DNA of 64,000 bases, from assembly GCF_014696715.1 (NCBI RefSeq), contig NZ_JACJQO010000005.1, forward strand, positions 310,001-374,000. The letters run 5' to 3'. Shown in pieces: positions 1 to 64,000 of this stretch. This stretch comes from Pseudanabaena sp. FACHB-2040 (lineage in GTDB: Bacteria; Cyanobacteriota; Cyanobacteriia; Phormidesmidales; Phormidesmidaceae). Position 1 is the stretch's first letter; every line of letters begins with the position of its first letter. Under the pieces are notes generated by a model. That model did not search any database, was not told the origin of the DNA, and saw only the letters and a list, made by a program, of their open reading frames with translations. Made by a program: the position numbers and the translations under genes.

Positions 1-143
1 TTCTGAACCAAGCGTTGTGTAGCGGCCTGTACGAGTTCACCGACGATGACTCCAGCTACCGTAACGCCAAGCTGTCTGACATCAACTCCCAAAACTTCGG
101 TTCCGCCTTTACTGGTTTGCTGTTTAGAGATTTTCTTACCCAT
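1..143 (-). CDS. Hypothetical protein, N-terminal fragment
   Basis: The minus strand reads in one frame from an ATG at 143 to the window edge and gives 47 residues starting MGKKISKQQTSKGG. The rest of the gene lies outside the window. The visible part has a basic N-terminus followed by an alternating hydrophobic stretch (GVTVAGVIVGELVQAAT) that could be a helix or a short membrane-associated segment. I do not recognise the family. It is divergent from the gene starting at 425. The 281 bases between them hold no other gene that I can see and should carry both promoters. Calling it coding rests on the open frame and its sensible composition. Confidence 0.5.
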   Translation of the reverse strand, partial: MGKKISKQQTSKGGTEVLGVDVRQLGVTVAGVIVGELVQAATQRLVQ

Positions 144-424
144 TACCTTTCTAATTTGTCTAACTTTTCTAAGGCTTTCTAGCCTAATAATTGAGCTGTT
201 GTTATGACATCTGTAGAAGGATCAGGCTTTGGGTAAAAAGCCTCTCCTGTTTGAAGGATTTAATCTTTGTGACCTGACGTGGGTTGCCAGAAAGCTGAGT
301 ACCCCTAGAAAAAATCCGTAAGCGAACTCGATCTTTAACGAATAATCCCCTTGGGGCCAGAGGGCAAAGGGTTGCTCCCTCCGTTAGCTTTGGAAGAGCC
401 GTGCAGAAGGAGATATCCGGTTGA

Positions 425-2002
425 ATGGTTTTTTCGCATTTTGCAATCAGCCTGTTTGAGATCCCTCAATCAGCCCTGCACCTAGCTCAACTGCAGCCGA
501 TTTGGTCAGTTGAGCAGTCTCCCTCGCTGTTGGCTCAGCTGCTGACGACGTTGGCGGTGGGGCTGCTCATGGCGTTTGGTTTTCAGCTTCTGCTGACGAA
601 CCTGGGCATTGCTCTGGGCATTTCTGTACTCACGGTTTCGGCGGGTTCCGAGTCTGATGACGACAGCGCTGAGGACAAGGCATCGGTTGACCTAGCGGGG
701 TGGTTAGGGCCAGGAATTTTAGTGACCGTGAATGTGGTGCTGTTCGCGGCTTGTTTTTTGTCGGCTCGGTTTAGCCAGGTGGAGGAGCCGTTAGGCGGTG
801 CGATCGCAGGTCTGACGATCTGGTCAGCCTACCTGCTGATCTTGATTTGGCTGAGCACTAAAACCCTCAACTCCGTTGCCGGATTTATCTTCGACTGGAC
901 CACAGGTGGGCTGCGCCGCCTAGTCTCTGTGATTGCGGCTGCGCTGGAACCCGCAGAAGTAGAGCCGCTGAGCGAAGCGCAAATGCTGGAGAGCATTCGG
1001 CAGGAGGTGCGCTCATCGCTAGACTCTGCCGAACTGCGGAGCCTGATTGCGGCCCAGCTACAAACGCTTACTTGGCAAGCTGCGGCTCAGCCGGGTGCAA
1101 CAGCCTCCAATGGTCGGTCTTTGACTAGCACAGCGGAGCAGCCCCCATCGCTAACTCCGCAAGCTTTGGTGGAGCCAGACTTCTGGCAGCCCATTGAGGC
1201 TTATTTGACTGAAACTAGCTCCAAGAGCCTGACGCCCAAGCGCCTTAACCGGCGGCTGCAAAAGCTGCTGCAGTCAGCCTATGAAGCAGTACCCATAGAT
1301 ACTGAAATGCCGCCTCTGCCCACTGACCTGCTGGCAGCCCAGATAGACCAGCGGGAAGACCTCAGTGATAAGAAAAAACAGCGAATTTTGGCGCAAATAG
1401 AGACTACATGGGCTGAGTTCTGTGCTGATCTAGAGCCGCGATCGGGGCCAGTAGACAGTTCAGAGGCAGGCTCTGAGGCTGAGGACTCAACCGGATTTGA
1501 CCCCGCTGCCATTTCCCAAGATTTGCTCAAGTCAGCTGCTGAAACCGCGTTAAAGCAGGTTCTCTCTGGCTTGCCTGACCTACTGCAAAAGGTCAAGCCG
1601 GATCTGCCCTATGGTTTGGGGATGGCTTCGATTATGCTCGCCGAGGCGCTACCCGACCTGCAGCCTGAGTCGCTGCTAGACTCTTTGCCCGTTGAGGCTG
1701 CTGAGGTGAGGCAGTACGTAGACCACCTTTTGGACGAAACTCAGGGCCAGATGGCTCAATTGGGGAAAGCCTCGCTGTATCAAGCCGAGCATCTGCGTGA
1801 ATTGGCGCTCAAGCCAGTTGAGCGGGTGCAGCAGGGCGTGGAGGCACGGGTAGATGCGCTGAAGCAGCAGGCCCGTGAACAGGCTGAAGCTACCCGCAAA
1901 GCAGCGGCAACGGCTGCCTGGTGGCTCTTTGCAACAGCCTCAACGGGAGCCGTTTCGGCGGCCTTGGCTGGGGCTTTGGCAACCGAGTGGCTCTGGCCCT
2001 AA
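425..2002 (+). CDS. Large membrane-anchored hypothetical protein
   Basis: This 525-residue protein has hydrophobic segments near residues 37-72, 92-113 and 125-145, then about 330 soluble, mostly helical residues, and a last hydrophobic stretch near 496-520. The layout is three N-terminal membrane spans, a long acidic/Gln-rich helical domain with coiled-coil tendency (residues ~430-490, rich in Q, E, A and R) and a C-terminal anchor. An AAGGAG-like ribosome site lies 13 bases before the ATG. I recognise no enzyme motif. Proteins of this shape are common as uncharacterised cyanobacterial membrane proteins, so function is unknown. It converges with the SIMPL-domain gene at 2039, with only 36 bases between the stop codons. 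Confidence 0.75.
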   Translation: MVFSHFAISLFEIPQSALHLAQLQPIWSVEQSPSLLAQLLTTLAVGLLMAFGFQLLLTNLGIALGISVLTVSAGSESDDDSAEDKASVDLAGWLGPGILVTVNVVLFAACFLSARFSQVEEPLGGAIAGLTIWSAYLLILIWLSTKTLNSVAGFIFDWTTGGLRRLVSVIAAALEPAEVEPLSEAQMLESIRQEVRSSLDSAELRSLIAAQLQTLTWQAAAQPGATASNGRSLTSTAEQPPSLTPQALVEPDFWQPIEAYLTETSSKSLTPKRLNRRLQKLLQSAYEAVPIDTEMPPLPTDLLAAQIDQREDLSDKKKQRILAQIETTWAEFCADLEPRSGPVDSSEAGSEAEDSTGFDPAAISQDLLKSAAETALKQVLSGLPDLLQKVKPDLPYGLGMASIMLAEALPDLQPESLLDSLPVEAAEVRQYVDHLLDETQGQMAQLGKASLYQAEHLRELALKPVERVQQGVEARVDALKQQAREQAEATRKAAATAAWWLFATASTGAVSAALAGALATEWLWP

Positions 2003-2038
2003 TAGCGGCTAGACGTGAATATGACATCCAAACCGGCT

Positions 2039-2794
2039 TTAGTACCGGATCTGTAGGGTGACGCTGGCCTCTACGGTCTGCTCACCGCCCACGACTGGGG
2101 TTTTGAAGTCGGCTTCGGCGTTGGCAAGCTGACCACGAGCTGCAAGCGGCATTGGTATTGGCGGCGCAGCTCCATTAACCTGAATGCTAACGACTTCCTG
2201 AGGCCCCAGGTTCAAGCTCAGGAGCACTGCACTGGCCTGCTCCTGAGCATCACGGGTCGCTTCTTGCAAAGCAATCTGGCGGGCCGCTGCGATCGCATCC
2301 TCCTCCGCCACAAAAGATACGTTTTGAATTTGCGTGGCTCCTGCTGTAACTGCATCATCTAGCAGAGTGCCGACCTGGTCATTGGGCATCCGAAAACTGA
2401 CAGTATTGGTGCCGATGTAGCCCACCAGCTCAGCCTGGCCCCTGTCGTAGTTGTACTGGGGGTTGAGGCGAATGCCAGTTGTTTGCAGCTTTTGCACACC
2501 GCGCGCCTGCAGCAAATTAACTACAGCCGTCGCTCGACGGGCTACCTCACGCTGAGCTTCTGCCGCCGTGCGGGCCTGAACCTCAACACCCAAATCAACT
2601 TGAGCAATGGAAGTTGCGATCGCTTCGCTGCCCTGCCCAGTCACAGTAATGGTTCTCAGGACAGGCTCTTGAGCCATTGCAGGTAGGGTAGAGGTCATCC
2701 CCAGAATGGCACCGCCTGTTAGCAATGTCCAGCTTAGAAGTGAAGTTGACATTACTTTAGAAATCCCTCGACGTGCCAATTTAAGCCGCTCCAT
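2039..2794 (-). CDS. SIMPL (DUF541) domain periplasmic protein
   Basis: This 251-residue protein belongs to the SIMPL/DUF541 family, which includes oxidative-stress defence and outer-surface proteins. Its molecular role is poorly defined. After a long signal peptide with an AMA|Q cleavage site near residue 41, the mature part starts RTITVTGQG, the usual first strand of the family. It continues through the alternating helix-strand pattern (ATSIAQVDLGVEVQA, NPQYNYDRG) to the end. I place the start at the ATG at 2794 because GGAG lies 8 bases upstream. An in-frame extension of 10 residues upstream lacks such a site and would bury the signal peptide. It is likely exported to the periplasm. Confidence 0.85.
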   Translation of the reverse strand: MERLKLARRGISKVMSTSLLSWTLLTGGAILGMTSTLPAMAQEPVLRTITVTGQGSEAIATSIAQVDLGVEVQARTAAEAQREVARRATAVVNLLQARGVQKLQTTGIRLNPQYNYDRGQAELVGYIGTNTVSFRMPNDQVGTLLDDAVTAGATQIQNVSFVAEEDAIAAARQIALQEATRDAQEQASAVLLSLNLGPQEVVSIQVNGAAPPIPMPLAARGQLANAEADFKTPVVGGEQTVEASVTLQIRY

Positions 2795-3048
2795 AACATA
2801 TTCTCCAAAGTTGAAGCAGGCCACAGTGTGTGGTCTCTTTGTGTTCTCTTAGTACCCAATTTGGCATTGGTGCGGGCAGGCAGCGCCCCCGTTACGGTTT
2901 TAGTAACTCCAGCTACCCCCACCAAAGTAAAAGCCCCCGACACAAGGCCGGAGGCTCCCTCGAAACAAGCATTACTGAGCTTTGAATATAGGGATTAATC
3001 GGGAGGAAATGGGGAAGGGTGGAGGAGCAGACCACCTCAACCCCCGCC

Positions 3049-3807
3049 CTATATCTCCAAGTCCAACGTCACCAGCAACCCAGCATGATCAGAGGCTCTA
3101 GAGCCATCTTCGGCGGGGCTATTGGCGATGACTTCGATATCTTTGATGTGCGATCGCAGTGTTTCGCGCACCCAAACGTAGTCGATGCGCTTGCTGAGCT
3201 GGCCGCCCTCTACAAAGGTGTAGCCGGGTGCTTGGGGATGTTGGTCGGCCCAGCTATCGACCCAGCCCTCGGCCTGAATCTGTGCCATCAGAGGGCTGTC
3301 GGGAGGAGTGTTTAAGTCACCTACCAAAACAGCTCGACCCGGTAGCGACTGGACGTAGGGCAGTACCTCATCCAGGTTGTCCTGGGTCTGCTTAGCTACC
3401 CAGGAGAAGTGAGCATTGAACAGATGCAGTGGGCCATCGGCCAGGTCAAAGCGAGCATGGACCAAGATGCGGGGGCTAGTGTCTTCTAAGCCCGGACGCA
3501 AACTCAGCTCTCGGTAGTGCGATGCGGCCATTGGCAAGCGCGATAGCAGCGCCATGCCTTCGGCATTTCCATCGGCGTAGGTGCGGGTAGGGCAAAAAAG
3601 CGAAAAGTCATAGCCCTCCAGTTCACGGGCCAGCTGAGCTGCCTGATCTAGACAATTTTCGGCAGCCGGGTTTTGAGCTACTGCCTGAAACGCCATGATG
3701 TCAGGCTGAGCCTGCCGAATAGCGTCTGTAATAATTTGCCTACGAACAGCCCAAGGACCGTGCTGGGTGCCGTAGTAGTTGAGGTTCATTGTCAGAATTC
3801 GCAGCAT
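3049..3807 (-). CDS. Endonuclease/exonuclease/phosphatase-fold protein
   Basis: This 252-residue protein has the order of motifs of the DNase I/EEP superfamily of metal-dependent phosphodiesterases. These are MNLNYYG (residues 7-13), NAHFSW (N131, H133), GDLNTPPDS (D164, N166), RIDYVWV (D209) and SDHAGL (D240, H241). The family normally has a metal-binding Glu in a QE motif after the second strand. Here the matching position reads FQAVAQ, with Ala42 in place of Glu. Activity may therefore be weak or altered. The substrate cannot be told from the sequence. The start at 3807 is supported by GAGGAG 7 bases upstream, whereas an upstream in-frame start would add 22 unlike residues. Confidence 0.85.
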   Translation of the reverse strand: MLRILTMNLNYYGTQHGPWAVRRQIITDAIRQAQPDIMAFQAVAQNPAAENCLDQAAQLARELEGYDFSLFCPTRTYADGNAEGMALLSRLPMAASHYRELSLRPGLEDTSPRILVHARFDLADGPLHLFNAHFSWVAKQTQDNLDEVLPYVQSLPGRAVLVGDLNTPPDSPLMAQIQAEGWVDSWADQHPQAPGYTFVEGGQLSKRIDYVWVRETLRSHIKDIEVIANSPAEDGSRASDHAGLLVTLDLEI

Positions 3808-3814
3808 TACCAAG

Positions 3815-3820
3815 CTCCTC
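3815..3820 (-). promoter_or_regulatory. Ribosome binding site GAGGAG
   Basis: GAGGAG on the minus strand sits 7 bases before the ATG at 3807. It decides the start of the EEP-fold gene. Confidence 0.7.
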
Positions 3821-3931
3821 ACAGCGCACAAAACCAGAGAAATGTAGTTGAACTCCCCTGTTGCTGAATGCATCTTAAAAGCTTTCTTTGGAATCGTGGA
3901 GAGCGGGTAGAGGGGGTGGAGGGAAAGTAGG

Positions 3932-4546
3932 CTAGCCTCGCTGAAACCAAAACCTAACCCTATTACCCCTCTGCTTTCCTGCGCCTTCGCTTTTCTGGCC
4001 CTCTACTCCCTTGTTCCTCTGCTTTTGTTCTCCTTGCTCTCGCTCTTCCGCTTCTCTCCTCAAGTCACTCTCAACCGCCTCTAGCAGTACCTTCAAAGTG
4101 ACACGTACTGATTCATGGGTGTACTTATCATCGGGGTGAGCGGCTTGCCCCGGCTGCTGAAAATGGGGCCGCTCGCCGAAGATTTGGCCCCAACGGACGT
4201 CGGCTTGTCTAACGACTTCGTAGAGGGTTTCTGGGGTGCTGAGGATATCCTGTAGGATTTTCTGCAAGGCTGCCAGTGGGCGATCCATGTAGCGGCTGAC
4301 TTGGGCATCTTGGGCTTTGACCCAGGCTTGCAGGACTGCTTGAAGTGCGCCGATTGAGTCGTCTAGGTGCTGATCGATAAACAGGTTGATCTGAGTGATT
4401 GCCTGCATCAGCGGGGGAATGGGCGATTCTCCTTTCATGAAGTCGCTGCCCTCGCGGCCAATCACCTCTGCCAGAGAAAACTTGCGGGCCAGCCGTAGTT
4501 CGTGTTGTAGGTCGCTGTCTGGGTTGGCGTCTGGTTGGGTCATCAT
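3932..4546 (-). CDS. Hypothetical protein with charged C-terminal tail
   Basis: This 204-residue protein is not recognised. Residues 1-150 look like a compact helical domain (for example LAEVIGREGSDFMKGESP and a long amphipathic stretch around QAITQINLFIDQHL). The last ~45 residues are a low-complexity Glu/Lys/Gln/Arg tail that is probably disordered. Two Met codons open the frame (4546 and 4543) and neither has a clear ribosome site, so the exact start is uncertain. No signal peptide or membrane span is visible, so it is probably cytoplasmic. It lies on the same strand as its two neighbours but is separated from each by more than 100 bases, so an operon is not implied. Confidence 0.65.
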   Translation of the reverse strand: MMTQPDANPDSDLQHELRLARKFSLAEVIGREGSDFMKGESPIPPLMQAITQINLFIDQHLDDSIGALQAVLQAWVKAQDAQVSRYMDRPLAALQKILQDILSTPETLYEVVRQADVRWGQIFGERPHFQQPGQAAHPDDKYTHESVRVTLKVLLEAVESDLRREAEEREQGEQKQRNKGVEGQKSEGAGKQRGNRVRFWFQRG

Positions 4547-4756
4547 GCCGCTGAGAATGCTTCACCCATTATGGACTTGTCGGGCGGCTAAACCCTTCGC
4601 CCGCTCTGCAACCCCTACTGCTGTATTACAGCGATTTTCAGATCAGTAAGCTACAGGCTAGGTGGGCGGGTGGATGGGTGGCGAATGCAGGTGAAAATGA
4701 CTGTAAGCTGCAAACTGGCGCACCAAGCGGTCAAAAAGCGAAGCTTAGCCCTGATA

Positions 4757-6046
4757 TCAGTTGGACTGGGCTATCTCTGGGGCTTCTAAGACGTTGACAT
4801 CGATCAGCGGGGTAACGTTGAACCCCTGGTTCAGCAGATGAGCCTGAATCGTCTCTGTTAGCTCAGCTTGAATCGCCTCTGTAGACTGCTCCACATTAGG
4901 CTGGCGCTGCACGTAGACAACACCCAGCAGGGTATTTTGACCCTTAATGTTAGACCGGGTAAAGCGCACATTTGACTCTATCAAGTTCACCTCGTCTGCC
5001 TGCTCGATCACCTTCTGCACCTCGGCATTAGCCTGTTGAGCTCGGCTGGAACGCACCAGGTTGGGAGAGGTAGACAGCTGCCAGGTGAGCAGCCCCGCCA
5101 GTGCGATCGCACTGACCCCCAGCGACACCGGAAAGATTCCTCGCTTGCCTCGCTGGTAGCGTGCCCCCCGGGTAGAGAGCCCAAAGAACCGAAATAGCAC
5201 TGCCGCTGCTAGGTTAATGCCGCTGAGCTGCAGCAACAGCAAAAACAGCCCATTTACCGCCAAATCCCAACGGCTGACGGCAGCGGCCATGCCGATAATT
5301 CCGGCGGGGGGAGCTAGAGAGGCCGCTACTAGCATCCCTGTGGCGGCTCCAGAGACCAGGCTGCTGCGCTCTGACTGAATCAAATTAATCGCTCCAGCGG
5401 CTCCAGCGGCTAGGGGCAACAGCACAGCAACCATTGAAATCTGGCTTTGCTCAATCATCAGCGGGGTTGGCGTTTGCTGCTGAAAGATAAGGCTGAGTAG
5501 AGCAGCGACAACAATGGTTACCGACAACGCCACAAAATACCGGAGCACACTACGTCCGAGCAACTGGCGATCGCCTCGGGCAGTTGCGATCGCAGTATTC
5601 ATCGCCGGTCCGGCAAAGGGTGCGATCAGCATCGCGGCCACCAGCAAATAGCTAGTTGCGGTATACAGCCCGATCCAAACCACTACTCCAGCCATCGCTG
5701 CGTAGCTCAAAAAACCCTTCCATGAGCCTACGCTCTGCAGGCCAGCCAAAAAGATCTCGATGGGGCTGCGTTCCTCTACTTGCTTGACCTGCTGGGCAGC
5801 GGCATCGGCGGGCGGGTGCAGCGCCATCACCCCCGTTGGAAACAGCGTGACTTTAAGATCGGGCAGGTCTTGCAGCTGGTCCAGTAAGGTTTCAACCTTC
5901 TGGTTAGAGACATGCACCATCACGATATCTAGGCAGTCGTCGCCGTCTGTCTGCCACTGAGCCAAATTTGTGCCGTCGCAGTCCTTAGCCTTTTGCAATA
6001 CAGTTTTGCCGCAGCCACAGGGAACTTGAATCAGCAGTTGGCGCAT
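4757..6046 (-). CDS. DUF389 domain membrane protein
   Basis: This 429-residue protein matches the DUF389 family of bacterial membrane proteins, whose function is unknown. A soluble N-terminal domain (~1-95, starting MRQLLIQVPCGCGKTVL) is followed by five or six hydrophobic spans between ~112 and ~325. These include the family-typical YLLVAAMLIAPFAGPAMNTA near 133-152. A C-terminal periplasmic or cytoplasmic domain covers ~335-429. The stretch GCGKT near residue 11 resembles part of a P-loop but lacks the spacing and context, and I do not treat it as a nucleotide site. The gene stands alone between an unknown gene and the divergent HPP gene. Confidence 0.85.
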   Translation of the reverse strand: MRQLLIQVPCGCGKTVLQKAKDCDGTNLAQWQTDGDDCLDIVMVHVSNQKVETLLDQLQDLPDLKVTLFPTGVMALHPPADAAAQQVKQVEERSPIEIFLAGLQSVGSWKGFLSYAAMAGVVVWIGLYTATSYLLVAAMLIAPFAGPAMNTAIATARGDRQLLGRSVLRYFVALSVTIVVAALLSLIFQQQTPTPLMIEQSQISMVAVLLPLAAGAAGAINLIQSERSSLVSGAATGMLVAASLAPPAGIIGMAAAVSRWDLAVNGLFLLLLQLSGINLAAAVLFRFFGLSTRGARYQRGKRGIFPVSLGVSAIALAGLLTWQLSTSPNLVRSSRAQQANAEVQKVIEQADEVNLIESNVRFTRSNIKGQNTLLGVVYVQRQPNVEQSTEAIQAELTETIQAHLLNQGFNVTPLIDVNVLEAPEIAQSN

Positions 6047-6164
6047 GGTTTTTACAGTATCTAAAGAGGTAGGGCCGCACGCTCCCCATCCTGCTGGCGT
6101 GTGCTAACTTCCGCATCGCTCAAAGGTTCAGTACGCTGTAGACAAATTCAATTTGGGATTCTAC

Positions 6165-6695
6165 ATGGGTCAGGAGCGAGAAAGCTTAAAGCCAATTCAG
6201 GGGGCCAACCGCGCACTGCGTCGCCGCCTGACGTTGAAGGGAGAGTTTGCCCTTGCGATCGCACCCACCGCCATTGTCCTGGGCGTGCTAGCTCTGGTAG
6301 AAGCACTTAGTGAGCAGCGGCTGTTGTTCGCCTCTCTAGCCTCCAGCGCCTTTCTGATTTACCTAGACCCGCAGCACGGCACCAACTCAGTCCGAACCCT
6401 GGTTGTAGCTCAGGTTATGGCGGCCGTTCTGGGCTTTCTGACTTATCTGTTTTTGGGTTCTGGGTACTTATCCGGCGGTACAGCAATGGTTATCACCATT
6501 GTGCTGATGATTTTGCTAGATGCCGTTCATCCTCCGGCGGTTTCGACCTCCCTCAGCTTTGCTCTGAGAGCTGGAAATGAAAGCAACTTGGTCCTGTTCG
6601 GTCTAGCTGTAGGGATTACCGCTACTCTAGTTATGCTAGAGCGAGTAGCTCTATGGGTACTCGCCCGATATGGCCCTACAGCATCAAATTCATGA
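6165..6695 (+). CDS. HPP family membrane protein
   Basis: This is an integral membrane protein of the HPP family, about 176 residues with four or five hydrophobic spans. The family hallmark His-Pro-Pro appears in LLDAVHPPAVST. Some cyanobacterial and plastid HPP proteins have been linked to nitrite transport across membranes. That role here is inference and no NtcA box was found upstream. The start is probably the ATG at 6165. A TTG codon four residues earlier (6153) is in frame but is followed at once by that ATG. The stop overlaps the start of the peroxiredoxin-like gene by four bases (ATGA), which suggests translational coupling. Confidence 0.8.
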   Translation: MGQERESLKPIQGANRALRRRLTLKGEFALAIAPTAIVLGVLALVEALSEQRLLFASLASSAFLIYLDPQHGTNSVRTLVVAQVMAAVLGFLTYLFLGSGYLSGGTAMVITIVLMILLDAVHPPAVSTSLSFALRAGNESNLVLFGLAVGITATLVMLERVALWVLARYGPTASNS

Positions 6696-7462
6696 GCGTC
6701 TACGATATTTTGAGTCAAACTCAGCGCCAGCGAGTTAGCGACGGGGTTACGCTACCTGTCCTAAACGGTTGTGAGGTTGCCAGCCAAAAGCTGGTGCTGG
6801 TTTGGCCCCAACTAGGAGATTTTGACAGCCTTGAATATGCCTGGTGGCTGCAGCGAGAGATGCCCCGGCTCAAGGACAAGGGTATCGCGGTGCGGGCGGT
6901 TGGCATTGGCGATCGCAACTCCGGACAGCAGTTCTGTACCTACACCGGATTTCCGGCAGACTGGCTGTTTGTCGATCCCCAGGCCGACTTGCACCGCCAG
7001 CTCGATCTTTATTCTGGCCTTTCCCTCCAAGTGCCGAGGCTCAAGCCGGGTCAAACTGCCTGGCTCAATCTGATGCTGATGTGCGCCGGAATCGGCAGCC
7101 CCGGCACCCTGGCCGAAGTGTTTCGGGGGTATCGGGGCGATCGCAAAGCCCCTCAGCTAATCGACGACGATGAAGTAGTGCGAGCGGCTCCGCTGCCGCC
7201 CCTGCGCGGCTCATCCTTCCAGTTTGCTGGCGGTAAAGGGTTTCAGCGCCCGTTTGAGCTAGCGACCTTGCGGCTGCGAAATATGACAGAAGTGCTCAGC
7301 CGCTGGCAGACCTACGTGCCCAATGCCACCTACCTGACCCAACGAGGTGGCACCTTCCTGTTCGATTCTCAGGGCAAACTGCTCTATGAGCACCGAGATT
7401 CCGGCATTCTCGGTTTCGCTAAAGACAAGCACTACCCACTGTCCTTTCTATCAGAAGTCTGA
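6692..7462 (+). CDS. Peroxiredoxin-like (AhpC/TSA-type) protein
   Basis: This 256-residue protein resembles the cyanobacterial AhpC/TSA-like proteins related to PRXL2, which have a thioredoxin fold. The first strand-helix unit reads LVLVWPQLGDFDSLEYAWWL near residues 34-53. The peroxidatic Cys normally found at this turn is absent. Cys residues occur only at ~27, 82 and in LMLMCAG further on. The protein may therefore not be a classical peroxidase. The start at 6692 overlaps the HPP stop by four bases. An upstream in-frame start (6653) would overlap the HPP gene by 43 bases and adds no family-like sequence. The ATGA junction argues for a two-gene operon. Confidence 0.75.
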   Translation: MSVYDILSQTQRQRVSDGVTLPVLNGCEVASQKLVLVWPQLGDFDSLEYAWWLQREMPRLKDKGIAVRAVGIGDRNSGQQFCTYTGFPADWLFVDPQADLHRQLDLYSGLSLQVPRLKPGQTAWLNLMLMCAGIGSPGTLAEVFRGYRGDRKAPQLIDDDEVVRAAPLPPLRGSSFQFAGGKGFQRPFELATLRLRNMTEVLSRWQTYVPNATYLTQRGGTFLFDSQGKLLYEHRDSGILGFAKDKHYPLSFLSEV

Positions 7463-7523
7463 ACTTTGGCTCACCGTACCCTTGGGGCGATGAAGCAAGC
7501 AGCGGCCTGCTGGCACCATAACA

Positions 7524-8828
7524 GTGAATTCTGTAGCCGTTGTGCTTATCACCCCTTCGATGAACTCAGAACCTGACTTTAAATACGCTCAAGCCAATTC
7601 CCTTTCAGATCTCTTTGCCCCTGATTTAGCAGGTACTCAAAGCGCATTTCTGCTCAATTACCCGGCCACTGCAAGCTGGGCTGCCTACCCCAATACCAAG
7701 CGCTATTTTATTCAGGACGGCAGCAGCGAATCGACCAAAACATCCTTTGACAAGATCTGCCAAAAGGAACCCTGGAAAAACCTGGCAGTGTTGGGCGATG
7801 GGGTTCCTGGCATTATCATTTCGCCCGTGCAGCCAGAGCTGTTGCACTACTGGCAAGATCACTTTGGTCATAGCTATACAAACCTAGAGAAGATTGACTG
7901 CTCAATCTACCTAGATGAACTCAGCCAGAGCGATCGCTTTGACCAGATCGTTACGCTATTTCCCTTTGACCATCTCAAAGCCGAAAAACACGCCGTTCCG
8001 CCAGATACTCACTACCGCCTGCTCAGTAAAGTAGCCCTCAATCAGCTAGGGGTGCAGTGCCCTTATTACGATAGCTACGACCTGCACCAAACCCGTATCG
8101 AAGATATTCCGCTACCCCAGCAGTTTCCATATCTGATCAAAACTTCCCACGGGCTCTCAGGTGAGGGCACCTACATTATTAGAAACGCCAGCGATCTCCA
8201 TTACTGCCAGTCAGAGCTGAGAAAGTATCTAGAGATTGAGCTGCTTCAAACAGTTGTTGTCTCTGAATTTATTAAAGACGTTGTAGAAAACTACTGCGCT
8301 CAGTTTTATGTTAACCGAGCTGGTGAGATTGGGCTAATCGGCACTACCCGTCAGCTCACGACCTCAGACGGTGACTATTTGGGCGGAGTGATTGACTATT
8401 CTCAAACTGATATGAGCAAGTTTTTTGAAATGGTCTCAGCCATCGGCAAACATGCTCATCAGCAGGGCTATTTTGGCGTCATTGGGTTCGACGTTCTAGA
8501 AACTCGCGAAGGGCAGCTCTATGCAATCGATGCCAACTTTCGGGTCAATGGCTCAACGCCTCTTTGCCTGCAGAGACAAACACTATTAGAGGCAGGCAAG
8601 GCAGTGGCAAAATACTCAACAGATTACCGAATGAGCGGCACACTAGAATCAATTTTGTCTGAGTTTAAGCCCGAGCTTGACCGTAAAGATCTGTTGATTT
8701 TGTCGGCCCAGGAGAAGGTCAAATACGGCAATATTTATACCGATATCTACGGCATCATCGCTGGAGAAACGCTTGAGGAGATGCAGCAAATCGAGCGTAA
8801 TCTTCAGCACAAGGGCCTACACCTGTAG
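7524..8828 (+). CDS. Orphan ATP-grasp ligase
   Basis: The protein has up to 434 residues with an ATP-grasp core. The nucleotide-binding Lys and Gly-rich loop occur as IKTSHGLSGEG (K206, loop 210-215). The metal-binding residues occur in VIGFDVLE (D323) and in AIDANFRVNGS (D337, N339). ATP-grasp enzymes join a carboxylate to an amine or thiol through an acyl phosphate. The ~160-residue N-terminal part probably selects the substrate and is not familiar to me. No peptide-precursor gene or synthetase lies alongside, so the product is unknown. Start codons are GTG at 7524 or ATG at 7560. Neither has a good ribosome site, so the N-terminal 12 residues are doubtful. Confidence 0.75.
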   Translation: MNSVAVVLITPSMNSEPDFKYAQANSLSDLFAPDLAGTQSAFLLNYPATASWAAYPNTKRYFIQDGSSESTKTSFDKICQKEPWKNLAVLGDGVPGIIISPVQPELLHYWQDHFGHSYTNLEKIDCSIYLDELSQSDRFDQIVTLFPFDHLKAEKHAVPPDTHYRLLSKVALNQLGVQCPYYDSYDLHQTRIEDIPLPQQFPYLIKTSHGLSGEGTYIIRNASDLHYCQSELRKYLEIELLQTVVVSEFIKDVVENYCAQFYVNRAGEIGLIGTTRQLTTSDGDYLGGVIDYSQTDMSKFFEMVSAIGKHAHQQGYFGVIGFDVLETREGQLYAIDANFRVNGSTPLCLQRQTLLEAGKAVAKYSTDYRMSGTLESILSEFKPELDRKDLLILSAQEKVKYGNIYTDIYGIIAGETLEEMQQIERNLQHKGLHL

Positions 8829-9206
8829 GGCTAACCGCTAGCAAACAATCGGGTTCTGGGTTCTATTGCGATCGCAACTCCTTTTGACCCTTCTAAGGAT
8901 TGTCTCAGCTAGCCGCAAGGAACCAGATTCCACAGTATTCTACTGAGAATATGAGGAGCGACTGGAACCGCACTTGCTAAGCAACGCGACTATCTCTACA
9001 GATGCTATCTACTGGTTGTAGACGATCCCTGCGTCCCTGCGTCCCCGCGCCTCCGGAACCACAGGGATGCGGGAACCCGCATCCTCCCTCCCCAAAGATT
9101 CACACTCCCATTAAGCAACGTCGAAAAATGGCCTCACCCCTGTCCCATTTGCCCAAAAATCAGCTCATAATCAAAAACACTGCACGTCGAGCTAAAGATA
9201 TTCAGT
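8829..9206 (+). other. Intergenic region, no gene seen
   Basis: These 378 bases lie between the ATP-grasp gene and the next gene. They hold one HIP1 site, a pyrimidine-rich patch with repeated CCCTGCGT (about 9027-9045) and the hairpin listed at 9065-9084. I see no credible coding frame. Confidence 0.5.
9065..9084. repeat. Perfect 9-bp inverted repeat
   Basis: GGATGCGGG and CCCGCATCC are separated by only two bases. The RNA would form a tight GC-rich stem. No T-run follows, so it is not a standard intrinsic terminator. It could be a REP-like palindrome. Confidence 0.6.
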
Positions 9207-9644
9207 ATGGGACTTAGAGAGAAGATTCAAGATAAAGCTATACGAGAGAATATTGCGGCTGACTTTGCCAAGCTGATGGACGAACAAGTAGCCACGAAGA
9301 ATGGGTTCTCTGGTATGGCCCTAAAAACTGCCTACAACGTAGTCAAAGGCGTGGACGCAGGCTATATCCCAGGGGCCATCGGACGCATTTTGCCAGATGC
9401 TTTTGCTGCCCTCGACCCCATGTGGAATGAGGGTGTGCAGGCAGGCAATCCGGTTGAGCACTTGGTCCAAAATCGGTCTCGAACTGCCGATACCCTGCTT
9501 AGCGTGACCGATGCTCGTATCGAAAAAACTAACAACGGCATTGTGCGCTCCTCGTACAGCAAATTCCGCAAATCGGTCAAAGGGGACATAGAAGCCGCTG
9601 TACCGGGAATGGCGAAGATTATTGACGCTCACGTTCGGGGCTAA
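9207..9644 (+). CDS. Conserved hypothetical protein, DUF6918-like
   Basis: This 145-residue soluble protein starts MGLREKIQDKAIRENIAADF. The pattern of helices and the conserved-looking LPDAFAALDPMWNEG remind me of the DUF6918 family, small bacterial proteins of about this length and no known role. That assignment is from memory and not certain. It has no signal peptide and no membrane span, and many Lys and Arg residues near the C-terminus. No strong ribosome site precedes the ATG. A GC-rich hairpin (9664-9693) lies just after the stop and may end transcription. Confidence 0.7.
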   Translation: MGLREKIQDKAIRENIAADFAKLMDEQVATKNGFSGMALKTAYNVVKGVDAGYIPGAIGRILPDAFAALDPMWNEGVQAGNPVEHLVQNRSRTADTLLSVTDARIEKTNNGIVRSSYSKFRKSVKGDIEAAVPGMAKIIDAHVRG

Positions 9645-9663
9645 GTATTCTCTGGTGAAGGGC

Positions 9664-9693
9664 CGGGGAAGGGAAATGCGTCTCCCTTCCCCG
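9664..9693 (+). terminator. GC-rich hairpin after the DUF6918-like gene
   Basis: CGGGGAAGGG pairs perfectly with CCCTTCCCCG across a 10-base loop, 20 bases after the stop at 9644. The run of T expected of an intrinsic terminator is missing, so its role is a guess. Confidence 0.4.
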
Positions 9694-9770
9694 CGTCTCC
9701 CTATCGGCGTTTATTTCGTTAGCAAGATGCTTCTGCTGGAGGAGTTGCCTAGGGTAAGGGGCAGATATGC

Positions 9771-9776
9771 AGGAGG
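9771..9776 (+). promoter_or_regulatory. Ribosome binding site AGGAGG
   Basis: A perfect AGGAGG lies 5 bases before the ATG at 9782. It fixes the start of the Cys-rich protein there rather than at the ATG 15 bases upstream. Confidence 0.8.
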
Positions 9777-9781
9777 CCATT

Positions 9782-10150
9782 ATGCCGATTCAGCAACTTT
9801 CGCTTTATGAGATCAGCCAGGACATGCAGCAGTGCATTCAAAACTGTCTGGACTGCCACAGCATTTGCCTTAACACCATCACCTACTGTCTGCAGCAGGG
9901 TGGCCACCACAGCGAACCCGCTCACATTCGGCTGATGATGGACTGCGTTGAAAGCTGTCAGACCAGCGCCAACTTCATGCTGCGGAACTCCGATCTACAT
10001 GCTCATTTCTGTAGAGCCTGTGCCGAGGTCTGCCAGCGCTGCGCTGAAGATTGCGATCGCATGGGCGACGATGCCCAAATGAAAGCCTGCGCCGACATGT
10101 GCCGCCGCTGCGCCGAAACCTGCCGCCAGATGTCTATGGCGATGGCTTAA
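9782..10150 (+). CDS. Four-helix bundle copper-binding (Csp-type) protein
   Basis: This 122-residue protein carries 16 Cys residues, nearly all spaced i, i+3/i+4 along predicted helices (CIQNCLDC, CRACAEVC, CADMCRRC). That is the signature of the DUF326/copper-storage (Csp) family, in which a four-helix bundle lined with thiolates holds many Cu(I) ions. No signal peptide is visible, so this is the cytosolic type, like Csp3. Its likely role is to buffer copper that would otherwise harm thylakoid or cytosolic enzymes. Copper proteins of photosynthesis are not encoded nearby. The start is set by the AGGAGG box at 9771. The gene converges with the SH3 gene at 10162. Confidence 0.9.
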   Translation: MPIQQLSLYEISQDMQQCIQNCLDCHSICLNTITYCLQQGGHHSEPAHIRLMMDCVESCQTSANFMLRNSDLHAHFCRACAEVCQRCAEDCDRMGDDAQMKACADMCRRCAETCRQMSMAMA

Positions 10151-10161
10151 ACCTTTCTCTC

Positions 10162-10704
10162 TTAAGGCTGCGTTGGCTCCAGCTCAGTACAGACCAAAAA
10201 CTGGTTAGACACATAGCCACTGATCCCGTCTGGAGTGGTCACCACACTCCAAGATCCCCCGTTGCTGTTGTAGGTTACGACCGCCTCATTTTCTAGCTGG
10301 GCAATCACCGCATCCAAGGGGGAAGGGCCAGTTCGCAGGTTAGCGGGGCTACCATCAAGCGTTTTAATCTGCATATAGCCATTGAATTGCCTAGTGTTGA
10401 GCGGGCTGGGAGTGAGCAGGCGAGTTTCGGCCCAGCCGGTGGTGCCTCCTGATAGCGTAATTTCGGCCCAGCCGCCGGTGCGATCGCTGCCATTGACCAA
10501 CACCTCAGTGCCGTTGGCAACAGATGTCGTGATGTCGGCAGCGGGGCTAGGATAGCTGCGCACGTAGAGCGGTCCTTCAGTTTGCACGATCCGAAAGCTG
10601 GAGCGGCAGACGCTGGTGGGCATCTGAGCCTGACTGGGCAGCGATAGCAGTAGAGAACCGGCAAAAAGTGAGGGTAGCCAGAACCTGATTGAGCGTGTCT
10701 GCAT
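10162..10704 (-). CDS. Secreted SH3-domain protein
   Basis: This 180-residue protein has an N-terminal signal peptide (RFWLPSLFAGSLLLSLPSQAQ) and two bacterial SH3-like modules. The first includes GPLYVRSYPSPAADITTSV followed by GGWAEITLSGGTTGWAE. The second includes SPANLRTGPSPLDAVI followed by GGSWSVVTTPDGISGYV. Such modules bind peptidoglycan or other proteins in the envelope. I start at the ATG at 10704 because it begins the signal peptide. Longer in-frame versions would put up to 80 basic residues before it. Two Cys residues, one before and one after the modules, could form a disulphide. Confidence 0.8.
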   Translation of the reverse strand: MQTRSIRFWLPSLFAGSLLLSLPSQAQMPTSVCRSSFRIVQTEGPLYVRSYPSPAADITTSVANGTEVLVNGSDRTGGWAEITLSGGTTGWAETRLLTPSPLNTRQFNGYMQIKTLDGSPANLRTGPSPLDAVIAQLENEAVVTYNSNGGSWSVVTTPDGISGYVSNQFLVCTELEPTQP

Positions 10705-10829
10705 AAGGGTTCGGAGAATGTGGCACACAGGGTTATCGCCAGCATTATGGGTGAAAAGCTCGGTAGCAGATGTCATCATGGGTAGAGTTTGCTGTTTCTT
10801 TAAAGTTTTTTTGGATTCCTTGAGACTCG

Positions 10830-11732
10830 ATGTTGCCAGCCTTTTTGCCTGCCGCCGCCGCCGAGCTGACCGAAGATACCTCAATTCAGCTCGTTCAACA
10901 AATGCAGCAGGCTGCGATCGCAACCCCCCTGAGCCCGCAGCCAATTCCCACCGCCTTTGTTTGCCAGGGCCAGGGGGTGCCGCTGCTGCTGCTGCCCGGT
11001 TTTGACAGTTCTCTGCTGGAGTTTCGGCGGCTAGTGCCGCTGCTGGCCGAGCAGGTTCAGGCTTGGGCCGTTGATTTGCTGGGTTTTGGCTTTAGCGATC
11101 GCACCTTACCAACCCTCGATCCGGGCGCGATTAAGCTACATCTACACAGCTTTTGGCAGCAGAAAATTGCTCGGCCTGTGGTGCTGGTAGGGGCCTCTAT
11201 GGGGGGAGCCGCCGCAATTGATTTTGCCCTCACCTATCCGGAGTGTGTGGCGGGTCTGGTGCTGCTCGACAGCGCTGGATTTGTGGGCGGTCCAGCGATG
11301 GGCCGCCTGATGTTTCCGCCCCTCGATAGCTGGGCTACTTCGTTTCTGGCCAGCCCAGGGGTACGTCGCCGCATTAGTGCGCAGGCGTATTGCGATCGCG
11401 CCTTTGTCACCGCCGACGCCCAGCTCTGCGCCTCTCTACACCTGCAAAGCCCCCGCTGGAAAGAAGCCCTGATTGCGTTTACCAAAAGTGGCGGCTACAA
11501 CTTCCTCAGCCAAAAAATCTCACAAATCACCTGCCCCACCCTGATCATCTGGGGTAGGCAGGACCGAATTTTGGGCATCAAAGATGCGGCTCGTTTTGAG
11601 CAGGCTATCGCCAACAGTCAGCTAGTCTGGATTGAGCAGTGCGGCCATGTGCCCCATCTAGAGAAACCCCAAGAGACGGCGGCTGCTATGCTCCCCTTCG
11701 TCAAAGCCCAGATCCTGCAAAGCCCATCCTAA
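10830..11732 (+). CDS. Alpha/beta hydrolase
   Basis: This 300-residue alpha/beta hydrolase has a complete catalytic triad. The nucleophile Ser123 lies in VGASMGG, Asp245 in IIWGRQDRIL and His273 in CGHVPHLEKP. The oxyanion region is LLLLPGFDSS near residues 52-61. Its length and cap region fit esterases and C-C bond hydrolases of this superfamily. The substrate is not evident. The N-terminal ~15 residues (MLPAFLPAAAAELTE) are weakly hydrophobic but too short for a clear signal peptide. The start has no strong ribosome site. It is divergent from the SH3 gene. Confidence 0.85.
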   Translation: MLPAFLPAAAAELTEDTSIQLVQQMQQAAIATPLSPQPIPTAFVCQGQGVPLLLLPGFDSSLLEFRRLVPLLAEQVQAWAVDLLGFGFSDRTLPTLDPGAIKLHLHSFWQQKIARPVVLVGASMGGAAAIDFALTYPECVAGLVLLDSAGFVGGPAMGRLMFPPLDSWATSFLASPGVRRRISAQAYCDRAFVTADAQLCASLHLQSPRWKEALIAFTKSGGYNFLSQKISQITCPTLIIWGRQDRILGIKDAARFEQAIANSQLVWIEQCGHVPHLEKPQETAAAMLPFVKAQILQSPS

Positions 11733-11843
11733 GATTCTTTGATTTCATTGCGTTTGTAGAGGACATGGCTATACTGATTGCTGAACTTAGCCTGGTATTG
11801 CTAGTACTCAACTTGGACGGAGATTCCTGGTAGCTGGTGAACT

Positions 11844-13958
11844 ATGCCCCAAAATCGTGACGGTTCCCGCCGACCCCCTGCCAATGGCCAAGGTGGACCT
11901 TCCCGGCGCTCTCGCCCCCCGGTTCCCAAGCCCGGCTATCCGCCCGTGCCGCCGCCCAAGCGCGACCAGCGGCCCCGCCCGGTCGACCCGTCTGACCAAG
12001 CTGTCCGGCCCCCGGCTGTGCCCCCGCTGCGTCCGCCGGTACCGTCCCCTCAGCCCCTCTATGCCCCTCAGCCTACTTTTTCCTACCGGCAAGGGTTAAA
12101 CGATGCCGGCCAGGATCTTGATCTCGATTCGCCTGACTATCCCGCTCCCGCTGCGCCCCCACGTCGTCCGGCTCTCCCCCTTTGGGAAAAGATGGCCAAG
12201 AACTGGACGCTCTGGTCACTGGTATCTCTGGCCGCCATAGGCAGTGTCGGAGTAGTCTCTGCTGTTAGCCTGTTTCGCATTCCCAACCTGCCCAATTGCC
12301 GGGCTATCTTCTGGCCCACAGCCTCTGCGACTACCCGCATTCAGTGCGCCGAGGCGTATTCTGACCAGGGCACGGTAGAGGGCTATTTGGAGGCCATCAA
12401 GCTAGTCGAAAAATTGCCAGAAGACCATCCCCTGCGAACCGAAATCAACGAGCGCGTGGAGGTTTGGGCCAGCAGCATTCTAGATATCGCAGAAGAAACC
12501 TTCCAGTCCGGAAAACTCAAAGAAGCTATCAGCATTGCCGATCGCATTCCCAAGCAGACGGCCGCCGCCGGTCTAGTCAGCGAACAGGTGGCTAGCTGGA
12601 GCCAAATCTGGACAGAGGCTGAAGCGATCTATGCGGGTGCCGAAGCTGACCTGAAAAATCGACAGTTCAACGATGCCTTTGGCAAGGCGATTCAGCTCTT
12701 AGATGTGGGCAATCGCTACTGGCAGACCACCAAATACGAAGAGCTAACTCAGCTAATCACCTCGGCCCGTGAAGACCTCAATAAGCTGGGTGATGCCCGC
12801 CGTCTAGCCCGCCAAGGCAATCTCGAGGGGTTTTTAGAAGCCATTAAACTAGCTACCAGCATCAATGCCGAAAGCCCAATGTATGCAGAGTCTCAGGAAC
12901 TGCTCAAGGAGTTTGGGCAAGAGATGCTAGATCTGGCCGAAGCTGCCCTAGAGCGCCAAGATTCCCAGACGGCTACCGAATTTCTCAAAAACATTCCGAC
13001 TCAAGCCAACCTGTCGGCGGAAGTGGCCGACTTTCGCACCCTGGCAGATGCGTATCAGCTCTCCTGGCAGGGCGGCAACTCGGGGCTAGAAGGCGCAATT
13101 CTGCGGCTGCAAAGCATTAGCCAAGATCGCCCTCTTCACGCTAAGGCACAGACTTTAATTAACCGCTGGCGCACCGAAATCGAGGGCCGTTCGCGGCTGG
13201 ACTGGGCCAAACGGTTGGCTGAACCGGGCACAATTGCCGATTTAGAGGCTGCGATCGCAGAAGCCGAACTGGTCTCCCGCGACAACCCCGTCTGGGAAGA
13301 AGCCCGCAGCCAAATTGGCGACTGGCAAGACCGCATTGCCACCGCGCAAGACCAGCCCTACCTAACCCAGGCCGAACAGCTAGCCCAAAACGGTGAGCTA
13401 GAAAGAGCTGTGGAAGCTGCCCAGCAGGTTCGCTCGGGCCGCCCCCTCTACCGCGAAGCTCAAACGCTAATCGGCCAGTGGCGCGATCAGATCCAGCGCG
13501 GCGAAGATGCCCCGATTTTGGCTCAAGCCCGCGACCTGGCTGCCTCCGGACGGCTTCAGGAGGCTGTCGCTACCGCCTCTCAAATTGGCTCCAACCGCGT
13601 CCTCTACGACGACGCTCAAGCAGAGATTGGCCGTTGGCGAGATCAGCTTCAGAGCCAGAATCGGCTTCAGGCCGCCTACCGAGCTGCTGAGGGGGGCACC
13701 GTAGATGCCCTGATCTCAGCCATTGGTATTGCCCGCGAAGTGCCAGAAAGCAACTCCCAATACGTAGAAGCGCAGCAGGTCGTTAGCCGCTGGAGCTGGG
13801 ATATTTTCCGGCTGGCAGAAATTGAGTCGCAGTACAACCTGAGCCGCGCCATCGACGTTGCCCGACGAGTGCCCAGCCGCACCGAAGCCTTTGCCCCGGC
13901 CCAACTCAAGATCCAGGAGTGGCAGGCGACCCTACAGCAGTCGGGCAGACAGCTCTAG
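11844..13958 (+). CDS. Proline-rich, membrane-anchored helical-repeat protein
   Basis: This 704-residue protein starts with ~110 residues rich in Pro and Arg (probably disordered). One transmembrane span follows (~122-144, WSLVSLAAIGSVGVVSAVSL), then ~550 residues of helical, TPR-like repeats. The repeats are spaced about 50-60 residues and share patterns such as 'AEQLAQNGELERAVEAA' and 'EAQTLIGQWRDQI'. Similar cyanobacterial proteins are sometimes annotated as chromosome-segregation-ATPase-like, but no ATPase motif is present here. A periplasmic or lumenal scaffold is the simplest reading. It may be the first gene before the AddAB-like operon, but 35 bases separate them and no link in function is evident. 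Confidence 0.75.
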   Translation: MPQNRDGSRRPPANGQGGPSRRSRPPVPKPGYPPVPPPKRDQRPRPVDPSDQAVRPPAVPPLRPPVPSPQPLYAPQPTFSYRQGLNDAGQDLDLDSPDYPAPAAPPRRPALPLWEKMAKNWTLWSLVSLAAIGSVGVVSAVSLFRIPNLPNCRAIFWPTASATTRIQCAEAYSDQGTVEGYLEAIKLVEKLPEDHPLRTEINERVEVWASSILDIAEETFQSGKLKEAISIADRIPKQTAAAGLVSEQVASWSQIWTEAEAIYAGAEADLKNRQFNDAFGKAIQLLDVGNRYWQTTKYEELTQLITSAREDLNKLGDARRLARQGNLEGFLEAIKLATSINAESPMYAESQELLKEFGQEMLDLAEAALERQDSQTATEFLKNIPTQANLSAEVADFRTLADAYQLSWQGGNSGLEGAILRLQSISQDRPLHAKAQTLINRWRTEIEGRSRLDWAKRLAEPGTIADLEAAIAEAELVSRDNPVWEEARSQIGDWQDRIATAQDQPYLTQAEQLAQNGELERAVEAAQQVRSGRPLYREAQTLIGQWRDQIQRGEDAPILAQARDLAASGRLQEAVATASQIGSNRVLYDDAQAEIGRWRDQLQSQNRLQAAYRAAEGGTVDALISAIGIAREVPESNSQYVEAQQVVSRWSWDIFRLAEIESQYNLSRAIDVARRVPSRTEAFAPAQLKIQEWQATLQQSGRQL

Positions 13959-13993
13959 ACAATCGCCCCTAAACGGTTCCTGTGACATGAGTT

Positions 13994-16822
13994 TTGGGTG
14001 AAGCTACGGAGCTGTCTCCTGACAATTTCGATTGCCTTGGGAATAATGCGGGAAACCTAACGGCAGACTCACACAGGATTCCTAGAGATCTCAGTACTTA
14101 TAACTTTTTGGACCAGATCTCCGGGCTCCAGCTTTGGCAGAGGGCCATTTTAACAATGGGGCGATGGATATATGGGAATGAGCACCCCTACGACAAGGCT
14201 CATCAGCTGGCGGCTCAAGGCGACTATACCGTTATCACGTCCTCCCAGTTGGCTGCGAGAGCCCTGTCTGCGCGGCACCAATCCCTGCGTTCTCTGGCGG
14301 TTAAATGCTTAGAAAACCAGGGCTGGCGCGTAGCGTCGCCACTGATGGCTCAAGCGCTGTTTCGACAGGTATTGCAAGACACCCTGCAGCCTGCCGATTT
14401 GCTGGGCATGGCTCGCTCCTGGATGCCTGCGGTGCAGTCGATCTTGCAAAGCTGCGCTGGCTTCGCGGCCTCGCCTGCCGTATCTCCGCGCACACAGCAG
14501 ATTCTGCAGATTGCTCAGCAGTACCGGGCTGCTCTGCATCAGCGGCAACTGGTGGATGTCGGTGAAGTCTTTTGGCGGGCGGCTGAGCTGCAGCCGCAGC
14601 CGCAGCAGATCTTGGTCTATGGGTATTTTCAGCCGCAGCCAGATGAGTTGGCGTGGATCAATGCGATCGCAACTTCCCACAGCGCCTTCTTCCTTCCCTG
14701 CCCCAGTCAAGCACTTTTTACAGACAGCCAAGCGGCACTGAACTGGCTGCTTCAGCAGGGCTGGGAGCGGGTGCCCGACCCAACCCCAGCAGGCACCCCA
14801 GGCGAGACCTTGGGCCAAATTTTTCTAGGAGTCTCGGCTAGCCCACCGCAAACTGCCGCAGCCCACGGCTACAGCACCGCTGAGGCTGAAATTCGAGGCA
14901 CCTTGGCCCAGGTAAAAGAGCTGCTGCTGCTGGGCGTTCCGGCTAGAGATATTGCTGTCGTTGCCAGAGACGAAACTGCCTACGGCCCTAAGCTAATCGA
15001 CATCGCCTGGGAATATGGCGTGCCGCTGCGGGCGCTGTACGACACCCCTTTTCTCAGCACCCGTCTGGGCGGCTGGCTGAGCCTGCTGCTGGAGGTGATT
15101 GAAGCGGGCTTTCCCTTTGAGGCCACGGCCAAGCTGTTGAGTCATCCTCTGGCCAGCAATCCTGATGGGGAGTTTTGGTCTGCTGTTCGCAGCCGTCATC
15201 CTCGGGGGGTGGAGCAGTGGGGTGCGATCGCAAAAGATCTGCTAGACCTCGATCTCACTCTGCTCAGCCAGACCTACCAACCGCAGCGGCGCGACGTTTG
15301 GGTGGAGTGGTGGCAATCGCTGTTCGTGGCCTTTGACTTGCGGCGGCGCTGTGCCCGCTGGGCCAGAGAAAGCCTTGCCTTCAACCGGCTACGAGCGGGC
15401 CTAGTGGAGCTATCGCGGCCAGAGGCTGAAGAACTGTCTTGGCCAGAGTTGCGTCAGCAGTTTACCGATCTGCTGGTGTCGCTGAGTGTCCCAGCTCAGC
15501 CGGGGCGGGGCGGGGTAGAGCTGCACAGACCGACTTCGGTCATGGGTGCGCGCTACGCCCACGTTTTTGTCATCGGCATGACAGAAGGTACTCTCCCTGC
15601 CCCCATCAGCAATGATCCGGTGCTGGATTTCTTTGAGCGGCAGCAGCTGCAGGCGCACGGCATTCCCTTAGCGGCAGCGGCAGCGCTGGCGAGGCGGGAG
15701 GCGCTAGCGTTTTACTACCTGCTGCAAACCGTGACAGAGCAGGTGACATTTTCCTATGCCAGGCTGAAGGAACGGCAGGCCCAACTGGCCAGCCCCTATC
15801 TTGATCGGCTAGCGCTCACGGTAGAACCTCCCCCAGCCTTGCCAGTTGCCAGCCCAGAGGCGCTGCGGCGGATTCTCCTGCGACAGTCTCTGCCGACTGA
15901 GGATGCCGTGTTAACCCGAACCGCCCACGCCTTTGCTGTCGAGCAGCACCGGGAAAGCAGCCAGCCAGCCGATGAATACGATGGCGTTATCGGCATTCCC
16001 TTTGACTACGCTGATTGGCCCTTTAGCGTGTCGCAACTGCGAAATTTGGGGCAGTGCCCGTTTAAGTGGTTTGCCAACAAAGTGCTGAGGCTGGGGCCTC
16101 TGGAGGAAGCAGAAGATGACCTAAGTTCCAGTCAACTGGGCACGTTCTATCACCGGGTGCTAGAGCTGATTGGGGTCGAAATTCAGCGAGACCCCTTCGT
16201 GGATCTGACTCGCCCTGAGCTGCTAGAGGAAGCGTTTGCAGCAGCGGAGCAGGAACTGATGCCAGCAGATTCGCCTGTCTGGGGCTTTCGGCGGCAAGAG
16301 CATCTGCGCTCCCTATCTTTAGTGCTTCAGCATCCAGACTTTTTGGCGGCGGGAGCCATTCCCGTGGTTTTAGAAGGGGCGTTTGAAGGGGAATGGCATG
16401 GCTTGAAGGTAAGAGGCCGGGTCGATCGGATTGACCAGACTGCTGCCGGGTTGGTGCTAATCGACTACAAAACGGGCAGCAGCCGTCCCCCTGGAATTAA
16501 GGACAAAACGGGAAAAGCCTGTATTGATCTGCAGCTTCCTCTCTATCAGGAGGTGGCTGGGCCAGCCCTCTGCCCAGATTCGACTGTGGCAGCGGCCTAC
16601 TACTATTCCCTGCGAGGCCGCAAGAAAATTCCGATCTCTACCACTGCGCCCCAGCACGAGTTGCCCGATGCTATTGAGCGCTGTAAAGAGCACTTGCACC
16701 AGGGTAGTTATCCTGTTCAGCCCGACAACGCTAGGGCTGCCTGCCAATACTGCGATTTTGACGCCCTGTGTCGCCAGGGCAATCGGTTGAGCCGTAAGGA
16801 GAACAGCAATGGGACTGACTGA
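13994..16822 (+). CDS. AddB-like subunit: inactivated helicase fold with Fe-S PD-(D/E)XK nuclease
   Basis: The protein has up to 942 residues and resembles AddB/RexB-type partners of double-strand-break resection helicase-nucleases. No Walker A box is found in the N-terminal half, so the helicase fold is probably structural (recombination-hotspot or partner recognition in AddB). The C-terminal nuclease has His720 (GTFYHRVLE), Asp811 (RGRVDRID) and Asp824-x-Lys826 (LIDYKTG). Four Cys suited to a 4Fe-4S cluster are C688 (GQCPF) and C917-x2-C920-x5-C926. The start is uncertain: TTG at 13994 or, more likely by family pattern, ATG at 14156 before GRWIYGNEHPYDKA. It overlaps the AddA-like gene by 14 bases. 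Confidence 0.85.
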   Translation: MGEATELSPDNFDCLGNNAGNLTADSHRIPRDLSTYNFLDQISGLQLWQRAILTMGRWIYGNEHPYDKAHQLAAQGDYTVITSSQLAARALSARHQSLRSLAVKCLENQGWRVASPLMAQALFRQVLQDTLQPADLLGMARSWMPAVQSILQSCAGFAASPAVSPRTQQILQIAQQYRAALHQRQLVDVGEVFWRAAELQPQPQQILVYGYFQPQPDELAWINAIATSHSAFFLPCPSQALFTDSQAALNWLLQQGWERVPDPTPAGTPGETLGQIFLGVSASPPQTAAAHGYSTAEAEIRGTLAQVKELLLLGVPARDIAVVARDETAYGPKLIDIAWEYGVPLRALYDTPFLSTRLGGWLSLLLEVIEAGFPFEATAKLLSHPLASNPDGEFWSAVRSRHPRGVEQWGAIAKDLLDLDLTLLSQTYQPQRRDVWVEWWQSLFVAFDLRRRCARWARESLAFNRLRAGLVELSRPEAEELSWPELRQQFTDLLVSLSVPAQPGRGGVELHRPTSVMGARYAHVFVIGMTEGTLPAPISNDPVLDFFERQQLQAHGIPLAAAAALARREALAFYYLLQTVTEQVTFSYARLKERQAQLASPYLDRLALTVEPPPALPVASPEALRRILLRQSLPTEDAVLTRTAHAFAVEQHRESSQPADEYDGVIGIPFDYADWPFSVSQLRNLGQCPFKWFANKVLRLGPLEEAEDDLSSSQLGTFYHRVLELIGVEIQRDPFVDLTRPELLEEAFAAAEQELMPADSPVWGFRRQEHLRSLSLVLQHPDFLAAGAIPVVLEGAFEGEWHGLKVRGRVDRIDQTAAGLVLIDYKTGSSRPPGIKDKTGKACIDLQLPLYQEVAGPALCPDSTVAAAYYYSLRGRKKIPISTTAPQHELPDAIERCKEHLHQGSYPVQPDNARAACQYCDFDALCRQGNRLSRKENSNGTD
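16796..16801 (+). promoter_or_regulatory. Ribosome binding site AAGGAG
   Basis: AAGGAG lies 7 bases before the ATG at 16809, inside the end of the AddB-like gene. It supports translational coupling of the two subunits. Confidence 0.75.
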
Positions 16823-19800
16823 GCAGCAAAAGCGGGCGGCGCACGCCCCCGGCAGCGTAGCGGTCACCGCCGGGGCTGGCACGGGCAAGACTCACATGCT
16901 GGCCGAGCGGTACCTCTACTTTTTGAATCGGGGGTACTCGCCTCTGCAAATGGTGGCCGTAACGTTTACAGAAAAAGCGGCGACAGAGTTGCGATCGCGC
17001 ATTCGCCGCACCATTACTACCCACCTAGCCGATCGCCCCGATCTGCTGGCCGAACTAGAAGCCGCTCAAATCAGCACTTTCCATGCCCTTGCTTCCCGCA
17101 TTTGCCGGGAACACCCCGACAAAGCTGAGGTGCCGCCTGACTTCCAGATTTTGGAGGAGTTTGACAGCCCAATTTGGCAGGCGGAGCAGATGTCCGAGGC
17201 CCTAGCTCAGCTTCCCGGCCATCTCTATCAAGCGCTTTCTTTCTCCAAAATGCGGGATATTTTGGCAGGGCTGCTAGCCGATCCGCTAACCGCAGAGCAG
17301 GCATTGCCCAGAGTGCGAGCCGACTGGTTGCCCGCTGTTGCCTCTGCCCGCCAGCAGGCCCTAGACGACCTGCTAGCAGATGGTCTCTGGCAATGGGGCA
17401 AAACGACGCTAGCGGCCTACGCAGCTCCAGGGGATAAGCTAGAGGCTCATCGGCTGACGGCAGTGGCTGCGATCGCAACTCTCGAACAAGGCCATGAGAT
17501 TGCCCCTTCCCTAACCGCTTTAGCTAGCCTCAAGATCAACGTCGGCAGCGCCCAGAATTGGGGCGGTAAAGAGGCGCTAGCCGAAGTTAAAGAAGCCCTC
17601 AAAGCGCTTCGGGGTTTGGCAGAAAGCACCTTGAAAGCGGGACTGATTACGCTGCAGCCCAGCGCCTGCGATGACCAGACTGAAGCGATGCTTCCGTCCA
17701 TTCGAGCCGCCTTTGCCTGGGTTCGTGAATATCTGCAGGCGGCCAAATACCAGCAGCGCCTGCTCGACTTTAACGACCTGGAAGTTCACGCCCTCAAAGC
17801 CCTTGCCCATCCAGAGGTACAGACCTACTACGCCCAGCGCTGGAAAGTCTTTTTAATTGACGAATTTCAGGACACCAATCCCATCCAGGGGCAGTTTCTC
17901 GAAATTTTGACTGCCCAGGCAACTCTGACTATCGTGGGCGATGCCAAGCAATCGATCTACGGCTTTCGGCGGGCCGATGTGCAGGTTTTTCAGGCGTGGC
18001 AGCAGCGCCTTCACCCGTCGCCCGATGGCCCAGTGGAGCTGAGCCTGAGTTTTCGCACTCACCAGGCGCTCATGGCGCAGATCAATCAGGTGTTTGCTCC
18101 GGTTCTGGGTGACCTGCACCAATCGCTAGAGGCCTATCGCCAAGAAGACCTAGAGCCGACGCCTGCCCTCCAGCTCTATACCGTCTCCATTGACGAAGCC
18201 TATAAAAAAGACAACACGATTGACACCCATATCAATGCCTGCCGTCGAGTTGAGGCTCAGCAGATTGCTGACCTGGTAGAGCAAATGCTCCAGACCCCAA
18301 TTCAGGTGCACGACAAGTCCACTGGCCAGCCACGAGACATCCAACCCAGCGATATTGCCGTCTTGGCGCGCAACTGGGCTCCGCTGGAGAGCTACGGCAG
18401 TGCGATCGCAGCCCGCAACATCCCCGTTTTGCAGGCGGGCGGCGGCAATCTGCTGGAAACTCGCCCAGCTAAAGATGTCTGGGCTCTGCTGCGCTTCCTG
18501 GCCGATTCCAGCGATAATCTAGCGCTGGCCGCCGTCTTGCGCAGCCCTTTCTTTGCCATCAGCGATACAGCCTTCTACCATGTTGCTCAATCCCTGGCTG
18601 ACAAAACCACTTGGTGGCAGCACCTGAGAACGAGTAATGCGCCAGATCTCCAGACAGCAGCTAAAGCCCTCCAGCAACTGCAGATTGCTCGTCGCACAGA
18701 AACGCCCACCCGGCTGCTGCAGATTTGCGATCGCCTCACGGGCTATACCGCTGTCATCGCCAACCTCCCGGGCTCAGCCCGGCTCTTGGCCGACTGGAGC
18801 GGCTTTATGGAGTTGGTACGCACCTTAGAGCAGGGCAGTTATGACGTGCTGGGTGTGGTGCGTCGCCTCAAGCGCATTGCCGCAGGGGGTGCAGCGGTGC
18901 CCCGACCAGCTCTAGAAGGCGGCAACGCCGTCAGTCTAATGACCATTCACGGCTCTAAGGGCTTAGAGTGGCCCGTCGTCATCGTGCCTGATCTGTCTCA
19001 CAGCAGCGCTGCCGACTATCCCACCCTGCGCTTTGATGCAGATCTGGGGCTAGCCCTCAAGCTAGAAGACGAGGCAGGAGAATCACAAAAATCAGCCCTC
19101 TATACCCTTTTGGAGCAACGTCAGCGCCTAGCAGACCGAGAAGAAAGCAAGCGGGTGCTCTACGTAGCCCTTACCCGCGCCCGCGACCAGCTTATCCTCA
19201 CAGCTGCCGGTTCGTCTGGCGGTGGTCTTGACCTGCTCCAGCCCGGCCTAGAAGGCCTGATTGAGCCGACCCCCATTCCATTCCATCCAGAGCGGGCTCA
19301 GCTGGTTGAGCCCATCGCCCCAGAGCTGCCAACGCTGCCAAATCAGCTGATGGTGCATCCAGCAGGATCTGGATTTACAGAACTGCCTGTCACTGCCCTG
19401 AGCGACTATGCTTTATGCCCCCAGCGGTTCAAGTATCGCTATGTAGACGGGCACCCTGGCTTGCAGTCTGGTACAGGGCCGCAACAGTTCCCTCTGGAGC
19501 TAGGTCAGCTAACCCACAAAGCGCTGGAGCTAGGCATTGACGAGGCGGACAAACTCAGTCAATACGTGCCTCACCTGCCGTCAGCCATCGCGTCAACCCT
19601 AGCCCAAGAAGCCCTCACGCTCGCCCAAAAATTTCACCACTCTGAAGTCTATGCAGCCTATCGTCAGGGCCACCTGCAGTGGGAGCAGCCAGTCTCCCTG
19701 AAGGTGGGGGGGCTTACCCTAAACGGCGTAATAGATCTGCTAGGGGCTGACTTTGTGCTTGATTTCAAGACAGACACCGCGCTCCACCCAGAGCACCACC

Positions 19801-20027
19801 AGTTTCAGCTTTGGGCCTACGCCAGAGCCGCCGGACGAGACACAGCGCACCTGGCCTATCTCCGCCACGATTATCTACACAGTCTGAATGCAGCGACCTT
19901 GAGCCATTTAGACCAGTCCTCAGAGGCGCTGGTAAATCGGCTGGTGAAAGGGCAGTTCGAGCCTGAAGCCCACCCTATCGGCTGCGGCATTTGTCCTTAT
20001 TCGGAGATTTGCGACAGTTGCGTGTAG
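16809..20027 (+). CDS. AddA-like UvrD-family helicase-nuclease with Fe-S cysteines
   Basis: This 1072-residue superfamily 1 helicase carries Walker A TAGAGTGKTH (K27), Walker B LIDEFQDT (D351, E352), GDAKQSIYGFRRAD, TIHGSKGLEWP and YVALTRARDQL. A C-terminal PD-(D/E)XK nuclease follows, with His903, Asp976 and Asp985-x-Lys987. As in AddA/RecB it should unwind and degrade double-strand DNA ends to prepare them for RecA. Unusually, this subunit also has the four-Cys pattern, C870 (LCPQRF) and C1059-x2-C1062-x5-C1068. In classical AddAB that pattern belongs only to AddB. The start is fixed by AAGGAG. The 3-prime end overlaps the convergent cupin gene by 31 bases. Confidence 0.92.
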   Translation: MGLTEQQKRAAHAPGSVAVTAGAGTGKTHMLAERYLYFLNRGYSPLQMVAVTFTEKAATELRSRIRRTITTHLADRPDLLAELEAAQISTFHALASRICREHPDKAEVPPDFQILEEFDSPIWQAEQMSEALAQLPGHLYQALSFSKMRDILAGLLADPLTAEQALPRVRADWLPAVASARQQALDDLLADGLWQWGKTTLAAYAAPGDKLEAHRLTAVAAIATLEQGHEIAPSLTALASLKINVGSAQNWGGKEALAEVKEALKALRGLAESTLKAGLITLQPSACDDQTEAMLPSIRAAFAWVREYLQAAKYQQRLLDFNDLEVHALKALAHPEVQTYYAQRWKVFLIDEFQDTNPIQGQFLEILTAQATLTIVGDAKQSIYGFRRADVQVFQAWQQRLHPSPDGPVELSLSFRTHQALMAQINQVFAPVLGDLHQSLEAYRQEDLEPTPALQLYTVSIDEAYKKDNTIDTHINACRRVEAQQIADLVEQMLQTPIQVHDKSTGQPRDIQPSDIAVLARNWAPLESYGSAIAARNIPVLQAGGGNLLETRPAKDVWALLRFLADSSDNLALAAVLRSPFFAISDTAFYHVAQSLADKTTWWQHLRTSNAPDLQTAAKALQQLQIARRTETPTRLLQICDRLTGYTAVIANLPGSARLLADWSGFMELVRTLEQGSYDVLGVVRRLKRIAAGGAAVPRPALEGGNAVSLMTIHGSKGLEWPVVIVPDLSHSSAADYPTLRFDADLGLALKLEDEAGESQKSALYTLLEQRQRLADREESKRVLYVALTRARDQLILTAAGSSGGGLDLLQPGLEGLIEPTPIPFHPERAQLVEPIAPELPTLPNQLMVHPAGSGFTELPVTALSDYALCPQRFKYRYVDGHPGLQSGTGPQQFPLELGQLTHKALELGIDEADKLSQYVPHLPSAIASTLAQEALTLAQKFHHSEVYAAYRQGHLQWEQPVSLKVGGLTLNGVIDLLGADFVLDFKTDTALHPEHHQFQLWAYARAAGRDTAHLAYLRHDYLHSLNAATLSHLDQSSEALVNRLVKGQFEPEAHPIGCGICPYSEICDSCV

Positions 20028-20569
20028 GAGGGAGGGGACGCGTTTCCGTGTCCCCCCTTCTCCGCGTCTTTCTTCTCCCGCTTCTGCTGCGCCTTCAGCA
20101 TTCGCGCCTGCAGATTTGCGTTACGCTCGGCGATGGCTGGGTCATCGGCGTACCAGGGTGGCACATCGTCGTAGTGGGGAATACCGTCGTCGATTAGGTA
20201 GCGGGCGTTGGCCGATTTGGGATAGCCTGCTGGAACGCCGCCTGTACAAACCACGAATAGGGGCACCTGATCGGCCGCTCTGAGGGCTCGCCGGGTCTGG
20301 GGGGAGACTCGCACGACGTCGCCTCGCTCTAGCGGAATTAGCTCGTCATCGGCCCAGAGCCAGCCAGCGCCCTCAACAACGATGTACACTTCTTCTTGCT
20401 CGGCATGGCTGTGGGTGAAGGTGTAGCCCTGGTTAGCGGGCAAGTGCAGTAACCCCAGCGCCACGCCCCGCAGCTTGAGCGAGTGGCGGGGACTGGTAAG
20501 CAGCGGCAGCTGATCAAAGTCAAAGTGAACTTTAGTAAAGGAATCTTCCGAGGGAGTGGGGCTGGCCAT
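19997..20569 (-). CDS. Cupin-domain protein
   Basis: This 190-residue protein has one cupin beta-barrel. The first metal motif reads YTFTHSHAEQEEVYIVVEG (His, His, Glu) and the second region is GDVVRVSPQTRRALRA, where the usual second His is replaced. The fold often binds a metal and small acids or sugars. The actual reaction is not evident. The last ~40 residues form a charged tail (LKAQQKREKKDAEKGG) encoded partly in DNA that also codes the end of the AddA-like protein on the other strand. That tail may be recently acquired. A GGGGAC/GTCCCC hairpin lies in the overlapping end. Confidence 0.8.
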   Translation of the reverse strand: MASPTPSEDSFTKVHFDFDQLPLLTSPRHSLKLRGVALGLLHLPANQGYTFTHSHAEQEEVYIVVEGAGWLWADDELIPLERGDVVRVSPQTRRALRAADQVPLFVVCTGGVPAGYPKSANARYLIDDGIPHYDDVPPWYADDPAIAERNANLQARMLKAQQKREKKDAEKGGHGNASPPSYTQLSQISE

Positions 20570-20652
20570 ACAGTCTCAGTTTCAGGGCAGGGCGGCAGCA
20601 GAAAGGCACACTTTCCAGGATATCTTTTCTCAAAATTGATTCTGCTAAGGGC

Positions 20653-22833
20653 ATGGGCGGGACGGTAAGACGGCAAATCAGGGGGATGGGTTGGGTGGCA
20701 GTGTGCTTTAGCCTGCTGCTTAATCTGCTGCTGCCGATGTCCCCTGCTTTGGCCCAGGGCAACGGGGGCGCAGCCAGTCTACCGCTGCTGACCGTGGAGA
20801 TGCTGCAGCAGCGCCTTAGCACGCTGGATCAGCGGGACGGCAAGCCGACGATTGACCTGCGGCAAGTGGCGATCGATCTGCGGGCCGATAGCGATTTGCG
20901 CGATCGCTTCTACCGGCTGGTGCAGAACAAGCTCCAGAGCGGCAGCCGCCCCATTGGCCTAGACCTGAGCTACTCGCTGGTGTTGGGGGAGCTGGATCTG
21001 ACCAAGCTGGGACTGCGAGCACCTCTCTATGGCGATGCCCTGGTGCCGCTGTTGGATACTGAAACGCAGGCCCAGTTGAGTCGCGATCGCAAACGTCTAA
21101 ACCAGCTCAACCAGCTCTCGCGCTCCCTATTGATTCAGGAGAAAAGCACTGCCCAGCAAATTTATCTCATCCGGGGACCGCTGGTATTTGTGCAGACCCA
21201 CTTTACGGGCAACGTAGTCGGGGCAGATATTTTCTTTCTGGATCGGCTGCTGTTTCAGGGCACCCAGTTTGACCAGTCCCTCAGCCTACCCGGTGCCCGC
21301 TTTGGCCAAAATGTCAACCTAACGGGGGCTCGCTTTAGCCAGGAGGTGAACCTGCGCAACAGCATTTTCTTCAAAAACGCTCGCCTCGATCAGAGCTATT
21401 TTGCAGGCGTTGTTACCTTCCAAGGTACCGAGTTTAAGCGCGATGCCAACTTTAACCAAAGCACCTTTATCAAAGAGGCCAACTTTAGTCGGGTGCAGTG
21501 GTTAGACAATGCTGACTTTGCCCAAACCGTGTGGAAGGAGCCTGTCTCGTTTTTCAAAGGCAGTTTTGACAAAGCGCTGTTTTTCACCCAGGCCCGCATT
21601 GAAGCGCCCCTTTCTATGCGGCAGGTGCGCTTTAGTGAGCCGATCAACTTTCGCAATGTGGCCCTCTCGGCCCAGGCCGACTTTGGTGATGCCGTTTTTC
21701 AAGAGCGGGCCTATATCAATGTCTCTGGCCTGGACTTTAACCCCGATCAGGCTCGTATTTTAGGGAATCCGGGGCAGATTGGCAAAGTGTTTTCGGTGCC
21801 GTCTCTCTCGGGAAATGAAACGCTGCTGCGGAACCTAGTGCGAAATTTTCGGCGGCTAGAGCAAATTTCTGATGCCTATCGGGTGGAATATACTGCCGAG
21901 CGGCTGCGGCTGCGGGAGCTGCGTCAGCGGCTGCTGGGGACCAACGTCAATACGGCTCCTCAGCTTAAGCTGGTGCAGATTGGCTTTACTGAAGCGCAGG
22001 CCCAGGCCATCGCTAGCCGCCGCAAAGTTCATCCTTTGCTGAGTGTGTCTGACCTATTGGATATCGAGGGCATTGACTTGGCGGCCTATGTTAAGGTGCG
22101 CGATCGCATTCTCACCCGCAGGCCGCTGTCGCCCTTGGGCCGGGTGCAGCTTTGCCTTCGTTGGCTCTGGCTAGATGGGCTGGTAGTGCTCAGCCGTTAC
22201 GGTACAGGGGTCGGGCTGATCATTGGCATTGGTTTGATGGCAGTGGCCTGGTTTGCAGTACTCTTTTGGTTTATTGATCGCTATCGCCGCCGCTTGCCGA
22301 CGCCCATCGTGCCCCCCCTCGCCCAAGCCCTTTGGATTGGGGTCAGCTTTTTTGCCTGTGCGAGCATTGGCCTCAGTATGGTGCTGCGTTCGGCTGACTA
22401 TCCGGCCCCAATTTTGATCTGGTTGGCTGTCCTCATGCTGCCTTTACCCTTGGCCTGCATCGCCCGCATTTTACAAAAGGGCCGCTTTCACGATCTGATG
22501 GAGGAGAGCTACCTTAGGGAAGACGGCAGTATGCGGCAGCTGCGGCTGCTGATTACGCGGCTGCCAGTGATCCCCCTATTTCCCTTTTTTCGCGATCGCT
22601 TCACCCCAATTTTGCAAGACCGGCGCTGGTCCTGGTTAAACTATTACGATTTCAGCCTCAACAACTGGTTCAAATTCGGCTTTAATGACATCCGGTTGCG
22701 TGATCAGGACGTGCCGGGACTCATTACAGTCTTGGTTTGGTATCAGTGGGGGTTGGGGCTGATGTATGTCGCCCTACTCCTCTGGACGTTTTCCCGCACG
22801 ATTCCTGGTCTCAACCTGCTGCTGTATTTCTAA
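20653..22833 (+). CDS. Exported pentapeptide-repeat protein with C-terminal membrane domain
   Basis: This 726-residue protein starts with a signal peptide (cleavage near ALA|Q, residue 34). About 180 residues of pentapeptide-repeat beta helix follow (patterns such as GARFSQEVNL, GTEFKRDANF, 21220-21720). Next is a helix-hairpin-helix-like segment (LVQIGFTEAQAQAIASR to LLDIEGIDLAAYVK). Four hydrophobic spans cover the C-terminal third. The pentapeptide domain should lie outside the cytoplasm, held to the membrane by the C-terminal spans. The helix-hairpin-helix unit is usually a DNA or protein contact, which is odd in an exported protein. The function is unknown. The cyclo-ligase gene follows 14 bases after the stop, so they may be co-transcribed. 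Confidence 0.8.
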   Translation: MGGTVRRQIRGMGWVAVCFSLLLNLLLPMSPALAQGNGGAASLPLLTVEMLQQRLSTLDQRDGKPTIDLRQVAIDLRADSDLRDRFYRLVQNKLQSGSRPIGLDLSYSLVLGELDLTKLGLRAPLYGDALVPLLDTETQAQLSRDRKRLNQLNQLSRSLLIQEKSTAQQIYLIRGPLVFVQTHFTGNVVGADIFFLDRLLFQGTQFDQSLSLPGARFGQNVNLTGARFSQEVNLRNSIFFKNARLDQSYFAGVVTFQGTEFKRDANFNQSTFIKEANFSRVQWLDNADFAQTVWKEPVSFFKGSFDKALFFTQARIEAPLSMRQVRFSEPINFRNVALSAQADFGDAVFQERAYINVSGLDFNPDQARILGNPGQIGKVFSVPSLSGNETLLRNLVRNFRRLEQISDAYRVEYTAERLRLRELRQRLLGTNVNTAPQLKLVQIGFTEAQAQAIASRRKVHPLLSVSDLLDIEGIDLAAYVKVRDRILTRRPLSPLGRVQLCLRWLWLDGLVVLSRYGTGVGLIIGIGLMAVAWFAVLFWFIDRYRRRLPTPIVPPLAQALWIGVSFFACASIGLSMVLRSADYPAPILIWLAVLMLPLPLACIARILQKGRFHDLMEESYLREDGSMRQLRLLITRLPVIPLFPFFRDRFTPILQDRRWSWLNYYDFSLNNWFKFGFNDIRLRDQDVPGLITVLVWYQWGLGLMYVALLLWTFSRTIPGLNLLLYF

Positions 22834-22847
22834 ACTCTTCTGCTGCT

Positions 22848-23447
22848 ATGGCGTTCGATTCTCCTTCTTCTACTGACCAGGTGCAGCAGGCCAAAGCCGA
22901 TTTGCGGCAGCGCCTGCTTAAAGCCCGGCAGGCTATCCCCGATCAGCTGTGGCGGCAAAAGAGCGATCGCATTTGCACCCACCTACAAAACTGGGTCTAC
23001 TTTCAGCAGGCCCGCGTGGTGCTGGCCTACTGCAGCGTTCACAAAGAACCCGACCTTAGCCCCCTGCTCAATCAACCTCGAGCTTGGGGTTTGCCTCGCT
23101 GTGTCAGCAAAAATCAGCTTGCCTGGCACTATTGGAATGGCCAGTCTCGCTGGCCCCTACGCAAAGGCAAGTTCGGCATTCTAGAACCCCACCCCGAGTC
23201 ACCCCCGGTCGATCCGACCCTGGTCGATTTAATCTTGGTACCGGCCATAGCTTGTGACGTGCGGGGCTACCGACTAGGCTACGGCGGCGGCTACTACGAT
23301 CGCATGTTTAGCTCCGGCCTCTGGGCCAAGGTACCTACCGTAGGCATCGTGTTTGAGTACGCCCGCCTGCCCGAGATTCCCAAACTGTTTTGGGATCGGC
23401 CTTTGCGGGGGGTTTGTAGTGAGAGTGGACTCTTTTTAGGAAAGTAG
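22848..23447 (+). CDS. 5-formyltetrahydrofolate cyclo-ligase
   Basis: This 199-residue enzyme converts 5-formyl-THF to 5,10-methenyl-THF using ATP, recycling a storage form of folate in one-carbon metabolism. The family signature GYRLGYGGGYYDR is complete, and the N-terminal Lys/Arg-rich helix (KADLRQRLLKARQAI) and the strand VLAYCSVHKEPD fit. I start at the ATG at 22848, 14 bases after the previous stop. A longer in-frame version runs back into that gene and is not supported. The length is normal for the family. Confidence 0.92.
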   Translation: MAFDSPSSTDQVQQAKADLRQRLLKARQAIPDQLWRQKSDRICTHLQNWVYFQQARVVLAYCSVHKEPDLSPLLNQPRAWGLPRCVSKNQLAWHYWNGQSRWPLRKGKFGILEPHPESPPVDPTLVDLILVPAIACDVRGYRLGYGGGYYDRMFSSGLWAKVPTVGIVFEYARLPEIPKLFWDRPLRGVCSESGLFLGK

Positions 23448-23586
23448 GGTAGAAGGCAGAAAAAGCTGAGCTCCTCCCTTTTCTCTCCTTCTTTCTCCCT
23501 TATCCTCGCTGTTGCTGAAAAGTTCTGAAAAATTCAGGTTAGACTGAACAGTTAAGTCAGGGGTAGTCTGCAACGTCTTACAAACA

Positions 23587-26500
23587 ATGGACTTTGACGA
23601 CATCATTAGCCTGGTCAACCAGACCGTCATTTCCGCCAGAAAAAAGCCCCTAAGTGACGTGCAGCGAGTCGTCCTCAAGGGTTCCTGGGACAATCAGACC
23701 TATACCGACATTGCTAACGATGCCGTCGGCTACACAGAGGACTACCTAAAACGAGATGTTGGCCCTAAGCTCTGGCAGCTGCTGTCGGAGGTGACGGGGT
23801 ACACCGTCAACAAGCGCAACATTCGCAATGCCATGCTGGAGTGGGCGGCTCAGCAGCTCCCTGAGCCGGAGCCCAGCAACGGCGTGGTGACCAAACCGCA
23901 AGCTGCTGTAAGCGAGCTGGCGGCAGAACAGGCGGCAGCTCCTTCTCGGCTGGCCCTGTGTCAGGCTTTGCGGATTGATGTCTCAGAGTTTTCTGGCAGG
24001 CAGGCAGAACAGGCTCAGCTGACCCAGTGGATTGTTGCTGAGGGGTGCCGCCTGGTGCTGCTGTGGGGACTGCCGGACATGGGCAAAACTTCTCTGGCTA
24101 TGAAGGTAGCGGAGCAGGTTCGGGCTGAGTTTGAGCAATGTGCCTATTTAGAACTGCACTCAGCGCTTTCCCCAGAGGCGTTTTTGAATGAGGTGGCGGG
24201 CTGGCTGAGCGATGCTCCGCCCCAGGGCAGTTGGGATGGGCAGCTGGACTGGGTGATGGATCAGTTTGCGCAGCGGCGCTGCCTGCTGATCGTGGACAAC
24301 GGGGAAGTGCTTTTTGAGCCTAATCAACTGGCGGGCACCTTTCGGCAAGACTGTTTGGCCTATCGGGATTTTTTGGAGCGGGTGTCCCGGTTTGTACACC
24401 AGAGCTGCGTTTTCTGGATTAGCCGGGAGCGGCCTAAGGAGTTTGCCACCTTGCAGGGGCGGCTGGTGCAGTCGTGGGAGCTGGGGGAGCTGTCTGCCGC
24501 CGAAGTGAAGGATTTTCTCACCGCCCAGGGCTGGCCTGCTGCTGCCCCTGAGGAGTGGCAGGCCCTAGTTGATCGCTATAGCGGCAGCCCCCAGCTGCTC
24601 AAGAGCCTCACACCGCATCTGCAGGTGATTCACGGCGGCAATTTGTCCCGTTTTTTGGAAGATGAGGTCAGTCTGCCTGACCTAGAGCGACGCAGCCTGA
24701 TGGAGATTGTTGGCCGTCTCTCGCCGCCAGAGCGTTCGCTGCTTTACTGGCTGGCGCTGGCTCAGGAACCCGTGGCGTTGCGAGAGTTGAGCAATAGTAT
24801 GGTGCAGCCGCCCACCGCTGATGGGGTGCAGTCGCTACTGGGGCGGGCGCTCTGCCACCATGCCGGAGAGGATCCGGCAATGGGCACCCGGCTCGATCTC
24901 AATCCTGCTGTTCGCATTTTGGCCACAGAGCAAGCGGTGCAAGCCCTAGAGGCTGAAATTGTAGAAGGCTGCATTGAGCTTTTCCACCAGATGCCGCTGC
25001 TGCGGGTAACGGCTCCTGAAACTGTGCAGGCCCGTCAGCTAAAATTAATCATTCAGCCACTGGCCCAGGCATTGGAGCAGCGTTGCCCTTCTGAAACGGC
25101 TTTGAGCGGGTGGGTGCAGCGGGTGCATCAGGCATTGCGATCGCAATACCTCAACCAGCCCGGCTACGGAGCAGGCAACTTGATCCACCTGTGTCAGGCG
25201 CTCGATATCAGCCTCACCAGCTTTGACTTTTCTAGCCTCAGCATTTGGCAGGCCAACCTGCAGCAGATCAGCCTGCAGGGGGCCAACTTGAGCCAGGTGC
25301 GCTTTCAAGATACGGTGTTTGCTACGGCTCTGGGCCGAGATCTGGTGGTGAGCTTTAGCCAAGACGGGCAAAACCTGGCCGTGGGCGACCACGAGGGCTG
25401 CCTGCTGCACTGGGAAATTCAGCGGGGCCGACTGCTACGATTTCTAGAAGACAACAACGCCAAGTCAGTACGGTCTCTAGCCTTTAGCCCCCAGGGCGAC
25501 CTGCTAGCTGTAGGCAGTGCCGACGGCACCCTTCAGCTCTGGCGGCTAGGCACTCTCTACGAATCGGATCTGCTCTATAACCATCAGGCCCCTGTGCAGG
25601 CCCTAGCCTTTAACCGCGAGGGCGATCTACTGGCGACGGGCGACGAGGCAGGCTGTCTCTATCTCTGGGATCTGTCCTCCGGCCTGCCCCGGCTGACCCT
25701 GGCCGAGACAGGCGACCCAATTCACTGCCTGCAGTTTAATGCTGAGGGCACCCGGCTGATTAGCGGGGGCGAGAGCCAGAGCGTTGCCCTATGGGATGTC
25801 CAAACGGGAGAGCAGATTTGGCAGTTTCAGGTGCAGGCGACAGCTTGGGTGCGATCAGTGGGGTTTATGCCCGTGCCTGCTGGACTGACTGCCGATGCCG
25901 GAGCAGAAATGGCCTTTGCTGCAGGCTATGACGAGACTTGCCTCTACATTTGGGACGTGGAGGAGGGGAGGCCAATTCGAGTTGTGCCAATGGCGATGGG
26001 GACTCTGCCTGCTATTGCCGTCAGCAGCGATGGTCGCTTTTTGGCCTGCAGCCGACCCGACCGCACAGTGATTATCTGGGACGTGATTAGCCGCCACTAC
26101 CATCACCAGCTCTCTAGCTTTGACCTGCCCGTTTGGTCTTTGACGTTTAGCCCGGATAGTCGTCTGCTGGTCACGGCGAGCGACTACACGGTTAAGGTCT
26201 GGGATGTGGCGACGGGCATTTGTCTACGGAGCTTGGGCAGTCAGCGCTACTCTCTCAAGTGCCTGGCCTTTGATGGCGAAAGTACGCGGCTGATCACCGG
26301 GCACGACGATACGCTTCTGCGCACCTGGCAGGTCAATACTGCGGGGGCTTTTTCTCGTCGCCCCCGCAGTCTGAGAGGACACAGTGCCCCGATTCGCTCG
26401 GTGACGGCCAGTTCTCAAGGCGGCTGGCTGGCCAGCAGCAGCGAAGATCGCACGATTCGCCTTTGGCAAACGAGCAGCCAGGGAGAACTCGTTTCCCCTC

Positions 26501-27285
26501 GAAGTGAAGGCCTGCGAGAACCGGTTCCGGCCCATCGCATTCTCACCAATGATCTGATCTCGCCAGCGACGGTGATGGTCTTTAGCGGCGACGGTCGCTG
26601 GCTGGCCAGTGGCGGCGAGGATGCCATAGTACGGCTATGGTCCCTCGATTTGCCTCAGCCCCATGACCTGCGGCTAGAGGGGCACACTGGGCCGATTACA
26701 GCGCTGGTCTTTACCGGCGAAGGTCATATCATTAGCGGCAGCCGCGATCGCACCTTGCGCCGCTGGCAGATCACCGATGGTCGCTGTCTACAAACCCTAG
26801 AAGGCCACCAGCGCCAAGTCCACGGCCTCAGCCTTAGCCCCGATGGTCATCTGCTCAGCGTCAGCCACGACGGTACTGCCCGCTGGTGGCACCTGGCCAG
26901 CGGGGAATGTCGGGGTCTGTGGCAGCACCCCCAGCATTTCTGGCTACACGGCTGCATGGTTGATCGGCAGGGAAGGCTCGTTGCGATCGCAAGCAGCGAC
27001 ACCCTCACCCTAGAGCTATGGTCTGTTACAGACAACCAAAAGCTTCAAGAGTTTAGTGGCCACACCCACGAGATCTGGCAAGTCTGTGTTAGCCCAGATC
27101 GCCGCTACCTAGCTACTGCCAGCCAGGACGAAGAAATCCGCATCTGGCGGCTGGATCTGGGCACCTGCGAACAGGTGCTGCGGCCCGATCGCCCCTACGA
27201 AGGCGTCAATATTCGCGGTGCTAAGGGCCTAACCGAGCCAGAAGAACAGATGCTGCGCTCTCTAGGCGCGCTGGTGAGCTACTAG
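23587..27285 (+). CDS. vMAP-type HTH, STAND NTPase and WD40-repeat protein
   Basis: This 1232-residue protein has four parts. Residues 1-90 match the helix-turn-helix-like N-terminal domain of vWA-MoxR-associated proteins (TYTDIANDAVGYTEDYLKRD). Residues ~135-450 form an NB-ARC/NACHT-like NTPase with Walker A GLPDMGKTS (K167) and a Walker-B-like RCLLIVDNGE. Residues ~545-575 contain a few pentapeptide-like units (LQGANLSQVRF). From ~580 to 1220 I count 14 WD40 repeats, enough for two seven-bladed propellers. STAND proteins sense a ligand through repeats and oligomerise on NTP binding. They act in signalling or in antiphage defence. No effector domain is visible, so any output must come from a partner. 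Confidence 0.88.
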   Translation: MDFDDIISLVNQTVISARKKPLSDVQRVVLKGSWDNQTYTDIANDAVGYTEDYLKRDVGPKLWQLLSEVTGYTVNKRNIRNAMLEWAAQQLPEPEPSNGVVTKPQAAVSELAAEQAAAPSRLALCQALRIDVSEFSGRQAEQAQLTQWIVAEGCRLVLLWGLPDMGKTSLAMKVAEQVRAEFEQCAYLELHSALSPEAFLNEVAGWLSDAPPQGSWDGQLDWVMDQFAQRRCLLIVDNGEVLFEPNQLAGTFRQDCLAYRDFLERVSRFVHQSCVFWISRERPKEFATLQGRLVQSWELGELSAAEVKDFLTAQGWPAAAPEEWQALVDRYSGSPQLLKSLTPHLQVIHGGNLSRFLEDEVSLPDLERRSLMEIVGRLSPPERSLLYWLALAQEPVALRELSNSMVQPPTADGVQSLLGRALCHHAGEDPAMGTRLDLNPAVRILATEQAVQALEAEIVEGCIELFHQMPLLRVTAPETVQARQLKLIIQPLAQALEQRCPSETALSGWVQRVHQALRSQYLNQPGYGAGNLIHLCQALDISLTSFDFSSLSIWQANLQQISLQGANLSQVRFQDTVFATALGRDLVVSFSQDGQNLAVGDHEGCLLHWEIQRGRLLRFLEDNNAKSVRSLAFSPQGDLLAVGSADGTLQLWRLGTLYESDLLYNHQAPVQALAFNREGDLLATGDEAGCLYLWDLSSGLPRLTLAETGDPIHCLQFNAEGTRLISGGESQSVALWDVQTGEQIWQFQVQATAWVRSVGFMPVPAGLTADAGAEMAFAAGYDETCLYIWDVEEGRPIRVVPMAMGTLPAIAVSSDGRFLACSRPDRTVIIWDVISRHYHHQLSSFDLPVWSLTFSPDSRLLVTASDYTVKVWDVATGICLRSLGSQRYSLKCLAFDGESTRLITGHDDTLLRTWQVNTAGAFSRRPRSLRGHSAPIRSVTASSQGGWLASSSEDRTIRLWQTSSQGELVSPRSEGLREPVPAHRILTNDLISPATVMVFSGDGRWLASGGEDAIVRLWSLDLPQPHDLRLEGHTGPITALVFTGEGHIISGSRDRTLRRWQITDGRCLQTLEGHQRQVHGLSLSPDGHLLSVSHDGTARWWHLASGECRGLWQHPQHFWLHGCMVDRQGRLVAIASSDTLTLELWSVTDNQKLQEFSGHTHEIWQVCVSPDRRYLATASQDEEIRIWRLDLGTCEQVLRPDRPYEGVNIRGAKGLTEPEEQMLRSLGALVSY

Positions 27286-27304
27286 ATTGAGACCTCAATT
27301 TTTT
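27286..27304 (+). terminator. Intrinsic terminator of the STAND-WD40 gene
   Basis: ATTGA-GACC-TCAAT followed by six T begins immediately after the stop codon. A short stem plus T-run fits an intrinsic terminator. Confidence 0.6.
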
Positions 27305-27333
27305 ACAGTAAAACCTTAAACTTACATCTTTTG

Positions 27334-27368
27334 ATTGCCTAGAAATATCTCTAAGGAGGCAATTTTTT
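27334..27368 (+). terminator. Second stem-loop with T-run
   Basis: ATTGCCT pairs with AGGCAAT, an inner AGA/TCT extends the stem, and six T follow. It backs up the terminator 30 bases upstream. Confidence 0.6.
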
Positions 27369-27509
27369 GCTGCTCTTACAGAGCGGTAATTCTAAATACA
27401 ATAGAGCTTTTTGTTTAAACGTAAAACACCTTTAATACCGTTGTTTGCTGACCCTGTTTCCTCTAGGCAATGACAACGAATAAAATTTGAAGCACTGCTT
27501 AAAAATACA

Positions 27510-29192
27510 ATGTCTAGTTCGCAAGCTATAGGATTTTTTCTATTTCTGACAACCGCCTTTTTCCTAGCCGGAAAGGTATTTGATACCCGGTTTGGGCTAG
27601 GTCGATCAAAATTTTTTGTTGTCAGGTTTTCTGCGATCGCAATTAGCATGTCGGTAGTGTGGCTTCTGTCTTTTGGGGCACTGAGAGCCTTGGCCGAAGA
27701 AGCAGGGGCCGAGGAAGCTACCTATGACTTTCAGGATGTCTTTTATGCATTTGTGATTCTGGGGCTTTTAATTCTAGTCGGCAGATTTGTTCGGCAAAAA
27801 ATCAGGTTATTGCAAAAGCTGTTTATTCCCAGCTCAATTGTGGCGGGCATCATAGCGCTGCTGCTAGGGGGCGAGGCGTTGGGTGCGATCGCAACCTCGC
27901 TCATGGGCGAAGAAACCGTTTTGGCTAATGGGCTATTTCCGGGGCCTATTCAAGAAGTTTGGGCTGCTTCTCCCGGCGTCTTTATTAATGTGGTGTTTGC
28001 AGCCCTATTTTTAGGGCAGCCGATTCCCAGCCCGCAGCGGATCTGGCAGCAGGCTGCTCCTCAGGTTGTGCTCGGCCAGGTGATCGCCTGGGGGCAGTAT
28101 GTAGTTGGCATTTTAATTGCGCTGCTGATCCTGGTTCCCTTCTTTGGCATGAGCCCGATCTCAGGGGTGCTAATTGAGATGTCCTTTGAAGGCGGGCATG
28201 GAACAGCCGCAGGCATGTCGCAAACGCTCGCGGATCTAGGCTTTGAGGAAGGGGGCGACATGGCGCTGGGGCTTGCGACGGTAGGCATTGTCACCGCCAT
28301 CATTGCCGGTACTGCCCTGGCAGACTGGGCGCGAAAGAAGGGGCATGTGCAAACTTCTGGCAGTGAAGATATCGGGTCTGAGCAATCGCCATCGAATGCT
28401 TCAAGCTCGGAGGTGCAGATGGAAGAAGGGCAGATGTCTACCGAAGATTATCAGCACCGGCCTGACGGTACTTGGCGCGAACTGCTGGTCGACCCTTTGA
28501 CCCTACACTTTGGCTATGTGGGGCTAGCCATTGCCCTGGGCTGGATAATTTTGCAGGGGCTGATTTGGATAGAGTCGATCACCTGGAATGCAGGCGGCGA
28601 GGGGCTAGAAATTTTAGGCAATATTCCGCTGTTTCCCCTAGCGCTGATTGGCGGCATTTTGGTGCAGATAGGCCTAGAGAAGCTGGGGCGCGGCTACTTG
28701 GTCAGCCCCCGCCTGATGAACCGCATTGCCGGTGTGGCGCTGGATGTGACGGTGGTAACGGCGTTGGCCTCAATCTCGCTGACAGTACTGGGCGCAAACC
28801 TGGCTCCTTTCTTGATCTTGAGCGTGGCTGGTGTGGCCTGGAGCGTCTTTGCCTTTGTCTATCTGGCTCCGCGCATTTTTCCCGCCTACTGGTTTGAAAA
28901 AGGCATCGCTGATATGGGTCAGTCAATGGGCGTGACGGCAACGGGCCTGGTGCTGCTGCAAATTGTAGACAAAGACAACCGCTCAGGCGCTTACGAAAGC
29001 TTTGGCTACAAGCAGCTCTTTTTTGAGCCGATTGTGGGCGGCGGCCTGTTTACCGGAGCTGCCCCAACGTTGATTGGTCAATTTGGCATGGTGCCGGTTC
29101 TAGGGTTCACAGCTGCGATTTTGATTGGCTGGCTGATTTTTGGGTATCTCGCCTTTTGGCGAAAGAATGGTGCGATCGCACATCGTTCTTGA
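27510..29192 (+). CDS. gltS: Sodium/glutamate symporter, GltS family
   Basis: This 560-residue membrane protein has ten or more spans and GltS features: KLFIPSSIVAGIIALLLGG and the reentrant EMSFEGGHGTAAGMS in the first half, and a second inverted half with ALASISLTVLGANLAPF and ADMGQSMGVTATGL. GltS imports glutamate with Na+. It is longer than E. coli GltS (~400). There is an N-terminal extra span pair, and a hydrophilic loop (residues ~285-325, rich in Ser, Glu and Gln) that splits the two repeats. The start ATG at 27510 has a weak ribosome site and follows an AT-rich leader. It stands alone after the terminators at 27286-27368. Confidence 0.88.
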   Translation: MSSSQAIGFFLFLTTAFFLAGKVFDTRFGLGRSKFFVVRFSAIAISMSVVWLLSFGALRALAEEAGAEEATYDFQDVFYAFVILGLLILVGRFVRQKIRLLQKLFIPSSIVAGIIALLLGGEALGAIATSLMGEETVLANGLFPGPIQEVWAASPGVFINVVFAALFLGQPIPSPQRIWQQAAPQVVLGQVIAWGQYVVGILIALLILVPFFGMSPISGVLIEMSFEGGHGTAAGMSQTLADLGFEEGGDMALGLATVGIVTAIIAGTALADWARKKGHVQTSGSEDIGSEQSPSNASSSEVQMEEGQMSTEDYQHRPDGTWRELLVDPLTLHFGYVGLAIALGWIILQGLIWIESITWNAGGEGLEILGNIPLFPLALIGGILVQIGLEKLGRGYLVSPRLMNRIAGVALDVTVVTALASISLTVLGANLAPFLILSVAGVAWSVFAFVYLAPRIFPAYWFEKGIADMGQSMGVTATGLVLLQIVDKDNRSGAYESFGYKQLFFEPIVGGGLFTGAAPTLIGQFGMVPVLGFTAAILIGWLIFGYLAFWRKNGAIAHRS

Positions 29193-29841
29193 TAAACAGC
29201 TAAGCATTGAATTTGGCGGCACTTTGGGGGTGGCGGGTCGCGCTTTGCTCGACAACGTCACCTTTCCTTTAGCCTTTAAAGCCTACAAGCCAAAGGCACG
29301 ATGGTCACCTTGCACACGCCACCGATACGGCCCAAAGGGAGTGACCTGCCTGAAGACGTTGATAGAGCTTACGAACCTGTTTTGCAGAGTTCATAAAACT
29401 GCTCTACACAAAATTTTTTCTGCTTAGAGTCATTGAAAAGCGATAAATCACAGGGGATTCTTCTTTAGCAGCGGGTAGGAATTCCCAAAAACTCGGCCAC
29501 CCCGGAAATATACAGTCCAAGGCGGCCAGGTAAAATTTACCTTAGCCTCCGAGGCAGGTATGCTCTGTCGAAGGGGCAGCCGTTCGTCGGTGCTCGTAAT
29601 ACCTTCCAGCGGCGCTTGACCAATTTTTTGGGGAAAGGCAAGCTGAGCGTACATAGCTATAGCCCTCAAAATTGGAGGATTTAGCCACAGGAGGCAAGTC
29701 AAAAAGCGACAGAGTTGCCACGTTAGCCGACAATCCTGCTGGGCTTAGCCAGGAGGCCACGATTTGGGCAATTGCGATCGCGCACTTCAACGCTTCAGGA
29801 AACATACCTCAACCTTTAGCCCCCTTCTGCCCTCTCGCCTT
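29193..29841. other. Long intergenic region with possible gene remnants
   Basis: This 649-base stretch has no intact gene that I can support. Near 29280-29396 a plus-strand frame ends in LPEDVDRAYEPVLQSS and a stop, and just upstream another frame gives RALLDNVTFPLAFKAYKPK. The pair looks like one short coding sequence broken by a frameshift. On the minus strand, 29448-29805, two overlapping frames (…SLFDLPPVA and …FPQKIGQAPLEGITSTDE) are also protein-like and could be a second broken gene. One HIP1 site is near 29777. The regulator promoter should lie at the right end. Confidence 0.35.
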
Positions 29842-30519
29842 ATGAAAATCCTCCTCGTCGATGACGAAGTCGAACTGACCGACCCCCTCAGCCGCTTGCT
29901 CACCCGCGAGGGCTACACGGTCGATATCGCGAGAGATGGCGAATCGGGCTGGGAAATGGTGTTTCAAGGCGGCTACGACCTGCTAATTTTGGACTGGATG
30001 CTGCCGGGCATCAACGGGCTAGAGATCTGCCAGCGGGCCAGGTCGCAGGGTCACACGACTCCAGTGCTCTTTCTTACCGCTAAAGACACCGTGGATGATC
30101 GGGTGGCAGGGCTAGATGCGGGAGCCGACGATTATCTGGTCAAGCCCTTTGAGCTGCGAGAGCTGCTGGCGCGGGTGCGGGCCTTGCTGCGGCGTCCGCC
30201 AACGCTGGAGCCGTCGACTACCGCCCGGCTGCAGTACGAGGATCTAGAGCTAGATGAGGAAAATCAGCTCGCCTATCGCCAGAGTCAACCAATTGAGCTG
30301 TCTGAAAAAGAGACGGCCCTACTGGCCTATCTAATCCGTCAGCCCAACCAAGTGCTAACCCACGACGACATTTACCAGGCAGTTTGGGGCGATCAGGAAA
30401 AGCCCAGCAGCAACGTGCTGGCCGCCCAAATGCGGCTGCTGCGCCGCAAAATCGAGCCTAAAGGCACTCCCCCGGTGATTCACACGGTTTATGGCAAGGG
30501 TTATCGTCTCGGTCTTTGA
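29842..30519 (+). CDS. OmpR-family two-component response regulator
   Basis: This 225-residue regulator has a receiver domain with the acidic pair LLVDDE (D7, D8), the phosphoacceptor Asp51 (LLILDWMLPG), Thr in FLTAKD and Lys in YLVKPF. A winged-helix DNA-binding domain follows (VLTHDDIYQAVWG to IHTVYGKGYRLGL). No sensor kinase is adjacent, so it is an orphan here. It resembles the cyanobacterial RppA/ManR-type group, but I cannot tell which, so no symbol is given. I chose the ATG at 29842, which starts MKILLVDDE. A longer frame upstream is not receiver-like. psb28 follows 43 bases after the stop. Confidence 0.9.
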   Translation: MKILLVDDEVELTDPLSRLLTREGYTVDIARDGESGWEMVFQGGYDLLILDWMLPGINGLEICQRARSQGHTTPVLFLTAKDTVDDRVAGLDAGADDYLVKPFELRELLARVRALLRRPPTLEPSTTARLQYEDLELDEENQLAYRQSQPIELSEKETALLAYLIRQPNQVLTHDDIYQAVWGDQEKPSSNVLAAQMRLLRRKIEPKGTPPVIHTVYGKGYRLGL

Positions 30520-30562
30520 GCCGGATCTCTTATACTCAAACCCTGAGTTTAAAGGCTTTGCA

Positions 30563-30943
30563 ATGGCTGACCATATTCCCGTTGTTCAGTTCTATGAGGG
30601 CATTCCCGAGGAAATCAGCAACATCAGCTTGAGGCGCGATCGCAACACAGGCGTTCGACGGGTGGTGCTGTTTTTCGAGCGCATGGAGGCAATTGAGCAG
30701 TTTAAGAGCTTTCGCAACCGCTTCTCAAAAGCGCTAAAGCTAATCGACGAAGAAGGCGTGATCAGCATTGAGCCGCTGGGCATTCGCTTTATTTTTGGTG
30801 GACCAGAGGGCGACCATCTAAAGCAGGTCGAATGCACCCTAGAAATCGACCAAGACGACCACTGGGAAAGGCTGATGCGGTTTTTGCAGCGTTACGCCGA
30901 GGCCAACGGCATGGCCTACGGCGAGTCCGAAAAAGGGCAATAG
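30563..30943 (+). CDS. psb28: Photosystem II assembly protein Psb28 (Psb28-2-like)
   Basis: This 126-residue protein is of the Psb28 family, soluble factors that bind PSII assembly intermediates on the cytoplasmic side of the thylakoid. The family patterns are present: VQFYEGIPEE at the N-terminus, LIDEEGVI in the middle and ERLMRFLQRYAEANGM at the end. It is more divergent than the standard ~112-residue Psb28 (for instance RRVVLFFERMEAIEQFKSF), so it is more likely the Psb28-2 paralogue. That is a judgement from memory. The start is the ATG at 30563, and an upstream in-frame start overlaps the regulator gene. Confidence 0.88.
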   Translation: MADHIPVVQFYEGIPEEISNISLRRDRNTGVRRVVLFFERMEAIEQFKSFRNRFSKALKLIDEEGVISIEPLGIRFIFGGPEGDHLKQVECTLEIDQDDHWERLMRFLQRYAEANGMAYGESEKGQ

Positions 30944-31047
30944 CGGCAATAATGGAGAGGCGCAGGGTTGCCTTCGCCGATCTCAACTACGGTCGGGCTG
31001 GTTGACGAGCCGCCGCGATCAGCAGGATATGTAGGAGTTAGGTGTTC

Positions 31048-31971
31048 ATGAAAGTTGCGGTCACTGGAGCCACCGGGTTTGTGGGCAGCCGTTTGGTGGA
31101 GCGGCTACAGGCAGAAGGGCACTCAGTACTGGTGCTAACGCGAGACGCTGCCCAGGCCCGCAGGGTGTTTCCCGAAGCCGCGTTTTCCCAGGTCGAAATT
31201 CGACAATACTCACCGCTGGAGTCGGGGGAGTGGCAAGATGCGATCGCAGGCTGCGATGGCGTTATTAACCTGGCCGGAGCCCCCATTTCTGAGCGCTGGA
31301 CCCCCGCCCATAAGCAGGCCATCATCGACAGCCGCCAGATCGGCACCCAAAAAATTGTCGAAGCGATTGCCAAAGCCGAGCCCAAGCCCTCAGTGCTAAT
31401 CAGTGCCTCCGCCATCGGCTACTACGGCACTAGCGAAACCGCCACCTTTGACGAAACCAGCCAGCCCATCGACGACGACTTTCTCTCTAAAGTCTGTCAA
31501 GCCTGGGAAGCGGCTGCCCGCAAAGTTGAAGCCAACGGCACCCGACTGGTGATCTTGCGAACCGGCATCGTGCTAGGCATGGGCGGTGCCGTCGCCAAGA
31601 TGCTCACCCCCTTTCGCATGTTTGCTGGTGGCCCCATTGGCAGCGGCAAGCAGTGGTTCTCCTGGATTCATAGAGAAGATCTCGTCAACTTAATCCTCAA
31701 AGCCCTGACCGACCCAGAGATGCAGGGCACTTACAACGCAACCGCCCCCAACCCACTTCGCATGGGCGAATTTTGCCAGACCCTAGGCGCTGTTCTAAAC
31801 CGCCCCTCCTGGCTGCCCGTACCAGACTTTGTGCTAGAGGCCGTGCTCGGGGATGGAGCCCAGGTAGTGCTTGAAGGTCAGCAGGTCTTACCCAAGCGCA
31901 CAGCCGAAACAGGCTTTAGCTACCAATACCCCAAGGTTAAGGAAGCGCTGGAAGAAATTTTGCAATCTTAG
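31048..31971 (+). CDS. TIGR01777-type epimerase (SDR superfamily)
   Basis: This 307-residue atypical short-chain dehydrogenase has the NAD(P)-binding loop [12 protein letters not shown] at the N-terminus and the family-typical [15 protein letters not shown] and SASAIGYYG (active-site Tyr). The C-terminal [10 protein letters not shown] and [14 protein letters not shown] complete the pattern. The family is widespread and includes SulA-like and plastid cell-division-related members. The substrate is not known. GGAG at 31034-31037 is 10 bases before the ATG at 31048 and only 4 before a GTG two codons upstream, which makes the ATG the better start. Confidence 0.9.
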
Positions 31972-32057
31972 CAGGGGCCAAAATAGCAGCAGTCACAACA
32001 CTTTTCACAGAAGACTGCCACCCAACCTACCCTTGGGCAACTGCGGTTAATTTACCC

Positions 32058-32471
32058 ATGAAGAAGCCGACCCCAAAACCTACGCTACTGCTTATCTTGC
32101 CGCTGTTCAGCATGGCTCTAACTAGCTGTGCCCCTGCTGCCACAAGCGCTCTGGTCACTTCCGCAACCCCAACCGACACCGCTACTGAGGCAGATCCGCC
32201 TCCCCTCATTACTCAAGAAGCCGTTGCCCAAATTCGTCAGACTATGACACTGGCAGAAGTACAGGCTCTCTTAGAAAGCCCTGGCCAGCTCATCAACGAC
32301 CCAGAAGCACCCCCTGCAGACAATGTCCAGAGTTACCACTGGAGAAACCCAGACGGATCCTATCTCTGGCTAGTCTTTGCAGAAGGTCAAATCGTTGGCA
32401 TGGGCCAGGTAGGGCTGCCAAGAAGCCTTGAGGAAGACGCAGAGATGAGAGGAAGAGAGCCAGGAAAGTAG
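32058..32471 (+). CDS. Putative lipoprotein with a BamE-like domain
   Basis: This 137-residue protein has a lipoprotein signal: basic MKKPTPKP, hydrophobic LLLILPLFSMA and lipobox LTSC with Cys near residue 24. After a Thr/Ala/Pro linker, residues ~50-125 (MTLAEVQALLESPGQLI to GSYLWLVFAEGQIVGMGQ) have the helix-helix-strand pattern of BamE/SmpA-like small domains. These often help envelope protein assembly or inhibit enzymes. No close family is recognised. It converges with the Ser/Thr kinase, whose C-terminal end has a similar pattern (see findings). Confidence 0.7.
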   Translation: MKKPTPKPTLLLILPLFSMALTSCAPAATSALVTSATPTDTATEADPPPLITQEAVAQIRQTMTLAEVQALLESPGQLINDPEAPPADNVQSYHWRNPDGSYLWLVFAEGQIVGMGQVGLPRSLEEDAEMRGREPGK

Positions 32472-32511
32472 AAAAGACGAGGTGAAGGCATGGAGATCCA
32501 TAGACATAAGC

Positions 32512-32582
32512 CGCTCCCCCCCCCTCCCCTATCTCCCCCCCTCCCCTATCTCCCCCACCTCCCCTATCTCCTCCCCCCCTCC
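32512..32582. repeat. Pyrimidine-rich tandem repeat between convergent genes
   Basis: The plus strand is almost pure C and T, with three near-copies of a ~16-base unit (CTCCCCTATCTCCCCC type). It fills the space between the lipoprotein and kinase genes. Such a strand can form triplex or i-motif structures, and slippage would be expected. Confidence 0.75.
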
Positions 32583-32588
32583 ATCTTC

Positions 32589-34313
32589 CTAATGCAAATC
32601 CGCCTCCCATATGCCGATATAGATCCGATCCTGACGGTTGCGCTCGATCACGCCCTCTAGATCGCCATCGGTAAACGTGTAGCGATTGGACTGCCGCTGC
32701 TGAACTGCTTCTAAACCCTGTTCAATGGTTGAGCTGGCACGCCCGTTCAACATACCATTGAGGGTCTGTTGCATAACTTGAGGGTCAACCGTCTGGGCGA
32801 AAGATGCTTCGGTTTGGCGGACCCGCTGACTGCTTTTGTCAAAGATATAGGCAACCGTCACCTGATTGGGAACTAGCTCATAGAGAGCAGAGCGAGTGTT
32901 GGGCCAGTACGCATTATTCGTTCTCTGGGTTGGCTCTCCTAGCAACTCCGTAATTTCTTGTTCAGAGACGCCAGTAGGAAGGCCAGGCACGTTGCCTGTA
33001 ACGCGGGTTGCTTCCCGATTTGGGCTGGGAGCGGCTGCCTGCTCAGAGGAATTTTCAGGCGATACTGGGCTAGGCGGCTCTTCTTGAGGGGGTGACTCGG
33101 GGGCAGGGGGCGTTTCTGGCTCGGGGGCAGGCTGATCTTCAAAGGCCAGGGCATCTTCTGTCTCCTCTGTCGGAGCTGGCGCTTCTACCGGAGCCTCTGC
33201 TGTGGCAGGAGCGGGTGAGGGTTGAGGATCGGCGGGAGAACGCGCCCACTGAGCCCCTACGGCAGCGGCGATTAGGGAGGTCGCGGCGATGAGGCCTAAG
33301 AGGGCAGCGGTGCGCCACCGAGGCTTTCCACTGGATTGTTGGGCAGGTCGTCGTCGGGCTGGCCGCTGGGCTGGGGCTGCTACGGTCTGCCCTCGCTCTG
33401 ACACAGGCAATTCACGGGCATGCAGGGGAGAGCCTACAGGGAGGGTGGCGACGGGGGCAGGTCTGCCAGTGTTATTAAGGGGGGCGATGTCATTCAGGTC
33501 GGCAGCATCAGGCAGGAACTGTAGCCAGGCGGCGATGGATTGAGGTCGGTGTTCAGGTTCCACAGCCAGTCCCTGAACCACAGCCTGGTTAACAGCGGCA
33601 CTGATCTGGGGCTGCAAATCGCGAGGAGCAGGGAGTGGCTGCCGATCTCGCAAGATTGAGGCCACCGGCACCTGAGCGGTCAGCATGGCGTAGAGAGTGG
33701 CCGCCAGACCATACACATCGGTAGCAGGGGTGCGCCGAGCCTGAGACATGTACTGCTCAATTGGAGCATAGCCGCTGGAAATCAAGCTGGTGTGGGTTTG
33801 GGTCACGCCAGGGGTAAATTCTCGAGCAATCCCGAAGTCAATGAGCACTACTTCTTGGCTGCCCTGGCGCACAATCATGTTCTCTGGTTTGACATCGCGG
33901 TGCAGCAGCCCGTTCTGATGAACGACTTGCAGCGCTGCGCCCACCTGCCGGATGTAGTGAATGGCTACGGCTTCAGGGAGAGGACGATCTGGAAAAATAA
34001 GCTGATCCATCGTCTGACCGGGGACGTATTCCATCACCAGGTAAGACACGCCATCTTCAGTAAAGAAGTCATTGACGCGCACGATGTTGGGGTGATTGCA
34101 CAGGGCCAACCGCCGGGCCTCATCCCGAAAGGACTGCTCCAGGTTAGAAAACTGAGGGCTGCGGCGGCTGGTCTCGTTCAAGGTTTTGATGACCACCCAC
34201 TGTCCCAGGTAATGATGGGCTGCCCTGAAGGTGACGCCTGAGCCGCCCTCTCCCAGCGTTTGCTCCAGGGTATACTTGCCGCCTTGAAGCGTTTTACCAA
34301 CCAGTGTGTTCAT
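32589..34313 (-). CDS. Membrane-anchored Ser/Thr protein kinase
   Basis: This 574-residue kinase is a Hanks type. It has a Gly-rich loop [12 protein letters not shown], Lys43 (VVIKTLNE), the catalytic loop LHRDVKPEN (D140) and DFG at 159-161. A variable linker with many Pro/Glu/Ala follows (two acidic Pro-rich blocks), then a transmembrane span (~332-352, [18 protein letters not shown]). The C-terminal ~130 residues form an extracytoplasmic domain that includes [13 protein letters not shown] and a calculated-looking beta strand, similar to BamE-like domains. This layout, with an intracellular kinase and an outside sensor, is typical. The ligand is not known. The start is the ATG at 34313. Confidence 0.9.
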
Positions 34314-34530
34314 TCCCTGCCATCGGTGTTTTGTGCAAGCTGGCCGGCCTGCCGTTATGCTGCACGATTGTTCCTCAGCATAGCCACTAGGGCAGACGGG
34401 ATTGGCCTGTCAAAAGTTCAGTTTCAAGAATTTAGTTTAGGGCGTGATGGCTCTTACAGGTCAATCTCACTCCTTCCAAACAGTTTTTTCGCTGCTTCCC
34501 TGCTCCCTGCCTCAACCTAGGCTGCTGCAA

Positions 34531-36183
34531 TCAAACCAGCCGAACAGCCAAGTGCAGGCCAAACTCCTCCTCAAATAGCGCCTTCTTATACTCCAGACTC
34601 CACAGCTCCGAAGCACAGTCATCGTTGGCGCGAGTAGGCTGCAGGTGTAAATGCAGAACCTCTGTCTCAGCATCAAAGTTGCAGTGCAGGCTCTTGATGG
34701 CACCAATGCTCCGCCGATCTAGGGCCACCGCAATGCGTAGCAAAGCACTGAGTTGGCTCACTATTTGGCGGTAATGCTTAGAAGGCAAGCTGCGGAAGCT
34801 GTCATGCTTTTTCTTGGGCGAACTTCTGCGGTGATAGCGGGCTAGGTTAGCAATCACCTCCAGCTCAGTTTCGGTATAGCCCAGCAGTTCAGCATTGCGG
34901 ATTAGGTAATAGGAGTGCTTGTGGTGGGCGGAGTGGCTGACAAAGTGACCACAGTTGTGCAAAACGGCGGCAGCCCACAGCAGCTCTCGCTCTAAATGGC
35001 TCCAGTGGTGCAGCGTGCCCTGGGTTTGGTCAAACAGGTCGAGGGCAAACTGAGCCACTCGCGCACCGTTTTCCTGATTCACCTGGTACTTTTGGGCCGT
35101 TTTGAGAACGCTGCGCTGCCGCACCGACTGCTGAAACTGCATGCGGTCTTCGATCAGGCCATGGGTCAACATCCAGTCGACCACCACGCCTTCTCGCAGT
35201 GCCCGTTCGCAGATGACGATCTGCTGGGCCTCTAGCATCTGCATGGCTTCTTGCAGAATGACCGCCCCGGCCACAATAATTTCGGCCCGACGAGGAGACA
35301 TCTCTGGCATGGCTAGCCGTTCGGCAAAGGTCATATGGCGCAGGCGCTCGACCAGTTCTGCCAGGCTCTGATAGCTCATCTCGTAGCCGTTGAGCGGCTC
35401 TGGCACAAAGCCCATGCGATCGTGGGCATCTAGAGCAGCTAGGCATTCAATTGTGCCGGAGGTGCCCACTAGGCGCAGGGTTTCATGGGGCTCTAGGTGA
35501 CGCTTCAATTCATCGACAGACCGCTCCAACATACCCCGCACGTAGGAGCGCAGCGCCGTGAACTCTAAATCGTTCACCGGATTGGTGGATACAAACTGGG
35601 CCGTTAGCCGCACTGCGCCCACTTTGGTGCTGCTGAGATAGCGTTGGCTTTCAGCAGAGCCCAAAATGAGCTCGGTAGAGCCACCCCCAATATCGATAAT
35701 GGTGTGGGGCTGGCCCTGAAACTCCATCCCCGACAGCACACCGAGATAAATGCGGCGGGCTTCTTCTGGCCCCGAAATTAGGTTGACCGATAGCCCGACT
35801 TCGGCCTCTACTCGCTCCAAAAATTCCTGGCCGTTGCGCGCTTCTCGCACAGCGCTGGTAGCAACTGCTACGATATCTTCCGCTTTTAGGCTTTCGGCAA
35901 TGGCGCGGCAGCGCTTAAGGGCGCTAATACATCGGTCCATCGCATCATCCGAAAGCCCTCCAGTTTTTTCACAGAAGTTGCCTAATCGAACGGTTTCTTT
36001 TTCGCGGTCAATAATAGAAAAGGTGGGCAGACTGGGCTCAATTTTGACCACCACCATGTGAACCGAATTTGTCCCCACGTCAATGGCGGCTAGAATGCGA
36101 TCGCGCTTTATCAGCTCCGGCGAAAACACCCTGGGCAGGGCCGCAATCTCGGGCATGGGGTGGGATGAGACCGTCTCAACCAT
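34531..36183 (-). CDS. ppx: Exopolyphosphatase (Ppx/GppA family)
   Basis: This 550-residue enzyme of the Ppx/GppA family hydrolyses inorganic polyphosphate or pppGpp. The ASKHA ATPase-like fold shows AAIDVGTNSVHMVV at the N-terminus and TIIDIGGGSTELILG (residues ~150-165) for phosphate binding. The C-terminal HD-like domain starts near residue 330 (RERELLWAAAVLHNCGHFVSHSAHHKHS region). In cyanobacteria it sets polyphosphate stores. I start at the ATG at 36183 (MVETVSSHP). An in-frame start 9 residues upstream is possible, and neither has a clear ribosome site. Confidence 0.9.
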   Translation of the reverse strand: MVETVSSHPMPEIAALPRVFSPELIKRDRILAAIDVGTNSVHMVVVKIEPSLPTFSIIDREKETVRLGNFCEKTGGLSDDAMDRCISALKRCRAIAESLKAEDIVAVATSAVREARNGQEFLERVEAEVGLSVNLISGPEEARRIYLGVLSGMEFQGQPHTIIDIGGGSTELILGSAESQRYLSSTKVGAVRLTAQFVSTNPVNDLEFTALRSYVRGMLERSVDELKRHLEPHETLRLVGTSGTIECLAALDAHDRMGFVPEPLNGYEMSYQSLAELVERLRHMTFAERLAMPEMSPRRAEIIVAGAVILQEAMQMLEAQQIVICERALREGVVVDWMLTHGLIEDRMQFQQSVRQRSVLKTAQKYQVNQENGARVAQFALDLFDQTQGTLHHWSHLERELLWAAAVLHNCGHFVSHSAHHKHSYYLIRNAELLGYTETELEVIANLARYHRRSSPKKKHDSFRSLPSKHYRQIVSQLSALLRIAVALDRRSIGAIKSLHCNFDAETEVLHLHLQPTRANDDCASELWSLEYKKALFEEEFGLHLAVRLV

Positions 36184-36357
36184 AATTCTTGTATGACATC
36201 GCTGCTTCACATCCTACACGTCTAAACAACCGACTTCAGAAAATGTAGTGACTCCTTAAATTAGAAATAACGAGAAAGTGAAGCTTCACGGTTTAAATGC
36301 AATCCCTGACACAGGATTGCCCGTACCGCCCCCACTATTTGCTCTGCTTCTGAAGCC

Positions 36358-37296
36358 TCAAGTCAACTGCGGCAGCCCCGACACCTCTAGCGGTGGCGTA
36401 AAAGAACCCTCTTTATGAACAGCATTCACCTGCTGCAGCAGAGCAGAAACTTCCCCATGGGCAGCAATTAGGGCGAGACCCTGCTGGTTAATCTGATTAA
36501 ACTCCGCCAAATACTGGCTCCGCTCATCGGGCCGATCTTGGTAACGAGTATCTAAATCTTCAATAAGAGGGCGAACGATCTTCAAAATCATCCGCGTGAG
36601 ATCAAAATTGTAAGGCGGTACATCATCAATCATGTGGTTTACCATGTCATCGGGATAGGTAAAAGCAGCCTTACGAACAGATGACCTGTGGATTGTCACA
36701 TACTGAGTAAATATTCTTTCTAAAATGAAAGTCAGGAAAGAAGAAGACATTTCTCCTCGGTGTAAAGTGTTTTGGAGAAATAACGATCGCCGATCCAGCA
36801 TGAAAAGAATAATCTCTTCGACAAGCTCGACGTAGGTCTTAAAGAAGGCACTTGTACCGACCCAAAAGTTGCAGTACAAAGCATCAACAGGCAGAATTCG
36901 AGGTGCACTCTCCACATCTCCCAAGCCAAACTGGTCAAATACCTTTTGAGCCAATTCCTTAAGCCCAGTATGGCAATGCTCGCCTTGCTCCCATTGATTG
37001 AAAAAGAAATAGGAGAGCGCAGGAAAGGGATTGAATGTATAAACATCATGCCCAGGGCGCTCTGCAATCCATTCGACCACGTCTAGAGTAGAGAGCCGAG
37101 TTTTGAGAGGAAATTTAGGTGAAAAGAGCCCGATGTAGTCGCATTCCTCATAAGCCTTCTCTTTTAAGAGTTTGAGATAGGCTTGGTATTCCCATAGCTC
37201 AGGCTGATCGTTGTCTAGCCAGCACTCTTTAGCATATCTCGTAATGTTGTTACGAGATTCAGTATCGTAGGCCGTCTGATATAGATGAATGCGCAT
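36358..37296 (-). CDS. Hypothetical protein, glycosyltransferase-like N-terminus
   Basis: This 312-residue protein is not assigned to a family. Residues 54-66 read YIGLFSPKFPLKT. Similar 'Y-G-hydrophobic-S-x-KF-x-KT' segments occur in uncharacterised GT-A-like and sugar-related proteins. DALYCNFWVG follows near residue 165. No DXD motif that I would trust is visible, so the link is inference. It has no signal peptide. It is a single gene between ppx and parA, at a slightly lower GC than its neighbours, which may point to transfer. Confidence 0.6.
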   Translation of the reverse strand: MRIHLYQTAYDTESRNNITRYAKECWLDNDQPELWEYQAYLKLLKEKAYEECDYIGLFSPKFPLKTRLSTLDVVEWIAERPGHDVYTFNPFPALSYFFFNQWEQGEHCHTGLKELAQKVFDQFGLGDVESAPRILPVDALYCNFWVGTSAFFKTYVELVEEIILFMLDRRSLFLQNTLHRGEMSSSFLTFILERIFTQYVTIHRSSVRKAAFTYPDDMVNHMIDDVPPYNFDLTRMILKIVRPLIEDLDTRYQDRPDERSQYLAEFNQINQQGLALIAAHGEVSALLQQVNAVHKEGSFTPPLEVSGLPQLT

Positions 37297-37547
37297 GGAC
37301 TAATCTCAAATAACTCTATGAGGTTAGATGTCTATAGGCTAAGCCCCAGAGCAGGCTGCCAGGGAGCGTTCAGAGGTCGCTAGACGGAGAGAGCAATTGC
37401 CCTTTCATGACTATAGTATGGGCAGGCTCAAGCATGGGTTTGAGTTTATTCTGTCGTGGTTAAAATAGCCGAGCTTCAAAGGAGCTACAGACCTTTGGCA
37501 AAATTACTGCAGTACTGAGGACGTCGTGCTAGCCCTAAAGTTGCAGG

Positions 37548-38207
37548 CTAGAAGATCGGAAAGTCATCTTCATAGGTCTCAGGATGAGACTCAAGCTTTC
37601 GTTCCGGTTCGGTAGCGAGCAAGATTTCCTGGCCCACTCCTTCGTAGTCTTGCCAGGCATCTTCTGCTTTAGGATCTTTCACCTCATACACAGGAACGCC
37701 TGCCAAAGCCGCTTTTTGGAAGGCAGCATAGCGGCGAATTCCCCCCCGAAACAGCGGCAGTCGAGCTTCGACTAGCAAAGCTCTCACCTCGTCTCCAGCC
37801 TTACTGGGTTTAGGGGGGATTGCGGTCAGCAAGATTCGGTACTTGGCTGTCTGCAGGGTCCGCAGATAGTTCACGGTTAGTACCAGTGCATCTAGAGCCA
37901 TCACATCAGGCGTGGTAGGCAGCACCAGCAAATCACAGCTACCCACCAAGATGGACAGATCGTCGGCAGTGGGTCGAGCTTGAGTGTCAATCACGACATG
38001 GCCATAGGGCCGCAGCTGTTCGCCTGCCTGCCACTCATCTACAACCTTAAAAGGCAATTCGCCCCGCCCGGCCCAGCTTTGGGCAGAGCGATTGGGGTCG
38101 GCATCAATCAGCAGGGTTTCGGCATACCCCTGAAAAAACGCCGCTAGGTGAATTGCGGTGGTCGTTTTGCCGACTCCCCCCTTAAAGCTAGCTACGGTGA
38201 CAATCAT
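37548..38207 (-). CDS. ParA-family ATPase without an adjacent ParB
   Basis: This 219-residue ATPase is of the ParA/MinD/SIMIBI class. It has a deviant Walker A KGGVGKTTTA at residues 9-18, a switch region LLIDADPN and VVIDTQAR. These proteins form dynamic dimers on nucleoid or membrane and move cargo such as plasmids, carboxysomes or other structures. The usual partner gene (ParB or McdB-like) is not adjacent. Neighbours are unrelated (glycosyltransferase-like protein and TsaE), so its cargo is unknown. The C-terminal ~50 residues are acidic. The start is the ATG at 38207, which opens MIVTVASFKGG. Confidence 0.9.
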   Translation of the reverse strand: MIVTVASFKGGVGKTTTAIHLAAFFQGYAETLLIDADPNRSAQSWAGRGELPFKVVDEWQAGEQLRPYGHVVIDTQARPTADDLSILVGSCDLLVLPTTPDVMALDALVLTVNYLRTLQTAKYRILLTAIPPKPSKAGDEVRALLVEARLPLFRGGIRRYAAFQKAALAGVPVYEVKDPKAEDAWQDYEGVGQEILLATEPERKLESHPETYEDDFPIF

Positions 38208-38276
38208 GCCTATAGAGTACGTTGAGGCGTTAACGATAGCGCTAGAGTTAGGAAGGAAGCTCAGAATTTTCTCAGA

Positions 38277-38777
38277 ATGGCCTTTGTACCTACCGTTTTG
38301 CAGCTGCCAAATGAACCTGCGACTCGCGCGCTCGGGCAGCAGCTAGGTCGCCATCTACCGGCTGGAACGGTGCTCTTGCTAAGGGGTGACTTAGGCAGCG
38401 GCAAGACAACGCTGGTCAAGGGTCTGGGTGAGGGATTGGGCCTTGAAGAGACGATCGATAGCCCTACGTTTACTTTAGTCAATGAATACTTAGATGGTCG
38501 AGTGCCGCTCTACCATGTCGATCTCTATCGGCTAGAAACATCACAAGAGGTCAATGAGCTGCTGCTTGAAACCTACTGGGAGGGAACTGAGACAGAACCC
38601 GGTATCATGGCGATTGAGTGGGCAGACAGGCTGCCTTACCAGCCAGATTTGCCCCTAACGGTTGCTTTGGCCTATAACGCCGAGGGCCGAGAGGCTACGC
38701 TTACACCGACAACAGCTGCTCAAGCCAACGTATTGGAGACGATTAGCCAGAATGCGATATTGGCTCATGAAATCTGA
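38277..38777 (+). CDS. tsaE: tRNA threonylcarbamoyladenosine biosynthesis protein TsaE
   Basis: This 166-residue ATPase is of the TsaE/YjeE family. With TsaB and TsaD it turns over the threonylcarbamoyl-transferase complex that makes t6A at position 37 of ANN-decoding tRNAs. Walker A is RGDLGSGKTTLVKGL, followed by ETIDSPTFTLVNEY and the Walker-B-like PLYHVDLYRLE. It is of normal length. It is divergent from parA. The last 26 bases overlap the start of the EVE-domain gene. Confidence 0.93.
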   Translation: MAFVPTVLQLPNEPATRALGQQLGRHLPAGTVLLLRGDLGSGKTTLVKGLGEGLGLEETIDSPTFTLVNEYLDGRVPLYHVDLYRLETSQEVNELLLETYWEGTETEPGIMAIEWADRLPYQPDLPLTVALAYNAEGREATLTPTTAAQANVLETISQNAILAHEI

Positions 38778-39234
38778 ACCTGACGTCTTCAGCATTGATG
38801 ACTTGAGGCGCAATCAGGTAGAGCTGTGGGACGGGATCAGAAATTATCAGGCACGCAATTTTCTGCGGGAGATGGAGGTGGACGATCTTGCCTTTTTCTA
38901 CCACTCCAATACTCAGCTACCCGGTATTGTGGGTCTAATGAAAATTGTAGAGACCAATGTCGTAGATCCAACTCAGTTTGACTCTGAGAATAAATATTAC
39001 GACCCTAAATCGTTTGCCGAAGCTCCTCGCTGGCAAACGGTAAAGGTGGGCTATGTAGCGACCTATTCGGACTGCATTACCCTAGAGCGGTTGAAGCAGC
39101 TGTTTACACCCGATGAGCTTTGGGTGGTGCGGCGGGGCAATCGGCTGTCCGTGATGCCGGTTGAATCGGCGGTGGCTGAGAGGATTTTCGCTGTGGCTAA
39201 AGCCTTAACTCTCGAGACCAGTTCGTCTGTCTAG
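38752..39234 (+). CDS. EVE-domain protein
   Basis: This 160-residue protein has the PUA-like EVE domain, which binds modified bases in DNA or RNA. The start MRYWLMKSEPDVFSIDDL is typical of the family, as are WDGIRNYQARNFLREM, FFYHSNTQLPGIVGLM and LVVRRGNRLSVMPV-like C-terminal patterns (WVVRRGNRLSVMPV here). Bacterial EVE proteins have been linked to modified bases, including hypermodified phage DNA, and to tRNA genes. Here it overlaps tsaE by 26 bases. That suggests co-expression with t6A synthesis and hints at tRNA modification as a ligand, which is inference. Confidence 0.9.
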   Translation: MRYWLMKSEPDVFSIDDLRRNQVELWDGIRNYQARNFLREMEVDDLAFFYHSNTQLPGIVGLMKIVETNVVDPTQFDSENKYYDPKSFAEAPRWQTVKVGYVATYSDCITLERLKQLFTPDELWVVRRGNRLSVMPVESAVAERIFAVAKALTLETSSSV

Positions 39235-39297
39235 CTATTCTAGATAGTGTGTCAACGTTTCAATTGTGGGTAAGAGCACGAGTAGAGTTATGGGCTT

Positions 39298-39328
39298 TGG
39301 TGGGCACGCTTCGCTTTGCCCATCCTAC
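39298..39328 (-). repeat. Half copy of the GTAGGATGGGC palindromic element (copy E)
   Basis: Read on the minus strand it begins GTAGGATGGGCAAAGCGAAG, the left arm of the element found four times at 45.7-50.0 kb. The inner and right parts are missing. It shows that the element is not confined to the cassette region. Confidence 0.7.
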
Positions 39329-39393
39329 TGTGCTCGGTTATTAGAAGGCTGCTTTCGAGGCCAGCGTATTTGTCTAAGGGGCTTGGGGCCTAA

Positions 39394-39744
39394 CTATTTG
39401 CTCACGTCATCGTCTGCGATAGGCTGCTCAAACACGTCTTGCAGCCCTGGTGGATGAACCACCCCTGGCTGCAGCATGGCGGCAATCTGGTCGGGCGACT
39501 CGGCTATCAGATCGAGCAGGTCGTATTCATCAAGCGGCTGCCCCGTATTTTTAGTGGCTTTGTGAGCGTAGTACTTAAGCTGACCAATAATTCGAGGCTC
39601 AGATTGACGCAGGTACATGCTGAGACAGGCAACCGCTTGAGCAGACTGTTCTCGGCCTAGAAAGAAAGCTAGGGCAGCTAATAATTTTCTCTCATATTCA
39701 GGAAGCGCGTGAATCGAAAGGACTGCTTTTTGACGATCTTGCAT
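39394..39744 (-). CDS. Conserved hypothetical helical protein
   Basis: This 116-residue protein is predicted to be all-helical (LPEYERKLLAALAFFLGREQSAQ to IIGQLKYYAHKATKN). It has an acidic end and no signal peptide. I do not recognise the family, though small proteins of this kind are frequent in cyanobacteria. It reads as a single gene between the EVE protein and manganese catalase, on the minus strand. A regulatory or structural role cannot be inferred from sequence. Confidence 0.6.
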   Translation of the reverse strand: MQDRQKAVLSIHALPEYERKLLAALAFFLGREQSAQAVACLSMYLRQSEPRIIGQLKYYAHKATKNTGQPLDEYDLLDLIAESPDQIAAMLQPGVVHPPGLQDVFEQPIADDDVSK

Positions 39745-39953
39745 GTAATTTACTGAGTTAAAGGAGCCAAAGCCAAACTATCCGTATGAGGTTCTAGCTT
39801 AGAGCTTTTGAAATCTCTTAGAGCAATACAAAGAGAGCTGTAGGCTAGCTACAGCTCTCTTCTTAGGTACTTAAATCCTCAGTTGCTGCTCCTAGAAAGC
39901 AGTACTGGCTAAGCCAAAATTCGCCACCAAGACTCCACTGAGCTGAGGAAGCC

Positions 39954-40838
39954 TTATGGCTGCTTTAACTTGGCAGTCGGAGAGGGAATTTCGATGGTGG
40001 CATAGAGTTTAGGGTTAGGCACTGGAGCCTGCCCTTCAGGACCCAGGGGCTCGGGATTTTCCAAGTACTCAAATTGGCCTTTGCCGTCGGGGGTGGGGCC
40101 TTGAGCCCAACGACCCTGCTTGCTCTCTGTCCCTTCAGATAGGTTCCAGAACTGGTAGGAAGCATCTTGCTTCTCTAGTTCGCGGGGGAACTTGCTGGGG
40201 ACGGGAAGATCTTCTAGTCCATCCGCCTTCAGCTCTTCGATTGCCGCTAGCCACTGGTTTTGGTGCATGGTGTCGCGGGCAATCATATAGCTCAGGGTGT
40301 CCTTGACGCCAGGGTCGGTTGACATTTCATACAGCCGGATGGCCTGCAAACGGCCTTGGGCTTCGGCCTGAACGTTGGAGTAAAAATCGGCTAGCAAGTT
40401 GCCAGAAGCCACAATGTAGTTACCGTTCCAGGGGTAACCAGTGCTGTCATTTGCAGTGGCCCCACCCCCGCTCATAATTGCGTGCTTGGGATTCATGCTG
40501 GCAGTGATAATATCTTCTGCCTTCATACCGCCCATAACCCCTTCAACGATGGGGTCTTTGATGGCGTCTGCCTGAGCTTCTTCGGGGGCTTTGTCGACTA
40601 GGTGAGCAATGAGGTTGGCGACCATTTCAACGTGGCCGATTTCCTCAGTACCGATGTCTAGTAACATGTCCTTGTATTTGACGGGCCCACGACAATTCCA
40701 GCCCTGAAACAGGTACTGCATCATCACAGACATTTCGCCAAAAGGACCTCCGATCAATTCCTGAAGCTGCTTGGCGTAAACTGGATCAGGTTTTTCGGGT
40801 TTGGTGAAATATTGCAGTCTTTTCTTGTGGTAAAACAT
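39954..40838 (-). CDS. Manganese catalase
   Basis: This 294-residue catalase is of the dimanganese ferritin-like class and splits hydrogen peroxide to water and oxygen without haem. The five metal ligands are in place: Glu35 (GGPFGEMS), Glu66 and His69 (GTEEIGHVEM), Glu159 (QAEAQGRL) and His192 (DTMHQNQW). The C-terminal ~70 residues are an extended Pro-rich tail (PLGPEGQAPVPNP), as in other bacterial members, that wraps round neighbouring subunits. It is soluble and probably cytosolic. With the NiSOD at 58.4 kb it provides metal-based oxidant defence. The upstream 270 bases hold no other gene. Confidence 0.93.
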   Translation of the reverse strand: MFYHKKRLQYFTKPEKPDPVYAKQLQELIGGPFGEMSVMMQYLFQGWNCRGPVKYKDMLLDIGTEEIGHVEMVANLIAHLVDKAPEEAQADAIKDPIVEGVMGGMKAEDIITASMNPKHAIMSGGGATANDSTGYPWNGNYIVASGNLLADFYSNVQAEAQGRLQAIRLYEMSTDPGVKDTLSYMIARDTMHQNQWLAAIEELKADGLEDLPVPSKFPRELEKQDASYQFWNLSEGTESKQGRWAQGPTPDGKGQFEYLENPEPLGPEGQAPVPNPKLYATIEIPSPTAKLKQP

Positions 40839-41110
40839 TCAAGCTCTTGGGTTAATTGGCCAAGAAGGGAAAACTCTTTCCCTTTCTTACCCCCATTCTT
40901 AAAGAATCTAAAATTAACCCCATCCTTCAAATTCAAGAGTTTACCAAGACTGTTTCTATCCCAATAGTTAGAGGGTCTGTAAAGGGGCAAACTCTACCTA
41001 TTTGTCCTTTCTATTTCCAAGGATTTTAAGCGGAATCATTTGGCATAAGTAGCCTGGTTTTACTATCACCAGAATCCGCTCGCCTAGGAGCTTTAATACT
41101 TCAAGAACGG

Positions 41111-42118
41111 CTAAGCGCTCTCTGGAAAGACCTCTGGAGAAAACATTCTTAGAAGTGCTTGATAATGAGGCTCATAGTATTGAACATGCTGGGACTTGAG
41201 GCAGGCTGTGAGCTCTTGATCTAGCAAATTTACCATGAGTCGCACTAGCCCCCAGCTGACTTTAAGCGTGGGGTACAGCATGACGCAAAGTGGGAATAGC
41301 TCTTGTGCGATCGCAGAAATATTTTTCTCTAAAACGCAGGTCCAGAGATAAATTTGGAACATCTCAACATCGCGCACGCTCGATGTCCGGACGCTCTCGC
41401 TATTCAGCGGGCCGGTGTAGCAAGCGTAGTCAGGGCAGTAATTGTTGACCTTGCTGACAATTGACTTGGCAATGCGAGTGGTAGCAGGCAGGGCCATGCG
41501 CACAGCCTCTAGCCGAGGATGATGGTAGTCGTAGGTAGCCGCAGCTTCGTAGGCCCGATGCAGCGGAATGTAGAGCAGATCATCGACGACTTTGAAGTAT
41601 TCCTGCAGCGCCTTTTTTTCTGTCTCTGGAGCTTGCTTTAGAAGAAACTGGCCGCAGTAGTGAAACTGCATGCTGACAAACCCAATAATTCTGGGATCAA
41701 TGGCCGTGTGTTTTTTGCGAATTGCGCCCAACTCTTTTGAAATCAAAACGGAAAACCGCTGAGGCGTTACCTGATTGGCATAGGCTGCCAATGCTTGCTC
41801 ATAGATTTGATGAACATCTTTTGAAATCGTCCAGGGATCAATCAACTGAGACCCAATATCATGCCGCCGCACTTCATGGGCGAGCAGTGCTTCTGTTTTG
41901 CTCCAAGCTTGGGCGCTGGTTGAGCGTAGAATATCAACTAGGTTCTTAGCAGCTTCAACTTTGGTCTGGGCTGCCGTGAGGCTGATTAAAACCTGATCTC
42001 GCTGGTTCAGATGGCTGACGTATTTCTTGGCCCAAATCTCGGAGAGGGAAGGGAGTTGTCTTTCTTGCTGGAAGTCAATCTCTGCAACGGAAAAAGCTCT
42101 AAATGCCTCAGCACTCAT
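41111..42118 (-). CDS. Hypothetical helical protein
   Basis: This 335-residue protein is all-alpha by its pattern and not recognised. It has long helices with several Tyr/His-rich turns (LYIPLHRAYEAAATYDYHH) and a few Cys (HYCGQF, YCPDYACYTG). The sequence YCPDYACY, with two Cys four apart, could hold a metal or form a disulphide, but is unproven. No signal peptide or transmembrane span is seen. The start at 42118 (MSAEAFRAFSVAEIDF) is reasonable. It is alone on the minus strand before the TPR gene. Confidence 0.65.
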   Translation of the reverse strand: MSAEAFRAFSVAEIDFQQERQLPSLSEIWAKKYVSHLNQRDQVLISLTAAQTKVEAAKNLVDILRSTSAQAWSKTEALLAHEVRRHDIGSQLIDPWTISKDVHQIYEQALAAYANQVTPQRFSVLISKELGAIRKKHTAIDPRIIGFVSMQFHYCGQFLLKQAPETEKKALQEYFKVVDDLLYIPLHRAYEAAATYDYHHPRLEAVRMALPATTRIAKSIVSKVNNYCPDYACYTGPLNSESVRTSSVRDVEMFQIYLWTCVLEKNISAIAQELFPLCVMLYPTLKVSWGLVRLMVNLLDQELTACLKSQHVQYYEPHYQALLRMFSPEVFPESA

Positions 42119-42381
42119 ATTGGGAACACACCCAAATAAATTGTTAAAACTGATATTAAGCCCTTACCTGTTAGCAAACTCAACGGTGCTCAGGGAAACG
42201 TTGAAAAGCTTTACTCAATTTAATAATTTAATATCTTCCAGCAGTAGTAAGAAAGCAGGCTACGCAGCTAGGCTACCGCCTGAAACAGGCCTCTGTCTTA
42301 CTCCACAGGGCGCTTTGGGTAATGAAAGATCAGCTGCCGCTAGCTAGCAGGCCGAACGCTTCCTGCTGGTACAGCAAGCCT

Positions 42382-42903
42382 TTAGCTGAACCAGGCTAGG
42401 CCCCCTAGTAAAAGTGCGATCGCACCCAGCGCAATCCAGAGAAACAGGTTATCGCGGGTGTTGACTTGGCTTAGGTCGATGGGTTCTTCGTCTTCAATTT
42501 TTTTCTTGCGGGGCGCGCGTTTGGGGGGAGCCGTGTAAGTTCCGGCGTTGCTGCCGCCGCCTTCTAAACTAGCTAGGTCGGGAATCTTTGTATTCCAATC
42601 TTCCCGCTTTTGCAGACTAGGAGCCTGAAGAATATAGAGCAGGTTCTTTGCCTGTTTGCGTGTTTCGTAATCGGGGTGGCGAGTGAGCGTATCGCATAGG
42701 GCAATAGCATCGGGCTGACGGCTAACGGCAAAGTACGCGTTGACTAGCCAGATCTGAACCTCGCCGCCTAAGGGGGAGGTAGGACGTGCGATCGCAACCG
42801 CCTTTTCTAAATGCTCAACGGCTTCCCGGTACCGCCCGCGCTCAAAGGCATCTTGCCCATAGGCGTATTCGACTCTAGCCAGGTCAATCGATTCTGCCGT
42901 CAC
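42382..42903 (-). CDS. TPR protein with C-terminal membrane anchor
   Basis: This 173-residue protein has two or more tetratricopeptide-like helix pairs in residues 5-90 (YGQDAFERGRYREAVEHLEK). A basic Lys/Arg linker (PPKRAPRKKKIEDEE) follows, then a C-terminal hydrophobic span (LFLWIALGAIALLLGGLAWF). It is a tail-anchored protein with a cytosolic TPR domain, so it probably holds a partner at the membrane. The secreted protein gene at 43054 is divergent from it. Function is unknown. Confidence 0.75.
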   Translation of the reverse strand: MTAESIDLARVEYAYGQDAFERGRYREAVEHLEKAVAIARPTSPLGGEVQIWLVNAYFAVSRQPDAIALCDTLTRHPDYETRKQAKNLLYILQAPSLQKREDWNTKIPDLASLEGGGSNAGTYTAPPKRAPRKKKIEDEEPIDLSQVNTRDNLFLWIALGAIALLLGGLAWFS

Positions 42904-43053
42904 GGTCGCTTCCCATCTCGACTACACAGGTTTTCAGCTATTGAGGATCACCCTATTGGGAAAGGTTATCCTGAAGGTAACGGGGCTCAAGTAGGCTACT
43001 TGCCCCACTGCATCTGCCTTCCCTTCGCGTTTTATTCTAACGAGGACAGGACG

Positions 43054-43731
43054 ATGACTGGCTCATTCTTCGGCAAGACCTCAACAGGCAAGTTCCGGGC
43101 AGCGCTGTGCAAAGCTGTCGCTACTCTGGCAGCAGGCGCAGGGTTTGCAATCCTCGCTGCCCCAGCTCAGGCAGGCACGGTCATCATCGGCACCCACAAT
43201 TTTACGATTAGCACACCGAACTTTTTTCTCTCTGTAGGCAATCCGGTCGTGGTTTACCCGCAGACCGGAGTTTACTATCCTGGGGTGGTTTACCATCCTG
43301 GAGTAGTTCACTATCCGGTAGTTCACCGTCCTGCAGTTCGCTTTCCAACGACTCAGATTTACCCCTACCGCACCTATCAGAGAGTCTATCGAGTAGAGCG
43401 CCGCCGCCCTACCCTGGTAATCGACGATGCCGTCTCAGCCCCTATAGAGGGAGACAGCCTTTCTGTGTACCCGGCCTACCCTACGGCTCTGCCCGATACC
43501 AGCCGCTACACGCTGGTTACGCCCTACCTAGAAGCGGATACTAGCGCTGACCCTATCACCCGGTTCACGTCCAATTCTCTGCCTTGGCTGGAGGTTAATC
43601 TCTCCACGCCGCAGCAGCCTGACGCGTTGCCTGTCATCGAATCGCCTGCTGAACCCCAGTCGGGAACAACAACTTACCGGCTCTCTAGCCCCTCCCCGTT
43701 TAATCAATCTTTGGGCACTTTAGGCGAGTAA
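43054..43731 (+). CDS. Secreted hypothetical protein with Tyr-Pro-Val repeats
   Basis: This 225-residue protein has a signal peptide (AVATLAAGAGFAILAAPAQA, cleavage after AQA near residue 40). The mature part is rich in Tyr, Pro, Val, Thr and Ser. A short repeated block (VYYPGVVYHPGVVHYPVV) is encoded by the tandem DNA repeat at 43271-43336. The protein is likely extended and extracellular or periplasmic. I know no family for it. I start at the ATG at 43054 with GAGG upstream. A longer in-frame version reads antisense to the TPR gene and is not used. Confidence 0.7.
   Translation: MTGSFFGKTSTGKFRAALCKAVATLAAGAGFAILAAPAQAGTVIIGTHNFTISTPNFFLSVGNPVVVYPQTGVYYPGVVYHPGVVHYPVVHRPAVRFPTTQIYPYRTYQRVYRVERRRPTLVIDDAVSAPIEGDSLSVYPAYPTALPDTSRYTLVTPYLEADTSADPITRFTSNSLPWLEVNLSTPQQPDALPVIESPAEPQSGTTTYRLSSPSPFNQSLGTLGE
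43271..43336 (+). repeat. 15-18 bp tandem repeat inside the secreted protein gene
   Basis: Two 18-base units (TTTACTATCCTGGGGTGG type) are followed by two 15-base variants. They keep the reading frame and encode the Tyr/His-Pro-Val repeats. Confidence 0.7.
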
Positions 43732-43763
43732 GAAATTTTTAGTCTCGCCCCTAGATGATGTTG

Positions 43764-43866
43764 ATACCAACTCTTTTTGGAGATGGCGCTAGACCCTGCA
43801 TTGGATGCAGTCCTCTGCACCCTTACCAGACAAACTGTAGGGCATAGGTTCAAATCGAATTGGTAT
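43764..43866. repeat. 103-bp element with terminal inverted repeats
   Basis: ATACCAACTC at the left matches GAATTGGTAT at the right at 9 of 10 positions. The element lies between the secreted protein gene and grpB-like gene. It may be a small MITE or a promoter-bearing palindrome. Confidence 0.45.
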
Positions 43867-43879
43867 AGGCCATTCTGAA

Positions 43880-44404
43880 ATGGATGAAATTGTCATTGTT
43901 GAGTACAGTTCGAACTGGCCGCTTCTTTTTGAGCAGGAAGCTGCCCGCCTACGCGAAGTTTTAGATCAAGATCTCGTCACTCGGATTGAGCATTTTGGCA
44001 GCACAGCAGTGCCGGGTTTGGCTGCGAAACCAATCATTGATTTATTGGTAGGGGTGCGTTCACTAACAGAGGCAAGGCGGGTTACGATTTCTCAGCTCGA
44101 AACGCTGGGGTATGCCTATTGGTTTGACAATCCCGATCTGGAGCGAATGTTTTTTGTGAAGGGATTACCTCCTAATGGGCCACGCACTTATCATATTCAT
44201 ATGGTTGAGCCAGATAGCCCGTTGTGGGAGCGGTTGTTGTTTAAGGATTACCTTTGCCAGCACTCGGATGAAGCTGCCCGCTATGCAGAATTGAAGCAGT
44301 GTTTGGCAGAAAGGTATCGTTGCGATCGCGAAGCCTACACTCAAGGCAAAGCAGAGTATATTCAGTCGGTCATGCAAAAAGTACGGCAGCAGGCAAGCGA
44401 ATAA
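43880..44404 (+). CDS. GrpB-family protein
   Basis: This 174-residue protein is of the GrpB (UPF0157) family, which has a nucleotidyltransferase-like fold. The core IEHFGSTAVPGLAAKPIIDLLVGV is the family signature, followed by the helices and the conserved YHIHMVEPDSPLWERLLFKDYL. Some members are linked to antibiotic or small-molecule modification, but no general role is established. It is often carried on mobile gene cassettes, and here it sits just before the cassette-like run. A CCTCTA/TAGAGG palindrome follows the stop (44405-44417) and separates it from the convergent gene at 44441. Confidence 0.9.
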   Translation: MDEIVIVEYSSNWPLLFEQEAARLREVLDQDLVTRIEHFGSTAVPGLAAKPIIDLLVGVRSLTEARRVTISQLETLGYAYWFDNPDLERMFFVKGLPPNGPRTYHIHMVEPDSPLWERLLFKDYLCQHSDEAARYAELKQCLAERYRCDREAYTQGKAEYIQSVMQKVRQQASE

Positions 44405-44440
44405 CCTCTAGTAGAGGTGCAGATTCCCATCAGTGTGGTG

Positions 44441-45436
44441 CTAGCTGTCCATTTGCTTAATAAGCTGCTGCACAGATGACTTAGACGAGCCATAGCTGAC
44501 GATCGCAACGTCAAGATCTGCATGCTTATAGAGGGTTAACGCCCGTTGAATGGCTCCCATAATCCAGGCAGTCTCGTTGCCAAACGCTCCGCCACCGAGA
44601 AGCGTAAGAAACAGGTTTTTGCTTCCATTTTCTACCGAGTTCAAGATTGCGGCACAAATCGTTGCCTCATAGGAGGCTTCTAAAACGAGGCGAGCGAAAT
44701 CTGCCCAAAGGGTTGAAGGATGACTAGAATAAGCAACGGGTAAGGCAGAGCAATAGGTTTGGGAGACGGTGTGCTGGCAGCCATTAAGCGTAACTTGCGT
44801 ATTCCAGTGAATGCCGATTCTCAGGAGCTGACGCAGTTCGTCTAACTGGTTCTCGCTTGAGGCTCTAAGCCGGTTTGAAATCTCGACTAGGCCGCTATGG
44901 GAGGCCAGAGCATAGCCGTTTTTCATTTCCCACAGGCGGTTCTCGGTGTTGCCCAGGGCGGCTCCAATATCTGCAAGGCAATCGATTTGGTTGTCTGCGG
45001 TTTGACCGATTTGCCCCTTTACGGATGCAAAATAGTTGCGGTAAATCGTGCCTGCCCCCGCTGCAACGGCACACGCTGGGCCTTGGGTGTGATCTCCCTC
45101 ATACATTCCAACGCCCTGCTCAGGGGTCACGTTCGGAGAGACCATTTCAAGCAGATTGAACTGGGAAGCTACTTGAAACAGGGCACCCGCGTTGGATGGG
45201 TCGGTGTGCAAGTGCTGGACGTTGGCGACGACTTCACGGAGGGATAGGTTTCCGGTCTTATGCCCGCTTGAGTGAACACGTTTTCTCAGTTCGGCTAATG
45301 ATGGCGTTTCCAATCCGCCGCAAACGAGCACCTGCCCGTTTACGTGGGATTTTAATGTGTCACCGTCAAGCGTGATATTCGCACGAACCTGTTGAGGAGA
45401 TTCTTCGGGGAATCCGGTTAATCTTTCAAACCACAT
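44441..45436 (-). CDS. Hypothetical protein with possible PARG/macro-type fold
   Basis: This 331-residue protein is not securely assigned. Two segments recall the microbial PARG/macro-domain fold. These are NVTPEQGVGMYEGDHTQGPA, in the position of a ligand-binding loop, and LTLLGGGAFGNETAWIMGAI near the C-terminus, like the GCGxFGN strand-loop of TIGR02452-type enzymes. The usual QEE catalytic motif of PARG is not visible. If the fold is right it would bind ADP-ribose-like ligands. The gene is the last (leftmost) of six minus-strand genes. The start MWFERLTGFPEES is in the family-like position. Confidence 0.6.
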   Translation of the reverse strand: MWFERLTGFPEESPQQVRANITLDGDTLKSHVNGQVLVCGGLETPSLAELRKRVHSSGHKTGNLSLREVVANVQHLHTDPSNAGALFQVASQFNLLEMVSPNVTPEQGVGMYEGDHTQGPACAVAAGAGTIYRNYFASVKGQIGQTADNQIDCLADIGAALGNTENRLWEMKNGYALASHSGLVEISNRLRASSENQLDELRQLLRIGIHWNTQVTLNGCQHTVSQTYCSALPVAYSSHPSTLWADFARLVLEASYEATICAAILNSVENGSKNLFLTLLGGGAFGNETAWIMGAIQRALTLYKHADLDVAIVSYGSSKSSVQQLIKQMDS

Positions 45437-45707
45437 GATTGGGCTCCATCATCTGCAGAGGCTAGAGGTGGCTAATTCGCTGATTGAACCAGCCAGCAGT
45501 GAGGTTTAGCCTTCGTAGCTGCATTGCTGTTGCGATCGCATCCTTCTCTGCTATCAATCTTCGGGAGGATCTGCAATTTCAGTGCCTCAATCAAAGGCGG
45601 CATCTCAAATTGAGCTATATCTCAAACGATATTGAGGTTGACATCATCATATTCACACACGAACTGATTTCGCATTCCGTTGATTTCTTGCCAAGTCTTA
45701 TAGTTTT
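45437..45707. other. Intergenic DNA, no gene supported
   Basis: These 271 bases, with copy A (45708-45791) and the site at 45801-45835, fill the 393-base gap up to the TrmH-type gene. I see no protein-like frame in them. The promoter of the PARG/macro-like gene should lie at the left end. Confidence 0.4.
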
Positions 45708-45791
45708 GTAGGATGGGCAAAGCAAAGCGTGCCCATCAAAGCACATAATCTCAAAAGATAGGCACGGGCTATCGCCCTTTTCCCAGCCTAC
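45708..45791 (+). repeat. GTAGGATGGGC palindromic element, copy A
   Basis: This copy is 84 bases long. The outer arms are GTAGGATGGGCAAAG and CTTTTCCCAGCCTAC, and the inner arms GCGTGCCCATC and GATAGGCACGGGC. It lies between the TrmH-type gene's end and the preceding gene, with a short attC-like site 9 bases to its right. Confidence 0.8.
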
Positions 45792-45800
45792 TAGGTGGCA

Positions 45801-45835
45801 ACCTAACTTCTTTCCGGTGCAGCGGAGTGTTAGGC
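45801..45835 (-). repeat. Short attC-like site at the TrmH-type gene's end
   Basis: On the minus strand it starts GCCTAAC (a match to RYYYAAC) and ends GTTAGGT (GTTRRRY), with ACTCCGCTGCACCGG between. The gene's TAA stop is inside GCCTAAC. At 35 bases it is too short for a normal attC and seems to lack the second inner box. Confidence 0.5.
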
Positions 45836-46447
45836 ATCAAATTTTTTGCCTCGCTTTTTTCGCCATTTATATTTGCTCTGATATTCACGGCGCTGTTTCG
45901 TGACCTCGTACAAAACTATTCCCGAGGTTGTGCCCAAATTCAGACTCTCGATCATGCCGAACATGGGGATATTTACGCACATTTCACTGTGCTGTATGGC
46001 TAGGTCGCTTATGCCCCTAGCCTCATTGCCAAACCACACAGCCAACTTGGTATAGATAGTGTAGTCGGCCTCATCTAGGACGACATTTTTCATTCCCTTT
46101 ATGTGTGGTGACGTGACGATAGACACAAATCGATTTTTCTCTAAGTGCTCAAGGCATGCTTCGGTACTATCGAATCTTTTGACAAAGCTCCATTTGATTG
46201 CCGATACAGAAGTTTTCGAAAGTGGTTTTTGCTCCCGCATTTCTAGCCAATCGTTGGGCAAGGCTCCCTTTGGATCTACGATGTATACCTTTTCTACTCC
46301 TAAGGCATTCACATTTCTTATAACCGTACCAATATTCTTGATATCACTCGGATCTTCGATAACAGTAATTAAGTTCTTGCATCTGTAAGGCTTTATCTCT
46401 TCTGCACGTTGTCGGATCGAACTCTTTTGCTTTTCTTCTTTTTCCAT
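45830..46447 (-). CDS. TrmH-family RNA 2'-O-methyltransferase
   Basis: This 205-residue SPOUT methyltransferase has the three TrmH motifs: NIGTVIRNVNALGVEKVYI (motif 1), AVWFGNEARGISDLA (motif 2, Glu/Arg) and IPMFGMIESLNLGTTSGIV (motif 3, knot). TrmH-type enzymes methylate the ribose of rRNA or tRNA, such as Gm18. The exact target is unknown. The ends of the protein (EKEEKQKSS and KYKWRKKRGKKFD) are very basic and may hold RNA. Its low GC compared with the flanks and its stop in an attC-like heptamer suggest transfer as a cassette. Confidence 0.9.
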   Translation of the reverse strand: MEKEEKQKSSIRQRAEEIKPYRCKNLITVIEDPSDIKNIGTVIRNVNALGVEKVYIVDPKGALPNDWLEMREQKPLSKTSVSAIKWSFVKRFDSTEACLEHLEKNRFVSIVTSPHIKGMKNVVLDEADYTIYTKLAVWFGNEARGISDLAIQHSEMCVNIPMFGMIESLNLGTTSGIVLYEVTKQRREYQSKYKWRKKRGKKFDA

Positions 46448-46477
46448 AAAGTTTCCGGCTACATTGCTTTCTAATCA

Positions 46478-46516
46478 ATTAAACTGAGTTGTTTCGGTGC
46501 ACTGGGATTGTTAGGT
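46478..46516. repeat. Degenerate attC-like site upstream of the TrmH-type gene
   Basis: The right box is GTTAGGT (GTTRRRY) with CGGTGCACTGGGATT before it, and the left box is ATTAAAC (one mismatch to RYYYAAC). The stretch resembles the site at 45801 and marks the other boundary of the TrmH-type gene. Confidence 0.4.
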
Positions 46517-46642
46517 ATCATCTTGGACGTGGTGATGCGTGGCGCAGTAGAGCGACGCCCCAACCAACCATGACACTTCCGATAACAGCATTTGCCAAGG
46601 AACCGTACCGCACCTGTTCAGTGCCGAAGGCGTCGATTTTGG

Positions 46643-47539
46643 TTAGTCCCATCGGTGTTGTCGAGCTTCATCGACTATCCCTTGAGCCTCTTCGAGGGAA
46701 ATATCATAGCGAGCGCTCAAAAGTTGGGGAATGCGATCGCAGTCGCGATTGGGATTCACATCTGGTTGGCTGGCATAAGAAGGCAGTGCAGCATTACATA
46801 AAAATGGCGAAGGTTTTGCCTTTAGTTGAAGCGGTTCAAGATTTTTAACTTCTCGTGAATTGATCAAAAACAGCAAGGCACCGCTGAGGTTGGCATCGCT
46901 GAGGTTGGCATCAATGAGTAGCGTACAGTTGAGGTCGGCACCGCTGAGGTTGGCATCGCTGAGGTCAGCACCACTGAGGTTGGCAAATCTGAGGTCGGCA
47001 CCGCTGAGGTTGGCAAATCTGAGCCCAGCACAGTTAAAGTTGGCACCACTAAGGTTAGCACCGCTGAGGTTGGCACCGTTGAGGTTAGCACCGCTGAGAT
47101 TGGCACCGTTGAGGTTGGCACCACTGAGGTCGGCACCGCTGAGTTCAGCACAATTGAGGTCGGCATCAATGAGGTTGGCACCGCTGAGTTCAGCACCGCT
47201 GAGTTCAGCACAATTGAGGTCGGCACCGATGAGGTCGGCACCGATGAGGTTAACTGCCTCTGTATTTCTGCTGGCAGTGCGGAGATTGAGAAACAGGAAG
47301 ACTCCACCGGTAACCGTTGCGATCGCCCCAATACCGCCGATGAGGGTTTCACGATGTGGGTGGGCAAGGGTTGTTCTTTCGTTGTGGGATAGGCGACCGT
47401 AATCTGGCTGAATTCTACGCTCGGAGAGTAACCAAAGCCACCACACCATCCCGAGAAAAACTGGAGTGGCGATCGCTCCCATCACCCACCACTTGTTGAT
47501 CCTGATCTTTGTCTGCCACTGCTTGAGTCGCTCCCGCAT
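46643..47539 (-). CDS. Membrane-anchored pentapeptide-repeat protein
   Basis: This 298-residue protein has two hydrophobic spans (near residues 18-38 and 65-85). They are followed by about 27 consecutive A(D/N)LSGA-type pentapeptides (residues ~95-230), which fold as a right-handed quadrilateral beta helix. The last ~65 residues are soluble (PQLLSARYDISLEEAQGIVD). No Qnr/MfpA-like residues or effector domain are seen, so its partner is unknown. The stop TAA lies in GACTAAC, one mismatch from RYYYAAC, in line with the cassette pattern of the region. The opposite strand is open too but reads as a repeat artefact. Confidence 0.85.
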   Translation of the reverse strand: MRERLKQWQTKIRINKWWVMGAIATPVFLGMVWWLWLLSERRIQPDYGRLSHNERTTLAHPHRETLIGGIGAIATVTGGVFLFLNLRTASRNTEAVNLIGADLIGADLNCAELSGAELSGANLIDADLNCAELSGADLSGANLNGANLSGANLNGANLSGANLSGANFNCAGLRFANLSGADLRFANLSGADLSDANLSGADLNCTLLIDANLSDANLSGALLFLINSREVKNLEPLQLKAKPSPFLCNAALPSYASQPDVNPNRDCDRIPQLLSARYDISLEEAQGIVDEARQHRWD

Positions 47540-47725
47540 TTTTGAGACTCCCTCAATGCTGTGCCTATTATCACTCCCCTGATTCGGGAACGCTCTAAAT
47601 CTTTATGCACGCTTAACTACCATTCACGCCAAAGCAAACGGGCCTCTCTCGACATGTTTCGGGCGGCGGCTCCGCTGCGATTGCGGCAGTATCGAATCGG
47701 CAGATGCCGCAGAACAATTTGATAA

Positions 47726-47791
47726 AGTGTGCCCATCAAAGTACATGATTTCAAAAGATGGGTACGGGCTGTTATCCTTTGTCCATCCTAC
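47726..47791 (+). repeat. GTAGGATGGGC palindromic element, copy B (5-prime truncated)
   Basis: It starts within the left arm (GTGTGCCCATC) and keeps the inner GATGGGTACGGGC and the right arm CTTTGTCCATCCTAC. The right arm supplies the last codons of the DUF3592 gene (see findings). Confidence 0.75.
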
Positions 47792-48287
47792 TGGCTACAG
47801 TTAGTCCTGATCGCGTCGAGCGAGCGTCAGGATTAAAAACGAGAAGCCCTATCCCAATCAAGAAGAAAATCAGGGAAAGCCCTGCATAGCCTCCGACCCT
47901 AGTTTTGAGTGTAGTCTCAGAATAGATCCTTGCTTGGTTCGGTGCACTGGGGTCGTACTCCACCTGAACGGTTTTGTTCTCACAATCGCGTCGGCTTGAA
48001 CAAGCGCTGCTGGTGATGAATTCGGCCGTTTCGCCTTCACGGGTCTGGAACTCGACTGTTGAAACATATTTGATCCGGGATGTTAGCGGAACCATTCCAC
48101 CACCGGAATATTCCCTTTGCTCCCTCGTTGCAATAATGGTTCCAGTTGCGGAAATTGCGTTGGCTTCAAACGCAACCTCGGATCGGTGGTATGAGGGGGC
48201 CTGAACTAAGAGCATTCCACCAACTGAGGCAAAGAATAACCCTAATGCCTTTGTAACAATGAGATCTCCTGGTTGTACAGTGCTCAT
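47772..48287 (-). CDS. DUF3592 membrane protein
   Basis: This 171-residue protein has hydrophobic spans near residues 12-30 and 130-152. Between them is the DUF3592 core (ATGTIIATREQREYSGGG to VQVEYDPSAPNQARI). DUF3592 proteins are small bacterial membrane proteins of unknown role that are common on mobile cassettes. Two Cys (ACSSRRDC) are spaced to form a disulphide on the outer side. The final residues SRMDKG and the stop are encoded by the right arm of the palindromic element copy B, so the ancestral C-terminus may have been different. Confidence 0.85.
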   Translation of the reverse strand: MSTVQPGDLIVTKALGLFFASVGGMLLVQAPSYHRSEVAFEANAISATGTIIATREQREYSGGGMVPLTSRIKYVSTVEFQTREGETAEFITSSACSSRRDCENKTVQVEYDPSAPNQARIYSETTLKTRVGGYAGLSLIFFLIGIGLLVFNPDARSTRSGLTVASRMDKG

Positions 48288-48370
48288 AGTTCACCTCTGC
48301 CTGGTTCCCAAATCAGTTTGGTATCTCTTTTAGTATAAGAGGTCCCTATAAACTTGCCAGCAAACGTTTA

Positions 48371-48389
48371 GCCAACTGAATTGTTATGC
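48371..48389 (-). repeat. attC-left-end-like sequence after the GNAT gene
   Basis: On the minus strand it reads GCATAACAATTCAGTTGGC, 15 bases after the stop at 48404. It closely resembles the R''-spacer-L'' part of common integron attC sites. No matching right half follows. Confidence 0.45.
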
Positions 48390-48403
48390 TGATGCTAAAA
48401 TTG

Positions 48404-48877
48404 CTAGTTTTCAAGTTTCACGTATGCTTCTGTTGGGTGAGATAGGGCATAAGAAATCTCCCATTGCTTGAACCCTAAACTTTGATAAAGTTTTGCGGCT
48501 ACCTCATTCTCTTTGCGATAACTCGTAGCAATCACTTCGACCTCTGGACACAACTTCAAACGACGAATCACCTCGATCATTGTGGCTCGCCCATAGCCTT
48601 GCTGCTGATGCTTGGAGTCAATCAGCAATCGCATCACGAACCCTACACCCGCAACAATCTCATACATCGTAAATCCAATCATTGGCATTTTGGGCTGTTC
48701 ATAGCCACACGCCGCAATATCACAAACAGCTAATGGCACAAGATTAGAATCAACGTAAGCTTCTGCTAAAGATTGCGTTGTGGTTGCAACCAAACCCTTC
48801 TGCGACTCCGCGACTTGGAGATTCAGGCATTCTCGGAAATTCTCTCGCGTGACTTTACGTAAGTGAACTTTAACCAC
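48404..48877 (-). CDS. GNAT-family N-acetyltransferase
   Basis: This 157-residue GNAT has the acetyl-CoA-binding motif A in MRLLIDSKHQQQGYGRATM (Q/R-x-x-G-x-G/A) and the later strand-helix ENEVAAKLYQSLGFKQWEI. The pattern of the N-terminal half (VHLRKVTRENFRECLNLQV) recalls spermine/spermidine acetyltransferase-like members, but the target is unproven. GNATs are common integron cargo. It is on the minus strand between the DUF3592 and methyltransferase genes. No signal peptide is seen. Confidence 0.88.
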   Translation of the reverse strand: MVKVHLRKVTRENFRECLNLQVAESQKGLVATTTQSLAEAYVDSNLVPLAVCDIAACGYEQPKMPMIGFTMYEIVAGVGFVMRLLIDSKHQQQGYGRATMIEVIRRLKLCPEVEVIATSYRKENEVAAKLYQSLGFKQWEISYALSHPTEAYVKLEN

Positions 48878-48968
48878 GAGCCTATTGACCTCAAACTGAA
48901 CCAGGTTTTCGTTGCCTATCTTAACAACTCAGATACGTGATTCCTTTGAGCACAGCTTTGTAGCTTTG

Positions 48969-49056
48969 TAGGATGGGTAAAGCAAAGCGTACCTATCAAA
49001 GTACATGATTCTAAAAGATGGACACGGATTATCACCCTTTGCCCGTTCTTAGCTAC
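48969..49056 (+). repeat. GTAGGATGGGC palindromic element, copy C
   Basis: The left arm is GTAGGATGGGTAAAG, the inner arms are diverged (GCGTACCTATC/GATGGACACGG) and the right end reads CTTTGCCCGTTCTTAGCTAC. It lies 15 bases from the end of the methyltransferase gene. Confidence 0.75.
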
Positions 49057-49070
49057 GTATGGCGCTTCCG

Positions 49071-49808
49071 TTATGCCGACTTATGTGCAGAAAGGATAAG
49101 GAACAACGGAATTCGCTTGCGTCGTTCATAGGTTTGTGGGTCGTGAAAGTGATTAAGTTGAGGACGTGCTTCACGCAACGCCTCAATCTGAAATCCTGTA
49201 GTTTGAAGCAAATGAAAATAATCTTCAATGGTGCGATGGTATTTTTGCACAGTGCCACCTAGCCAGTCAGCAACTCGTACTCCAGTCGAAAAATAGTCAT
49301 CAACAACCCAATCTTGGCGGAGTGTTCCAGCACGCCAACCGCGATCGCATGATGTGATCACAGGATGCTCAACCGAGAAGACAAACTGCCCTCTAGCAGC
49401 CAGTGTTTGGAAGACATTGTTAAAGACTGGCGCAAGGTCGGCAACATAATGAAGTACAAGCCTTGCCAGTACGAGATCAAACGCTTCAGGTGGATAGCTC
49501 CAATCTTCAATCGTCTGTGGGATGACTCTACCCGATGTGCCAGTCAGCATCTGAATGGCAGCTGCAGCCATCTTTTGCGAACCTTCGACGCCAATATAGC
49601 TTGCTGCTCCATGATGAAGGAATTCTTTTCCAATTGCAGCATCCCCACAGCCCAGATCGAGAATGCGTTTATTGGCAACCGGAACAATAAGCTCTAAAAT
49701 AGCTGGTTTTTCAAGCGTTTCATTAGGCGTATCTGTACGTTGGCGATGACGCATATAGGTAGCAAACACCTCATCATCATCGTAGAAGTTGGGGCCTGCC
49801 TTTTCCAT
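49071..49808 (-). CDS. Class I SAM-dependent methyltransferase
   Basis: This 245-residue methyltransferase has a Rossmann fold. Motif I is ILDLGCGDAAIGKEF (SAM-binding), motif II is ASYIGVEGSQKM, and post-motif strands are AFDLVLARLVLHYV and GQFVFSVEHPVI. The substrate is not evident from the C-terminal half (DDYFSTGVRVADWLGG). Its stop TAA is inside GCATAAC (49070-49076 on the minus strand), like the box near the GNAT gene. It is the first (rightmost) of the minus-strand run. Copy D and a full attC-like site lie upstream. Confidence 0.88.
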   Translation of the reverse strand: MEKAGPNFYDDDEVFATYMRHRQRTDTPNETLEKPAILELIVPVANKRILDLGCGDAAIGKEFLHHGAASYIGVEGSQKMAAAAIQMLTGTSGRVIPQTIEDWSYPPEAFDLVLARLVLHYVADLAPVFNNVFQTLAARGQFVFSVEHPVITSCDRGWRAGTLRQDWVVDDYFSTGVRVADWLGGTVQKYHRTIEDYFHLLQTTGFQIEALREARPQLNHFHDPQTYERRKRIPLFLILSAHKSA

Positions 49809-49881
49809 CCTAGTGCTCCTCTGTTATACCTTTGCCACTTCATCCAAATTACAATATAGGTACAACAGCCAAAGTAAATCT

Positions 49882-49965
49882 GTAGGATGGGCAAAGCGAA
49901 GCGTGCCCATCAAAACACATGATTCTAAAAGATGGGCACGGGCTATCACCCTTTGCCCATACTAC
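49882..49965 (+). repeat. GTAGGATGGGC palindromic element, copy D
   Basis: This is the best-preserved copy: outer arms GTAGGATGGGCAAAG and CTTTGCCCATACTAC, inner arms CGTGCCCATC and GATGGGCACG (perfect 10-bp complement). The RNA or single strand would fold into a long two-tier hairpin. Confidence 0.85.
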
Positions 49966-50041
49966 TGGCTCACTCTTGTTCGTAAGATGAACTCGTAATC
50001 GAATCTGATAAATTTAATTCCAGGCAAAAAATTAAAAAGTG

Positions 50042-50142
50042 GTCTAACGCCAAGCTCACCCGTCACCGGAAACGCCAAAACGTAGCGAGACACGAGCGAA
50101 GCGGCGGCGCTGTAGGCGGTTGAGTGCAGCGCCTTGTTGGGT
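50042..50142. repeat. Full-length attC-like site
   Basis: The 101-base site starts GTCTAAC (RYYYAAC) and ends GTTGGGT (GTTRRRY). GCCAAGCTCACC near the left end and GGTTGAGTGCAGCGCC near the right end act as imperfect inner complements with a central variable part. This matches the form of integron cassette attC sites, although folding has not been computed. Confidence 0.6.
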
Positions 50143-50217
50143 CGTTGTTAATGTGTATCAGGACTGCACTTCTACAATAAGGAGCAAGCTTCGCGTTTCA
50201 TTAAGATCCTAGAAGTT

Positions 50218-50457
50218 TTGCTTAGTAGTGGTGATGACGAAATAGATCACGACTTGTTACTAGGAACTTATCAATGGCAGAATTTTCATTCTTCTCCTGT
50301 TGATCTCCTTCTGACTTTTATAAGTTTATCTGAGAGATTACTCGAAGCAGGTTGGTTGGAGCAAAATTCAGTTTATAAACGAGCTATTATCTACGTTAGG
50401 GAATTACAGGAGTATAGAGACTCCCTTGAAACTTATGATCAAAGTAAACTTGAGTAA
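50218..50457 (+). CDS. Small acidic hypothetical protein after the attC-like site
   Basis: The frame is open from 50152 (10 bases after the attC-like site) and has protein-like sequence before the first usable start. That sequence is GLHFYNKEQASRFIKILEVL, followed by LSSGDDEIDHDLLLGTYQWQ. The only in-frame start-like codon is TTG at 50218, giving 79 residues. An AAGGAG at 50179-50184 has no start codon at the right distance. The gene may therefore be truncated at its 5-prime end, or use a rare start. It is Leu/Glu/Asp-rich and helical, a typical cassette ORF. No function is known. Confidence 0.45.
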   Translation: MLSSGDDEIDHDLLLGTYQWQNFHSSPVDLLLTFISLSERLLEAGWLEQNSVYKRAIIYVRELQEYRDSLETYDQSKLE

Positions 50458-51215
50458 GTGTTTACCTGGCTGTGAAGCAAGGCGAAAGATACATCTATAG
50501 CTTCAGTTTTAATAACTTGTTTTGGGTGCTGCTTTAGTTAATAAAAATGAGCAGCTCCTTAAACCAGAGACTGACAAGGAAACATCCGTTGTCAAGAAAT
50601 TTAGAAAACAACTTAGTAGAAAGTGAAGTCTAATAATTTTTTAGGAAGAAACTCTCTACCTAACAGTTATTCTGGCTAATATTTTTAGTAGAAGTGATAA
50701 GCTGGGAGTAAGTTAATCTGACATCTCTATGAGTAGCTAGGCTGGAAAAATTAGGTATAATTAATCATCTTTCTGTGGGGCACATCAGATTACGCAAACT
50801 CTTCACTAAGCTAGATGATAATTTATTGACTTCCATCTGTAATTCACAAGACTCTATGAAAACTGTTAAGAGTGACAGGAGAATGTCTCTATGCCTCTAC
50901 GACTTACACCCAAAATAAGGGGTAGTAATTGGTAGCCGTGACAATCGTAACCCCATTCTCCTTTAGTCCCATTTAAAGAAATTCCTCTACACGGTTGACG
51001 CCCACGTAGCACACACCGTATTCTCAATCCTTAAGCTGTCGTGCGCGGCAGCCTAGACCCGGAACTCATTGACTTAGCGCCGCCTGCAAGTGTTACCAGC
51101 ACAAACAGGCGACTAGTCCCCCGAAGCTGATCAGAGCAGTTCGGAGGCTTGGAGGTCAGTTTACCTCCCCTGCCGCCCCGATTGCACACAACCACGGGGC
51201 TGCTAGGAAAGTGAG
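50458..51215. other. Gene-poor, AT-rich stretch
   Basis: About 760 bases hold no gene that I can support. A short plus-strand frame (50522-50626, TTG start) reads NKNEQLLKPETDKETSVVKK and ends in a stop. It may be the tail of a lost gene. The right part (51010-51215) is richer in GC and in small inverted repeats (for example GGAGGT/ACCTCC near 51150-51167), perhaps a structured leader. Confidence 0.4.
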
Positions 51216-51252
51216 TTCTGGTTTCCTAGTTCACACTACATAGGGACCAGAA
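51216..51252 (+). promoter_or_regulatory. Strong hairpin just before a start codon
   Basis: TTCTGGTTTCCTA pairs with TAGGGACCAGAA (one bulge, G-U pairs) across a 12-base loop. It ends 4 bases before the ATG at 51257, where no ribosome site is seen, and could block or control translation. Confidence 0.5.
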
Positions 51253-51256
51253 CCAC

Positions 51257-51501
51257 ATGTTTCAATCCAATGATTTGGGTGCTCAGCACCCACAGTTCCA
51301 CCTGCCCAGTCAACCAAGCGCAAGCCCAGGCGCGAGAAGATTACCAACGTGCTCTACGGCAGCTTGGAAGTGCTTGACCGCACCATCAAGCATCTGCACA
51401 CCCTCCACTACGCCGATCCCGACGACTGGAGCGACCCTATTCCCAGCGGCAAAGACAACCAGTGGATGGCCGTTCTCATCAAGCACCTGCTGATCGAATA
51501 G
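51257..51501 (+). pseudogene. Small conserved-looking gene with a frame break
   Basis: From 51274 to the TAG at 51499-51501 one frame reads TKRKPRREKITNVLYGSLEV and then LDRTIKHLHTLHYADPDDWS, ending NQWMAVLIKHLLIE. This is clearly protein-like and resembles short cyanobacterial proteins with a 'YGSLEVLDRTIK' pattern. That frame has a stop at 51271 and no ATG. The ATG at 51257 gives MFQSNDLG in the neighbouring frame. A single-base shift near 51275 would join them into about 80 residues. The gene could be a frameshifted pseudogene, a product of frameshifting, or use GTG at 51349 as a 50-residue form. Confidence 0.5.
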
Positions 51502-51688
51502 ACTTCTGTCTGCTTAGCCGTCCCTAGGTAAGGCGCTTCCCACCCCCTAGCTCCCAGTTCTAAGGGACTTTGAACTTTTGGTTCCCCCATTTACAGCCCT
51601 CTGGGCAACAAGAAAGGGAGTTAGGGGGCCTTCGAGAGCAACCTTCCGGCAAATCTGTCGCTGATGATGAGTTTCGCCCGCCACCCTT

Positions 51689-52024
51689 AAGCAAAAGCAA
51701 CAACGGCTTGTTCATTTACGACAAATGTTTATGTAGAAGCAGCTCACATATAAGCAAACGCTGTAAATGCTTAAGCAAAAGTAGCAACAGCTTACTCACC
51801 TACGACAAATGCTTATGCAAAAGCGTTCACACATAAGCAAACGCTGTAAACGCTTAGGCACAAAGCAGCAACGGCTTATTCATTTACGACAAATGCTTAT
51901 ACAAAAGCAGTTTACGTATGAGCATTTGCAGCAAACACCCAAGCAAAAGCAGCAAATGCTTACTCACTTAAGACAACTGCTTAAGCAAAAGTAGCTTACG
52001 CACAAGCATTGGCAGCAACCATTC
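51689..52024. repeat. Tandem array of four ~84-bp units
   Basis: Units start near 51689, 51772, 51855 and 51941. Shared parts are AAGCAAAAGCAGCAACGGCT, TTACGACAAATGCTTATG and CATAAGCAAACGCTGTAA. The copies are degenerate, with 1-3 base indels. Short GC-AAA motifs and TGCTTAAGCA palindromes recur inside. The array is not CRISPR-like, as no variable spacer alternates with a constant repeat. Confidence 0.75.
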
Positions 52025-52040
52025 AAACGTATGGCCCACT

Positions 52041-52083
52041 AAAAAGAGGCTGCGCCCCAGACCAGAGCACAGCCCCCTTTTTT
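52041..52083. terminator. Bidirectional intrinsic terminator
   Basis: GGCTG and CAGCC form the core of a stem flanked by AAAAAG on the left and CTTTTTT on the right. It lies 24 bases past the agmatinase gene's stop and can end transcription from both sides. Confidence 0.75.
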
Positions 52084-52106
52084 ACCTTAATTACTGGCGC
52101 GACTAT

Positions 52107-53162
52107 TTAGCCTTGTTGCTTATCAGACAGCCCCATCAAATTGCAGAGCTTATACACCGCTCTCGCGCCCACATTGCCATCCCACTCGCCATCGCCCACC
52201 TCGCATAGGTCAAAGCCAATGATTTGCCGACCACTGCGAATCACTTGGCGGAACAGGCAAAAAGCTTCCTCCAGCTCCAGCCCACCCGGTACAGGCGTGC
52301 CTGTGCTGGGGCAAAGCTTGGGGTCAAGGCCATCGGCATCAAAGCTGATGTACACCTGCTGAGGCAGGGCAGAAACAATCTGGTTGCATAGCTCCAGCCA
52401 AGGCACTCCAGCGTAGCGTTTCTCCTTCAGCACCGAGTCGTAGTGAGTGACAATTCGGCCTGCAGAGGCGTTGATCAGCGCCACCTCGTCGTGGGAGATA
52501 TCTCGAATGCCAACCTGCACTAGCTTAGCCATCTGGGGCAGAGCCAGCAGGTTGTTCATGATCGAGGCATGGGAGTACTTAAAGCCCTGATAGGCATAGC
52601 GCAGATCGGCGTGGGCATCGACGTGCAAAATGCCAAATTCGGGTGTGACTTCCGCCAGAGCCTGTAGAGCACCGAAAGGTACACTGTGGTCGCCGCCAAT
52701 GACGGCCACTCGCTTGCCTGCAGCCAGAGCCGCTTTCGCCTGCTCATATAGCCACTGGTTCACCCCTTCACAGGCCTGATTGATCGTTGCCAGAGTCTCC
52801 GACAGACTCGCATCGCCAGCAATGGCAATCCCTTTTTCGGTGGCTTCGATGATACGGGCAGCGTGCGATCGCATCTCCCCGTTCTGCTCCAAAATCCACC
52901 CTGGAATCTCCGGCATGAAGATTCCCTGCTGCCAGCCATCGGGGTTGTCTAGATCAAACAAATCAAGCTGGGGCGAGGCTTCTAGCACCCGATAAGGCCC
53001 CTGAGCTGCCCCAGCGTGGTAAGACACCGTAACCTCCCAGGGCACACCCAGCACCACAATGCCGGCTGAGTCGTAGTCGAACGGCAACCCATAGAGATTG
53101 CCGTTCTCTAGACCGACGCCGCTGGGGTTAAAGTTCGCAATGATCTCTTCGCGACTAGCCAT
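52107..53162 (-). CDS. speB: Agmatinase-family ureohydrolase
   Basis: This 351-residue ureohydrolase is of the arginase/agmatinase family. Two-Mn ligands are in GGDHSVPFG (His), HVDAHADLR (Asp-His-Asp) and SFDADGLDP (two Asp). Its place after the spermidine synthase gene fits agmatinase, which makes putrescine and urea from agmatine. The overlap of eight bases with that gene points to one operon. Cyanobacterial family members also include guanidine and other guanidino-acid hydrolases, so the substrate is not proven. The N-terminal ~100 residues are longer than in E. coli SpeB. A terminator follows the stop. Confidence 0.88.
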
Positions 53163-54438
53163 TCAACATGTTCTTGATAAACGTAGGCAGGCAAAACGCT
53201 GCCTGGTGAATGTCGGCATTGTAATATTGCAGATTATTATTGACTGCAAACTCAGCCGCTCGGTTGCGATCATGATCGCTCATCGGGTGTGCTCCCCCCT
53301 TAGAGGCATAGGTAAAGCTCCACATGCCGGTTGGATAAGTGGGAATAAAGGCCAGATAGCAGTGAACGTGCTCCTGCCCAAAGATCCCTTTAAGACACGC
53401 ATTCATGTCTACAAACGCCCGTTGGTTAAACCGAGGCGACTCGCTCTGAGCCGTCATCACCCCACCCGGCTTGAGGCAGCGGTAGACATCCTGATAAAAG
53501 TCCACGCTGAAAAGCCCTTCCGAAGGCCCTACGGGATCAGACGAGTCCACCACAATTAGGTCGTAGACCTCAGAAGGAGACTCACGAACGAACTTAATGC
53601 CGTCATCAATATGCAGCTCTAGCTTGGGGTGGTTCAGCGAGGAAGATAGCGTCGGCAAAAACTCCTGAGAGGCTTTGATAACGACCTCATCGATCTCCAC
53701 CATCGTCACCTTTTCTACATCGTGGTGCTTGAGAATTTCGCGCACACTGCCGCCATCGCCGCCACCAATCACCAGCGCATTTTTGATGCTGGGATTGAGC
53801 AGCATGGGCACATGGATGATCATTTCGTGATAGGCGTTTTCGTCCTTTTCACTACACATCACCATGTTGTCTACGGTGAGCATTTTGCCGTATTCAAAGG
53901 TGTCGAAAATCTCAACAGTCTGAAAGGGAGACTTTTCGCGGAAGATGCGATCGCCTTTGTGGCGAATCGACAGCGCAATATTCTCATTGCGGTCAGTAAA
54001 CCAAACGCTGCGGGTGAGCTTAGGCGTCACTAGCTTTTGCGTGGCTTCATCGCGCAGATCGCCCAGATCAACTGGGGACTTTTCTAACAGCTCAAGCTGG
54101 CCACGATTCAGCTCAATCGCGTTGCCGTGCTCGGCCTCAAAAGCCCGCTTCAGCACATCGTAGGAAATCCAGGGATTAACCGAATCGCCGCAGGTAAAGA
54201 GATCTACCGCTGCATAGCGATATTCCGGCCAGGTGTGGATGGCTAAGTGACTCTCTTGAATCACAACCACGCCAGACACCCCAAAAGGTGAGAAGTGGTG
54301 AAACACAGAGCTAATAATGGTTGCGCCCGCTTCTCCAGCAGCCGACAACATGCTGCTCTCGATGACTGGAACATCGTTGAGAATTTCGGTAGAGCATCCA
54401 AAAAACTCCACCAGAATGTGTCTACCTAAAGAGTTCAT
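53155..54438 (-). CDS. speDE: Fused S-adenosylmethionine decarboxylase-spermidine synthase
   Basis: This 427-residue fusion has two parts. Residues 1-~130 are a class 1B AdoMet decarboxylase with the self-cleavage site [10 protein letters not shown] (Ser63 becomes pyruvoyl), His68 and Cys83 (LFTCGDS). Residues ~150-427 are an aminopropyltransferase with SAM-binding [13 protein letters not shown], the acid [10 protein letters not shown] and a C-terminal helix region. The enzyme should make decarboxylated AdoMet and pass it straight to putrescine. Cleavage at Ser63 would leave the transferase on the alpha chain. The start is ATG at 54438 or TTG at 54444, which GGAGG favours by spacing. It overlaps speB. 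Confidence 0.93.
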
Positions 54439-54829
54439 ACCCAATTTCTGCCTCCAATAATCTGAGTGAAGTTTACAAGCATATAGAGCCGGTTTAACTC
54501 ATCAATAAGTTGGGAATCCGGCAATTCAGACGCAGTCAAATCAAAGAAAGTTAGCTCAGGTAAAGAATGCTCCTAAACAAACTCAAAACCCTTGTGAAGC
54601 GATGCCCTAAAGGACTGCTTTGAAATACCTCAAAGAAGCAGACGTTTGAGAAGCGCGATCTGCTTAAAAAAACTATGTGTTTTAGACAACACTAAAAGCA
54701 ATTTGGGTGGGGTCTTTTATATTACACGCCAGTCTATTAGTTTACAGGGGTTGTTCTCATTTGTGTATGGGCTTCTTGGAGGATTTAATGAGGTCGTTAG
54801 AATAAAGACAAGCAGTGGATAGCCCCACC
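54439..54829. other. Divergent promoter region, no gene seen
   Basis: These 391 bases between the polyamine operon and the truncated Uma2 gene hold no supported frame. An AT-rich patch TTTTATATTACACG (54715-54728) could be a -10 type promoter element for one side. It is not tested. Confidence 0.35.
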
Positions 54830-55153
54830 ATGACCCAACTCAGCCTCAAAAACCCCACCGACACCTGGATCTCTGCCACCTGGGAGGATTACCTTGAAAT
54901 CCTTTCAGATCCGATCTTTGAGCAGGCAAAAGGCTACTACCACGAAGGATGCATGAGGCTAGAAATGTCTCCACTAGGCAATCCCCACTCCCGGGATCAC
55001 GCATCTATAATCGGGGCCATCTATCTGTTTGCAGGTCTGAAGAACATAGACCTCGATGCCCACGACAACTGCACCTACCGCAAAGCAGTCTTTGAGGAGG
55101 CTCAGCCAGACGCCTCGTTCTATGTCGGGGCGAATGCTGAGGTGAGACAGTAG
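54830..55153 (+). pseudogene. Truncated Uma2-family endonuclease gene
   Basis: The 107-residue product matches the N-terminal half of Uma2 proteins, with TWEDYLEILSDP, GYYHEGCMRLEMSPLGNPH and FEEAQPDASFYVG. The stop comes right after QPDASFYVGANAEVRQ, where full-length members (~190-220 residues) go on to the catalytic strand with the (D/E)-x-K residues. The next gene begins 16 bases later, so the second half is lost. A PD-(D/E)XK nuclease without its catalytic half should be inactive. Many cyanobacterial genomes carry numerous Uma2 copies and fragments. The start is the ATG at 54830. Confidence 0.7.
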
Positions 55154-55168
55154 TAAACAAACAATTTT

Positions 55169-56725
55169 ATGGCGCGATCGCACCTGACCCACCGCCTTGC
55201 CCAAGCCTATAGGTTAGCGGCCCAAGTCGGCACCTCTGGGCAGAGCCTTGAGAAAACCCTTGCAGATTCCCCCGCTGCGGCTGCCCAGCGTTTACCAAAC
55301 TTGCCTGCTACTGCCGCTGCGCATCCTAAACCATTAGCCTCTGGAGATGCGCCCGTTCTAGTCGTCGGGGCTGGGCTGGCTGGGCTGGTCGTGGCATATA
55401 GGCTGCGGCAGGCAGGTATTCGCGCAGACGTAATTGAAGGACGCGATCGCATCGGTGGTCGTATTCTCAGTCTGCAAAACATCTTGGGAACAGGATTGAC
55501 GGCAGAGATGGGTGGCGAGGTCTTTGACTCGGTGCACACCTGTTGCCTAGGGCTAGCAGCAGAACTGGGCCTGCCAATGGTAGATGCTTACGAGCTGCTG
55601 CCAGCAGATGCAGAGCCAACCTACTTCTTTGAGCGGCAGTGGGTTGAGCTAGATGACCTGATCAGCCATTTGCTGCCGCTCATTCCCAAGCTGCAGCCCG
55701 ATCTAGATGCAGTGCAGCAGTTCTTGCAAACTAGCATTGCAACGGAGCGGGTGCAGGCCCTCGATCAGTTCTCGATCTGCGAGTACTTGACCACCCTAGA
55801 AGCCTCTCCCCTGCTGCAGTCGATTGTGCGAGTGGCCTACACGATTAAGTATGGGGTGGATGCTGAGGAGCAGTCTTGCCTCAATCTGTTGGCCTTTATT
55901 CAGCCCCGGTCGGGCGAGTTTAACCTGTTTGGCAGTAGCGACGAGCGCTATTTTCTCAAGGGCGGCAATGGTCAGCTGCCGCAGCACTTGGCGACAGTCG
56001 TGGCCGACTATATCGAGACTGGTACAGTGCTAGAAGCCTTACGTCAGCAGCCCGATGGTCGCTATCGGGTAAGCCTGCGGTCGGGATTGGGCACGTGCGA
56101 TCGCACCTACGAGCGAGTCGTAATCACCATTCCCTTCAACCTGCTGCGCCACATTCCCCTGGGGGTTGAGCTGCCGCCGCGTCAGCGACAAGCCATCGAT
56201 ACTCTGGGCTCCAATAGCCCCACCAAGCTCATCACCGCCTACCGGCAAAAACGCTGGCTTACTCAGTACCGCAACAACGGCCTAATTCTCACCGATCTGC
56301 CAATGCAAAATGCCTGGGAGAGCAGCGGCAGCTTGCTATCGGCTGAAACCGGGCTATTGACCAACTATACAGGCGGGCATCACAGCCAGCAAATGTCTCG
56401 CACTGAACTGGCTGTGCAGACAGGGTCGGTGGTGAGCGATCTAGATCAGATCTTTCCGGGGCTAATTGAGGATTATCACAGCGCCGGAGCCGTCCGCAGC
56501 GAATGGCTCAGCGATAACTTTAGCCAGGGAGCCTATTCTTGCTACCGGGTGGGGCAGTGGACTACGCTCCACGGCAGCGAAGGGGGTCGGGTCGGCAACC
56601 TGTTTTTCGCTGGAGAACACTGCTCCCGCAATCACCAGGGCTATATGGAGGGAGCCTGCGAAACAGGGGAAGCTGTGGCGTTAGAACTGCTGTCAGACTT
56701 GCGATCGCTCAAAGACCAGTCTTAG
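55169..56725 (+). CDS. Flavin amine oxidase
   Basis: This 518-residue flavoprotein of the monoamine/L-amino acid oxidase family has the FAD-binding VLVVGAGLAGLVVAYRL (residues 63-79), VIEGRDRIGGRI (88-99) and a C-terminal FAD motif LFFAGEHCSRNHQGYMEGA. An N-terminal tail of ~55 residues, longer than in many MAOs, is seen in L-amino acid oxidases of cyanobacteria. The substrate could be an amino acid or a polyamine. The polyamine operon lies 730 bases away in the opposite direction, so a polyamine link is only suggested. The product should release H2O2. A terminator lies 220 bases downstream. Confidence 0.88.
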   Translation: MARSHLTHRLAQAYRLAAQVGTSGQSLEKTLADSPAAAAQRLPNLPATAAAHPKPLASGDAPVLVVGAGLAGLVVAYRLRQAGIRADVIEGRDRIGGRILSLQNILGTGLTAEMGGEVFDSVHTCCLGLAAELGLPMVDAYELLPADAEPTYFFERQWVELDDLISHLLPLIPKLQPDLDAVQQFLQTSIATERVQALDQFSICEYLTTLEASPLLQSIVRVAYTIKYGVDAEEQSCLNLLAFIQPRSGEFNLFGSSDERYFLKGGNGQLPQHLATVVADYIETGTVLEALRQQPDGRYRVSLRSGLGTCDRTYERVVITIPFNLLRHIPLGVELPPRQRQAIDTLGSNSPTKLITAYRQKRWLTQYRNNGLILTDLPMQNAWESSGSLLSAETGLLTNYTGGHHSQQMSRTELAVQTGSVVSDLDQIFPGLIEDYHSAGAVRSEWLSDNFSQGAYSCYRVGQWTTLHGSEGGRVGNLFFAGEHCSRNHQGYMEGACETGEAVALELLSDLRSLKDQS

Positions 56726-56946
56726 AGCATTGGCCCCATTCAGTGCCCGCGTCAACAGCACAAACTTTACCAGTATAAACTTTCTGATACTGTGTAGCAT
56801 TTTATACTGAGGAAGTTGCAAAAAACTTTATTAGCCCCTTATGCTTTCTTCACAATCTATCGATTAGATTGTACGAGAGCTGAAACAAACGCTCCCTAGC
56901 CCAAGCCACTATCCAGACTACGCTATACCGAACCTATATACTTATC

Positions 56947-56980
56947 GCTCCCAGTCCTTCGGGCTGGGAGCCCTTATTTT
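56947..56980 (+). terminator. Intrinsic terminator with UUCG loop
   Basis: GCTCCCAGTCC pairs with GGCTGGGAGC across a TTCG loop (one T bulge), followed by TTATTTT. It is 220 bases after the amine oxidase stop and ends that transcript, or that of an unseen small RNA in the gap. Confidence 0.8.
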
Positions 56981-57016
56981 AAAGGAAGCTTTTCAAGGAA
57001 ACCCAAGGAAACCTTT

Positions 57017-57760
57017 GTGCCACCGCAGCGAGTTTTGATTAGCCCAGAGCAGCGCCAGAGCCAGCAAATCGCCCTTAATGCGGCCCAGCAGCGGTACCTG
57101 CACCGGGTGTTGCGGCTGGGCCAAGGCGACCAGTTCATTGCTCTCGACGGCCAGGGTGGGCAGTGGCTAGCCAAACTGACCCCTGATCCCGCTACCGCAG
57201 CCGTGGTTGAGGCTTTACAGCCAGATGAAACAGCAGCGACCCCAACCATAACGCTGCTGGCCGCCCTTCCTAAAGGCAACGGTTTTGATGACGTCGTGCG
57301 CCAGGTGACCGAGTTGGGCGTTAATCGCATTCAGCCAATTTTGAGCGATCGCACGTTGATTCGCCCTAGCGATCGCAAGCTCGAACGCTGGCAGCGAATT
57401 GCCGCTGAAGCGACTGAACAGTCAGAGCGCCTCACCACCCCCGAAATCCTAGCGCCAGTTTCCTGGCAGGCAGGGCTCAAAGACCTCCCTACCGGTGCCC
57501 ACTATCTCTGTGTCACCCGCCTAGAGGCTCCCCACCTGCTGAGTTGCCTACAGCAAGACTGGCCTCTGGGCGTAACGGTCGCCATTGGGCCAGAAGGCGG
57601 CTGGACCGATGCAGAGGTAGAGCTGGCCCTAGCGGCAGACTTTCAGCCGGTATCTCTGGGATCAACTATTCTCAGGGCTATTACCGCGCCAGTGGTGGCT
57701 CTATCGCTGATCAAAGGCGTTTTTGAAGCCAACCTTCAAGCAGACAGACCTGCACCTTAA
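57017..57760 (+). CDS. rsmE: 16S rRNA m3U1498 methyltransferase RsmE
   Basis: This 247-residue SPOUT methyltransferase modifies U1498 of 16S rRNA. It has VLRLGQGDQFIALDG at the N-terminal PUA-like part, AAEATEQSERLTTPEI in the middle, the SAM site IGPEGGWTDAEVELA and the knot LGSTILRAITAPVVAL. In most members the last reads ILRxETA. Here Ile replaces the Glu, a small departure of unknown effect. The start is GTG at 57017, 8 bases after AAGGAAA. The stop overlaps the convergent sodX stop by 4 bases. Confidence 0.9.
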   Translation: MPPQRVLISPEQRQSQQIALNAAQQRYLHRVLRLGQGDQFIALDGQGGQWLAKLTPDPATAAVVEALQPDETAATPTITLLAALPKGNGFDDVVRQVTELGVNRIQPILSDRTLIRPSDRKLERWQRIAAEATEQSERLTTPEILAPVSWQAGLKDLPTGAHYLCVTRLEAPHLLSCLQQDWPLGVTVAIGPEGGWTDAEVELALAADFQPVSLGSTILRAITAPVVALSLIKGVFEANLQADRPAP

Positions 57761-58128
57761 GGAAAGCGGCAAACAACTCGCCCTAAAATTGCCTCTAATG
57801 GCACCAGCCCAAAGCTGCGACTGTCAGTGCTCTCCGCTAAATTTAACCCTTGCAAATAACAGCGGCCATCAGCCTCGACCCAAACAACCCACTTAATAAT
57901 CTGCAGATCCGGCTTCTGAGGCTGACGAGCCACCACAATATCCCCAGAACAGGGAGGCTTTACGCTGTAGGCGTTTAGATCAACTAAGACTTCCTCACCT
58001 GGCTGTAGCAGCGGCAGCATCGATTGCCCTACCACTCGAAACCGCCGCCTGCGCCGCAGCAACCACAAGAAAACATCCCACAGGTGGCTATGCCGAAGCG
58101 TATTTGGCTGGTTGCTAAGGGTGTGCAT
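57757..58128 (-). CDS. sodX: Nickel-type SOD maturation protease
   Basis: This 123-residue S24/S26-type peptidase has the signal-peptidase-like Ser-Lys dyad: Ser36 in VVGQSMLPLL and Lys79 in LQIIKWVVW. It lies downstream of sodN on the same strand. SodX removes the N-terminal propeptide of NiSOD to expose the HCDGPCGVY nickel hook. The N-terminal ~30 residues are basic (LLRRRRRFRV) with no strong membrane span, so this is a soluble form. The start is the ATG at 58128. Confidence 0.9.
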   Translation of the reverse strand: MHTLSNQPNTLRHSHLWDVFLWLLRRRRRFRVVGQSMLPLLQPGEEVLVDLNAYSVKPPCSGDIVVARQPQKPDLQIIKWVVWVEADGRCYLQGLNLAESTDSRSFGLVPLEAILGRVVCRFP

Positions 58129-58137
58129 TCATCGTAG

Positions 58138-58182
58138 GGTGCATAGCGTCAGCGCAGCTTCACCTACGCGCAGCAATGCACC
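58138..58182. repeat. Palindromic repeat GGTGCAT type
   Basis: GGTGCAT and ATGCACC flank a GC-rich middle (AGCGCAGCTTCACC). This looks like the common cyanobacterial 'GTAGGGTGCAT' repeat. It lies 10 bases upstream of sodX. Confidence 0.45.
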
Positions 58183-58208
58183 GCTCCCTAAAAGTCCCAA
58201 TGCAGTTG

Positions 58209-58286
58209 TGTAGGTTGGGTTAAACGAAGTGAAGCCCAACATTGGAGAGGATTGTTGGATTTTGCAGAGCCTCAACCCAACCTACA
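58209..58286. repeat. 78-bp MITE-like element with 13-bp perfect terminal inverted repeats
   Basis: TGTAGGTTGGGTT at the left is the exact complement of AACCCAACCTACA at the right. It resembles dispersed cyanobacterial GTAGGTTGGGTT repeats. It lies between sodN and sodX. Confidence 0.8.
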
Positions 58287-58303
58287 AGATTAGCGATGTT
58301 AAA

Positions 58304-58337
58304 CCTGTAGAGACGCAATAAGTCGCGTCTCTACAGG
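58304..58337. repeat. GTAGAGACGC palindrome downstream of sodN
   Basis: CCTGTAGAGACGC and GCGTCTCTACAGG are perfect 13-bp complements with an 8-base loop, a common cyanobacterial repeat. Lying 22 bases after the sodN stop, it may stop transcription or protect the message's end. Confidence 0.8.
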
Positions 58338-58358
58338 GGTTGGGATGAACTCAGTTCA

Positions 58359-58832
58359 CTAGCTAGCGGTGTACCAAGACACGTCACGGTTCTTGGTTGC
58401 CCAGAAAATGCCGTGGATTTTTTGAACGGCCTCCATCAGCTCCTGAGCGTGTTGCACACTGACTTCTACCTTGCAGGCAGAGCAGAGCTTGGCGGCCTTC
58501 CAAAAAGTGTCGTGCAGATCGGGAAACTGCTCTAGGTGAACCGGCTTGAAGTAGTCAGTCCAGAGAACGAGCAGTTCTTCTTTAGCCAGTTGAGCCTGCT
58601 CTTCCTTAATGGCTACGTAGCGGGAGAAGGTGTTGTGATAGGCCACCATTGCCGCCTTGTCGCCAGTGGTAGGAGGCTCTAGGTCCACCAATTTTTTGGT
58701 CATAGAAACCACCGCCTCTACAGCTACCCGAGCAGAAGAGGGATCGTAAACTCCGCAAGGGCCGTCGCAGTGGGCGTGCACTTCAGGTGCAGGGAACCAG
58801 GCTTGCAGCTTGGAAATTGCTTGGTTGAGCAT
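58359..58832 (-). CDS. sodN: Nickel superoxide dismutase
   Basis: This 157-residue NiSOD turns superoxide into O2 and H2O2. The nickel hook HCDGPCGVYD starts at His21, so a 20-residue propeptide (MLNQAISKLQ…) must be removed, the job of SodX downstream. The rest is a four-helix hexamer-forming domain, ending SWYTA S. I start at the ATG at 58832. A TTG four codons earlier (58844) is in frame. The message probably includes sodX after three palindromic repeats. The presence of NiSOD is common in marine and freshwater cyanobacteria. Confidence 0.95.
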   Translation of the reverse strand: MLNQAISKLQAWFPAPEVHAHCDGPCGVYDPSSARVAVEAVVSMTKKLVDLEPPTTGDKAAMVAYHNTFSRYVAIKEEQAQLAKEELLVLWTDYFKPVHLEQFPDLHDTFWKAAKLCSACKVEVSVQHAQELMEAVQKIHGIFWATKNRDVSWYTAS

Positions 58833-59103
58833 AGGAAATTTCAAGTTCGCGTTAGTGCAGACATCAGATTAGACATGTGTATGGGCAGGGCAGATAATCT
58901 CTGCATCAGAAGGAGATATCTCCAAAGCTGCTGGTGCGAGAGAGCTTCATATCCTATCCCCCCCATACCCATTTCTAATTTTAGCGGGTGCGCTGTGCAA
59001 TCTGTCTGCTTCAGCAGAGATAGTGCGTGTGTATTGATGTAGGCGATACAATGCTGGCGCGGGAACCCTTTAAAGTGCAGTCGTCAGGGAAACGAGAAAA
59101 CCG

Positions 59104-60111
59104 ATGGGTAGTGCTTTAAAACGCTTCGCTCAGGTGGGCTGGCTAGCAGGGCTCAGTGCCTTGCTCTCTGCCTGTGATCTGCTGCTAGTAGCCTCGACCC
59201 AAATCCCGCTGCCTCCTTGTGTAAATGATGACTGCAACTGCAGTGACTTCAACAGCCAGGTTTTGGCTCAGGAAGTGCTCGATGCCTTTCCGGGCGATCC
59301 GTATCGATTGGATAGCGACGGCAATGGTCAAGCCTGCGAGAGCCTGCCGCCCCAAGCCGTCCCCTTTGATCCGCCAGGGGTACCTTCTAACAGCCCCCAT
59401 CTGTTGCTAGGCAACCCCAGCAACGCTAATAATGCCAATCCCAATAACTATCTGCTAGAGCGGCAGCAGTATGCGCTGGGATATGGGCGCGATCGCAACC
59501 TCACCCGCTGGGTTAGCTGGCAGCTCGATGCCGCCTGGCTGGGCAACACCCCGCGCCAAGACAACTTTCGGCCCGATGGGGCTTTGCCTCAAGGCTTTTA
59601 TCAGGTCACGCCCGACGACTACCGGGGCAGCGGCTACGACCGGGGCCACCTAGTGCCCTCTGCCGACCGCACTGCCAATGTCAAAGACAACACCGCCACG
59701 TTTTTAATGACCAATATCGTGCCCCAGGCCCCTGAGCATAACCGAGGCATTTGGCGGGCGCTGGAAGAGTATGAGCGCGATTTGGTCTACCAATACGACC
59801 GGGAACTGTACATCATCGCAGGCAGCTACGGCACGAAAGAAACGATTGGGCAGAGACAAAAGATTACGGTGCCCTCTCGCCTTTGGAAAGTGATTGTAGT
59901 GCTAGATCGGCCCGGCAGTGGTTTAGCAGGCATCAGCGAAGCGACTCAAATCATCGCGGTCGACATCCCAAACCAAAATATTTCAGACGAAGACTGGCGG
60001 CGCTACCAAACTTCAATCGACAGTATTGAGCTGGCGACAGGGCTAGATTTGCTCTCGAACGTGCCCGAGGCTGTTCAAGCTGCGATTGAATCTCAGACGA
60101 GCCAGGAATAG
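59104..60111 (+). CDS. nucA: Secreted NucA-type DNA/RNA nuclease with Excalibur-like domain
   Basis: This 335-residue lipoprotein has lipobox LLSAC (Cys24) and an Excalibur-like calcium-binding domain (residues ~44-80, DSDGNGQACES). The non-specific nuclease domain (~115-320) has the beta-beta-alpha-metal motif YDRGHLVPSADR (Arg180, His182) and LMTNIVPQAPEHNRGIW (Asn204). It is like Anabaena NucA, a periplasmic or secreted sugar-nonspecific nuclease. No NuiA-type inhibitor is seen nearby. The start is ATG at 59104. The stop touches the convergent HdeD-like stop. Confidence 0.9.
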   Translation: MGSALKRFAQVGWLAGLSALLSACDLLLVASTQIPLPPCVNDDCNCSDFNSQVLAQEVLDAFPGDPYRLDSDGNGQACESLPPQAVPFDPPGVPSNSPHLLLGNPSNANNANPNNYLLERQQYALGYGRDRNLTRWVSWQLDAAWLGNTPRQDNFRPDGALPQGFYQVTPDDYRGSGYDRGHLVPSADRTANVKDNTATFLMTNIVPQAPEHNRGIWRALEEYERDLVYQYDRELYIIAGSYGTKETIGQRQKITVPSRLWKVIVVLDRPGSGLAGISEATQIIAVDIPNQNISDEDWRRYQTSIDSIELATGLDLLSNVPEAVQAAIESQTSQE

Positions 60112-60657
60112 CTAACTACTTGAAAGGTTCTTGGCTGTAACACCAAAGAAAAGCAGCGCCAGACCATTTATCAAAAGCCCAACGCCTACCAAAATACCTA
60201 GCATCCAAGGCGCATTTAAGGGCCATTCAGACCAAATCAAAATTCCCAAAATAATCATGAGAATGCCGTTTGCCAAAAGCCATGGCCACCGGGAACTAGA
60301 CTTTAGCTGAAAAGCGAGAAAGACTCGAAAAACCCCGTCGAAAAAGAAGTAAACGCCTACAAATAAAGTCAGCGAGACTGCCCCTGCCCACGGGTCGGCC
60401 ACCAGCAAGATCCCAACGATTAGGGAAAACACGCTGAGCAGCAGACCGAGCACAATAGACCCGCTACTGCGGTGGTGCTGAAAGGTGTAAATGCCCTGAA
60501 TAACGCCGCCTAAAATAAACAGCCATCCCAGAAATAGCCCGGTCACAACCCCGGCCACTAGAGGACTTGCGATCGCAGCAATCCCCAAAAGAATTACCAA
60601 AACCCCCAGCACAATTGCCCATGTTGAGCTAGGCCCAATCTGGTTGCGGCTTGCCAT
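60112..60657 (-). CDS. HdeD-family membrane protein
   Basis: This 181-residue protein has six short hydrophobic spans in an even pattern (IVLGVLVILLGIAAIAS, GVVTGLFLGWLFILGGVIQG and so on). That is typical of HdeD/DUF308 proteins, linked in enterobacteria with acid resistance. Its role in cyanobacteria is unknown. It is one of several general-stress-like genes in this window. It ends next to nucA with no spacer and is monocistronic. Confidence 0.9.
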   Translation of the reverse strand: MASRNQIGPSSTWAIVLGVLVILLGIAAIASPLVAGVVTGLFLGWLFILGGVIQGIYTFQHHRSSGSIVLGLLLSVFSLIVGILLVADPWAGAVSLTLFVGVYFFFDGVFRVFLAFQLKSSSRWPWLLANGILMIILGILIWSEWPLNAPWMLGILVGVGLLINGLALLFFGVTAKNLSSS

Positions 60658-60698
60658 TATCTTTCTCCCAAAAGCCTACTGAAATGGCTGAAAATCTG

Positions 60699-60718
60699 CC
60701 TTAAAGAGAGCTTTAAGG
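60699..60718. repeat. Perfect 8-bp stem, 4-base loop
   Basis: CCTTAAAG-AGAG-CTTTAAGG is a perfect palindrome followed by GTTTTC. It is in the spacer between the HdeD and aldo/keto reductase genes and may be a weak terminator. Confidence 0.5.
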
Positions 60719-60873
60719 GTTTTCTCCGTCAGAACAGCCAATTTTTATCGAATTCTTACTCGCTTCCATCTTGTCTCTAATGGATTATCTATTCTTCTTC
60801 CTAAAGATAGAAGGAGGCATACTCTGGTGCTCAAGCTCTGCTGCTGTGGGTTAGGCAGAGCCTTTGGTGGGTA

Positions 60874-60894
60874 TGCCAATGTGGAGCATTGGCA
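60874..60894. repeat. Perfect 8-bp stem, 5-base loop
   Basis: TGCCAATG-TGGAG-CATTGGCA lies 11 bases after the aldo/keto reductase stop on the minus strand. No T-run follows, so it is a hairpin of unknown role. Confidence 0.5.
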
Positions 60895-60905
60895 CGAGAA
60901 CCTTG

Positions 60906-61931
60906 CTAGCGAGATTGAAAAATATTCTGCACCATCTTTTTGTCGCTCCTAGCCGCTAGCCGATCCAATTCGGCAACTTCGCCTTCGTCTAATTGCCAGC
61001 CCAGGGCACCCAGATTTTGCTCGGCCTGCTGCACTGTCTTAGCACCAGGAATAGGAATAGTGCCTTTGCAGATACACCAGTTGAGGGCGATTTGAGCTGG
61101 GGTTTTGTCGCGGCGGGTTGCGATCGCATTCATTCCCTCCAGCAACGGCTGAATGCCGGGGAGCAGCTGCCGAAATACTAGGCCTCGCAACCCCTTGGGC
61201 AGCGTTCCTCCCACCGCATATTTCCCGGTCAGCAGGCCCAGCCCCAGAGGACTGTAGGCAATCAGCCGAATACCTAGCTCATCACAGACCTTATCGAGTC
61301 TTAAGTCAGTCACCGGATAGGTCGAGAGCAAAGAATACTGCACCTGCAGCGTAGCAATGGGCACGCCTCTCGCCGCTAGCCGCTGGTGGGCTAACCTTAG
61401 CCGTTTCGGCCCAAAGTTCGACAGCCCCACGCCCTTAACCAATCCTTGCTCATAAAGATCGCCCAACCCATCTAGCAGGGCATTTTCCTGCCAGGGAGCA
61501 TAGTTAGCAGTAGACCAATGCATCTGCACCAGATCGACGGGGCGACCTAGCCGTTCTGCCGACGCCTTTCCTGCTTTTACCATTGCCCCACGGGTGAGCC
61601 GCCAGGGATAGGCTGCCAGCTTAGTAGCAATGCAGAGCCGCTCCTGATTTGACCCTGCATAGTCTTTAGCAAACTGTCCTAGCAGGCTCTCGCTGCGGCC
61701 ATTGAGCCGCCCAGTGCCGTAGGAGTCGCCCGTATCAAACAGAGTTACACCGCCGCTAACACAGCGATTAAAGACGGCCTGCAGTTCCTGATCCATGCTG
61801 GGATCGTAGCCCCACAGCAGGCGGTTGCCCCAGGCCCAGGTGCCGCAGCCCATCGGCGGCAACAGTAAGTTTCGGCTGACGATCGGGGTGGCTGGTGACG
61901 CGCTCACGGTCAGGTTCAGTCCTTTAATCAA
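60906..61931 (-). CDS. Aldo/keto reductase
   Basis: This 341-residue NADPH-dependent oxidoreductase has the TIM-barrel catalytic tetrad: Asp and Tyr in LFDTGDSYGTG, Lys in CIATKLAAYPW and His in LVQMHWSTAN. The NADPH-binding C-terminal part is IPIPGAKTVQQAEQN. The substrate is not known. It could reduce aldehydes formed under oxidative stress, but that is inference. The start is ATG at 61931. The next plus-strand gene starts 70 bases away. Confidence 0.92.
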   Translation of the reverse strand: MIKGLNLTVSASPATPIVSRNLLLPPMGCGTWAWGNRLLWGYDPSMDQELQAVFNRCVSGGVTLFDTGDSYGTGRLNGRSESLLGQFAKDYAGSNQERLCIATKLAAYPWRLTRGAMVKAGKASAERLGRPVDLVQMHWSTANYAPWQENALLDGLGDLYEQGLVKGVGLSNFGPKRLRLAHQRLAARGVPIATLQVQYSLLSTYPVTDLRLDKVCDELGIRLIAYSPLGLGLLTGKYAVGGTLPKGLRGLVFRQLLPGIQPLLEGMNAIATRRDKTPAQIALNWCICKGTIPIPGAKTVQQAEQNLGALGWQLDEGEVAELDRLAARSDKKMVQNIFQSR

Positions 61932-62001
61932 CTGGTCTTATCTTCTGTCAGCGAGGGGCACGTTGGCTACGAAAATCGCTGGATAGCGCTATAACAAAAG
62001 A

Positions 62002-63132
62002 ATGGCATCTCCTCAAGACAGCTTTATTTTCCTCTTTCTTGATGGGGTGGGTCTAGCGCCTGCCTCAGCTCAAAATCCCCTGGCCGCTGCCAATGCCATC
62101 CCCTATCTCACCTCCTTGCTAGGAATGCCGCTGATCCAGGGCTGCGACCAGCAAACCCCCACCCTTCTCTGCAAGCCAATTGATGCCTGCCTGGGGGTTC
62201 CTGGCCTGCCCCAGAGCGCCACAGGACAAACCTCCCTCTACACCGGACGCAACGCACCTGAATTTCGAGGGCAGCACCAGACAGGCTTTGCCAATGGCTC
62301 ACTGCGGCCACTCATCGAAGAATGGGGTCTGTTTAAGCGGGTACTGCAGCTAGGCGGCACCGCTACGATGGCAAACCTTTACTCGCCCCAGTATTTCGAG
62401 GCCATTGCCAACCGCCGCGTGCGCTACTCAGTCGGCACATTGCTCACCCTGACAGCGGGCCTGCCCTTTCGTATGCAGTACGAGTATGAGCAGGGCGAAG
62501 CCATTTTTTGGGATATCACGGGTGACTTTGCCCGCTATCGCGGCATTGCCGCTGCGCCCATTACCCCTCAAGAAGCAGGCAAACGCTTGGCAACCCTGGG
62601 AGGGCAATACACCGTAACCCTGTTTGAGAGCTACCTGACTGATTTTGCCGGACACGATCAGGACATTGACCAGGCGGTGCGAGTGCTGCAGCTCGTAGAC
62701 GCATTTTTAGAAAGCGTCATTACTCACCTACCGAGCCATGTAACGCTGGTTGTATCGAGCGACCACGGCAATCTAGAAGACCTCTCAACCAAAAAGCACA
62801 CCCTCAACCCAGTGCCCCTGCTGGTAGTCGGCAAAGCCGCAGCCGCGTTCCAGTCTGTCACCGACCTCACAGGCATCACCCCAACAATTCTTAGCCTGGT
62901 AGGACAGTCTCAAAGTGGGCCTGAAAAGTGGCAGAGCATCTTGCAAAGCCTACTAAAATCTTCTCTCCCTCCCTACAAAACTGCCTCATCCCCAGAGAAA
63001 AAAAGGGCCAAAAGCAGCTCAAAATCTCCCTTTTTAGGTGAAATTCGGCGGGGCTTTGCAGAGCAATTGGCCAACAACAAGCTACTCAAGCGCTCGCTCA
63101 ACCCTCTGGCAAAGACTGCGCCGCCTGAGTAA
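62002..63132 (+). CDS. Alkaline-phosphatase-superfamily metalloenzyme
   Basis: This 376-residue metalloenzyme resembles the PGM-independent/phosphopentomutase branch of the alkaline phosphatase superfamily. Metal ligands appear in IFLFLDGVGL (Asp), PQSATGQTSLYTG (Ser/Thr nucleophile), TDFAGHDQDID (Asp, His, Asp), VSSDHGNLED (Asp, His) and HTLNPVPLLV (His). The insert between metal sites is shorter than in real iPGM, so it is not a confident phosphoglycerate mutase. A hydrolase or transferase of another phosphoester is likely. The last ~50 residues are a basic tail (KKRAKSSSKSPF). The 3-prime end overlaps a convergent gene by 35 bases. Confidence 0.82.
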   Translation: MASPQDSFIFLFLDGVGLAPASAQNPLAAANAIPYLTSLLGMPLIQGCDQQTPTLLCKPIDACLGVPGLPQSATGQTSLYTGRNAPEFRGQHQTGFANGSLRPLIEEWGLFKRVLQLGGTATMANLYSPQYFEAIANRRVRYSVGTLLTLTAGLPFRMQYEYEQGEAIFWDITGDFARYRGIAAAPITPQEAGKRLATLGGQYTVTLFESYLTDFAGHDQDIDQAVRVLQLVDAFLESVITHLPSHVTLVVSSDHGNLEDLSTKKHTLNPVPLLVVGKAAAAFQSVTDLTGITPTILSLVGQSQSGPEKWQSILQSLLKSSLPPYKTASSPEKKRAKSSSKSPFLGEIRRGFAEQLANNKLLKRSLNPLAKTAPPE

Positions 63133-63406
63133 TTTGAGCCAGCACAGGCCCCAGCGCAGCAGCAGGAAGTCCTTGGTTAGGTTGCAAGGCAACAGCGCTC
63201 TCAACGTCTTCGTGCTCAACTTCAAAAAGAACAACGAAAATCGCACTGGGAATGAGCCGACGCAGCACTTTAACGTGTTCTTCGGCGGCACTGCGTTTGC
63301 GAAAACGGGCAACGGTAATGCGCTGGCAGTGGGGCAACAGACGGATGATGCACCAGGGATAAAGGCGTTCCCTGGAGGGGTCGCTTTGCGAATCGCGATA
63401 AACCAT
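63098..63406 (-). CDS. Small conserved cyanobacterial protein
   Basis: This 102-residue protein starts MVYRDSQSDPSRERLYPWCI and goes on with ARFRKRSAAEEHVKVLRRL. I recognise this as a short protein conserved in cyanobacteria with no known role. GGAG lies 6 bases upstream of the ATG at 63406. An in-frame longer version (from 63475) has no site. It has no signal peptide. The last codons overlap the convergent metalloenzyme gene. The opposite strand is also open there but is not protein-like. Confidence 0.75.
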   Translation of the reverse strand: MVYRDSQSDPSRERLYPWCIIRLLPHCQRITVARFRKRSAAEEHVKVLRRLIPSAIFVVLFEVEHEDVESAVALQPNQGLPAAALGPVLAQITQAAQSLPEG

Positions 63407-63654
63407 AGGGTTCTCCAAAAATGTAAGCAGGACAAGGGAGCGCAACGCTTGCACAGGCATCGCACAGCCGGACACCTTGCGAGATGCCCAGTCGCTTATT
63501 GGTTAGAGCGAAGGTTTTGTAAGAAACTAGGAAGGCACAGAAATCATTGCCTCCAGCGGTTTTCCTACCGGAGGTAAATCAAAGGCTTAGCTGTACCTGC
63601 ACTAATCCTCGTGCCAACTAAACAATTTGTCAATACGTCCTGTACAGCTTTGGT

Positions 63655-63897
63655 ATGGTAAGACGCTCACCCCCCAATCCAGGTCAAGACTCCGCATTGA
63701 AAAGGCTTCGGGAAGCGGCTGGGCTTTCCCAGCAGGAACTCGCCAGCCGTATTGGTGTGGGTGTGACCACCATCAGCCGCTGGGAACGTGGCGTCTCCCC
63801 TGCAATGTTGTCTGTCCCGCAAACGAAAGCCCTCTGCCGAGAACTGAGCTTATCAATCGAAGAACTCCCCGACGATTTTGGTCCTATTCAGGGATGA
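63655..63897 (+). CDS. XRE-family helix-turn-helix regulator
   Basis: This 80-residue protein is almost all one HTH domain (LKRLREAAGLSQQELASRIG then VGVTTISRWERGV), similar to the DNA-binding domain of XRE/Cro repressors. It has a short C-terminal helix and an acidic end, with no ligand or protease domain. Such minimal regulators can act as phage-like repressors, antitoxins or plasmid copy-number factors. No toxin gene is visible next to it in the window. The start is ATG at 63655. Confidence 0.82.
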   Translation: MVRRSPPNPGQDSALKRLREAAGLSQQELASRIGVGVTTISRWERGVSPAMLSVPQTKALCRELSLSIEELPDDFGPIQG

Positions 63898-63967
63898 AGG
63901 CAGGAGATAGATTTCTCGCCTTGCAGGGCAAAGTATAGGGACAACAACGGGATTGCTTTAAGCTGTC

Positions 63968-64000
63968 ATGGCAAAATCAAGCAGTCAAGCTGGGAAAAGC
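63968..64000 (+). CDS. Start of a hypothetical gene, cut by the window edge
   Basis: An ATG at 63968 opens a frame of 11 codons (MAKSSSQAGKS) to the end of the window. No strong ribosome site is seen. The Lys/Ser-rich start is typical of many N-termini. It may follow the XRE regulator as a second gene, but nothing more can be said. Confidence 0.35.
   Translation, partial: MAKSSSQAGKS

Follow-up and report, generated by a model that had tools for sequence, protein, structure and literature searches.

The window (the whole stretch of 64,000 nucleotides that was analysed) carries an overlapping pair of genes whose products, judged by their sequences, quite probably make up an AddAB-type helicase-nuclease for resecting double-strand breaks, with an iron-staple nuclease in each subunit in this branch of the cyanobacteria. 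It looks like a real, conserved variant of a known machine and not a new kind of machine. The two genes and their parts are laid out as follows:

13994..16822, + strand: AddB-type subunit B, 942 aa, TTG start; best PDB folds 3u44_B and 3u4q_B (both AddB), E about 1e-32
16022..16774, + strand: PD-(D/E)XK nuclease domain of B, residues 677-927 (PDDEXK_1, 122 bits)
16055..16057, + strand: B Cys688, putative first iron-staple Cys (from sequence, conservation and register with A)
16742..16771, + strand: B C917-x2-C920-x5-C926 (from sequence, conservation and register with A)
16809..20027, + strand: AddA-type subunit A, 1072 aa; best PDB folds 4cej_A, 4cei_A, 4ceh_A and 3u44_A (all AddA), E 8e-46 to 1e-38
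16809..19208, + strand: SF1A (UvrD-type) motor of A, residues 1-800, with GAGTGKT and DEFQ
19389..20015, + strand: PD-(D/E)XK nuclease domain of A, residues 861-1069 (PDDEXK_1, 60 bits; weak profile matches to 4ic1 and to the Cas4-family 4r5q)
19416..19418, + strand: A Cys870, putative first iron-staple Cys (from sequence, conservation and register with B)
19983..20012, + strand: A C1059-x2-C1062-x5-C1068 (from sequence, conservation, profile match and register with B)

The reading frames of B and A overlap by 14 bases. The likely start of B is the ATG at 14156, because homologue alignments extending as far as the N-terminus start only at query residues 47-81. The Pfam cut-off of PDDEXK_1 (22 bits) is exceeded at both C-termini, the nuclease of A scoring the more weakly of the two.

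An earlier note on this DNA had called the pair AddAB-like, and the folds bear this out: the best PDB matches of B and A are B. subtilis AddB and AddA. The Foldseek ranking for B is headed by AddB, followed by AdnA and RecC, and that for A by AddA, followed by RecB. (A technical note: 4ceh_A aligns with 801 residues of A at 4.0 Å, but PcrA and UvrD chains equal it on Z; the VIA-align structural comparison of A barely covers residues past 839.) A has the SF1A motor with Walker A and B and the C-terminal RecB-family nuclease of an AddA; B has a helicase-like domain and, to go by its Cys signature, the C-terminal iron-staple nuclease of an AddB; and the two occur together, B being present in 43 of the 44 cyanobacterial genomes that bear A (the exception, G238, has only a partial A on a 4602-base contig). 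The NCBIfam cut-offs for the Gram-positive proteins are not reached, A scoring 272 of 708 bits with addA_Gpos (TIGR02785) and B 61 of 904 with addB_Gpos (TIGR02773), and the pair is consequently assigned to the AddAB type and not to the Gram-positive equivalog. With B. subtilis AddAB (PDB 3u44, 3u4q, 4ceh-4cej) it has in common two subunits, a single SF1A motor in AddA and a helicase-like AddB, as well as a nuclease at both C-termini and a four-Cys iron staple in AddB, as described in the accessible portions of PMC4027173 and PMC7430649. RecB and RecC of E. coli RecBCD are among the next-best folds; RecBCD identity was rejected on the RecB score by itself, where the best, that for A, reaches 165 of the 696 bits required (in the window's own genome every other match to the RecB model scores lower, in a frame of 702-818 aa). 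The nuclease residues of B are complete, whereas the corresponding domain of RecC is inactivated, according to the accessible text of PMC1185551.

The four cysteines lie, exact to the residue, where the earlier note had placed them: C688, C917, C920 and C926 in B; C870, C1059, C1062 and C1068 in A, which has an additional C1071 beyond the set. The last three are spaced CxxCx5C in both subunits; the first-to-second distance is unequal (229 in B vs 189 in A). Compared by hhalign, the nuclease profiles of A and B match with probability 97.5 and E 5.9e-12 and bring all four Cys into register, at an identity of 21%. Conservation among homologues was one of the tests named beforehand, and the cysteines are kept: the four, and together with them H, D, D/E, K and Q, occur in 36 of the 37 cyanobacterial A whose sequence extends to the catalytic core, as well as in all 41 uncut cyanobacterial B nucleases. 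The signature is not a matter of chance, being kept although identity to the window proteins is as low as 41-50% for A and 33-45% for B in the first 14 homologues. The sole exception, the A of genome G280, retains C1 as well as the catalytic residues, but the frame ends before C2-C4, at a stop about 100 bases from the contig end; C2-C4 were sought in the other frames there and not found. A has the arrangement of the iron-staple (AddB/Cas4/Dna2-type) nucleases, a single Cys ahead of the PD-(D/E)XK core and three behind it. Its nuclease profile matches 4ic1, which we take to be a Cas4 with a cluster, at E 2e-4; the Cys are aligned in this match, though the stretch bearing C1 scores only 4 bits. 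The B profile matches AddB 3u44_B. Position, conservation and register together uphold the proposal of an Fe-S-type signature in both subunits, and a cluster would be predicted in A, and in the B of the window, on these grounds of sequence.

Classical AddA had been said to lack the signature, and so it does by pattern: none of 40 AddA found with the Gram-positive model has the four-Cys set. (These 40 come from 74 Bacillota genomes in which TIGR02785 has a match and comprise the 30 best-scoring loci and 10 weaker ones, 34 over the cut-off and 6 under; motif calls beyond the cyanobacteria rest on pattern and not on alignment, and the pattern also missed D-x-K in 3 of the 30 best Bacillota loci.) The cyanobacterial A differs in this respect from its B. 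subtilis counterpart, and to that extent two Fe-S nucleases in one enzyme would be a distinct arrangement, as proposed. It is not confined to cyanobacteria, however: among the matches listed, the double signature is seen by pattern in six loci of other lineages, a seventh being less sure. Four Bacillota AddA that fall outside the set found by the Gram-positive model (L085, L093, L102 and L114, the first of these counted after inspection of all its Cys) also have the Cys set, and three of the four have an AddB with the signature too. The sample of relatives consists of the best 80 of at least 581 loci by likeness to the query, so that fractions among them are not frequencies. A reading in which certain bacteria would carry the set in AddA alone was dropped: inspection of all Cys showed that the AddB concerned have it too, with 3 to 8 residues separating the second and third Cys. 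The literature surveyed, with most subscription papers outside its scope, yielded no report of an Fe-S signature in AddA.

If AddA can do without these cysteines, might those of A be a leftover structural or zinc-binding site, its nuclease acting like that of classical AddA, with no Fe-S cluster? That the Gram-positive-model proteins work without them implies that the cluster is unnecessary for the AddA role; the G280 protein keeps its catalytic residues without C2-C4, albeit near a contig end; and the predicted model of A is of low confidence at its C-terminus, over about residues 1050-1072, where three of the four Cys sit. We nevertheless consider this unlikely in view of the near-invariance of all four Cys in A, of their order and register, which match those in B, and of the manner in which the nuclease is lost: where it is not kept (5 of the 44 cyanobacterial A, those of G002 and G066 among them), the whole domain is missing. 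A staple in A as well as in B is the preferred reading.

The same signature in both products of one operon could also suggest that A gained its Fe-S nuclease lately, through a domain swap from its partner. The nuclease-domain tree disfavours a recent B-to-A swap, which we regard as the least credible of the alternatives: the A domains of cyanobacteria group together, as do their B domains (support 99 for each), the B set being joined at 87 by five B domains from other lineages, and the 21% identity of the two profiles is low. (The deep forks of this tree are weak, so that it bears on a recent swap and not on an ancient one.) With the UvrD-Cas4-like fusions of pfam12705, as described in the accessible part of PMC5704561, A shares the joining in one chain of a UvrD motor and, behind it, a Cas4-like nuclease that has the Cys set. 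Among the matches listed, six loci (L124, L128, L142, L148, L149 and L153) have this architecture, and we read them as members of the published family; a search of these loci with the B profile found no AddB partner, and they form a branch of the motor tree separate from A. (The motor tree, made with FastTree, has long branches that meet; it holds 23 of the 44 cyanobacterial A together with L074 and L075, lacks AdnB, and leaves out the short or cut rows L076, L086, L133, L135, L140, L141, L150 and L151.)

Only A has a recognisable motor. GAGxGKT is present in 42 of the 44 cyanobacterial A, the remaining two frames being without an N-terminus, while pattern searches of 43 B (three of them, G211, G453 and G465, also without an N-terminus) found no glycine-rich loop resembling AGxGxGKT. 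The strict P-loop pattern G-x4-GK[ST] matches none of the 43, but it would miss even the AGAGTGKT of A; the looser [AG]x4GK[ST] accordingly used matches 42 of 44 A and 4 of 43 B, three of the four ahead of the first strand and one at residue 631, none glycine-rich. B. subtilis AddB has a P-loop, and in this the cyanobacterial B differs from it. The earlier note's single active motor is thus probable from the motifs, but its novelty falls away: one motor is the normal state of AddAB, according to the accessible portion of PMC4027173.

Mycobacterial and actinobacterial AdnAB (PDB 6ppj, 6ppr, 6ppu, 7sjr) likewise has two nuclease-bearing subunits, one with the Cys set, and AdnA, the counterpart of AddB (according to the accessible part of PMC4824097), is the next-best fold for B. 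That the enzyme is of this type and not AddAB is nonetheless very improbable. In a survey in which 8 of 22 places were taken in full, six of them hold an AdnAB-like pair (AdnA and AdnB being named from gene order and motifs). By pattern, the Cys set is present in five of the six AdnA (L279, the sixth pair, lacks it) and in none of the six AdnB, yet the cyanobacterial A carries it; a glycine-rich P-loop is present in five of the six AdnA-like proteins and in no B; and Foldseek places AddA and AddB above AdnB and AdnA. On the first two differences AdnAB identity was rejected. Of the other two places, L280 is an AddAB-like pair in which B alone has the Cys set, and L281 is unclear.

A is not core repair equipment of the class, since a search with it at E 1e-50 found no match in 347 of 388 cyanobacterial genomes. 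The genes of A and B lie on the same strand within about 1.2 kb in 32 of the 43 genomes that have both, and apart or on separate contigs in 11. Among 34 relatives searched, the gene flanking the pair upstream is matched in all and the downstream one in 25, but where both are on A's contig they are tens of kilobases or more distant.

How might the enzyme work? That A and B form a complex, divide the strands between them and function in repair is something that we infer. The UvrD-type motor of A would pull the 3'-ended strand and unwind the duplex. The helicase-like domain of B, with no glycine-rich P-loop, would scan the 3' strand and keep the complex intact. By analogy with the homologous B. 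subtilis AddAB, the 5' strand would be cut by the nuclease of B and the 3' strand by that of A, and in both nucleases the four Cys that flank the catalytic core (one ahead of it, three behind) would bind the ends of the domain together via an Fe-S cluster. The accessible part of PMC10269773 states that potential Chi sites were not identified in S. elongatus or further cyanobacteria. One can think, tentatively, of a history in which both nucleases of an early AddAB had the staple and textbook AddA lost it; cyanobacteria would have kept the double state, and two of their branches would have dropped the AddA nuclease, leaving a natural single-nuclease AddAB that trims the 5' strand only and makes 3' overhangs without a Chi switch. 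This scenario is possible but doubtful.

Should A truly bind a cluster, the Fe-S staple would no longer mark AddB in particular: either resection nuclease could carry it or lose it. This would have consequences for views on the function of the cluster (in the stability of the fold, in the binding of DNA ends or in sensitivity to oxidation), a question of note in cells that evolve oxygen. The cyanobacterial enzymes offer a natural comparison between two staple nucleases (36 genomes) and the B, or 5'-strand, nuclease only (5 genomes), which would make the roles of the AddA nuclease and of Chi testable on natural variants.

The sequences make it likely that both subunits of this AddAB-type enzyme carry nucleases of the iron-staple type, with a predicted Fe-S cluster. 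The two genes overlap:

13994-16822, + strand: B, the AddB-type subunit, 942 residues; cysteines C688, C917, C920 and C926
16809-20027, + strand: A, the AddA-type subunit, 1072 residues, overlapping B; cysteines C870, C1059, C1062 and C1068

The cysteine positions of the earlier note proved exact when both proteins were re-checked. B probably starts at the ATG at 14156, since the homologues whose N-terminus is covered start near residues 47-81 of the frame as listed. Pfam places PDDEXK_1 at the C-terminus of each protein and UvrD helicase domains in A only, in keeping with the proposal of a single active motor: GAGxGKT is found in 42 of the 44 cyanobacterial A proteins (the frames of genomes G238 and G383 lack the N-terminus), and a strict P-loop pattern in 0 of 43 B proteins, three of whose frames lack the N-terminus. 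A looser pattern, [AG]x4GK[ST], matches four of the 43, none of them glycine-rich like AGxGxGKT. (Elsewhere in the window, 23587-27285 encodes, by sequence alone, a 1232-residue ATPase-like protein with C-terminal WD40 repeats. Further PDDEXK_1 matches in the same genome, G000, lie at C5:236833-237525, C13:278864-279700 and C3:25625-26002, in frames of 266, 739 and 227 residues.)

The profiles of the two nuclease domains align with each other (probability 97.5, 21% identity, E 5.9e-12), and the four cysteines, H, D, D-x-K and Q all fall in register, which upholds the claim of an Fe-S-type nuclease signature in both subunits. The best PDB match of the A profile is 4ic1 (E 2e-4), which we take to be a Cas4; C1, the cysteine before the PD-(D/E)XK core, and C2-C4, after it, fall on 4ic1 cysteines, the C1-bearing stretch contributing 4 bits only. 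Its second match is 4r5q, annotated as Cas4 (E 0.036), and the B profile matches AddB (3u44_B). The term iron-staple nuclease, the domain-spanning four-cysteine pattern and its part in integrity follow PMC7430649.

Is the pair AddAB? AlphaFold models, each based on a 15-row alignment and with a mean pLDDT of 85 for B (modelled from 14156) and 84 for A, best match the expected folds, as the earlier note supposed: Foldseek ranks AddB of B. subtilis first for B (E about 1e-32), followed by AdnA and RecC, and AddA first for A (E 8e-46), followed by RecB. In VIA-align, 801 residues of A superimpose on AddA 4ceh_A at 4.0 A; PcrA and UvrD chains reach an equal Z, and residues past 839 are barely tested. 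Both proteins fall below the NCBIfam AddA and AddB equivalog cut-offs; A and B are thus an AddAB-type pair of a separate branch, not the Gram-positive equivalog. Nothing in the genome exceeds the cut-off of the RecB model. Cromie, in 2009, is said to have described AddB classes by Walker A and the cysteine set. Firmicute and proteobacterial AddB share no significant similarity (PMC1193525), Synechococcus PCC7942 and PCC7002 have an E. coli-like recB and no recCD (PMC5101192), and S. elongatus encodes AddAB (PMC10269773).

In B. subtilis AddAB, as PMC4027173 and PMC4824097 describe it, the single SF1A motor of AddA pulls the 3' strand and the two strands are led past separate nuclease domains; Chi is recognized by the N-terminal region of AddB, after which the AddA nuclease is thought to stop on the 3' strand while that of AddB continues on the 5' strand. 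The cyanobacterial enzyme would follow this plan, with the difference that its 3'-strand nuclease (A) would also be of the iron-staple type. A literature search of partly available texts found no report of the cysteine set in AddA.

Of 146 genomes searched across the phylum 15 have a strong A match, and of 388 across the class 41, making 44 different genomes. B is present in 43 (it is missing from G238, where A is partial and contamination is 8%), and in the 146-genome set the identical 15 genomes carry both. In 32 of the 43 genomes A and B share a strand and are separated by about 1.2 kb at most; in the other 11 they lie apart or on separate contigs. Six further genomes of the 146 have weak A matches (E 1e-23 to 1e-42); these and the related locus L081, seven AddA-/RecB-like proteins, belong to other branches and have the set in 0/7. 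The cysteines are conserved among homologues: all nine checked residues (4 Cys, H, D, D, K, Q) are kept in 36/44 A and 41/43 B (four with E as second D; the other two cut). Contig ends cut A in two genomes (G238, G465). In G280 (locus L171) A keeps C1 and the catalytic residues, its frame ending before the last three cysteines about 100 bases from the contig end; they were not found in other frames there, and the early stop could be a genuine partial loss or an error of assembly. Partial second B copies (L206, G228:C131:75-1706; G189:C364:32941-33632) have a stop inside the match and a fuller copy elsewhere in each genome. The pair is patchy within one genus (g83), with no match in some genomes of 99-100% completeness, and the genes flanking it in the window do not adjoin it in relatives.

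How far is the arrangement distinct? The set is absent (0/40) from the AddA proteins that the Gram-positive model TIGR02785 detects (the 30 best and 10 weaker loci from 74 genomes with a match), as had been said of classical AddA. In six AdnAB-like pairs of Actinomycetota AdnA has it in 5/6 and AdnB in 0/6, whereas cyanobacterial A has it. The six A-like proteins in 41 Actinomycetota genomes comprise three with the set (L256, L258 and L255, the last spacing longer in L255), two without and one cut. Among the best 80 of at least 581 loci of a wider survey, 78 remain after removal of two with cyanobacterial A: 16 A-like proteins bear the set, 48 show a nuclease motif but lack the set, eight have no recognized motif and six are cut. 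Of those 16, one is a fusion and six seem to be UvrD-Cas4-like proteins standing alone; another six have a neighbouring AddB with the set (L079, Acidobacteriota; L080, Planctomycetota; L085, L093 and L102, Bacillota; L089, Aquicultor), with three or four residues between second and third cysteine in L080, L085 and L093. A less sure seventh, L136 (Ozemobacteraceae), may be AdnAB-like, because its partner has eight residues there and scores also as a motor protein. In L114 B is cut at the contig end; at L088 no B was seen. With both proteins bearing the set at non-cyanobacterial loci, the double arrangement recurs in other lineages. (A strict CxxC search misses the AddB-like sets of L080, L078, L085, L086, L090, L093 and L136, with three to eight residues, not two. 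A 2075-residue Fidelibacterota (Marinimicrobia) frame, L127 at 9938, joins an AddA-like motor to an AddB-like region with the set, as if fused.)

Cyanobacterial A forms one set (support 100; FastTree, 118 motor regions). On this tree, which has long branches that meet, the cysteine set requires 8 changes over 104 rows (shuffled mean 30, lowest 24 of 200) and 6 over 97 once stand-alone and fused proteins are removed, counts that do not separate gain from loss. A recent nuclease swap between A and B is unlikely, since in the nuclease-domain tree (78 rows) the cyanobacterial A domains form one set (99) and the B domains another (99).

Five of the 44 A proteins, from G002 (L060), G021 (L056), G026 (L062), G041 (L059) and G066 (L057), lack the nuclease domain and end soon after the motor; they occupy two places within the cyanobacterial A set. 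B keeps a complete nuclease in all five genomes. A motif search of the 2.4 kb following these A genes gave no nuclease fragment, and a profile search of the five fetched regions gave none other than B itself, which those regions include for three of the genomes, the two genes being apart in G002 and G066. Such an A would predict an enzyme that cuts the 5' strand only.
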